Source: a virus. Taken from it: DNA of 34,347 nt. Every line of letters starts with the position of its first letter. Within the stretch, counting starts at the first letter, position 1. The stretch is from the IMG/VR virus record IMGVR_UViG_3300009168_000084, positions 1 through 34,347 of that record, one strand, 5' to 3'. The notes under the pieces were generated by a model that worked only from the letters and a program-made list of their open reading frames with translations, made no database searches and was not told the origin of the DNA. The position numbers were made by a program, and so were the translations under genes. Of the stretch, positions 1 to 34,347 are shown piece after piece.

Positions 1-3000
1 CTTACCTTTCTGAACATTGTACCACCAGGAAACTACATTCCCCCAATCATAATTCCTATGGTTAGGAAGATAGCCTGCATCAGACTCTTTAGTAAGGTCA
101 ATAACTTTCTTCTCTAACATAGTACGCACATTATAAGATATATCCCTTGCCTCAATTGCCAGATCTTTAAGATGGTCTGCTTCAAGAGGGGTAGTAAGCT
201 CTGTAAAACGCTCAGGATGTAACAAGGCTTCTATTGATATCTCATTAAGTCTATTCTCCTTACCTCTGACATCATCTGGATTTGTATAATATCTTATCTT
301 TCCTGTCTTATCATCAAGTTCATAGTTATTAAAATAAGAGGTAAGTTTATCAACGTCAAAGTCTGATCCTGCCTTTGCCACTATTTCCTTGGGTAATATA
401 ACCTTTAAACCATGATAATGTGGAAGAAACTTAACTATTTCCCCCACTTCAAGAGTACTAAGTTTCTGACTAGGTATTCGATTCATAGGAATAGTAAGTA
501 TTTTAAAGAAGTCCTTCCCAAGTAACTTAACATCCTTACGCAGGATTGCGTCATTTAAGACATCAAGACCTCCTATACTTTCTACATAATCTATCCAAGA
601 AATAGGCAAAGCTACCATTATCTGCATTGGTCTAACTCTTCCAGACTGCATTCTATAGAATTTCAGGTTAGCATTATAAATAGCAGATGATTCCTGAATA
701 AGCATATCTCCCGGAGTCTTACGACTAATTACCTCATTTCTAATTACAGACATTAATACTTCTTCTATCTTAAACTTACTTACTGTAGAATCAAATGTAT
801 TAGGATCATTCCTTGGAAGCAAGGCAAGTTCTATTCCTTCCAGGATATTATAAGGCATTAATCTGTGCTCAAACAGGTTTACAAGCCTATTCTGGAATGT
901 CTCAATTGTTTTACCCTTAGGAAGTCCCCAGGCTTCTCTCTCTTCATACCAGACAAGTCCAAATGAATCTATTATCTGCTGACGTTTTATTCTTACTATG
1001 TCATTAATAGTAGTCATGTATTCATCGTGTAGTTCTTTTAAATGTGGATCTTTTAGAACTTGTCCGTTATTAAATACATCATAGAATTCAATTCTCTGTC
1101 TCTGGGTAGATATTGTTACTTCCTTCTTACTCTCATCAGCTATATCAAGTTGGAGTCCAAAATCTGAATATCTTAATTCCTGACTTTCATAACCTTCTAC
1201 AGGAGTTTTTCCTCTGGCATTAAATAAGGATTGAGTCTGTTTAACAGATCCTTTCATAGTACTTCTGAATGCAAGTATACCCTGACCCTTATCTAACATT
1301 GATAACAAGGTAGATAAAAATGGATTGTCATTATCTATAGCCGAAGGAAATATAGGGGCAGTAGATGTTTTAAAGAACTGCATTGCATTTATTCCCTGTA
1401 TATCATTAATTATTCCAAATCCCTGAGGCTTCTGTATAGTAAGATTAGCTAATTCTTTTATAGTTAGTTCCTTCCCCTCAAACATAGGAATAACAGGAAT
1501 TTTTCCTTCAGTATGTTTGTAAAATATTCCAGTAGGACTAGTAAACATACTGGCATCTACTTTATCAAAGAAAGGAAGTTTAACCTTACTTTTCTTCAAC
1601 TCAAGGATACGGATAATGAATTTCTGCATCTCCCACTGATAGGTCTTTTCATAATTATTATTCCAGGAACCATGACGGAGCAGAATATCCCTATACTCAT
1701 CTAAGGTAGCATAAGACTGAGCATCAGTTGTATTTATATCTTCATAATTAAGATCTTTATTCTCTCCAATAATATCATCTACTACAATAAGGTCAAGGGC
1801 TTCAGTTCTGGTTCTTCTATCAACTCTCCTGTATAAAGCTTCAAGGTTACCTCTAAGATCAACTCCATCCGCAAGATTATATCTTGGAGAAGTTGAGCCT
1901 GTAACTCTCTTATGAAAATTCACAGGGTTGTCCCATAAAGCTATATCACCTAAGAACATCTTAAGTTGTTCCTGAGCTCCTACAAATTGAGTGTAATTAG
2001 CAAACAGGATCATTCTCTCAAGATCCTTAGGAGCTATCATTCCATCATAACCTAAGGTTAAATTAAACTTATTCTTATTAGTGACTACATCACTATCAAT
2101 TCCTCTCCAGAAATAACCAAGGATTTTATCACCTTTAACATTAAGACTTTCATTAATAAGGTTATCTTCCAGGAGAGACTGTTTAGTTAGAATAATTTGA
2201 TCATCTATAAACCTATCGAAGGATCGGTCTATATAGTCTGCATAGGTTGCTATAAATGTTTCTGTAAGTCCTACAGCATCAGCAACAGTATCTCCAGTCT
2301 TCTCCAGGGTTGCCTGAAAATCTTCTAATGGTTTAGGCACAGGATCTTCATAATTAAGTATCCTGTCATATAAGAAGTTAAATACTCTTAGCTCTCTTCC
2401 CAGAGTCTTATAGGAGTTTATATTTCCTCCCCAGTTATCAGGATCAATAATTAAAGCAAAGGAAGTAACCAACTCATCTCTCAGATAGTCAAACATATCC
2501 TGCTTAAACCTACTTCTGGTTATATTATAGTTAGGTTTTCCTAACTGGAATCCAAGTTCTACCTTTCTTTCAGCTGACCTGAGATAAGGACAAATACCAT
2601 TAAATAAGGCATTTATACTTATAGATTTATAATCTCCAAATGTTGCTTTAGATATCTCTGAACCATGTCTTGAGTTCTGAGATTGTACTCCCTTAAGTAT
2701 TACTATATTTATCTTCTGTCCTGAAAGTGAAGCTTCTGCATATTTTGAATGCATATTGAATAAGCTTCCATGAGTTCCATCCCAAGGCATAAGCTTTCTA
2801 ACTTCATCTGGTATATCACGACTACCATCAGGATTAATTTTTACCTTGTTTAAAGCATTAACAACATTCGTAACATGGGAATTTAGAATAATTGAGTATT
2901 CACGGTTTCCATCCTGATTAGTGAACGAGAGATCTTCATCATTTATAATAAATGATTTTGCATACTCTACCAGTTCCTTAACCTCAGCCTGATTCTCCAG

Positions 3001-6000
3001 GACATCAGAGTTGAAAAGATCTGCAAGATACAGTTCCTTACCTTTTCTGGCAATTATCTCCTGAGATAGATAAGTTATATAATTATCTATTATCTTATAA
3101 TTTTTTATATCTTCATATGTCCTGGATAAAGTTAAAGTTATACCCATACCCTTAAGGATATCAAGGTAAGCATTCTTTCTATCAACACTACCATCAGCTA
3201 ACTTCCAGGAAGCTTCAATAGCTTTTTGTACATTGGCTGTAACTATTATATATTTACCTCTCTTAGCTGATGCAGATCTTGCAATAAAATGTTCAGGAGG
3301 TATATTAGTTATCTGAGATTCTCCAAATCGGGCCTTGAAAGCTTTCTCATTATCTCTTATATCATTATTATCAGCCCCTCTGAACCACCATCCAGCAGGA
3401 GCATGAACTCTTATAGGAATACCAAGCTTTAACGCTGCTTTAGCTCCAGCCTCATCTACGCCTGTTTGTCCTCCTGTACGAACCTGTTCAATTTTAACCT
3501 TCAGGGCAGGAGATTCAACTATAGCTTTCAGTATATTATAAACTACTTCATCTATCTTCTCCTGAGATATACCATTTCTAACTAATGTATAAAGACCATT
3601 TCCCGCAATATTTATAGTTATATTTTTAAATAGATTATCACTTGCAAGAAAATTTAATCTTTCAGCTATTACTGCAGCTGTTTCAGCTGACATGGTGGGA
3701 TCATTTGGATCCAGTTGTAACCCAAGATATTTATTACGCTTGTCTTCCCATTCATAAGGAGCTTCCTTCGTCTTAGGATTAAGATTATTATTAGGGTCTC
3801 CTGCAAATTCAGCAGTTCTTATCTCTCCAAAAGTTGTAAAGTCTACTGCCAATGCGAGTGTAGCATCAGTCTCCTTTGCATTCTCTCTGGTTCTTACTAC
3901 ATATCCAGGACCTCTGGCAACAGTAAAATCAATTTTCTTCTCTGACACTTTAGGTATCACTGCAAGTTTACGAGCTGCATTCTGCCATCTATTCTTTATA
4001 ACAGTATCATTACGAAATTCAACAGGACTGAATGTATATTTCTTTCCATCATAAGAGTATTTGGTTATTACAGGAGTGCTTCGGGTATTGGAAAATGATC
4101 TTACGAACTGGGCTCTTAGTTTCATAATACCAGGAGGAACATTCTTCTGTTCGGACTTAAGCCTGGCAAGAAGAACATTTATAGGTTTTGTATAAGCTAC
4201 TTTCTTCTCAGACAATCTTCGTAATTCATCTGCATAGTCATTAAAGTCTCCCCCAAGACCTACCATAGTATTCTTTAGGAAGGTCATCATCTTATTAAAA
4301 TGAACAACGGTACGAACCTTATATTGAGATAAATCCCCTTCTACTCTATCATCTTTAGAAATACCAGGAAGTCCTGCTATAAGCATTCTTACAGGATCTT
4401 CTACAAGGTCAGATAGATTTATAGTGGAACTCTCTCTGAAAGCAAATGAACTTCTCCCAGCTTTCTCATCTTCTGGTATATCCAGCTCTTCGTATGTACC
4501 AAGCTTTTGTACATTCATACGATACTGTTGTAATAACCTTACATGCTCACTGACCAGATCTTTAAAATTATCCAGGATTTTCTGATAAGGAGTATTAGTA
4601 CCTTTACGTTCTACCTGTCTGGTATAATACTTTCTTAATGAATCATATACTAAATCTAAGTTGAAATCCAGGTTAGTAAGAACTGTATCAGTTAAATTTA
4701 ATTTTTCATAAAATAACACATTAAAAAAGGAATAATTTATCTCCTCAATAAAATCTCTGGTCTCCTGATTACTAAGGTTAGCTATACGATTCCTATCAAG
4801 ATCATTAGGAAGCTCGGTTGGATAGATATCAAATGAATTATTCCTAAGTAAATCAAAAGATCTTTCTATCTTAAAATCCTTATTAGAAGTTCTGGTTATA
4901 TGAAACAGTTCAAGGATTATATCAAGGATCTTCTGAAACAGATTCCTCTTAACAGGTTCCTCCTTGGCAAATGTATAACTGTTAGGACTCAACATATACA
5001 TTCTGAATTCTTCAGCAAGAATCTCTTCCGCCTTTTTATCAGTAGTATCAGGCTGATTTAACCTTCTGCGAACCTCATCATATAACTCAGTCCTTTCCTT
5101 AAATGTAAGAACTAATTGAGAGAATGCATGGAATCCCTCGTGGTAACCTGTACCAACTTCTGCTATAGAACTAAGTAAGATCGTAGCATGTCTGTTCAGT
5201 CTACCCCAGGCTTTATTGTCAATTAAACCATCAATTACTTCTACCGGGATGTTAGGAAACTTTTCTTTAAGCCAGGTCCTAATGGATGTTAAATCTTCTA
5301 ATTCATATGTACCTAGTCTCTTAGTAGCTAATCTTTCAAGAGGAGGTTCCTCAGGTTTCTTAATAGTAATAGGTTTACCAAGATTCTGATCTTCTTCATC
5401 TATAATATCATCATATATATCTCTTGGAACAGCAGTATCTGGTTTATTTGGAATAGTAGTAACATTAAAGCTATCACCAAGATCATTAATATCAGGCTCT
5501 CTTTGTTGAGGAGCTGATGGAGGAATTAAGACATCCTTACCTGTCTTACGCTTCTGGCGTTCAGCAAATGATATACCTTTCTTTGGTAGTTCCTCAATAG
5601 GTTTAGGAACTACTACAGGTTCTTTAGCTGTTGGTTGAGGCTTTTGTTCAGCCTTCTTCTTCCTATCTGCAAATGATACACTCTTTCCACCTTTTGGTAC
5701 ATCAGTAGTGGTAGCACTTTTATTAGTATTTATAACTGGAATAGGTTTAAGCCCGGCTGAGAAGTTTATAGACTGATTAAGATATCTGGCATTTTTAGTC
5801 TGCACACTTTCTAATCCTGAAGGAGGTTGCTTCTTAACATATACAGTTCCTTTAGGAATGCTATTATCCTTAGAGAATAAGAATCCAAGATATCCACCAT
5901 CTTTAGGAGTCCAGGTTCGCTCTGAGAGCTCACTCTTTTCATTAAGAACTATCTCTGTAAATTCAGTAGCATTTTTAAGATTATTTGAGAAGTTCCAGAA

Positions 6001-9000
6001 CTTTGTAGATAGAAACTCTTTAAGTTCAGTCTCATATCTTCCGGATGCAACATCTGCTACATCAAGTTCATAATTACCAAATACCAATAAATCTAAAGTC
6101 TTAGTCTTCTTATCTTTATATGTAAAGAATATCTTATGCTTGGATTGTTCTCCTTTATTGTTACGAACTCCCATATAAAGGATATTCCTAAGATACTGTT
6201 CAAGTTGTTTATTATTCTCTGGATCTTTAGCATACTCCTGAATGATCTTTGTAACCAGATCTACCGAACCTGTCTGTAATAAAGTCCTCGGTTTAATTAG
6301 TTCAAATAGATTATCTGTCTCAATATACCAGTATCCGTTTGTAAGCTTATGTTCAAATCCCACTCTTGTTGTAGGAATTGTTTCTAAGTAAGCTGCAGCT
6401 TCAGGTTTAACCTTATATGTCATAATAAGAGAGCCTATATTATTCAAGGTAACTCCTGAAAGTGAATCTATAAGGTCTAATTCATCAGCACCTACTTTAT
6501 CTCTATGCCCCGGATTAATACTATGTATAGTTAATTCAACAGAATTTGTTTCTAACTGTTTTCTGAACTCTTCATATTTTGGAATAGTTTTTGTAACTGT
6601 ATCTATGGCATATTGTTTAGCAGCTGTCTGTTCATCAGGAGTTAAAGGTCTGTTAACTATACCAATAGTTCCAGCATAATCCTTCATTAACCTATTCATA
6701 GCAAACCTGGACTCCATTCCTGCAGTATCAATCGTTGCAAGGGGTAGGGCTGAGTACACCAGAAAAGTCTGCTCTGCATCAAGTTCACCATTCTTACCAA
6801 GTTTAAGAGGAGTATCTCCTTCAAATATAACTATTTTTATATCATTTACAGCTTCCTGTGGAATAGCACCACCAAAAGCTATCAGCTCATCAAAAGTTTT
6901 ATAAACAGATAATCCTGTCTCAGTTTTTGTACCATCCCAGAACTTAATATTCTGTCTTATAAAATTATCAAGAGGAAGATTCCTTACCTGTTCAACAGTA
7001 AAGGTTCTTGCTTTAAATCTATAATTACTATTCTTATCTATAAGTCTTGCATACTTATTAACAAATATTGTCCAACGGGCTGCATCATCATTACCTTTAT
7101 CCACCTGTGTCTGATCTCCTACAGATAACAACCAGTTCTCAACATGTCTTTCAGGTCTGAATACATGACGTTCTACAATATCATATCCCAAGGTATAAGG
7201 ATCAGTAATACGCATAGTACCAAATCCATCCTCTGGCATAGTCTCATTTGAACTTACCGAATCTTTATCAAATACAGTTACTTTCGCAATTTTCGTAACA
7301 GCTCTTGACTCAGGAGTATAAGTAATTCCATGATAGGTAACTTTATTACCTACTCCAAATGTACCTATATCATCAATAAGATTATTAGTAATAGTCTTAC
7401 CTTCTTCCTCATAGGACTCGGTCTTAAACAGTATCTCAAGTTCGCTAGCTTCATTCTTTCCAAGTACTTCTCCAACTAAAGTAATCTTTCGACCATTCTG
7501 ATCTTTTAATACTGTAGTGACTTCTCCAGACCTGCGGAATGCCTTACCATCTATTTCTTCAAACTTAACAGCATCATTATAGATTTTTTTAAGCTCAGGA
7601 TCAAGTCCCTCACTCTCTTTAGCCATTTGAAGATCTATTGCATTCGCAACATCAAAACCTGTTGCCTCCTCACGCATCTTCTTAAATGACTTAAAGTATT
7701 TATTAAGTGTATCATAGTTATATAATGCAGAAAGCTCAGGCATAGCTTGTTCTATTGTATTCACATGCCCCGATATATTCTTTATGATCTTCTCAGCATC
7801 TGCTATATCTGCTTTAGTCATATCAGACTTCTGTTCATTAAGAGACTGCTTAAGATCTTCCACCATCTTCTGATTATATTTAGTTTCAGGAGATGTTATA
7901 GATACTACTTTATCCAGGCTGGTTGTAAAAGCAGATAACTGATTCCTAAGCTGATTGATTCTACTGGAAGAATTAGTGATTCTTAACTCATGAGTAAACT
8001 TATCATGTTTTATAATCTGACTAAAATCATCAAATAAAGCTTTTTCTTCTTTATTATATTTAACTGCCCCAAGATTTATATCATGGGTATTAGTTATTCT
8101 ATCATACAATTTTTGGAACTGTACTACCTTATTTCTAAGATCTCGTCTTGTCTCTTCAAAAGTTGATCCTGGAATACCTTCTTCTTTGGCAAATTCAATA
8201 TCCTTGGCTGCAATATTATCTATATAATATAATGCTGCCTCAAGTCCTCCTTCAAGTTCAAGGAAGGGAAGAAATGTCTCAAAATCTTTGGCATTCTTCT
8301 CTTGTTCAAAAGCTTCAGTATTACCTTCCATGGCAAACTTAACCAGACGTTTATTTCTTGCCAGTCCTTTGGTCTTCTCAGCCATGAACTCATCAGCTTT
8401 ATTTGGATCTTCAATATACTTACCAGACTCATCGGTAGCATATGTACCATCAGGATTCTTCATAAGAAGATCCCTATGACTTATATATCTGGCTATCTCA
8501 TTATCCTTAACTAATTTATGAAAATTACCAAGCAGCTTATCCTGATATTTCATATTCCGTATAGTCTGGAATGCAGACATACCAGATCCAAGTAAGCTTC
8601 CAAGAGCCACACTCTTACCAAATTCCAAGTCTCCAAGACTATCCCTATAGGTATCCCAAAGCTGACCTACTTCTTTTATGAACCCATCATCATTGGTAGC
8701 TTCTTCTTCAGCCAGACGTTGCGCAGCATACTGAGATCCTTCTTCCCAAAATCCTTCTTTTACAGTACCAGCAAGCAGAGTCTTAGATAATTGTCCTAGC
8801 TTATTAAATGTAGTCCTTGGTACTATCTCATCCAGGATAGCAGCACCTGGACCGAATGCTCTCTTAAACATAGATTTGGATGCTATCTCAGGAGCTTTCT
8901 CTAGGGCATAATTCTTTATTAACCCAGCTTTACCAAATAACCATTTCTGGTCTATATAGTTAGAGATAGACAAGATCCCCCAGTTCTTCTTCATTACATC

Positions 9001-9795
9001 AACTGCAGCTTCTCCTGCCTTTGTCTTATCTCCTGTAGTAGCTAATACATTCTTATAAGATTCTCCAGCTTCAGCACTAGCTTCAAATAAAGTATTTATT
9101 GCAGTAGATGCTATATCATCTATTCTATCTGCAGTCTTTATAGTTGCTGTTCCTGGCTTAATTAACCTTGCTGCCTTAGCACCAAACTTAATACCTTTTC
9201 TAAGTACTAAACCTGGAACTAAGAATGATAGTAAGAAACCTATCCCATCAGCTCCTTCATTAGCCCAGAAGGCTGTAGAGAACAAATTCTTAAATAAGCC
9301 CCCTTGCTTTAGAGCATCTGTCGTATATGCAGGGAATAAGTCTTTAAGTTGCTCTTCTTTTCCTTGGATTGCCCTTTGATAAGCGTTATCAACAATCATA
9401 CCCATATCTTCTATACGGGCACCATTTAATCCCCAGGCTACTGCACCACCAAGATATCCTGGAAGCTGCATAACTTCAGAAGCTACTTTAATACCTATCC
9501 TTGGGAACATTGAAGCAAATCTGCCAAGATCAGATTGCTGTTGAGCAAGAAGATTCTCCTGACTTAGAGTAGGGTCATAGAATTGCCCTAGCCTGCGCTC
9601 ATAACTTTTTGGTTGAGGGGCTGTCTGTACAGGAGTAATATCTATAGCAGCTTCCGGATTATACTTAAATCCCCTGAAGATCTCAGGTCTCTCTAAGAGA
9701 AGTTCCGTGAATGTCTTCTGGGGACTTGAAGGTAGATCTGGAAATTTAGCATCCTGTTCTGCTTGTAGATTCTTGGTTTCTTCGTATAAAGCCAT
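1..9795 (-). CDS. Giant virion RNA polymerase multidomain protein (partial, C-terminus beyond window)
   Basis: The frame is open from ATG at 9795 to base 1, 3265 codons with no stop, and continues past the left edge. Residues 3145-3149 read DFDVD within GSDFDVDK, the metal-binding catalytic loop of the crAss-like virion RNA polymerase family (DFDID in phage phi14:2 gp66). Such polymerases are packaged, injected and transcribe early genes. Upstream lie an N-terminal part with a hydrophobic stretch (about 185-198), typical of ejected proteins; a disordered Pro/Lys/Glu-rich linker (about 1350-1490); a gluzincin-like motif HEGFH (1552-1556) with Glu-rich AEEILAEEF (1589-1597) as likely third zinc ligand; and a SLOG/YpsA-like GGQTGVD (2108-2114). 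It follows the cargo gene by 5 bases and should share its transcript. Identification as polymerase is strong; roles of the other domains are inferred. Confidence 0.88.
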   Translation of the reverse strand, partial: MALYEETKNLQAEQDAKFPDLPSSPQKTFTELLLERPEIFRGFKYNPEAAIDITPVQTAPQPKSYERRLGQFYDPTLSQENLLAQQQSDLGRFASMFPRIGIKVASEVMQLPGYLGGAVAWGLNGARIEDMGMIVDNAYQRAIQGKEEQLKDLFPAYTTDALKQGGLFKNLFSTAFWANEGADGIGFLLSFLVPGLVLRKGIKFGAKAARLIKPGTATIKTADRIDDIASTAINTLFEASAEAGESYKNVLATTGDKTKAGEAAVDVMKKNWGILSISNYIDQKWLFGKAGLIKNYALEKAPEIASKSMFKRAFGPGAAILDEIVPRTTFNKLGQLSKTLLAGTVKEGFWEEGSQYAAQRLAEEEATNDDGFIKEVGQLWDTYRDSLGDLEFGKSVALGSLLGSGMSAFQTIRNMKYQDKLLGNFHKLVKDNEIARYISHRDLLMKNPDGTYATDESGKYIEDPNKADEFMAEKTKGLARNKRLVKFAMEGNTEAFEQEKNAKDFETFLPFLELEGGLEAALYYIDNIAAKDIEFAKEEGIPGSTFEETRRDLRNKVVQFQKLYDRITNTHDINLGAVKYNKEEKALFDDFSQIIKHDKFTHELRITNSSSRINQLRNQLSAFTTSLDKVVSITSPETKYNQKMVEDLKQSLNEQKSDMTKADIADAEKIIKNISGHVNTIEQAMPELSALYNYDTLNKYFKSFKKMREEATGFDVANAIDLQMAKESEGLDPELKKIYNDAVKFEEIDGKAFRRSGEVTTVLKDQNGRKITLVGEVLGKNEASELEILFKTESYEEEGKTITNNLIDDIGTFGVGNKVTYHGITYTPESRAVTKIAKVTVFDKDSVSSNETMPEDGFGTMRITDPYTLGYDIVERHVFRPERHVENWLLSVGDQTQVDKGNDDAARWTIFVNKYARLIDKNSNYRFKARTFTVEQVRNLPLDNFIRQNIKFWDGTKTETGLSVYKTFDELIAFGGAIPQEAVNDIKIVIFEGDTPLKLGKNGELDAEQTFLVYSALPLATIDTAGMESRFAMNRLMKDYAGTIGIVNRPLTPDEQTAAKQYAIDTVTKTIPKYEEFRKQLETNSVELTIHSINPGHRDKVGADELDLIDSLSGVTLNNIGSLIMTYKVKPEAAAYLETIPTTRVGFEHKLTNGYWYIETDNLFELIKPRTLLQTGSVDLVTKIIQEYAKDPENNKQLEQYLRNILYMGVRNNKGEQSKHKIFFTYKDKKTKTLDLLVFGNYELDVADVASGRYETELKEFLSTKFWNFSNNLKNATEFTEIVLNEKSELSERTWTPKDGGYLGFLFSKDNSIPKGTVYVKKQPPSGLESVQTKNARYLNQSINFSAGLKPIPVINTNKSATTTDVPKGGKSVSFADRKKKAEQKPQPTAKEPVVVPKPIEELPKKGISFAERQKRKTGKDVLIPPSAPQQREPDINDLGDSFNVTTIPNKPDTAVPRDIYDDIIDEEDQNLGKPITIKKPEEPPLERLATKRLGTYELEDLTSIRTWLKEKFPNIPVEVIDGLIDNKAWGRLNRHATILLSSIAEVGTGYHEGFHAFSQLVLTFKERTELYDEVRRRLNQPDTTDKKAEEILAEEFRMYMLSPNSYTFAKEEPVKRNLFQKILDIILELFHITRTSNKDFKIERSFDLLRNNSFDIYPTELPNDLDRNRIANLSNQETRDFIEEINYSFFNVLFYEKLNLTDTVLTNLDFNLDLVYDSLRKYYTRQVERKGTNTPYQKILDNFKDLVSEHVRLLQQYRMNVQKLGTYEELDIPEDEKAGRSSFAFRESSTINLSDLVEDPVRMLIAGLPGISKDDRVEGDLSQYKVRTVVHFNKMMTFLKNTMVGLGGDFNDYADELRRLSEKKVAYTKPINVLLARLKSEQKNVPPGIMKLRAQFVRSFSNTRSTPVITKYSYDGKKYTFSPVEFRNDTVIKNRWQNAARKLAVIPKVSEKKIDFTVARGPGYVVRTRENAKETDATLALAVDFTTFGEIRTAEFAGDPNNNLNPKTKEAPYEWEDKRNKYLGLQLDPNDPTMSAETAAVIAERLNFLASDNLFKNITINIAGNGLYTLVRNGISQEKIDEVVYNILKAIVESPALKVKIEQVRTGGQTGVDEAGAKAALKLGIPIRVHAPAGWWFRGADNNDIRDNEKAFKARFGESQITNIPPEHFIARSASAKRGKYIIVTANVQKAIEASWKLADGSVDRKNAYLDILKGMGITLTLSRTYEDIKNYKIIDNYITYLSQEIIARKGKELYLADLFNSDVLENQAEVKELVEYAKSFIINDEDLSFTNQDGNREYSIILNSHVTNVVNALNKVKINPDGSRDIPDEVRKLMPWDGTHGSLFNMHSKYAEASLSGQKINIVILKGVQSQNSRHGSEISKATFGDYKSISINALFNGICPYLRSAERKVELGFQLGKPNYNITRSRFKQDMFDYLRDELVTSFALIIDPDNWGGNINSYKTLGRELRVFNFLYDRILNYEDPVPKPLEDFQATLEKTGDTVADAVGLTETFIATYADYIDRSFDRFIDDQIILTKQSLLEDNLINESLNVKGDKILGYFWRGIDSDVVTNKNKFNLTLGYDGMIAPKDLERMILFANYTQFVGAQEQLKMFLGDIALWDNPVNFHKRVTGSTSPRYNLADGVDLRGNLEALYRRVDRRTRTEALDLIVVDDIIGENKDLNYEDINTTDAQSYATLDEYRDILLRHGSWNNNYEKTYQWEMQKFIIRILELKKSKVKLPFFDKVDASMFTSPTGIFYKHTEGKIPVIPMFEGKELTIKELANLTIQKPQGFGIINDIQGINAMQFFKTSTAPIFPSAIDNDNPFLSTLLSMLDKGQGILAFRSTMKGSVKQTQSLFNARGKTPVEGYESQELRYSDFGLQLDIADESKKEVTISTQRQRIEFYDVFNNGQVLKDPHLKELHDEYMTTINDIVRIKRQQIIDSFGLVWYEEREAWGLPKGKTIETFQNRLVNLFEHRLMPYNILEGIELALLPRNDPNTFDSTVSKFKIEEVLMSVIRNEVISRKTPGDMLIQESSAIYNANLKFYRMQSGRVRPMQIMVALPISWIDYVESIGGLDVLNDAILRKDVKLLGKDFFKILTIPMNRIPSQKLSTLEVGEIVKFLPHYHGLKVILPKEIVAKAGSDFDVDKLTSYFNNYELDDKTGKIRYYTNPDDVRGKENRLNEISIEALLHPERFTELTTPLEADHLKDLAIEARDISYNVRTMLEKKVIDLTKESDAGYLPNHRNYDWGNVVSWWYNVQKGK

Positions 9796-9800
9796 AATTA

Positions 9801-11372
9801 TTATTTAACTATAGTAGTCCCGCTTATCTTAGCCATCTGGTCAATTGCATCCAACATAGGCTGATTTTTGGTTCTTACATATTCCCCATATAATGTTTGT
9901 AATAATCCTTTGTCTAAGGATTGAAATTCATTAAATATATTAAATGCATCTCTAGAATTATCAGGATGTATTATAGTCCTTACTGGTACAGGCTGAGCTT
10001 TCTTGGCACCCCTAGACTCAGGAACACCTTTTATATCAACCTGGTATATAAATGGATTGTCTGGAAATCCGGAGGGGATTATTGATAATCCTTTAAATTC
10101 TATATTGGTCATTCCATCCAGGAGTTTGGAATTCTCTTTATCAATACCAACAACATCACCAGCTTCCATATTACGTTGTATGTACTCATTCACCCCCTTA
10201 AGATTAGCTGTTACTTCTGCATGACTGCTTCCTGTATTACCCCACATAGAGTTTATATCAATGACAGGTATTGCAGCATTTTTATATTGATCAGTATATT
10301 CCTGTAATAATAATTCTTTGGCTTCCTTACGAGCTCTACTGGCATCCTTTCCTTTTAAAGCACTTAACTCTTCAAAGGTATTAATATTAAAACCGGATTT
10401 ACGTCCAACCTCTTTAGCAATTCTATTACGAGGTTCTGTCATAAGAGCACTGGAATATATATCTCCTTTCTCCACACCAAGTTCTTTACTACCACCAATA
10501 ATTAACTTACCACTTGGAGCTCCTTCTAGTTGAGCATCCAGCATGGGTCCATAAGCCTGATTAGTCAGATATTGAGTCTGAGCTCTTCCTATGGCACTAT
10601 GGGCACCTTCAAAAACTGCTCCCATAACCTGCTCCCTTGGTAATGCAGCCAGGTTAGGATTCCTGTCAACTATATTCTGAACCATTAATTGTCCATCTTC
10701 AGTTGAAAGAAATTCTCTTAACTGTTCAGGATCTGCTATACCATGTTGTATTGTACTTAAGAAATATTGTCCACCAGCAGTAGATTGTAACTTAGGATTA
10801 TTTCTGATAGTTTCTGCAAGACTACTAAACTCAGTAGCTGCATCCTTAACTATATCTGCCCTGTTCACTGGAGTGAAATCAAAAGTAGCACCATTCTGCC
10901 AATCCTGAAATGATACATCAAATGGACTTCCAGCTGACATAAAATTTGATCCCAGCTTCATCTTAGCATCAAGGAAAGCTTTACCCATCTCCACCTTCTG
11001 CTTATTGAAATGATAGAATGGATTAGACCTTTCAGTACCGATCATTTTTGCAATTTCATTCGCAGCTGCACTATAATCACCATTATACTTATCCTTAACT
11101 AAGGAATTAACTCCAGATTCAAAAGATTTAATTCTATTAGTAAGTTCTGCTAAATCATAGGTTTCAGTCTCACCTATTCTGGCTATCTCAGAGGCTTCAG
11201 CCATTTTGGCAGTATCAAAACGTTCCTGTCTTTTGGCAACAGCTTCTACAAATCTTCCCATTCCTTCAGGGTCATACATAGACATAATACCTGAGTCACG
11301 TCCTTGTTGACTATAGGCAGCTTCCGGGTTAAACTGCTGACGATAATATCTTAAAGTAGGAGACAAACTCAT
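9801..11372 (-). CDS. Cargo (ejection) protein, crAss-like virion
   Basis: A 523-residue protein with no signal peptide or membrane segment. It is mainly helical and charged, beginning with a tyrosine-rich stretch (SPTLRYYRQQFNPEAAY) and a long predicted coiled region at about residues 40-140. I recognise no enzyme motif. Its place between the lysozyme-like tail protein and the giant polymerase gene matches the cargo genes of crAss-like phages, whose products are packed in the capsid or tail and leave with the DNA. That role is inferred from position and composition. The start codon overlaps the stop of the GIY-YIG gene by ATGA (11369-11372), so translation is probably coupled. Before the endonuclease arrived, this gene would have followed the 900-residue protein gene directly. 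Confidence 0.6.
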   Translation of the reverse strand: MSLSPTLRYYRQQFNPEAAYSQQGRDSGIMSMYDPEGMGRFVEAVAKRQERFDTAKMAEASEIARIGETETYDLAELTNRIKSFESGVNSLVKDKYNGDYSAAANEIAKMIGTERSNPFYHFNKQKVEMGKAFLDAKMKLGSNFMSAGSPFDVSFQDWQNGATFDFTPVNRADIVKDAATEFSSLAETIRNNPKLQSTAGGQYFLSTIQHGIADPEQLREFLSTEDGQLMVQNIVDRNPNLAALPREQVMGAVFEGAHSAIGRAQTQYLTNQAYGPMLDAQLEGAPSGKLIIGGSKELGVEKGDIYSSALMTEPRNRIAKEVGRKSGFNINTFEELSALKGKDASRARKEAKELLLQEYTDQYKNAAIPVIDINSMWGNTGSSHAEVTANLKGVNEYIQRNMEAGDVVGIDKENSKLLDGMTNIEFKGLSIIPSGFPDNPFIYQVDIKGVPESRGAKKAQPVPVRTIIHPDNSRDAFNIFNEFQSLDKGLLQTLYGEYVRTKNQPMLDAIDQMAKISGTTIVK

Positions 11373-12106
11373 GTTAATGGTAGTTTAGATTGTTTATATT
11401 TCCATATGAATCCTCCAGCAGTATTACTTCTTCCAGTAAGATTATTATTAATAGAACTCCTAGATATTTTAGTAATACATGAAGCTTCTGTAGCACTAGC
11501 AAAATCTCCTAAAAAATTATTGGATAAGTCATATTGACTAATAGTAATAGAACGATTAGCATCTTTTCCAAATCTGCCAGTACAACTTCTATTACCTAAT
11601 CCTCGTCTATTACCTATCATTTTAATAGATCTTTCTATATTATATTCCTCTTTAACCTTCCAATGTTTTCCAAGAGTAGGTTTGGAAGGTTTATTTTCTA
11701 ACATTTTTTGATAATATTCCTTGGGGATAGGATATCTATTTTTCCAAGCATCCCGCATCTTTTGTTTTGCCTCTTCCGATCTTTTTAATCCTGAGTTAGG
11801 TCTTTCTACTATTCTACAAATGTTAAAATAAGGATTATTGGTATTTATAAAATGTTGCTCATAAGTAATCAAATCTTCTCTAGAGCATTTATGTAATACT
11901 GAAAGTTTTAGATCCGTTTCACCATACTTATTAAAATGATTCTGTAAAATAATTGAATGGTGTTTATTTTGTTTTAGTAATTTTAGATGCTGGTACCATC
12001 TCTGTCCAATTCCTATAGCACTTCCAATATAACATCTATCAGGATGAATAATGGATTCTATTATATATATACCAGATTCGTTTCGTATACTATTTCCTCT
12101 AGCCAT
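11369..12106 (-). CDS. GIY-YIG homing endonuclease with NUMOD DNA-binding modules
   Basis: A 245-residue free-standing homing endonuclease. The catalytic domain is at the N-terminus: GIY at residues 12-14, YIG at 26-28, the conserved arginine at about R36, and the metal-binding glutamate probably E83 in TYEQHF, followed by N95. The C-terminal half carries DNA-binding modules: a NUMOD3-like segment beginning GLKRSEEAKQKMRDAWK (from residue 106), a second similar basic segment around 143-185, and a NUMOD1-like region (187-240) with the typical QYDLSNNFLGDF and final GGFIWKY. It starts 2 bases after the stop of the 900-residue gene and ends in an ATGA overlap with the cargo gene, so it was inserted without breaking either frame. 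It is not inside an intron or intein as far as I can see. Its target would be the cognate site in phages lacking it. Confidence 0.93.
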   Translation of the reverse strand: MARGNSIRNESGIYIIESIIHPDRCYIGSAIGIGQRWYQHLKLLKQNKHHSIILQNHFNKYGETDLKLSVLHKCSREDLITYEQHFINTNNPYFNICRIVERPNSGLKRSEEAKQKMRDAWKNRYPIPKEYYQKMLENKPSKPTLGKHWKVKEEYNIERSIKMIGNRRGLGNRSCTGRFGKDANRSITISQYDLSNNFLGDFASATEASCITKISRSSINNNLTGRSNTAGGFIWKYKQSKLPLT

Positions 12107-12108
12107 GG

Positions 12109-14811
12109 TTACTTACCTTTTAATCTTACATTAGCACTAAACAGTTTCTTTCTACCTTTCTTGGTATATGAAGGATAGACTTCAGCATTAGGGGCAAACA
12201 TCTTCATAGTATCATAATCCCTCTGGTATCTTGCATTATCAATAAAGTAGCTACCTACTGCTTCAGCAGCATTGGCCCACGGATCATTCTCTGCAAGAAG
12301 CATCCTATATGCATTCTCCTGCTGAGTATTGAATAAAGTTTCCTGGGCAGCAAGTTCTGCATTAAGAGCATTCATCTGATTCTGAGCAGCAGCATTAGTA
12401 GCTTCTTCTCTTTCAAGAAGTTCAGCATTCTGTTGTCCAAGTAATCTATTAACTCCTGTAACATTAGTAGCCATATTAGAATATGCTTGTCCTGCATTTA
12501 ATCCTAAATTTCTTGCGTTAGAAGAACCTACAGATTTTGCAGCTTCAGCATTTCGTATATTGGCAAGCCTTTGCTTGGCTAGACTTATTTTCTCAGCTGC
12601 AGCCCTTTGTAATTTAACAGGTTTGGGAGCAGCCTTCTTAAGCCTGTTATAATCCAGGAATCCGGAAGCCATGCTGGCAATTTGTCCCATTGGATTAAGC
12701 CAGGGAGTAAAAGATTCTTCTGCTGATCCGGAGGTGGACTTAACAGGAATATTAGATTTTTGTAATCCCATATTTCCAACACTAGGAAGTAAATGAGATA
12801 TGGGAGCTCTTCCAAGATAAGTTCCAGTAGTAGGAGTTCTTAAGGCTGGAGTATTTGACTTTGATGTACCAGTACCTATCCCAGGTCTTTCCCCTGTAAT
12901 ACTAACTTCTGGTAACATCTTTCCAAAATAAAGTTCTGGTGAATTTGTGGATAAAGGAGATGTTCTTAAAGAAGGAATCATTCCTAATCCTTCGGTATAC
13001 ATACCTTTAGTAGGATCTTGAGTATTTCTATTCCAAGGAGTTGCACTAGGGCTATAACCTATTCCAAATAAGTTTCTTAGTTCCTGAGATATTCTACTTC
13101 TAGATGGAAGATATTCTCCATCCTGATACCTAGGAAGACTTCCTCCTTCCCTAAGTCCATAATCTGCTAATGTCATAGGTGCAGCTGCACTATGGGAATA
13201 TGCACCAACCGGAGCTTTTGGTATAGGTAAAAATGGATAAGCTGCAGGATTCTTACGTTTCCTGATATAGCCACCTTTCTCATAACCAATTATCTTTCTG
13301 ATCTCAGGATTTTGCATTATAACACTATCTCTTAAATTGACAACTCTCTTTCCATAGACAGGATTCTCACTCATATTTATAGGAGCCTCCATTCCATAAA
13401 ACTTCTCACCTGTTTTACCAATACTTCCATAACCATTCCAAGCCTGTATAATATCTTCCTCAGAAGTTTTTCCCAGTCTTTTAGCAAGTTGATTCTTACC
13501 AGACATAAACTTCATGGATTCATCTAGAATACTTCCTTGTGGATTGTAGTTACCAAGTCTAAATGGATTATGCATTTCATCAGGATTAAATCCAGTTTCC
13601 TGAAGATTGATCGCTAATGCTGTATAAGGATTAACCCCATATTCAGATGCAACCTGTGCTACACTTTTAACATAATCAGGAGTTACCTTGGCATGCATCC
13701 TGCGAGTATCCTGCATAGGCTTTCCGGTAACCATATCTAAAACTCTATTATCTTTTATATTAATAAGTTCACCACCTTCCTGTTTCCTACCTCCAGCTAT
13801 CCAACCAAAGTATCTCTTCTGTCTTGCAGTTAGTTTCTTACCATGAGCTGTTCCATCTCTTAACATCTCCTTAGCTTTAGCAGATGTAAGAGAACCTCCC
13901 TTACCAAACATTCCAAAAGTTTCCTTACTGGGAGTTCCAGTCTCTTTAGTAAATTCTTGTGCCGTCATAAGATTATCAAACTGCTTATCTACTGCAGTCC
14001 TTAGTAAAATATCATTCTTATAAAGATTATTCCAGGAATCTTTATTTAATTTATGTTTATTAACCAGATCATTGGCTGGTTTTGCAAATCCCAGTGAATC
14101 AGAATAAATATAGGTATTATGATCGTGGGGGTTATATCTTGCGACTTCATCTTTCTCAGTTAATGCTATTGGTTTATTTTTTGATACTGCTGAAGGATTA
14201 CCAAACTCATCAGTTAATATACCACCATCAGGACCTTCATGAGTCTGACCATTATAAACTATAAATCCTCCCTGCTTAGCTACAGGTGCATAGGTAGGAG
14301 CCTGAGGCATATTAGATAACCTTGAAGCAACTGACCTATCAAATATTTGATCTTCTATATCTTCATTAAATCTTTCTGCCTGTTCTCTACCTTTTTTACC
14401 TGAGAGTAATCCAATAAATGTCTTATTCAGATTACCCATTTTTCTAACATCAACTTTTCTAAGATCTCTTGAAGCATCATTATAGATATCCTGCATCCTT
14501 GCATCTTTAATTCCTCTGATACCTTGTATAATAGGATTCATTACCATTCCTGCTATACCAACTCCCTGTGCAACGGATCCCATAGCATCATTAAAATTAA
14601 AATCATCTATAGGTAACTCTCCACCAAGTTCGTATTTCCACTTACGGGCATTAAGTGCAAACTGAAGTTTCTTCCTCATTGCAGGACCTGCACCTTTTAG
14701 GCGACTTCTCATAGCAGACACGGAGAGCTTTTTGCCCTTCTTTGCCCCCATCGCCTTTCTTAAACTACCTCTTTTAGAAGGTTTTATATAAATCTTTTTC
14801 TTAGTCGCCAT
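12109..14811 (-). CDS. Virion tail/cargo protein with lysozyme-like (SLT) domain
   Basis: A 900-residue protein with a strongly basic N-terminus (residues 1-60, ending near NARKWKYELGGEL), a segment typical of Bacteroidota phage virion proteins. Residues about 375-510 resemble a lysozyme or soluble lytic transglycosylase fold: helix VASEYGVNPYTALAINLQETGF, with E405 as candidate catalytic acid, then NPFRLGN and a later AWNGYGS. The protein could open peptidoglycan during entry. A conserved phage motif AKEMLRDGTAHGKKLTARQK (about 311-330) precedes it. Glycine pairs recur at domain borders (LGGEL, GKGGSL, EGGELI, EKGGYI, EGGSLP), which could be linkers or processing sites. The region 560-720 is Pro/Ser/Thr-rich, and 730-860 is an alanine/glutamine-rich helix. 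It is the first gene of the last transcription unit. The fold call is by motif only. Confidence 0.72.
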   Translation of the reverse strand: MATKKKIYIKPSKRGSLRKAMGAKKGKKLSVSAMRSRLKGAGPAMRKKLQFALNARKWKYELGGELPIDDFNFNDAMGSVAQGVGIAGMVMNPIIQGIRGIKDARMQDIYNDASRDLRKVDVRKMGNLNKTFIGLLSGKKGREQAERFNEDIEDQIFDRSVASRLSNMPQAPTYAPVAKQGGFIVYNGQTHEGPDGGILTDEFGNPSAVSKNKPIALTEKDEVARYNPHDHNTYIYSDSLGFAKPANDLVNKHKLNKDSWNNLYKNDILLRTAVDKQFDNLMTAQEFTKETGTPSKETFGMFGKGGSLTSAKAKEMLRDGTAHGKKLTARQKRYFGWIAGGRKQEGGELINIKDNRVLDMVTGKPMQDTRRMHAKVTPDYVKSVAQVASEYGVNPYTALAINLQETGFNPDEMHNPFRLGNYNPQGSILDESMKFMSGKNQLAKRLGKTSEEDIIQAWNGYGSIGKTGEKFYGMEAPINMSENPVYGKRVVNLRDSVIMQNPEIRKIIGYEKGGYIRKRKNPAAYPFLPIPKAPVGAYSHSAAAPMTLADYGLREGGSLPRYQDGEYLPSRSRISQELRNLFGIGYSPSATPWNRNTQDPTKGMYTEGLGMIPSLRTSPLSTNSPELYFGKMLPEVSITGERPGIGTGTSKSNTPALRTPTTGTYLGRAPISHLLPSVGNMGLQKSNIPVKSTSGSAEESFTPWLNPMGQIASMASGFLDYNRLKKAAPKPVKLQRAAAEKISLAKQRLANIRNAEAAKSVGSSNARNLGLNAGQAYSNMATNVTGVNRLLGQQNAELLEREEATNAAAQNQMNALNAELAAQETLFNTQQENAYRMLLAENDPWANAAEAVGSYFIDNARYQRDYDTMKMFAPNAEVYPSYTKKGRKKLFSANVRLKGK

Positions 14812-14828
14812 TGCTAATCAAATTATTG

Positions 14829-14860
14829 CAAAGTTAATATATATAATTGAAATATACAAA
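14829..14860 (-). promoter_or_regulatory. Bacteroidota-type promoter for the entry/RNA polymerase unit
   Basis: On the minus strand the -7 box TAACTTTG (CAAAGTTA at 14829-14836 on the given strand) lies 20 bases downstream of the -33 box TTTG (14857-14860). This fits the host primary-sigma consensus TTTG-N19-21-TAnnTTTG. It lies in the 67-base gap between the muzzle gene and the 900-residue protein gene, 18 bases upstream of the latter's ATG. It would drive the lysozyme-like protein, GIY-YIG, cargo and giant polymerase genes. Confidence 0.75.
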
Positions 14861-14878
14861 TAGTTATCAGTGTTTTAT

Positions 14879-17800
14879 CTACCAGACTTTAGTAGGTATA
14901 TACATAAAATTTATTGGATGGACTACTAATTTTTTATAGGTTGTGTTCTGCTTCCAGGTAAATACAGCCTTAATCCAGGAATCACGTATTCTTCCTGAGT
15001 CGCCTGAATTCCTAAATGTGTTAATTCTCCATTTACGAAATCTTCTCCTGAGATCAGGTCTGGTATACAAGTTCATAACTCCTGTATCCTGATGTGTATT
15101 AGATATTTGTAAAGTATCAAAGGTTAGATTAAGAACATCTTCTCCTTCTCTGGTAAGATCAGTTATCCATTCTGCTTCATGAAAAGTAACAACCCTTGTC
15201 TTTGCAGGATTAGCTATTAAAGTTAATGAGCTCTCCTGGTATACTCCATAATATTCATTATAAGCTGCCTTAGCTGGAGAAACATTATGTATATAAAACT
15301 TATTACCATTAAGGGAAGATAGCAAATACTTATCAAAAGTTATATACTTAGTTGGACAGAAAGTGAAAAATTCTGAAAATGCATCCAGGTATCCTGAGAA
15401 TACTAAGGTGTCTCCCGTAAGTGGAGTAAAAAGAACCTCCCTATTGGCTCTATCGTAAGCTGTGACACATGATGTAAATGGACTTGACTCAAGATATGAC
15501 TTCATACCCTTAGTGTCTGAAATCGCTTCTAATGACTCTAGGATGCGATATATACTTATATTCTTATCATCATAATAATATATACCAGATTCAGTAGGAC
15601 AAATTGCTTCATACATGGATGTCCCTGATTTTTTTGAAATGTAATCATATCTGCTTAAGATCCCTCCGGTACCTACTGCAAGACTGGCTGTATTATTGGT
15701 TTCTACAAGTTCTCGCTCCAGGACAGAGAGAAGAGCTATACCCCTTGCCTGAAATGCAAACAATCTATCGTTATAATTAAGTATCCTTGTAATCCCACCA
15801 AATTCTCCCTCAAGTTCTATATAGTTGTTAAATTTGAATTTTAACCAGGAATCACTATATTCTCCAGAGTATTTTAAGTCACTGCTTGTTACCATTGTAT
15901 CTCTTAGTCTACTATTCCTGAAATCATATGGTTTAGGAAGATAGATCTTTGAGATATCCTTTGCAGAATAAGCAGAATTATATCTATATAAGTCTCCTAT
16001 ATTAGGATAACTATTTGGAAATTGAACTATACCTAATGTCTGCTTCTCAGATAAATAATAATCCTTTCCACTAATACTAGCCCTAGACATTTCATTAGCA
16101 GTATTATTAAGATAATAGTTTAGATTTATCTTACTCTCAACCGGAAATGTTACAAAGACCTGTCCTGAATGATCTACATATTCAGCATCTGTATCAAGGA
16201 ATAATTTAAGATATACAAACGGACATATATAAGTATCTCCTGAATATACATCAAATGGGGTCGCTGATATAGCTTTAAACTCACTGGCTTTAACATACTG
16301 CCTATATGTCCTCTCCTGATATGTTGCTCCACCATAAATTGAATATCCAAGATACCTGCGATATACTCCATACATTGCCTGGCTTCCTTCAGTTGCAACA
16401 ACTGTTCCAGAAACATCATCGAAGACCTGTCTTACGTTGGCAATCATAGAAGTACCTTTATAAGTCATATTAGGATCATCTATATGAAGATCATCATTAT
16501 ATCCCCTTGAGACATAAGGATAAATTCCTATTGTATGAATAGTAGGGCTTCTCTGTTCAGGACCTGTGATTAAAACAGATCCATCTACATCTAAAAAGAA
16601 GTTACGCCAGTTATCTTCTCCTGCTCCATGAGCAAGATGAGTAGCTGTGGTATCTAACGGGGTAACAGTAGCAGCAGTAACTGCATAGTAATTTCTGGTA
16701 AGAACAGAATCTTTACCACCACTGGCTGTAATATTATCCAGGTGACCACATACCTGAAGAAAATCTGTAGACCTGTTTACTGATATATTCTTGTTAGTTG
16801 CTATTTCAGGACTGATAAAGTCTATCAGATTCTTTCTTAAAGTAGAATTAGGTACAGCTCCGGTAACATTAGGTATAGCATCTACATAATTAGTCTGGTA
16901 ATCAAAGTTAGATGTTATCTGATATGTACTATAATGTGCATCCTGAATAGAACCAGCTACAACAGCAGGATCATGCGTAGGCAATATAATACCACTGGCT
17001 TTTATAGTTGAATCATATTCCTCTCTAAGACACCTTACTATTTGAAATCCTGAAAGTTGTGCTATCAATCCTGGGTAATCTGCTTCAATTGCAGCCCAGT
17101 CAATAGTAAATCTTATTCCAAGAGCTCTGGCTTTCATTACTCCTGTAGGATCTCCGCCATCAGCAATACCAAGACAATAAGTATGATCCCAATCATCTGC
17201 AGAGTTTGCTTCAGGGTTAAGTAATTCAGACATCTTAGGAAACCTTATATCCCCAATCCACTTAGTAAAGGAGGGTCTTCCTTTAAGGTCAAATACCTGT
17301 AGTGCAAATGGATAAACTTCATCTCTCTGATATCCTGTATAGAGAGATACTGTCTGAGGATTTCTATAACCCTCTGATGTAGATTTTGAATATATTATAG
17401 GAAGGGTTATTGTACCAGTAGTAAGATTTTCATCCTCTCCTATTGTAATATCCTGATAAGTAAATTCATAAGATATATAAGGACCTGTTCCTCCAAGATC
17501 AGCAATTGTAGGTACAGCTAACCCTGTTATATACTTATATTTAAACTCATGCTCCCTGTCAACATTCTCATCATTTAGAATATTATTATATGTATTTATG
17601 CAATCATGAGTTTCTGATATTAAAGTATAATCAGGTCCTGTACCATTATCTATTAATACCGGGTGAGAAACTCCAACTCCTCCTTTATTTATCATGCACT
17701 CAGAGTTAGCAGCTAAAGATATATAAGAAAAAGAATATGTATATTCTAATCCTACAACCGCATAATCACTATAATCTGTATCAGGATAAATTTCATGAGC

Positions 17801-19309
17801 AGGACTTAATTCCGAAGGAAGTTGCCCAAAATAACTATCTCCTCTAACAAGAAGTGTCTCTGTGCCAATATCATACGAAAAATAAGTTAATCCCGTTAGA
17901 GTCAAAAAATGATTCCAGTCAATTCCATCATATAAAACTATCGTTATACCACTATTTATTGATACTACATCTGTAAGAGTATCTCCAGGATGATATAACG
18001 CACATGTAGCTACAGCTCCTATAATAAAAGAGAGATTCCAACCAGAGTCATCAAGTTGATAAATAGTGAGTGGACCAAACGACCCCATCATACCATAAGC
18101 AGGATAGCCAACTAGTCCTACCTGATCAGTCAGCTCAGTAGCAGTATCAGTATTATATACAGGAGTTCCTAAAGAAGCATATCTCCAACGATAAGCTCTG
18201 GAATCAAAATATGTCTTTCCTGGAATGGTTTCTTCTACCAGATCATCCAGATCAAAGTATTCCTGAGTTATATTTGCAGCAAATAAATAATTTCCTTTTA
18301 CATCTATACTTGCAGGGATTAGATCATTTCTTATTACCTGAAACTCTTCAAGAGTTAATGTACCTATAGTATTTCCATAATCAACAAAATTAACTATTGT
18401 GCTCATAGGTTGTTCTGCCACAACTCTTACCGTAGGTACATCATTATATATTTCATATTCTAAAGCTATCAGTCTTATTCTATCGAAGGTATTAGCAGCA
18501 GCAGAAGCAAATGTTAATTGAATTATTATAGATTTATTAATCTCGGTCTCTATTTCATTTCCTATGAAGGTTATACCATCAGATGCGATAGAATTTGTAA
18601 GGTTATATAAATTACTAGGAGGAGCAAACATAGTCTCTGTGCCAGAGATAGAATAGAGTTGGTAGGAGTATTGTATACGCCCTGCTTTAAGATGACCTCC
18701 TGCTGATTCAGTAAGGGTATAAGTTCCGTATGTATGATTAGGTAATATCTCAAGAAGCTCAGGATCTAATGTTATAAGATCATTAGATTCTGCATTATAA
18801 ATAGTATTAATATGTTTTAATGTATTTAATCCATCAACCCAGTAGATCTTCTGTACATCTTCATTTTCATAATTGCATACTACCTTTATAGGATTATTAA
18901 CATTGAAATTAAGATCTGCTTTATATATAAGATTACCTCCAAGATGGAAGTAAACATCCGTCATTATAATGTTAGTAGCTGTGGTTATAGATGTAAGTGC
19001 TATCTTATATATCCTATCAGGATCTGGTCCATCAAACTCATCATGGGCTAATATAATAAGATAATCTCTAAGCACTGTAAATCCCAGCATTAACATATTG
19101 TATGTTGCATGATTAGGATCTGATGGGAGAGTAAAGGAAGCATAGTTGCCTTTGGGAGTTACCATAGATGAAGACGATAACCCATCAGAACTATCTGTAA
19201 TAACCCTTAGATTTTTTGCATCAAAGTATACTGTATTAGGATAGTCATTTACTGAAAGATCTTTATTCATTCCTCCCTTAAAGGTACAGGCATGCTCATT
19301 CATTTGCAT
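14879..19309 (-). CDS. Tail muzzle/nozzle protein (crAss-like 'stabilization' protein)
   Basis: A 1476-residue protein whose start, with GGMNKDLS (12-19), YFDAKNLR (28-35) and then a Ser-rich stretch and TPKGNYASF, is the signature of podovirus nozzle or stabilization proteins (T7 gp12/P22 gp10 type, the muzzle of crAss-like phages). The body is almost all beta-strand, rich in Tyr/Thr/Asp, which fits beta-propeller and beta-sandwich domains. It would close the distal end of the short tail and hold fibres. A second in-frame ATG lies two codons in (19303). It follows the ring protein gene by 12 bases, is the last gene of its transcription unit, and ends in TAG. Family placement is by N-terminal motif, size, composition and order. 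Confidence 0.8.
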   Translation of the reverse strand: MQMNEHACTFKGGMNKDLSVNDYPNTVYFDAKNLRVITDSSDGLSSSSMVTPKGNYASFTLPSDPNHATYNMLMLGFTVLRDYLIILAHDEFDGPDPDRIYKIALTSITTATNIIMTDVYFHLGGNLIYKADLNFNVNNPIKVVCNYENEDVQKIYWVDGLNTLKHINTIYNAESNDLITLDPELLEILPNHTYGTYTLTESAGGHLKAGRIQYSYQLYSISGTETMFAPPSNLYNLTNSIASDGITFIGNEIETEINKSIIIQLTFASAAANTFDRIRLIALEYEIYNDVPTVRVVAEQPMSTIVNFVDYGNTIGTLTLEEFQVIRNDLIPASIDVKGNYLFAANITQEYFDLDDLVEETIPGKTYFDSRAYRWRYASLGTPVYNTDTATELTDQVGLVGYPAYGMMGSFGPLTIYQLDDSGWNLSFIIGAVATCALYHPGDTLTDVVSINSGITIVLYDGIDWNHFLTLTGLTYFSYDIGTETLLVRGDSYFGQLPSELSPAHEIYPDTDYSDYAVVGLEYTYSFSYISLAANSECMINKGGVGVSHPVLIDNGTGPDYTLISETHDCINTYNNILNDENVDREHEFKYKYITGLAVPTIADLGGTGPYISYEFTYQDITIGEDENLTTGTITLPIIYSKSTSEGYRNPQTVSLYTGYQRDEVYPFALQVFDLKGRPSFTKWIGDIRFPKMSELLNPEANSADDWDHTYCLGIADGGDPTGVMKARALGIRFTIDWAAIEADYPGLIAQLSGFQIVRCLREEYDSTIKASGIILPTHDPAVVAGSIQDAHYSTYQITSNFDYQTNYVDAIPNVTGAVPNSTLRKNLIDFISPEIATNKNISVNRSTDFLQVCGHLDNITASGGKDSVLTRNYYAVTAATVTPLDTTATHLAHGAGEDNWRNFFLDVDGSVLITGPEQRSPTIHTIGIYPYVSRGYNDDLHIDDPNMTYKGTSMIANVRQVFDDVSGTVVATEGSQAMYGVYRRYLGYSIYGGATYQERTYRQYVKASEFKAISATPFDVYSGDTYICPFVYLKLFLDTDAEYVDHSGQVFVTFPVESKINLNYYLNNTANEMSRASISGKDYYLSEKQTLGIVQFPNSYPNIGDLYRYNSAYSAKDISKIYLPKPYDFRNSRLRDTMVTSSDLKYSGEYSDSWLKFKFNNYIELEGEFGGITRILNYNDRLFAFQARGIALLSVLERELVETNNTASLAVGTGGILSRYDYISKKSGTSMYEAICPTESGIYYYDDKNISIYRILESLEAISDTKGMKSYLESSPFTSCVTAYDRANREVLFTPLTGDTLVFSGYLDAFSEFFTFCPTKYITFDKYLLSSLNGNKFYIHNVSPAKAAYNEYYGVYQESSLTLIANPAKTRVVTFHEAEWITDLTREGEDVLNLTFDTLQISNTHQDTGVMNLYTRPDLRRRFRKWRINTFRNSGDSGRIRDSWIKAVFTWKQNTTYKKLVVHPINFMYIPTKVW

Positions 19310-19321
19310 AGCTTCACTATA

Positions 19322-20104
19322 TTATTCTCTTGAACCTAGATACATCATTCCTGTATCAAAATGCTCTGGACCAAGATAAGTTGATTTCCATCTATTAATA
19401 AGAGTTTCCATACGGGATGGATCAGGTCTCATACAAACACCCTGAGCAGCTCCTACATCGAAGTAGTAATTTTTTGCAATTATGTCATACTTTCGCTCAG
19501 ATATCTGATCCTTTAATAACATTCTTAAAGCTAATTTTTCTGCAATGAATTCTTCAATTCCTCTAAGATAGACTGCATTATCAGGAAGTGTTGGCATCCC
19601 TGTAACTATATCTATAGGTATAGCCTTATATTGCAACTCTACAGTTCCGGTCTCCATACCAAAGAACATAAAATTTCCCTGGGTCTTATAAGTATAGTAT
19701 TCAGAAGATGCATCAGGACCAACTATGGTATCATAATGATCTACCGTATCTTCAGTAAGACTAACGTAAGGATATGCAGGATCGTAGTCAGCTATAATTT
19801 CTGTAACTCCTTCCCAGGCAGTATCCCCAAACTTATTAAACATATCAGTCATTTCCCTGAGAGGAATTCCTGTAGTTTGCTCCCTTACCATTCCAATACT
19901 ATATAGATTTATTGGAAGAGCAGACCTGAAATCTACTATAGTTAATTCTTTAGTTTTATCCTCGTATGGATATGGAGTTCCTATTATAGCCATAGATCTC
20001 CAGACCCATTCTACTATCTCTGGCTTATTCAGATTTTCAAATCCAAAATCCTGGTGGAGTTGTTCTATCAGCATATCTACTGATACTGTTCTTCCTGATA
20101 ACAT
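19322..20104 (-). CDS. Tail ring / head-tail adaptor protein
   Basis: A 260-residue protein directly upstream of the muzzle gene. It begins with a helical segment (VDMLIEQLHQDFGFENLNKPEIVEWVWRSM read in two parts), a mixed middle, then the strand pair GTVELQYKAIPIDIVTGMPT followed by LPDNAVYLRGIEEFIAEKLALRML. That order is typical of T7 gp11-like adaptor (tail tubular A) proteins and crAss-like ring proteins, where the C-terminal helices pack into a dodecameric ring. No enzyme motif is visible. Its ATG overlaps the stop of the preceding gene by one base (TAATG, 20102-20106), so translation is likely coupled. Assignment rests on architecture and gene order. Confidence 0.7.
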   Translation of the reverse strand: MLSGRTVSVDMLIEQLHQDFGFENLNKPEIVEWVWRSMAIIGTPYPYEDKTKELTIVDFRSALPINLYSIGMVREQTTGIPLREMTDMFNKFGDTAWEGVTEIIADYDPAYPYVSLTEDTVDHYDTIVGPDASSEYYTYKTQGNFMFFGMETGTVELQYKAIPIDIVTGMPTLPDNAVYLRGIEEFIAEKLALRMLLKDQISERKYDIIAKNYYFDVGAAQGVCMRPDPSRMETLINRWKSTYLGPEHFDTGMMYLGSRE

Positions 20105-20655
20105 TATGTATAGAAGTTTAAATTATTATATTTTATTCCATTACTTAAAATCTGATCATTAGTCCTTGTCATATCAAGATAGTACGCAGTTTGATTTTTT
20201 AAATTACAGGTAGTCTTATCCCAAAACCAAACCATACGGTACCCATCTGTATCCTCATTCAATTCTCTTACGACAGGCTTGTTATCTATCTTACTAATTT
20301 CTGCAGCTGTCTTATCCGGATACAATTCTTTCCAGTACTTCTTAGTCTTTTTCCAATCTACTGAGAATCTTCTGGTATCTACATTGCCATTCTTATCTAA
20401 CTTAATATCAATCTTCTTCTTTTTAACTCTCAGATATCCAAGTCTTACTGGCATCCTATAATCAAAATTTTCAAATACTATTAATTTTGCTATAGCTGGA
20501 AATAATCTTTTGTAAATTTCCCAGACCTTCTTTTTAGGTAAAGCCTTATCCTTATAAAGTTCTTTATAAAATTTATAGATATCACCAAACTTATAATCAA
20601 CTATTATCTTACCCTTGCCCCTTGGGTATGTTAATATTTCCTTCTGGGTTATCAT
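20104..20655 (-). CDS. Crass-like ring/structural protein, possibly HU/IHF-like fold
   Basis: A 183-residue basic protein. After a short N-terminus, residues about 22-80 show two helices (KFYKELYKD, KKKVWEIYKRLFPAIAKLIV), then MPVRLGYLRVKKKK, an arrangement like the HU/IHF fold, where GxGxF/LxV precedes the DNA-binding arm. crAss-like genomes carry IHF-like proteins in this region. The C-terminal half, with VDWKKTKKYWKEL and DGYRMVWFWDKTTCNLKNQ, resembles conserved uncharacterised proteins of crAss-like structural blocks. It may be a ring protein of the tail barrel or may bind DNA; I cannot decide. The start overlaps the preceding gene by 47 bases. I kept this ATG because the N-terminal residues read as normal protein, but a later start is possible. 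Confidence 0.6.
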   Translation of the reverse strand: MITQKEILTYPRGKGKIIVDYKFGDIYKFYKELYKDKALPKKKVWEIYKRLFPAIAKLIVFENFDYRMPVRLGYLRVKKKKIDIKLDKNGNVDTRRFSVDWKKTKKYWKELYPDKTAAEISKIDNKPVVRELNEDTDGYRMVWFWDKTTCNLKNQTAYYLDMTRTNDQILSNGIKYNNLNFYT

Positions 20656-21319
20656 CTTTATCGTCTATCTTATCATGTGCCTGGACTAAAGTTAATCCAA
20701 ATTTTTCATTTACTATAAGAGCTTTCATCTGGTCTATAATCTCTTTATTAATAGGATAGTCATCATTATAATCCCAGGAAGGATTAGCTATCCTTGCAGC
20801 AGCTACAGCATCCTGGAACACTCCACGTATGTTAAGATATTTAACTGTAAAATGCAGACCACCATTACTATGAAGATATACATAATTACCAAGTGCAAAT
20901 GCATAGATAGTATTATAATTGAATTTACCATATCCTAACATATATGCTTTCTTATATGGAACAACTTGAAAATGGTCTGACATTCTATCAGATGGTCCAA
21001 TCCTGGTAAAAGTACCTGAACCTTCTTTACTCTCAATTACATGAGGTATCTCAATAGAAGTTCTCCACATATGATCATAGTTGTTTAGACCTGATATATT
21101 AGTTAGTTCTTTCATCATAGTTATACTGCCAAGATCCTGTACATAATGATCATCTATACTTGCAAAAGGTTGACCAAACTTCTCTTTCAAAAGCATAGTT
21201 CTTTTTGACTGAATCCAATCTACGAGTAGTCTGATATCCAGAGGATCAGTATCTTTAATATATGCCCTACGGAGTTCCCATAACTCGTAGGTTAGTTCAT
21301 TCAGGCTGGTTGTTTTCAT
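20609..21319 (-). CDS. Conserved crAss-like tail ring protein
   Basis: A 236-residue protein of mixed helix and strand. Features typical of a conserved crAss-like structural family are the central stretch TSIEIPHVIESKEGSGTFTR, then IGPSD, a GYGKFNYNTIYAFALGNYVY hairpin region, and KYLNIRGVFQDAVAAARIAN, followed by DYPINKEIIDQMKALIVNEK. This is the layout of a ring protein, with a beta core and a C-terminal helix. The last 15 or so residues are Asp/Gly-rich and overlap the next gene's start by 47 bases, which may be an extension tolerated by both frames. No catalytic residues are seen. It lies one base from the preceding gene and precedes two other barrel genes. Assignment is from pattern memory and context. 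Confidence 0.65.
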   Translation of the reverse strand: MKTTSLNELTYELWELRRAYIKDTDPLDIRLLVDWIQSKRTMLLKEKFGQPFASIDDHYVQDLGSITMMKELTNISGLNNYDHMWRTSIEIPHVIESKEGSGTFTRIGPSDRMSDHFQVVPYKKAYMLGYGKFNYNTIYAFALGNYVYLHSNGGLHFTVKYLNIRGVFQDAVAAARIANPSWDYNDDYPINKEIIDQMKALIVNEKFGLTLVQAHDKIDDKDDNPEGNINIPKGQG

Positions 21320-21320
21320 A

Positions 21321-22025
21321 TTACTTTAATATAGCAACTCCAGTTGCAATAGCCGTTGTAGTTATTAGTAATTTATTCCAGAATCCTCGTCTGCTTACCT
21401 TTCTATTAATAAGGGTAATTTCTCTCTTGTAGTTATTCACCTGAGAATCATAGTTACTTACCTGGCTTTGCAAATTACTGATCTGACTATTAAGATTTGC
21501 TATGCCAGACTCATACCCTGAGGTAAGGTCGAGACAAGTTTTAAATGCAAGTCCCTGTAGTTCATACTCTTCTAATAGAAGAGGATATGAAACTATAGTT
21601 TTATACATAGGAACAATCTGAGAAGAACTAAATGGATATGCCAAAGGTAAGTTATCAAAGTTAGGATACAATTCTCCAAGATTCCTGTAAACAGTATCAG
21701 GAGGAATATTGGTAAGACTATCTATAACTTTCTTATGTTTCTCAACAAGTGCATCAAACTCTTTCTGCTTATATCTTAGAGCAGTTTTAAGATAATCATT
21801 ATTCTTCCTTATACTATCATATCCTAGTTGTAGTCCCTTAAGTTGTATATCAAGATCTTTGTTTGCAAGTTCAAGTGTACTATTACTCAACTCAAGTTCA
21901 GCAATCTTCTTAGTTTGCTTTGATATGCGTAACTCCCTGAATGATATCCAGGAGATAGTTACTACAACTACTATTGCCAGGATGACATACTTACTATTTT
22001 TCTTCAACCACTCCAGAACTTTCAT
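21321..22025 (-). CDS. Membrane-anchored coiled-coil protein (inner-membrane spanin-like)
   Basis: A 234-residue protein with a basic start, one N-terminal membrane segment (about residues 13-30, VILAIVVVVTISWISF), a long heptad-rich coiled coil (35-110), a central non-coiled part with several Pro residues (112-150), a second coiled coil full of Ser/Asn/Gln (175-205), and a hydrophobic C-terminus (217-233) after a basic RRGFWNK. The anchor plus coil layout is that of Rz-type i-spanins, but the second hydrophobic end is not. It sits with two other small membrane proteins, which supports a role in lysis. The start overlaps the preceding gene by 32 bases. Function is inferred; it might instead be a structural membrane-active protein. 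Confidence 0.45.
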   Translation of the reverse strand: MKVLEWLKKNSKYVILAIVVVVTISWISFRELRISKQTKKIAELELSNSTLELANKDLDIQLKGLQLGYDSIRKNNDYLKTALRYKQKEFDALVEKHKKVIDSLTNIPPDTVYRNLGELYPNFDNLPLAYPFSSSQIVPMYKTIVSYPLLLEEYELQGLAFKTCLDLTSGYESGIANLNSQISNLQSQVSNYDSQVNNYKREITLINRKVSRRGFWNKLLITTTAIATGVAILK

Positions 22026-22203
22026 GTGATTCCTTTGTTAATTCATTCAACATATCACTGGTGACCTCTATAGCTCCAGTTAATTTCTGCCACATTTGAG
22101 AATACTGTTCTATTCTGTCCTCAATTTTAATTCTCTGATCTTCTAAATCTTTTAATTTTGCTTCAAGATACTCCTTACTTAACTTTTCTGCCTTCTTTGC
22201 CAT
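21994..22203 (-). CDS. Small coiled-coil protein
   Basis: A 69-residue, very charged protein that is nearly all one helix: residues 1-45 have heptads with Lys/Glu and Leu/Ile (KLSKEYLEAKLKDLEDQRIK), then a second short helix and an acidic tail. There is no membrane segment or signal. It lies 12 bases after the two-membrane-span protein and overlaps the next gene by 32 bases, ending in TAG. The setting among membrane proteins suggests a partner for one of them, such as an antiholin-like or scaffold role, but nothing in the sequence proves it. The protein is credible because the overlap pattern matches its neighbours. Confidence 0.5.
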   Translation of the reverse strand: MAKKAEKLSKEYLEAKLKDLEDQRIKIEDRIEQYSQMWQKLTGAIEVTSDMLNELTKESHESSGVVEEK

Positions 22204-22215
22204 AATTAAATTAAT

Positions 22216-22431
22216 TTATTTACTATTATCTATTGTTAACTCAGATAAGGCACTAATAGTAGCAACTATTACTGTCTGTGCAAATATAATCCAGATTTTT
22301 ACTAATTCCGATATGGGCAATACTACTGCTGCTCCTGCATATATAGGAAGTGTACGAGTAAGAAACTTGCTCCAGAACTTCCATCTTTTATTTGTCTTCT
22401 TACCTATATTTGATATTTGAAATGTTTCCAT
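22216..22431 (-). CDS. Putative holin (two hydrophobic segments)
   Basis: A 71-residue protein with a basic N-terminal part (GKKTNKRWKFWSKFLTR) followed by two hydrophobic stretches, about residues 30-44 (PIYAGAAVVLPIS) and 45-63 (VKIWIIFAQTVIVATISAL), and a short polar end. Size, basic start and membrane segments fit a small phage holin that would collect in the inner membrane and open it at lysis. Neighbouring genes encode other membrane or coiled-coil proteins. The 65-base gap upstream holds only a weak promoter-like match. No endolysin gene lies beside it, which leaves the holin call open; it could be another membrane-bound virion or assembly factor. Confidence 0.5.
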   Translation of the reverse strand: METFQISNIGKKTNKRWKFWSKFLTRTLPIYAGAAVVLPISELVKIWIIFAQTVIVATISALSELTIDNSK

Positions 22432-22496
22432 TATGTTTTTATATTAATTTAAAAAGTAAAGTTACTATAATGCATTACAAAAATTATTTAATAAAC

Positions 22497-22934
22497 TCAT
22501 TTAACTATATTGTATATTATTGTTAAAACCATAATCAATGCAGATATAATTGTTATAACCCAGGGCCAGACGGCTGTACTACCTTCCCTCGTATCTTTTA
22601 ATGTACCTAGTTCCTTTTCAAGTTTACGAATGTCACACATTGCAACATTAAAATTAGCTTCTGCCACCTGTCTGGTTCCAGACATCCAAATATCAAATTG
22701 CTTTTCAAGGTTTTCCAAATCTGTTTTACGTGAAAATGTCTCATTCTGATCATCAAGTGTTTTACGAAATTCATTTTGCTTATTATCTCTATATTCGGCA
22801 TACTTGTCTGATTTTAATATTGCCTCACGTATAGCCTCAAACTTTGACAGCATTAACTTTTCAAGATCTGCAATAGCTTTATCATAATGCTTTTCCAAAG
22901 ATATAGTTAATTCTTTATTGTCATAGCCAGTCAT
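22497..22934 (-). CDS. Coiled-coil protein with C-terminal membrane anchor (lysis-associated candidate)
   Basis: A 145-residue protein. Residues 8-115 are a long amphipathic, Glu/Lys-rich coiled coil. A single membrane segment (about 121-143, VWPWVITIISALIMVLTIIY) is followed by a short end, so it is tail-anchored. The layout resembles hemolysin XhlA-type phage proteins, which act with holins, but I see no diagnostic motif. It starts 17 bases after the virion protein gene at 22952 and shares its transcript. A structural alternative, such as a membrane-contacting virion component, is possible. It ends in TGA. Confidence 0.5.
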   Translation of the reverse strand: MTGYDNKELTISLEKHYDKAIADLEKLMLSKFEAIREAILKSDKYAEYRDNKQNEFRKTLDDQNETFSRKTDLENLEKQFDIWMSGTRQVAEANFNVAMCDIRKLEKELGTLKDTREGSTAVWPWVITIISALIMVLTIIYNIVK

Positions 22935-22951
22935 ATCTTGTGTTTTTAAGG

Positions 22952-23758
22952 TTAAGCATCATAAGTATGCAATCCAATTAGAAATCCAATTCCTACTGTT
23001 TGTCCTGTTTCTGATTTAGCACGTACAAATATTCTATTATTACATGTAACTCTAGGACATGTTAATTTTATTGGTACGGCATCAACATTTGCAGTAGCTG
23101 CACATATAACCGTTTTAGTTAAATTAGTCTGTGTTAATTTACTAATACTGGCAGTACCATTTCCACCTCCAAGTACAACAGCTCCACCACCACTTGTCAA
23201 GGATACCTGGAAGTCAGCTCCAGCCACCGCTATTATATAATATACAGTGTAAGATGTTAATCCTGTTGTAGTAACAACACTATTAACGATAATTTTATCT
23301 CCATTTACAAGACCATGATTAGCCTTAGTAAATAAGTCAGTTGCATCTGTTAAAGTAATTGCAGTTATTGCAGTTCCTGCAGTACCATATAAAAACTCTA
23401 ATATACTAATTTGATTGGCAGCAGTTGTACTAACAACGTATAGAGTATTCATATCCATTTTCTTAGTAGTACTACCAGACTCAATAACATCTCCACCATG
23501 TATCATTAGTTCAGTTCCCCATGCATTATCCCCGCCTGTTACAGTAAAGGCAATGGGGATATCAGCACCCATAAAATTTACGTTATTTCCCAACACTTGT
23601 TCAGAATTATGAAAATGACGTTCAATTCCTGACACTTTATAAGCAAGAGAATTGGATGTACCAAGAAGCCCATCAACAGCTTGTTCATCAATTTTATTTA
23701 TAGCTGATTGGTTTGGGATTCCCTCCTGATTTTTTCTATAAGCAGTATTTGTTGACAT
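22952..23758 (-). CDS. Virion protein, probable head or tail decoration/fibre
   Basis: A 268-residue protein beginning with a short helical region that contains the memorable SLAYKVSGIERHFHNSEQ (about 37-54), a segment seen in front of many gut and marine phage structural proteins. The rest is Gly/Thr/Val-rich beta structure (DNAWGTELMIHGGDVIESG, CPRVTCNNRIFVRAKS) and ends GFLIGLHTYDA, the layout of a jelly-roll head domain on a short stalk. A central insert (about 130-205) reads like a separate small beta domain. It could form trimers on the head or tail. It is the first gene behind the promoter at 23780-23810. A structural role is likely; the exact part is unknown. Confidence 0.55.
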   Translation of the reverse strand: MSTNTAYRKNQEGIPNQSAINKIDEQAVDGLLGTSNSLAYKVSGIERHFHNSEQVLGNNVNFMGADIPIAFTVTGGDNAWGTELMIHGGDVIESGSTTKKMDMNTLYVVSTTAANQISILEFLYGTAGTAITAITLTDATDLFTKANHGLVNGDKIIVNSVVTTTGLTSYTVYYIIAVAGADFQVSLTSGGGAVVLGGGNGTASISKLTQTNLTKTVICAATANVDAVPIKLTCPRVTCNNRIFVRAKSETGQTVGIGFLIGLHTYDA

Positions 23759-23779
23759 CTATTTACATATTTAAGGTTA

Positions 23780-23810
23780 CAAAATTATATAATTATATTT
23801 ACAATTCAAA
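23780..23810 (-). promoter_or_regulatory. Bacteroidota-type promoter for the lysis/ring/muzzle unit
   Basis: On the minus strand TTTG (23807-23810) and TAATTTTG (23780-23787) are separated by 19 bases, matching the host consensus TTTG-N19-21-TAnnTTTG. It lies in the 85-base gap after the methyltransferase gene, 21 bases upstream of the ATG at 23758. It would transcribe the virion protein, the membrane proteins, the ring proteins and the muzzle gene. Confidence 0.72.
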
Positions 23811-23843
23811 ATTTCCTTCTAACAACTCCTGGTAGACGAACTA

Positions 23844-24527
23844 CTATTTTTTAATAGAGTCTGGTGTAACTCTCTTAGTCAGAGTTACTTGTATATCATT
23901 TATTACATTAATATAATGCTTTATAGCAAAATCTCTAAACTCCTGATTACGACTTGCTATTTGTGAGTCCATATCATATCCATATACAAAATCAAAGTCT
24001 GCTTTAATTCCATAATGATCCAACCTATTTATTTCCCTCCACTGCTTATTGAAGTACATAAAAGTTACTTCACTTATAGCCCTTCTGTGAGTTGGATCCT
24101 GCCAACATCTCATTGATGAGTAATAAGGAGCTATAACTTTAATTATTCCACCATGGGTATCTCCCTTCTCATCAGTATAACTATCAGTTAAGATCCGATA
24201 TACTTCATCCATGAAAAGGATAAGTCCATCTGAAGGTGCATTCACATCTATTGAATCTGCCAGCATCTTGAAATGATCAAAATTTTTGGCTTCTTTAATA
24301 GCTTTTAGAATTCTCTTACTATAAGTTTCCTCTGGTGTATGTTCCACATAATGACTGCAAATAATTTCATTTGCAGATCCAGTTTCAATATCCCAAGGAA
24401 AACATTCAAGATCCAGAGCAAAATCAGCTGTATCAGTTTTTACTATATCTATCCCGAAGTAACCTTCAACTTTACTCTGACCACATGCTAAATTCAAACG
24501 CTTTTCATTAATTAACTTCTTTGCCAT
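23844..24527 (-). CDS. SAM-dependent class I methyltransferase
   Basis: A 227-residue protein. Motif I is clear at the N-terminus, LNLACG (11-16), followed by EGYFGIDI (21-28), where D27 would hold the ribose of S-adenosylmethionine. CSHYVEH (57-63) corresponds to the motif IV region of small-molecule or sugar methyltransferases. An insertion follows, then LFMDEVYRILT and the strand IIKVIAPYYSSM. No DNA target-recognition domain is present, so a DNA modification role is unlikely. It is the last gene of the fibre unit that starts with a glycosyltransferase, which suggests a glycan or a fibre residue as substrate, but this is inference. It ends in TAG. Several genes of this type are found in phage fibre modules. 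Confidence 0.8.
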   Translation of the reverse strand: MAKKLINEKRLNLACGQSKVEGYFGIDIVKTDTADFALDLECFPWDIETGSANEIICSHYVEHTPEETYSKRILKAIKEAKNFDHFKMLADSIDVNAPSDGLILFMDEVYRILTDSYTDEKGDTHGGIIKVIAPYYSSMRCWQDPTHRRAISEVTFMYFNKQWREINRLDHYGIKADFDFVYGYDMDSQIASRNQEFRDFAIKHYINVINDIQVTLTKRVTPDSIKK

Positions 24528-24547
24528 CTTACTGTAATTTAATTATA

Positions 24548-24844
24548 TTATTCTCCAATCATTCCTTCCACTGTCTTCCAATCGTCAGGAAGTTTACTTA
24601 CTACTCTTATTGCATCCTTTGATACTTCCAACTTCTCTGCAGATAATGCAATCTTTCCATTAAGTATCTCATAATCAGGTGGTACTTTAACATAGTATTC
24701 TACTGCCTTATCTGACTTTCTTAAATCTATATTACACCATTTCTCTGCATTATATCCAGGTCTATTCTTTATCAACCAGGTATGAATTAAATCAGCATAC
24801 ATCTGTGCTTTGGTCTTATCGTCAAAAATTGCTATCTCTGTCAT
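24548..24844 (-). CDS. Small hypothetical protein
   Basis: A 98-residue protein starting MTEIAIFDDKTKAQMYADLI. I chose the ATG at 24844 over the in-frame ATG at 24865 because it overlaps the stop of the previous gene as ATGA (24841-24844), the coupling pattern used by several genes in the window. It looks like a compact alpha/beta domain: an N-terminal helix, WLIKNRPGYNAEKWCNIDLR, a strand YYVKVPPDYEIL and a final acidic helix. There is no signal peptide, membrane segment or recognised motif. It sits between the LamG-like fibre-associated protein and the methyltransferase, so it may be a fibre chaperone or accessory, but I cannot name a function. Confidence 0.6.
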   Translation of the reverse strand: MTEIAIFDDKTKAQMYADLIHTWLIKNRPGYNAEKWCNIDLRKSDKAVEYYVKVPPDYEILNGKIALSAEKLEVSKDAIRVVSKLPDDWKTVEGMIGE

Positions 24845-25542
24845 GGTAATCTTGTTACTAACCAATTATATATTTCAGTTTCATTTGCTGCATCAGTAGT
24901 ATTTACGCAGACAATAGTATGAACTTCAATATAACTATAAGAATCAGCATATTGTCCTCTCCTTCCAAGAGTCATCCCGGCAAAATTAGCGTAGTAATTT
25001 TGTCCGTTTGTAGCAATTTCATTATTTACCTGCAAAATACTATCGGCTCCATAATTTAAATATCTTACAATAGACCAGGTATTTACAACTAATTTATCTG
25101 TGTACATATTATATGCGGCCATATATATTCTTGGCGTTGATGTATACTGTCTTAACCCTTCGGTTCCCCAAGTATTACTTGACCAAAATACATCTCCTGC
25201 TGTCCATGTTATATGTTTTATCAATGCGTATATCTTACACGGTTGGTTCCACGTAAATACTCCGGTTTGCATAAAATTATCTATACCATCAAATCTTATG
25301 GTTCCGGGAGTAACCCATAACGGCTGATTAGTTCCTGTTGCCTGAGCATAATTTTTAGCTGCTGCCGCTGCGCCACCTTTTGCATTCCATGCTGAAACAA
25401 AATCACTACCGTCTTTTGTTATTGTTGCAAGATCAGTCGCATCATACCACCAGTGATTAGCATCAGCAAGACAGGCAGGATAACTCGACATTGATCCTAC
25501 TTTAAATTGTCCAGGTTTGATACTTATAGCTGATACACTCAT
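24841..25542 (-). CDS. LamG/concanavalin A-like fibre-associated protein
   Basis: A 233-residue protein from the ATG at 25542, one base after the stop of the tail fibre gene. An upstream in-frame ATG at 25584 would add 14 residues lying inside that gene and is less likely. The sequence has features of a LamG or lectin-like jelly-roll: DATDLATITKDGSDFVSAWN, then FDGIDNFMQTG, followed by KIYALIKHITWTAGDVFWSS, and a late MTLGRR with an EIYNWLVTRLP helix at the end. The pattern of a described gap, a graph-like 'W' and GxxDxM is common in phage tail proteins that bind glycans. It would be attached to, or fold beside, the long tail fibre. The fold is assigned by motif memory only. Confidence 0.65.
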   Translation of the reverse strand: MSVSAISIKPGQFKVGSMSSYPACLADANHWWYDATDLATITKDGSDFVSAWNAKGGAAAAAKNYAQATGTNQPLWVTPGTIRFDGIDNFMQTGVFTWNQPCKIYALIKHITWTAGDVFWSSNTWGTEGLRQYTSTPRIYMAAYNMYTDKLVVNTWSIVRYLNYGADSILQVNNEIATNGQNYYANFAGMTLGRRGQYADSYSYIEVHTIVCVNTTDAANETEIYNWLVTRLP

Positions 25543-25543
25543 T

Positions 25544-27982
25544 TTAATAAGTAATATTATAAAATTCATTCCAGAAGTTAGCAATTCTTACATTGCCTGC
25601 ACTTGTCCAATTGATATATGCCTTGCTTATAACCGTAGGAAGGGTAGCATTCGTTGTAGCAGTATGGATACCTTGGTACAGTATTACCGGCCTGCTTGCT
25701 ACAGTTCCTACACCGATCAATGCTAAGGTAGGAGCATCTATTATACCACCAGCATCTGTATCAGCACCATATATCGTAAATAATGCATCAGCCAACGTAG
25801 TTGCTTTGCTTATAGCAACCGCTACCCAGTACTCACCCTGAGACATATTTATACCAAGTGCTGCAGTAAGTTGCCTTAATCCATCAATAGATGTATTTGC
25901 AGTTGACGATCCGGAGTTCGCCCAGGTGAATGCATTATTTGCACTGGTATATGAAGCCCTTGATAGACTCTGACTATTCCTTGTATACACTGCAACATAC
26001 AAAGACATATTGGCAGAATTGGCTGATGAAGCTCCTGAAGAATTAAGTGTTACCCCGGACAATGATCCTCCAATCCTGAATGCTGAGGCAGTCACAGGAA
26101 ATGGAACGTACATATGTTTTATAGATATTGATCCTTGCCCATAAGCTCCTATTGGCACAAACCCATAATCAGGATGAAAGAAATTTGACAATGATGAAGC
26201 ACTCTCAAACTTGGTACTATTTGCTAATGGTATATAAGCAGTTTCTACACTTGCTGATACAGATGTAGTACTTCCATCTGAAGAACTACCAAATGATACT
26301 CCATTGCTATTTATAAATGATAGTGTCCCTGCCGGATAACCTGTCAATGATAATGTTAGTCCATTAGATGCACTAGCTGTAGCACCACTAATATCAACAA
26401 GACTTAAAGATGGATTCCCATGACTATGACTCACTCCTGCAAGCAAACTGCTACTTGCTGTCTGGAAAAATGTACCACTTAATGTAGCTGTCTGAAAGCC
26501 TGAACTGTAAGATTTATCCATAAAAGTACCAGCTAATGTTGCAGTTTGAAATCCACTACTATAGGATTTATCCATGAAGGTACCAGCAATATATGTGGTA
26601 TCAAGACTACCAGTTATAGTACTTCCAGCAAGTCCCCAAATTAATCCACTACCACTACCAAACATTACTGCATCAAGATCTGCTGATCCCCCAGTAACCG
26701 AGAAATTTATTGATCCCCCTCCTGCAGCATAGGTAGTTATATAGGCAGGTACTCCAACTAACAGACCTGAAGAATTGAGTGTTCCTACAAGTGCTGTTCC
26801 TGCAGTAGCAGTTGTTGTAAATCCAGGACCTGCAAATTTTGTAGTATCAGCAGAAGGAAAAGCTGCAGAAGTTACTACAGATGTAGCAGATATATGCTGG
26901 AACAAACTACTGTTTGCTGTCTGTACAAATGTGCTTGCAAGTGTTGAAGTTTGAAATCCTGAACTATAAGCAAGCGGCATTAAACTTCCCGTAAGTGCAG
27001 ATGTAACCACACTTCCCGTTATTGTTGTAGACGTACCATCAACTGATGATCCCCATGATATACCTGATCCATCATTAAAATATAATGATCCCTGCGGTAT
27101 ATTAAGAGCAAGTCCAACAGAGTCAAGAGTCATTGTACCACCGGTAATAGTTGTACCAGTACCAGCGAACTTGGTTGTATTGGCTGAAGGGAATGCAGCA
27201 GATGTTATTGCAGATGTATCAGTAACATAATAAGTTAATCCAGATGCATTTGCAGACAGAGATAAAAATGTTCCTGCATTGAAAGATATATTTCCTGACG
27301 ATCCGTTAATCTGAACAACCCTGCTCTGATTAGCAGTAGTCTGTCCTGACCAGGCAGATGAAATATCTGAAGCAAGACCAAATGATATAGTAGAACCATT
27401 AACACTAGATGATAGACTTGAAGCAGTAGCAAAGGATATTGATCCTGTACTACCATTAATATATACTATATTCTCTGTTTGAATAGTCTGTCCTGGTACA
27501 GCACCTACACTAAACACAATAGTATTGTCATTACCGGATAAAGTTATATTATTACCCCCGCTGAAATAAACTCTCTCAAAAGAAGATGATGTAGTCCCCG
27601 CTGTATTAGCTCCCTCTAATTCCCAAGAAGCTCCCATAGCTGCAGTAGTTATCCAGGCAGGCATACCCAAGGTTAATCCTGAACTATCAGAAGAATTAGT
27701 AATTACTGATCCTACAATACCTTCAGTATAAATACTTCCATGAGTATGAGTTATCTCTGCGTAAGTAGCATGACTATGTGTACTCTGAGAGAACCTGGCA
27801 GTCATAGTACTATTATTTAATCCAAAACTTATACTGTTTGAATTACTAAAGTATACTGTACCAGCATCCTGTACTGAAGTACCAGATCCTTGTATGGCTA
27901 CTCCACCACCTCCTCCACCACCTCCGGGATCAAAGCGAAGTTCAAATATATGGTCTTGTATATCTATGTTAATTAGGTCCAT
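25544..27982 (-). CDS. Repeat-rich tail fibre protein
   Basis: An 812-residue fibre. After a short N-terminal domain comes a run of eight glycines (19-27 region), a flexible hinge. Most of the chain is Ser/Gly/Thr-rich and built from units of the form NGSTGSISF...SSSVNGSTISFGL, typical of trimeric beta fibres. His-x-His pairs at 69-71, 79-81 and 519-521 recall the metal-binding HxH motifs along the T4 gp37 needle. Two identical 18-residue units and degenerate relatives lie at about 466-515. From about 620 the fibre ends in a compact beta-sandwich head (SISIKHMYVPFPVTASAFRI, later EYWVAVAISKATT) that would bind the receptor. It lies 4 bases after the BppU-like gene. Exact receptor is unknown. 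Confidence 0.85.
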   Translation of the reverse strand: MDLINIDIQDHIFELRFDPGGGGGGGGVAIQGSGTSVQDAGTVYFSNSNSISFGLNNSTMTARFSQSTHSHATYAEITHTHGSIYTEGIVGSVITNSSDSSGLTLGMPAWITTAAMGASWELEGANTAGTTSSSFERVYFSGGNNITLSGNDNTIVFSVGAVPGQTIQTENIVYINGSTGSISFATASSLSSSVNGSTISFGLASDISSAWSGQTTANQSRVVQINGSSGNISFNAGTFLSLSANASGLTYYVTDTSAITSAAFPSANTTKFAGTGTTITGGTMTLDSVGLALNIPQGSLYFNDGSGISWGSSVDGTSTTITGSVVTSALTGSLMPLAYSSGFQTSTLASTFVQTANSSLFQHISATSVVTSAAFPSADTTKFAGPGFTTTATAGTALVGTLNSSGLLVGVPAYITTYAAGGGSINFSVTGGSADLDAVMFGSGSGLIWGLAGSTITGSLDTTYIAGTFMDKSYSSGFQTATLAGTFMDKSYSSGFQTATLSGTFFQTASSSLLAGVSHSHGNPSLSLVDISGATASASNGLTLSLTGYPAGTLSFINSNGVSFGSSSDGSTTSVSASVETAYIPLANSTKFESASSLSNFFHPDYGFVPIGAYGQGSISIKHMYVPFPVTASAFRIGGSLSGVTLNSSGASSANSANMSLYVAVYTRNSQSLSRASYTSANNAFTWANSGSSTANTSIDGLRQLTAALGINMSQGEYWVAVAISKATTLADALFTIYGADTDAGGIIDAPTLALIGVGTVASRPVILYQGIHTATTNATLPTVISKAYINWTSAGNVRIANFWNEFYNITY
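26480..26587 (-). repeat. Two tandem 54-bp repeats in the tail fibre gene
   Basis: Units at 26534-26587 and 26480-26533 each encode AGTFMDKSYSSGFQTATL with no amino-acid change. They differ at 11 of 54 bases, all synonymous, including a serine codon switch between AGT and TCA. A degenerate third unit (SGTFFQTASSSLLAG) follows at about 26435-26479, and a related pair (YSSGFQTSTLASTFVQTANS) lies near 26905-26975. Confidence 0.9.
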
Positions 27983-27986
27983 GGGA

Positions 27987-28364
27987 TTAAGCAGGTCTAC
28001 GGGTTACTATATCTGTAATTAGAACTTTAAATGATTCAGAGTTAGCTTGTGTTACTCCAGCTTCATAAACTCTAAAATCAGCTTTATATTCTCCTAATGT
28101 AATATCAGCACCACTTACATTTGATGTCTTTGTTTCAGTAGCAGACAAATTAAGAGTGGCTATTCCGTTAGTAAAAGGAGCTGTATTTGTACAAGTACTC
28201 CTTATTATAGCAGTAGCATCAGTAATATCAACAGTATAGTCATTTACTCTTTTCATAGTAAAATATACTGTCTTCTCAGTCAGGTCATAAGGTTCACCTT
28301 CAGAGGTTGTAATTGTTATTGTGGCACTATAAGGATTACCTTTCTGGATTTTTACTATATTCAT
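27987..28364 (-). CDS. BppU-like baseplate/fibre-adaptor protein
   Basis: A 125-residue beta protein resembling the N-terminal domain of baseplate upper proteins (BppU) and similar Ig-like phage proteins: an initial KIQKGNPYSATITITTSEGE, then PYDLTEKTVYFTMKR, an alternating strand part, LGEYKADFRVYEAG and a final FKVLITDIVT. It has no catalytic residues. Such domains join receptor-binding fibres to the tail, which fits its place directly in front of the long fibre gene. The start overlaps the stop of the endonuclease gene as ATGA (28361-28364), so it is probably translationally coupled to it. Confidence 0.65.
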   Translation of the reverse strand: MNIVKIQKGNPYSATITITTSEGEPYDLTEKTVYFTMKRVNDYTVDITDATAIIRSTCTNTAPFTNGIATLNLSATETKTSNVSGADITLGEYKADFRVYEAGVTQANSESFKVLITDIVTRRPA

Positions 28365-28759
28365 TTTATATTATATTTTTTAAAATATCTTAGTAGAGAT
28401 TCTAATCCCAAATCTTCAATTCTTCCAACTAAAAAGTTACATCCTGCACATAATAGACCTCTTATCTTATCATCTTTGTGATCATGATCAACACTTAAAC
28501 TTTTCTCTAAATCAATTTGATGTATTCCACATATTGCACATTTATAAGAATGTTCTATTAACATGTTTTCATAATCCTCTTCTGTAATACCATATAGTTT
28601 AAATCTACTTCTATGTCTTTCTTTTTCACATATCTTATCCTTATGTTTCTCATACCAATCTTTTTTAGATTGCTTAAATCGTTCTGGATTTTCCTCTCTC
28701 CAGTTTTTAGCCCTAAGTCTATTATTAAGAATAGCTTGTTGACTTTTATATTTTCCCAT
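28361..28759 (-). CDS. Endonuclease VII-like HNH (His-Me finger) nuclease
   Basis: A 132-residue protein. A basic N-terminal helix (1-50) precedes YGITEEDYENML (56-67), the typical lead-in of recombination endonuclease VII family proteins. The zinc-binding pairs C74-x2-C77 and C104-x2-C107 frame the catalytic DHDH (91-94), and RGLLCAGCNFLVG is the usual end of the core. In phages this family includes Holliday-junction resolvases and many free-standing mobile nucleases. The short form with a plain basic N-terminus, its place between a glycosyltransferase and a fibre gene, and the ATGA overlap downstream suggest a homing-type insertion. It starts one base after the TAG of the preceding gene. 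Confidence 0.92.
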   Translation of the reverse strand: MGKYKSQQAILNNRLRAKNWREENPERFKQSKKDWYEKHKDKICEKERHRSRFKLYGITEEDYENMLIEHSYKCAICGIHQIDLEKSLSVDHDHKDDKIRGLLCAGCNFLVGRIEDLGLESLLRYFKKYNIK

Positions 28760-28760
28760 A

Positions 28761-29483
28761 CTACCACATGATGTCGTTTTGGTAATCCAGGTGGCCTACC
28801 TTTACCCTTGTGTCACAGGCAAAGCGATACCCATGTTTAGCAGCTTCCTCAAAGAAAAATAAATCCTGAGTATAGGCTCTTGCCCCACCATTCACAACTT
28901 CCTGCACTGTTTTAAACCAGGGTTTAGGTAATTTAAGATTCTTAAAAATATCTATTTTAAATAAATTAAATCCCATCCCAAGACCGTTACACTCCATAAC
29001 TGTCTCTGGTATAGGTTTTTGCGGGATAAAGTTCTTAGGAAATACCTGTGGATTTCCATAAATCATAGGCTGACCTCCTTCTCCTTTAGTCCAGTAAAGA
29101 CCTTGTACTACATCATACTTATCCATACTTTCATAAAGTTTTAATAATCCATCTGCCGGAGGAGCGTTATCTTCCTCAATAGTTAGAATATACTTCCACT
29201 TGCTTAATTCTGGATTAGCCAGTATCATTTCTATCATACTACAATAAGCAGCTCCAACTTCCATCCCAGACGCAAATAGTGGTCCAATAACTTTTTGGTT
29301 CATAGGACGCATTAAACCCATCCAGGATTGGACTATTCTTGCTGGTATTAATCCTCTGGTAGGACAGATTATTATAGTAGATAGATCCTTATAAGTTCTA
29401 CTATTCTCAAGTCTCTCTGTAGATACATCCAGATCTCTATTATGAACTCCTACTTCAGGCATATAAATTTTTGCTTCTCCCAT
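28761..29483 (-). CDS. GT-A-like glycosyltransferase
   Basis: A 240-residue protein with a GT-A layout: strand LSTIIICPTRGLIP (34-47), then a helix region, KYILTIEEDNAPPADGL (98-112), where EEDN takes the place of the usual DxD metal and nucleotide-sugar motif, GMGFNLFKI (169-177), the late TQDLFFFEEAAKHGYRF (205-221) acceptor-side motif, and a final KVGHLD with H231. There is no membrane segment, so it works in the cytoplasm. It is the first gene behind the promoter at 29506-29537 in the fibre unit, which also holds a methyltransferase. Substrates are unknown: fibre residues, other virion proteins, DNA bases or host glycans are possible. It ends in TAG. Confidence 0.8.
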   Translation of the reverse strand: MGEAKIYMPEVGVHNRDLDVSTERLENSRTYKDLSTIIICPTRGLIPARIVQSWMGLMRPMNQKVIGPLFASGMEVGAAYCSMIEMILANPELSKWKYILTIEEDNAPPADGLLKLYESMDKYDVVQGLYWTKGEGGQPMIYGNPQVFPKNFIPQKPIPETVMECNGLGMGFNLFKIDIFKNLKLPKPWFKTVQEVVNGGARAYTQDLFFFEEAAKHGYRFACDTRVKVGHLDYQNDIMW

Positions 29484-29505
29484 AATACTGTAATTTAAAT
29501 TTCTG

Positions 29506-29537
29506 CAAAGTTAAAAAGTATTTTCCAAATTTCCAAA
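29506..29537 (-). promoter_or_regulatory. Bacteroidota-type promoter for the glycosyltransferase/fibre unit
   Basis: On the minus strand TTTG (29534-29537) lies 20 bases before TAACTTTG (29506-29513), identical in -7 box and spacing to the promoter at 14829-14860. A second TTTG (29526-29529) is only 12 bases away and less likely. The -33 box almost touches the stop codon of the beta-helix gene. The ATG at 29483 is 22 bases downstream, so the leader is short and has no Shine-Dalgarno sequence, as is usual in Bacteroidota. Confidence 0.75.
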
Positions 29538-29538
29538 T

Positions 29539-31392
29539 TTATACAACACTATATTTACATAATCTACTCATATATATACATAATTCATCATATTCATATA
29601 CTCCAATAGAAGGAACAGTATTCCATGTAACTCCAAAATAGTCTGTAGCTAATCCTACATTTATTCCAGCAAATTTACCTGGAGAACCTGATTTTAATGT
29701 AAAATCTGTATCTGCAGAATAATCCCCACTACCATTAGAAAATAAAGGATCTGTATTATTAAACCCATGTGTGTCATATCCTAATACATTCCACTGTGCC
29801 CATGTCTTACTTATTCCACCTGAATAATAAGGACTAGGTGCAGAGCTATTCCAATAAAGATTATAATCACACTCAAATGTACCTAATATTGATACTGGAG
29901 CTAATATATAAGTTTGATTTACTGATGTTAAAAATCCTATAATATTATTCTTTACCTTAATAGTACAACCTACAGGAATAGTCATAGTTGAAAATTTTAC
30001 AGGTTCTATATAACTTCCTGAATCTTCAAGTAGAATTACATTATTATAAATATATATATTACCACCAAGTGTTCCAGTTATCTGACTCCAGATACCTTTA
30101 TCTTCTGTAGTTATGATATTTCCATAGATATAAATATCTCCAATTATTGATGCAGGAGAATAAGAAATTGCCTCATGCCATCCCTCTATATAATTATTAC
30201 GAATAATAACATTTTTATTCCCATCTCCACTTAATATAATTCCTCCGGAACAATCAGAAATAGGGCCATTGTATATTTTATTATTTTCAATAATTACTCC
30301 ATCACATTCATTTACTTTTATACAGAAATCAGCAGTATGTTCTGTTAGTGGCCTAGACGTATAAAAAAATTGGTTATCTCTTACATAAATATTTGTTGCT
30401 GGATCATCCACCTCATACCCATTTAAATGCATCCAATAACATTGAGTTGTATACCAAAAATCTTGTGGTTGCTCACATATATTTCTTTCTATGTATAAAT
30501 TATCAAGTCTATTGAATTGTACCTGCCCCTGTTGTTCCTGGCACCCAAAAAATAACTGACAATTATAAAGATAGTTGTCTGTAAAATATATATGTGCACC
30601 ACCATGGGTATCTAATCCTGTCCATGTAGGAATATCTGAAATATAGTTATATCTAGCATAACAATAATCTGGAACTCCACAAGTGGTTGATGTTGTAAAA
30701 CTAATTCCATAAGCAAGAGCTTCAAATGTAGTACTATAACTTCTTAGATCATGGATATAATTATAATAAACATAAGCATCTGTCCTAAGTGTTACAGAAT
30801 CATTACCAATAACAAAAATACCTGCCCACCCACAATCATATATTTCATTACTATAAAGTAAAGGTGTTGCAGTTGTTGTTTTTGTTATATCTCCTATCAC
30901 AATATTATAAGCACCATACCCAAAATAAATTCCACAATAAGATATATTATGTACCTCACAATTAGTAATTAACCAATCATGACAATAATTAATACAATAA
31001 AAACCATAGTAACTAGTACCTCCATCATCTCCGTGATGATAATCAGAACTCTTTACTTCTATATTATCAAATGTAATATATGCTTTTGTAGATGCATATA
31101 TAACCATCTTAGTAGTTGTGCCTGTGATTTCTACCAATGGTTTATTTCCAGTACTATATGAAGTTGTAACAATATGATTTCCAGCAGTACCATCCTGACC
31201 AACAATTACAGCATGTGTTGCAGGAGAAGCAAATGACCAACTATCACCACATTTTAAACAGACTGTATCTCCAGCTGCAAGAACAGTTGAACCAGTCCAA
31301 CCTATCATCCATGGATGGTGCGCCCAAGCATTAGTATCATCTAAGCCTGATGCACTATCATTGCCTCCGTTTTTTACATAATAAGTTGCCAT
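29539..31392 (-). CDS. Right-handed beta-helix fibre/tailspike protein
   Basis: A 617-residue protein of the pectate lyase-like, parallel beta-helix class. It begins ATYYVKNGGNDSASGLDD, the usual opening of such proteins, then HHPWMIGWTGSTVLAAGDTV, followed by coil after coil with the NNxI/NxxY pattern (NYIHDL, NYISDI, DNYLYN, ENNKIYNG, RNNYIEG, KNNIIGF). The last part (about 510-605) has SPGKFAGINVGLATDYFG and GVYEY, a common end of carbohydrate-active helix proteins. It could bind or cut capsule or O-antigen. No clear catalytic triad is visible. Its first about 80 residues are homologous to the partial protein at the right edge. It lies 3 bases after the gene at 31396 and is the last gene of unit A. 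Confidence 0.85.
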   Translation of the reverse strand: MATYYVKNGGNDSASGLDDTNAWAHHPWMIGWTGSTVLAAGDTVCLKCGDSWSFASPATHAVIVGQDGTAGNHIVTTSYSTGNKPLVEITGTTTKMVIYASTKAYITFDNIEVKSSDYHHGDDGGTSYYGFYCINYCHDWLITNCEVHNISYCGIYFGYGAYNIVIGDITKTTTATPLLYSNEIYDCGWAGIFVIGNDSVTLRTDAYVYYNYIHDLRSYSTTFEALAYGISFTTSTTCGVPDYCYARYNYISDIPTWTGLDTHGGAHIYFTDNYLYNCQLFFGCQEQQGQVQFNRLDNLYIERNICEQPQDFWYTTQCYWMHLNGYEVDDPATNIYVRDNQFFYTSRPLTEHTADFCIKVNECDGVIIENNKIYNGPISDCSGGIILSGDGNKNVIIRNNYIEGWHEAISYSPASIIGDIYIYGNIITTEDKGIWSQITGTLGGNIYIYNNVILLEDSGSYIEPVKFSTMTIPVGCTIKVKNNIIGFLTSVNQTYILAPVSILGTFECDYNLYWNSSAPSPYYSGGISKTWAQWNVLGYDTHGFNNTDPLFSNGSGDYSADTDFTLKSGSPGKFAGINVGLATDYFGVTWNTVPSIGVYEYDELCIYMSRLCKYSVV

Positions 31393-31395
31393 AAT

Positions 31396-31884
31396 TTAAG
31401 CATTTGCCCAATAAGTGCAATAAATCGAATATTGTCCATTAGCATATGTTCCAGCACCAAAACTAGTTGGCATACCATCTGCAAATACTGCGGTAGTAGT
31501 TACTCTTGTTGGAGCAACTGCTTCATATTTAAAACCAGTAGTATTCTCATATACAAAAGCAATCCAAATAGTTTGTCCATTAACAACTGAAACTGGAGTT
31601 AATAAATTTACTGTTTGAAAACCTGCAGCAACTATAGAATCAGTAATATCAGTAACACCTAGTAGAGTTGTTGCTACACCTGCAACATCTGAATATATAG
31701 CATATAATAACCTTCCTGCCACAGCAGTATGATACATGGATATACTTATAATATCTCCATCTTCTGTAAAAGTATATTGAACTGCTCTTCTATTTGCTGT
31801 TGAAGCACTACTTGGTTTTTCATCTTGATTTCCAAGTATTTTAAGTTGCTTATTAGTTCTGACACTTAAATAATTTACATTCAT
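31396..31884 (-). CDS. Small beta-sandwich fibre-associated protein
   Basis: A 162-residue protein of strands only, with no signal peptide. The run ISISMYHTAVAGRLLYAIYS, then AAGFQTVNLLTPVSVVNGQT and IWIAFVYENTTGFKY matches the small beta-sandwich domain common in secreted and phage carbohydrate-binding proteins, in which a 'lowers the state of A-value-for-S' type loop is replaced by glycine turns. It lies between two beta-helix fibre genes, 4 bases after one and 3 bases before the other, and may bind to or decorate these fibres, or act on its own as receptor-binding tip. No enzyme motif is present. The domain call is by pattern only and the function is inferred. Confidence 0.55.
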   Translation of the reverse strand: MNVNYLSVRTNKQLKILGNQDEKPSSASTANRRAVQYTFTEDGDIISISMYHTAVAGRLLYAIYSDVAGVATTLLGVTDITDSIVAAGFQTVNLLTPVSVVNGQTIWIAFVYENTTGFKYEAVAPTRVTTTAVFADGMPTSFGAGTYANGQYSIYCTYWANA

Positions 31885-31888
31885 AATC

Positions 31889-34347
31889 TTAGTCCTTTAT
31901 AAGTCTAACCGATGCTCTATCTGTTTTCAAATGTGTAGTAGTAGTTAATGCCTCACTATCTTTTGTTAACAAAGTTGCCCAAGCTGTAGTTACACCTGTA
32001 CTAGTACCCCAAAATAAAAAGTCAGTCCTAAAATTTGATTCATTACTTCCTGATCCTCTTGCACCAAAACCACTTGAGTTATCAGCACCAAGATTAGGTG
32101 CATCCCAATAAGTTGTACCTATAGTTTTCATATGTCCTCCTACTATAGAGAAACCACCATAAAGTGTAATCAATATACTGAGATCTCCTGTAGTTGGAAG
32201 ATGCCATCCAGGATTTGCAGTTGCAATAGCATTAGCCTGATCCCATGTATATAATCCCCCATAATCATTTACATTATCTTCATCTCCAGAGGGGAATGTC
32301 CCTGTCTTCCAATCCCAGTTTCTAGCCATCCAGACCTGCGATCCTATTGTTACTGTAGGAAATGGATACCAAGCATGTATATGTGGTCTAACTATAACTA
32401 TACTTATTCCACCAGGTAAACCAGTTAGAGTTACAGTTCCTAATCCAAGTAGTATTAAAGAACCCCATGGAGCTAAAGTAATAGTTCCTGAATATGGAGT
32501 ATTTGCAACATCAACCATAGGTGCCGATAATATATAGTATTTATTGGCACCTGTTTCATTATAAATGAAATGTAATTCATTAGTTGTATCAGTAACTTGT
32601 ACAGGTGCTTTATTTGAATTAGAATCTTGACTGGAATACGTTTTCCATTCAGAAAGCGTGTAATTTATTGTTACTGGATTATCATATGTTCGTATAGTAT
32701 CGGCATCAACACCTGGATAATCATCAATCGGACGAGCATAATAATTATAATCTAAGGTTCCAACAGAAAGAAATCCACCTGTACCATCAGCATAATAAAA
32801 TGCTAATTGGGTTGATTCTTTTGAAAAAAATATATTATGATCAACATTAGTTGCTGTTATAGGTTGACCATAACCACCATACCAAAATCTTAATTGATTA
32901 TTATTATTATAACAAGTATTATGTTGAATATTATTATGTCCTGAGCAGGTAACATCTATACCAGCACTATAACAATTAGCACATATATTATAACTAATAT
33001 TACAATTAGTAACATCATTATCTATATAAATCCCATGTATTGAAAGAGTGTTAGGACCATCTATACTTACTCCACTTACCGTTTGATTACTATTTACACA
33101 TATGTTTTTATATATCGTTCTCGTAGCAGTAAGTCCACCATAAGTATATATTCCACCACTATCATATCTATTAGTTCCCCAGTTTGTTATGTAATTATAT
33201 CTTGCAATAATATTATTCCCATTAGTCATACGTATTCCTGAATGACCTATATTAGATAAAGTATTATATTCAATAATACTATTAGTACCTGATATAGTTA
33301 TACCATCATATATATAATCAACTTCATCTACCGTATCTGTAGAAAGATATGCTGAACCAATTATCAATCCAATATTCGATATGGTATTATTTTTAATCCA
33401 GACTGTATTGGTAGAACCTAAGAATTGAAATGCATTACAATTACTTGTATCAACAAGATTATTATCTACCGTCATTGATGCATTGGATGAATAATCATTA
33501 TCTATATATATAGCAGAGGTGCCAAGAAAATAAAAACTACAGTTTTGTATGATTATATTTTGACCATTCCTATTCTCTATAGCAGATGTATTTGATCCTT
33601 CAAAACATATATTATCGAATGTAAGATAGTTTTTACTACTTATATATAAGAATCTATTTCTTGTAGTAACCTTAACTGTATATGATGTCTCATCTACACC
33701 TACACCAAAATACATATAGAACCTACTTCCATTATAATACCATTCTCCTAACACTGGAGTTCCTGTAGAAAGTGTTTGAAGACTGTTCTGAAAAAAATAC
33801 CCATAATTATCTGTTGGCCCCCAACTTGACACTGCTGTAAATGTTATTGTATTAGTAGTATGGTTAGTAATAAGACTCCTATCTGTCATCCACTTACTTC
33901 TTCTCATTACCAATTCAGCACCAGTCCAATTTGGAGATCCTGTCAATGATGAATCTGTTATAGAAACATTATCAGAATGAGTTTCATATGTATTCCAGCC
34001 AGTATGCGGATATCTACCCATTCCAGTATTTATACCATTTACTGTAACAAGATTACAAACATTTCCATCACATGCTATATCTTTATATTTAACCGAAGTA
34101 CTATAAGTTGACCAACCAGTAATAGTAGTAAATCCTGATATCTTAGGTTGATCTCCAGTATCATAGGATGTAGTCATTATAACATTTCCTACAGTACCAG
34201 ATACAGTCGGAGTAATAGTATCATACCAGACACTTCCACATTTAAGACAAACAATATCTCCTGCTACCAATGTTTTTGGTGCAGCAGTCCACCCAGACAT
34301 CCAAGGATGATGAGCCCATGCAGTACCATCACTTGTTCCTGCAGATA
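31889..34347 (-). CDS. Beta-helix fibre with C-terminal Fib_succ_major-like domain (partial, N-terminus beyond window)
   Basis: The frame stays open from the stop at 31889-31891 to the right edge, 818 codons. The first ATG in the window (34300) is internal: the residues before it, SAGTSDGTAWAHHPW, match the paralogue at 29539-31392 (SASGLDDTNAWAHHPW), whose start lies about 28 residues upstream. The central part is a right-handed beta-helix with many NN-I coils (ENRNGQNIIIQNCSFY, DNNLVDTSN, KNNTISNIG). The last 165 or so residues are a Fib_succ_major-like domain: VTIGSQVWMARNWDW, then GGLYTWDQANAIA, GWHLPTTGDLSIL, SSGFGARGSG and the final ASVRLIKD. That domain is common in Bacteroidota surface proteins and is thought to have a C-type-lectin-like fold, so it is a likely receptor-binding tip. 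Confidence 0.85.
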   Translation of the reverse strand, partial: SAGTSDGTAWAHHPWMSGWTAAPKTLVAGDIVCLKCGSVWYDTITPTVSGTVGNVIMTTSYDTGDQPKISGFTTITGWSTYSTSVKYKDIACDGNVCNLVTVNGINTGMGRYPHTGWNTYETHSDNVSITDSSLTGSPNWTGAELVMRRSKWMTDRSLITNHTTNTITFTAVSSWGPTDNYGYFFQNSLQTLSTGTPVLGEWYYNGSRFYMYFGVGVDETSYTVKVTTRNRFLYISSKNYLTFDNICFEGSNTSAIENRNGQNIIIQNCSFYFLGTSAIYIDNDYSSNASMTVDNNLVDTSNCNAFQFLGSTNTVWIKNNTISNIGLIIGSAYLSTDTVDEVDYIYDGITISGTNSIIEYNTLSNIGHSGIRMTNGNNIIARYNYITNWGTNRYDSGGIYTYGGLTATRTIYKNICVNSNQTVSGVSIDGPNTLSIHGIYIDNDVTNCNISYNICANCYSAGIDVTCSGHNNIQHNTCYNNNNQLRFWYGGYGQPITATNVDHNIFFSKESTQLAFYYADGTGGFLSVGTLDYNYYARPIDDYPGVDADTIRTYDNPVTINYTLSEWKTYSSQDSNSNKAPVQVTDTTNELHFIYNETGANKYYILSAPMVDVANTPYSGTITLAPWGSLILLGLGTVTLTGLPGGISIVIVRPHIHAWYPFPTVTIGSQVWMARNWDWKTGTFPSGDEDNVNDYGGLYTWDQANAIATANPGWHLPTTGDLSILITLYGGFSIVGGHMKTIGTTYWDAPNLGADNSSGFGARGSGSNESNFRTDFLFWGTSTGVTTAWATLLTKDSEALTTTTHLKTDRASVRLIKD

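Follow-up and report, generated by a model that had tools for sequence, protein, structure and literature searches.

Phage SLOG domains have been described before, as have macro domains and multidomain proteins that are injected. Viral SLOG domains have been predicted to counter ADP-ribose-type signals (PMC9503650), and the same survey deals with polyvalent proteins that are injected and with ADP-ribose effectors packaged in virions; these resemble the protein described here in being multidomain, in their predicted entry into the host and in bearing ADP-ribose-type domains. That survey describes viral SLOG, macro and NADAR proteins as typically free-standing, whereas the protein that bears the domain in the window is the virion RNA polymerase. 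Two described groups lie closest to the domain: cpYpsA (PF12694; PDB 3IMK), and PHROG_10774, which includes ORF146 of Vibrio phage ICP1 and a 'putative molybdenum carrier' of Pseudomonas phage SYP. The carrier is a member of the Crassvirales virion RNA polymerases, a kind of protein injected into bacteria by crAss-like phages from the gut and the environment. They are described from phi14:2 (PDB 6VR4) and from crAss001, whose gp47, gp49 and gp50 were detected in virions by mass spectrometry (PMC10172136). SLOG is not mentioned in the text of a genome analysis (PMC7886860) or of the crAssBcn paper (PMC10354031), nor are crAss phages mentioned in the PMC9503650 survey. As far as can be seen in the text of the papers searched, most of them openly available, the permuted domain order, the occurrence as an optional insert in crAss-like virion polymerases and the slot shared with a macro domain are new.

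The polymerase protein and its SLOG-superfamily domain

The window, by which we mean the whole stretch of DNA analysed, is a linear virus record of 34,347 bases. An open frame on its minus strand runs from 9795 to 1 and encodes a giant crAss-like virion RNA polymerase protein, of which 3265 amino acids are visible, the C-terminus being cut by the window edge. A profile of the protein's core, built with the window included, matches only 6VR4 in the PDB (E 9.4e-31), and the polymerase context proposed in the earlier note is therefore correct. The DFDxDK catalytic region is homologous to that of the phi14:2 polymerase; the motif itself, DFDVDK, occupies residues 3145-3150 (346-363, minus strand), about 1000 residues C-terminal of the module discussed below. 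By analogy with its homologues, the window's own polymerase protein would be packaged in the virion. An HExxH motif, HEGFH, lies at residues 1552-1556 (5128-5142, minus strand), and a metallopeptidase-like motif of this type was seen 1347-1679 residues upstream of DFDxDK in 42 of 80 polymerase loci.

The minus-strand translation of window positions 3301-3540 reads YNILKAIVESPALKVKIEQVRTGGQTGVDEAGAKAALKLGIPIRVHAPAGWWFRGADN... and includes GGQTGVD, starting at residue 2108 as the earlier note had it (residues 2108-2114; 3454-3474, minus strand). That span contains only the C-terminal half of a domain of about 210 residues, with a conserved N-terminal half, at window positions of about 3586-3903, lying upstream and missed in the first reading. 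The domain core comprises residues 1953-2161 (3313-3939, minus strand), which were matched at E 4.9e-55 by a profile of 46 homologues from which the window had been left out. None of 200 shuffles of the region was matched by the same profile and, given this result and the profile E-values, the match of the GGQTGVD domain is not due to chance. Alignments were needed to see these relationships: no relatives emerged when viral contigs were scanned with the window domain as a single sequence, and phmmer searches of the PDB, with the domain and with the polymerase region alone, gave nothing useful.

Copies of the module have 25-47% identity to the window domain, and 18 columns are identical in all 47 of the diverse copies aligned. 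The conserved order along the domain is RTRENA...TLALAVDFTTFGEIRT, then INIAGNGLYT, then GGQTGVD...PAGWWFR. In the N-terminal half, the motif Y-xx-RTxxNA...T-A-A...GExxT (residues 1965-1994; 3814-3903, minus strand) contributes the invariant residues Y1965, R1968, T1969, N1972, T1979, G1990, E1991 and T1994. The NIAGNGLYT strand and loop (residues 2062-2070; 3586-3612, minus strand) contribute N2062, A2064, G2065 and N2066; the GGQTGVD loop, whose conservation in homologues had been in question, contributes G2108, Q2110, G2112 and D2114; and PAGWWFR in the C-terminal half (3379-3399, minus strand) contributes P2133 and R2139.

The assignment of the domain to the cpYpsA family was right as to a cpYpsA-related Rossmannoid domain of the SLOG superfamily, but wrong as to the boundaries and the order of the halves. 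The Pfam cpYpsA profile matches the whole window protein at residues 2106-2137 (E 9.5e-6) with 25.9 bits against a cut-off of 26.2, and gives clear matches of 29-59 bits, in two stretches, on homologues of the module. When the N- and C-terminal halves were searched separately, the N-terminal half matched cpYpsA profile positions 44-125, 50-125 and 46-128 (in L005, L003 and L007, respectively) and the C-terminal half matched positions 1-38 and 1-24 (in L005 and L003). In the PDB, 3IMK was the one sequence matched by the N-terminal profile (positions 54-136, E 2e-4) and the best match of the C-terminal half (positions 8-41, E 2.5e-6). The halves thus match cpYpsA and 3IMK in reversed order, profile positions 44-128 first and then 1-38, which indicates that the domain is circularly permuted with respect to cpYpsA, where the GGQTG half comes first. 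Both halves are nonetheless recognisable, the RTxxN, GxxLT, NxAG and GGQTGxD motifs are common to the two, and 3IMK has a serine in place of the invariant glutamate that follows the glycine of GExxT. The PHROG_10774 profile, on the other hand, matches at E 1e-18 on the whole window protein and 1.1e-21 on the domain piece, again in two stretches, the best of which spans profile positions 77-165 of 179. These proteins have the same domain in the same order along about 180 amino acids; they differ in being encoded by free-standing genes, whereas the window copy is embedded in the virion polymerase protein and has extra loop residues at about 1998-2020. Judged by these alignments, the module is related to cpYpsA but permuted in another way, and belongs with PHROG_10774 rather than being cpYpsA itself.

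The Rossmann fold that the earlier note expected around the motif is present in the AlphaFold2 model (pLDDT 86.4, pTM 0.84), which has alternating strands and helices and confidently predicts a Rossmannoid fold of the SLOG superfamily type. A chain-order structural search finds 3IMK with a probability of 0.99, a weak E-value of 0.022, a TM-score of 0.47 by target length and a partial overlap, as expected for a permutation. By E-value, Foldseek ranked an SRP GTPase and pyruvate carboxylase highest (TM-scores of about 0.3, rmsd 9-14), and we discarded these matches as artefacts of chain order. The best match of the model in a library of viral structures is the giant protein of phage cr10_1 (E 3.2e-20).

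A mobile insertion and an exchangeable slot

The closest relative found (L098) aligns to residues 863-1942 and 2174-3264 of the window protein with nine of its own residues between. Blastp alignments to this protein and to three others (L043, L100 and L099) end at 1942-1954 and restart at 2171-2211; the residues across the break are contiguous or nearly so in L098, L043 and L100, and less sharply so in L099, with a gap of 43 residues. We therefore regard residues of about 1943-2173 (about 230 residues; 3277-3969, minus strand) as an insertion. The KYIIV strand (residues 2181-2185), which the earlier note had counted in the signature, falls beyond the insertion, in backbone common to relatives that have no module there. 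One of the relatives that lacks the module at this point, L043, carries it elsewhere, at residues 3334-3517, after the polymerase core.

A survey of 80 loci, selected on the polymerase core only, led us to reject the idea that the module is a conserved part of the polymerase: 78 lack the module and two (L152 and L157) have it. The window, L003, L008, L022, L152 and L157 have the module N-terminal of the catalytic motif, and cr10_1 and some 25 further loci have it C-terminal of that motif, although some module loci are near-copies and these counts are not of independent events. Elsewhere the module forms part of different giant proteins or, in many other phages, makes up a separate gene of about 180 residues. 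Its position ranges from about 1800 residues before the catalytic motif to about 1500 after it, and the tree of the module pairs copies from different positions with SH-aLRT values of 97-99 (L002 with L003, L031 with L032, and L026 with L044). From these sequence comparisons, we conclude that a linker of the polymerase protein has received a mobile SLOG-superfamily domain that is complete in itself, and that this module is an optional, relocatable and replaceable cargo rather than a polymerase part.

Cultured phages offer a finer view of such replacement. The N-terminal 3 kb of the polymerase gene of PhiCrAssBcn2 has matches in thirty Kehishuvirus-type records, the identity over the shared part being about 97% or higher. 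A slot after about residue 60 of this polymerase protein, whose orthologue in crAss001 is gp50, is empty in crAss001, tikkala and Bcn24, so that gp50 is without the module, unlike the window protein. The same slot holds the SLOG module in PhiCrAssBcn1, 2, 3, 20 and 25, and a macro-type domain, A1S_2505_Nterm (NCBIfam), in cr112_1. The RNA polymerase of the crAssBcn isolates has been described as just slightly variable (PMC10354031). The PhiCrAssBcn set is a ready natural experiment, with one host, Bacteroides intestinalis, and a slot that is empty, SLOG-filled or helix-filled. The helix-filled form is seen in PhiCrAssBcn9 and PhiCrAssBcn4, where slot residues of about 61-180 form a helical insert of about 120 residues that has no match in Pfam or PHROG and is a candidate counter-defence domain.

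Partner domains and free-standing copies

The A1S_2505 family (NF049995/PHROG_2072) has no function assigned in databases. A model of the domain (pLDDT 96) has macro domains, many with ADP-ribose, as most of its top PDB matches, with TM-scores up to 0.64; a few of the high-ranking matches are to designed proteins. The DarG antitoxin profile gives a weak match to one copy (E 7.7e-6), with a score that falls far short of the profile's cut-off. The family thereby gains a predicted identity, from structural modelling, as a macro (ADP-ribose-binding) domain. It is widespread in phages, and many loci have it as a fused part of a crAss-like polymerase protein (for example, L022:10553-10993).

The SLOG module adjoins this macro domain in four giant proteins, at a distance of 0-24 nt in three (L022, L038 and L057) and with an overlap in the fourth (L046), and in L067 the two are encoded by neighbouring genes. 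A1S_2505 lies in the same frame in 4 of 34 module loci with a polymerase core and in none of the 80 polymerase-selected loci, a difference (Fisher p 0.007) that is only indicative, since the two sets were chosen differently. Other fusions join the module to an ADP-ribosylglycohydrolase (L262), to DUF4326 (L266) and to an NT5C nucleotidase (L063), the last of which is also compatible with general nucleotide catabolism. A NADAR match in a further fusion (L258) falls below the Pfam cut-off (21.3 versus 35.1 bits). In Bacteroidales genomes, five large proteins of 1024-1856 aa (L259-L263) have the module near the C-terminus, one of them (L262) also with a DUF488 domain; these are possibly polyvalent proteins of mobile elements.

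The free-standing copy of ICP1, ORF146, overlaps ORF145 by 4 nt. ORF145 (AXY82238.1) is AdfB, a proven anti-DarT factor that neutralises the ADP-ribosyltransferase DarT (PMC11481870), and the G62/D62 variants reported for it are present in the ICP1 genomes that we examined. This operon link is an association and does not in itself prove a shared function for ORF146. ORF146 (L280:6422-6961, minus strand) was seen in dozens of ICP1 records, annotated as hypothetical, and is a good genetic test case. We had expected many ADP-ribose genes near the free-standing copies generally, but few were there, NADAR occurring in just 2 of 112; the genes beside them are mostly nucleic-acid enzymes and include a DNA ligase and a YfbR-like nucleotidase. 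This nearly empty ADP-ribose neighbourhood is a weak point of an ADP-ribose reading. PADLOC models of antiphage defence gave no match to the module.

Predicted function and its alternatives

The earlier note had offered two roles, namely that the module binds or destroys a host alarm signal or that it binds nucleotides for transcription. The second is unlikely, because the module is missing from 78 of the 80 polymerase relatives and shifts its position between phages. The first is the reading that the context best favours, given the fusions with macro, NADAR, ADP-ribosylglycohydrolase and DUF4326 domains and the ICP1 adfB operon. Rather than belonging to the polymerase proper, the module probably serves as an exchangeable payload against host defence, and we lean, with reasonable though far from complete confidence, towards the prediction that it is an injected, interchangeable payload that binds or cleaves ADP-ribose or NAD-derived immune molecules. 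The polymerase protein would be packaged in the virion and enter the host either before the DNA or together with it. The module would then arrive ahead of any phage gene expression, and would refold in the host after co-injection. The conserved loops RTxxN, GExxT, NxAGN and GGQTGxD, with R2139, might then bind or hydrolyse a nucleotide that host immunity makes from ADP-ribose or NAD, with a soluble cyclic-ADP-ribose-like signal, ADP-ribose phosphate and ADP-ribosyl groups on nucleic acid as candidate targets. NAD- or ADP-ribose-dependent defence would be blunted at the earliest moment, and macro domains that replace or accompany the module would attack another bond or adduct within the same chemistry.

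The alternative that survives best, although we consider it improbable, is that the module is a nucleotide-salvage or LOG-like N-glycosidase enzyme, feeding phage nucleotide metabolism rather than countering immunity. LOG-type SLOG enzymes do cleave N-glycosidic bonds (PMC9503650), and the NT5C 5'-nucleotidase fusion and the DNA ligase and YfbR-like nucleotidase genes among the neighbours would suit such a role. Against this, the domains paired with the module (macro, ADP-ribosylglycohydrolase, NADAR and DUF4326) point to ADP-ribose chemistry and, we infer, the few copies injected would suit early signal control more than bulk metabolism. It appears quite improbable that the module is instead a regulatory domain that senses a nucleotide (the NTP pool, cyclic ADP-ribose or an alarmone) and switches the activity of the virion polymerase. 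The module is covalently part of the polymerase protein, and sensor roles have been proposed for SLOG domains fused to nucleic-acid enzymes (PMC9503650), but a switch of this kind is hard to reconcile with its rarity among polymerase-selected loci, with its range of positions on both sides of the catalytic motif, with its existence as a separate gene in many other phages and with a slot that may be empty or hold a macro domain. Finally, a neutral or structural insertion into a linker hot spot where any folded domain would be tolerated, without selected function, is most improbable, for although one Kehishuvirus slot does tolerate nothing, SLOG, macro or helical inserts, polar residues are invariant over the 47 divergent copies and the pairing with macro domains recurs in several giant proteins.

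A role against ADP-ribose or NAD-derived immune molecules can be extended to crAss-like phages as a whole. Here, the virion RNA polymerase polyprotein would be a delivery vehicle with exchangeable slots, and SLOG, macro and other small domains would be pre-loaded NAD/ADP-ribose counter-defences, delivered before the first phage transcript; we hold this wider proposal to be finely balanced between right and wrong. If true, the polymerase injected by the most abundant phages of the human gut would double as a modular payload carrier, and crAss-like phages would be protected before any of their genes is expressed. The module would also allow a direct test of what has been predicted for viral SLOG domains, namely that immune signals of the ADP-ribose type are their targets.

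Elsewhere in the window, a homing endonuclease gene at 11369-12106 (PHROG_314, E 8.5e-18) is situated two genes upstream of the polymerase gene, with virion genes around it. Two long proteins, encoded at 29539-31392 and 31889-34300, have repeated sequence resembling a right-handed beta-helix and are apparently tail or fibre proteins, the second with a C-terminal region that may be FISUMP-like.
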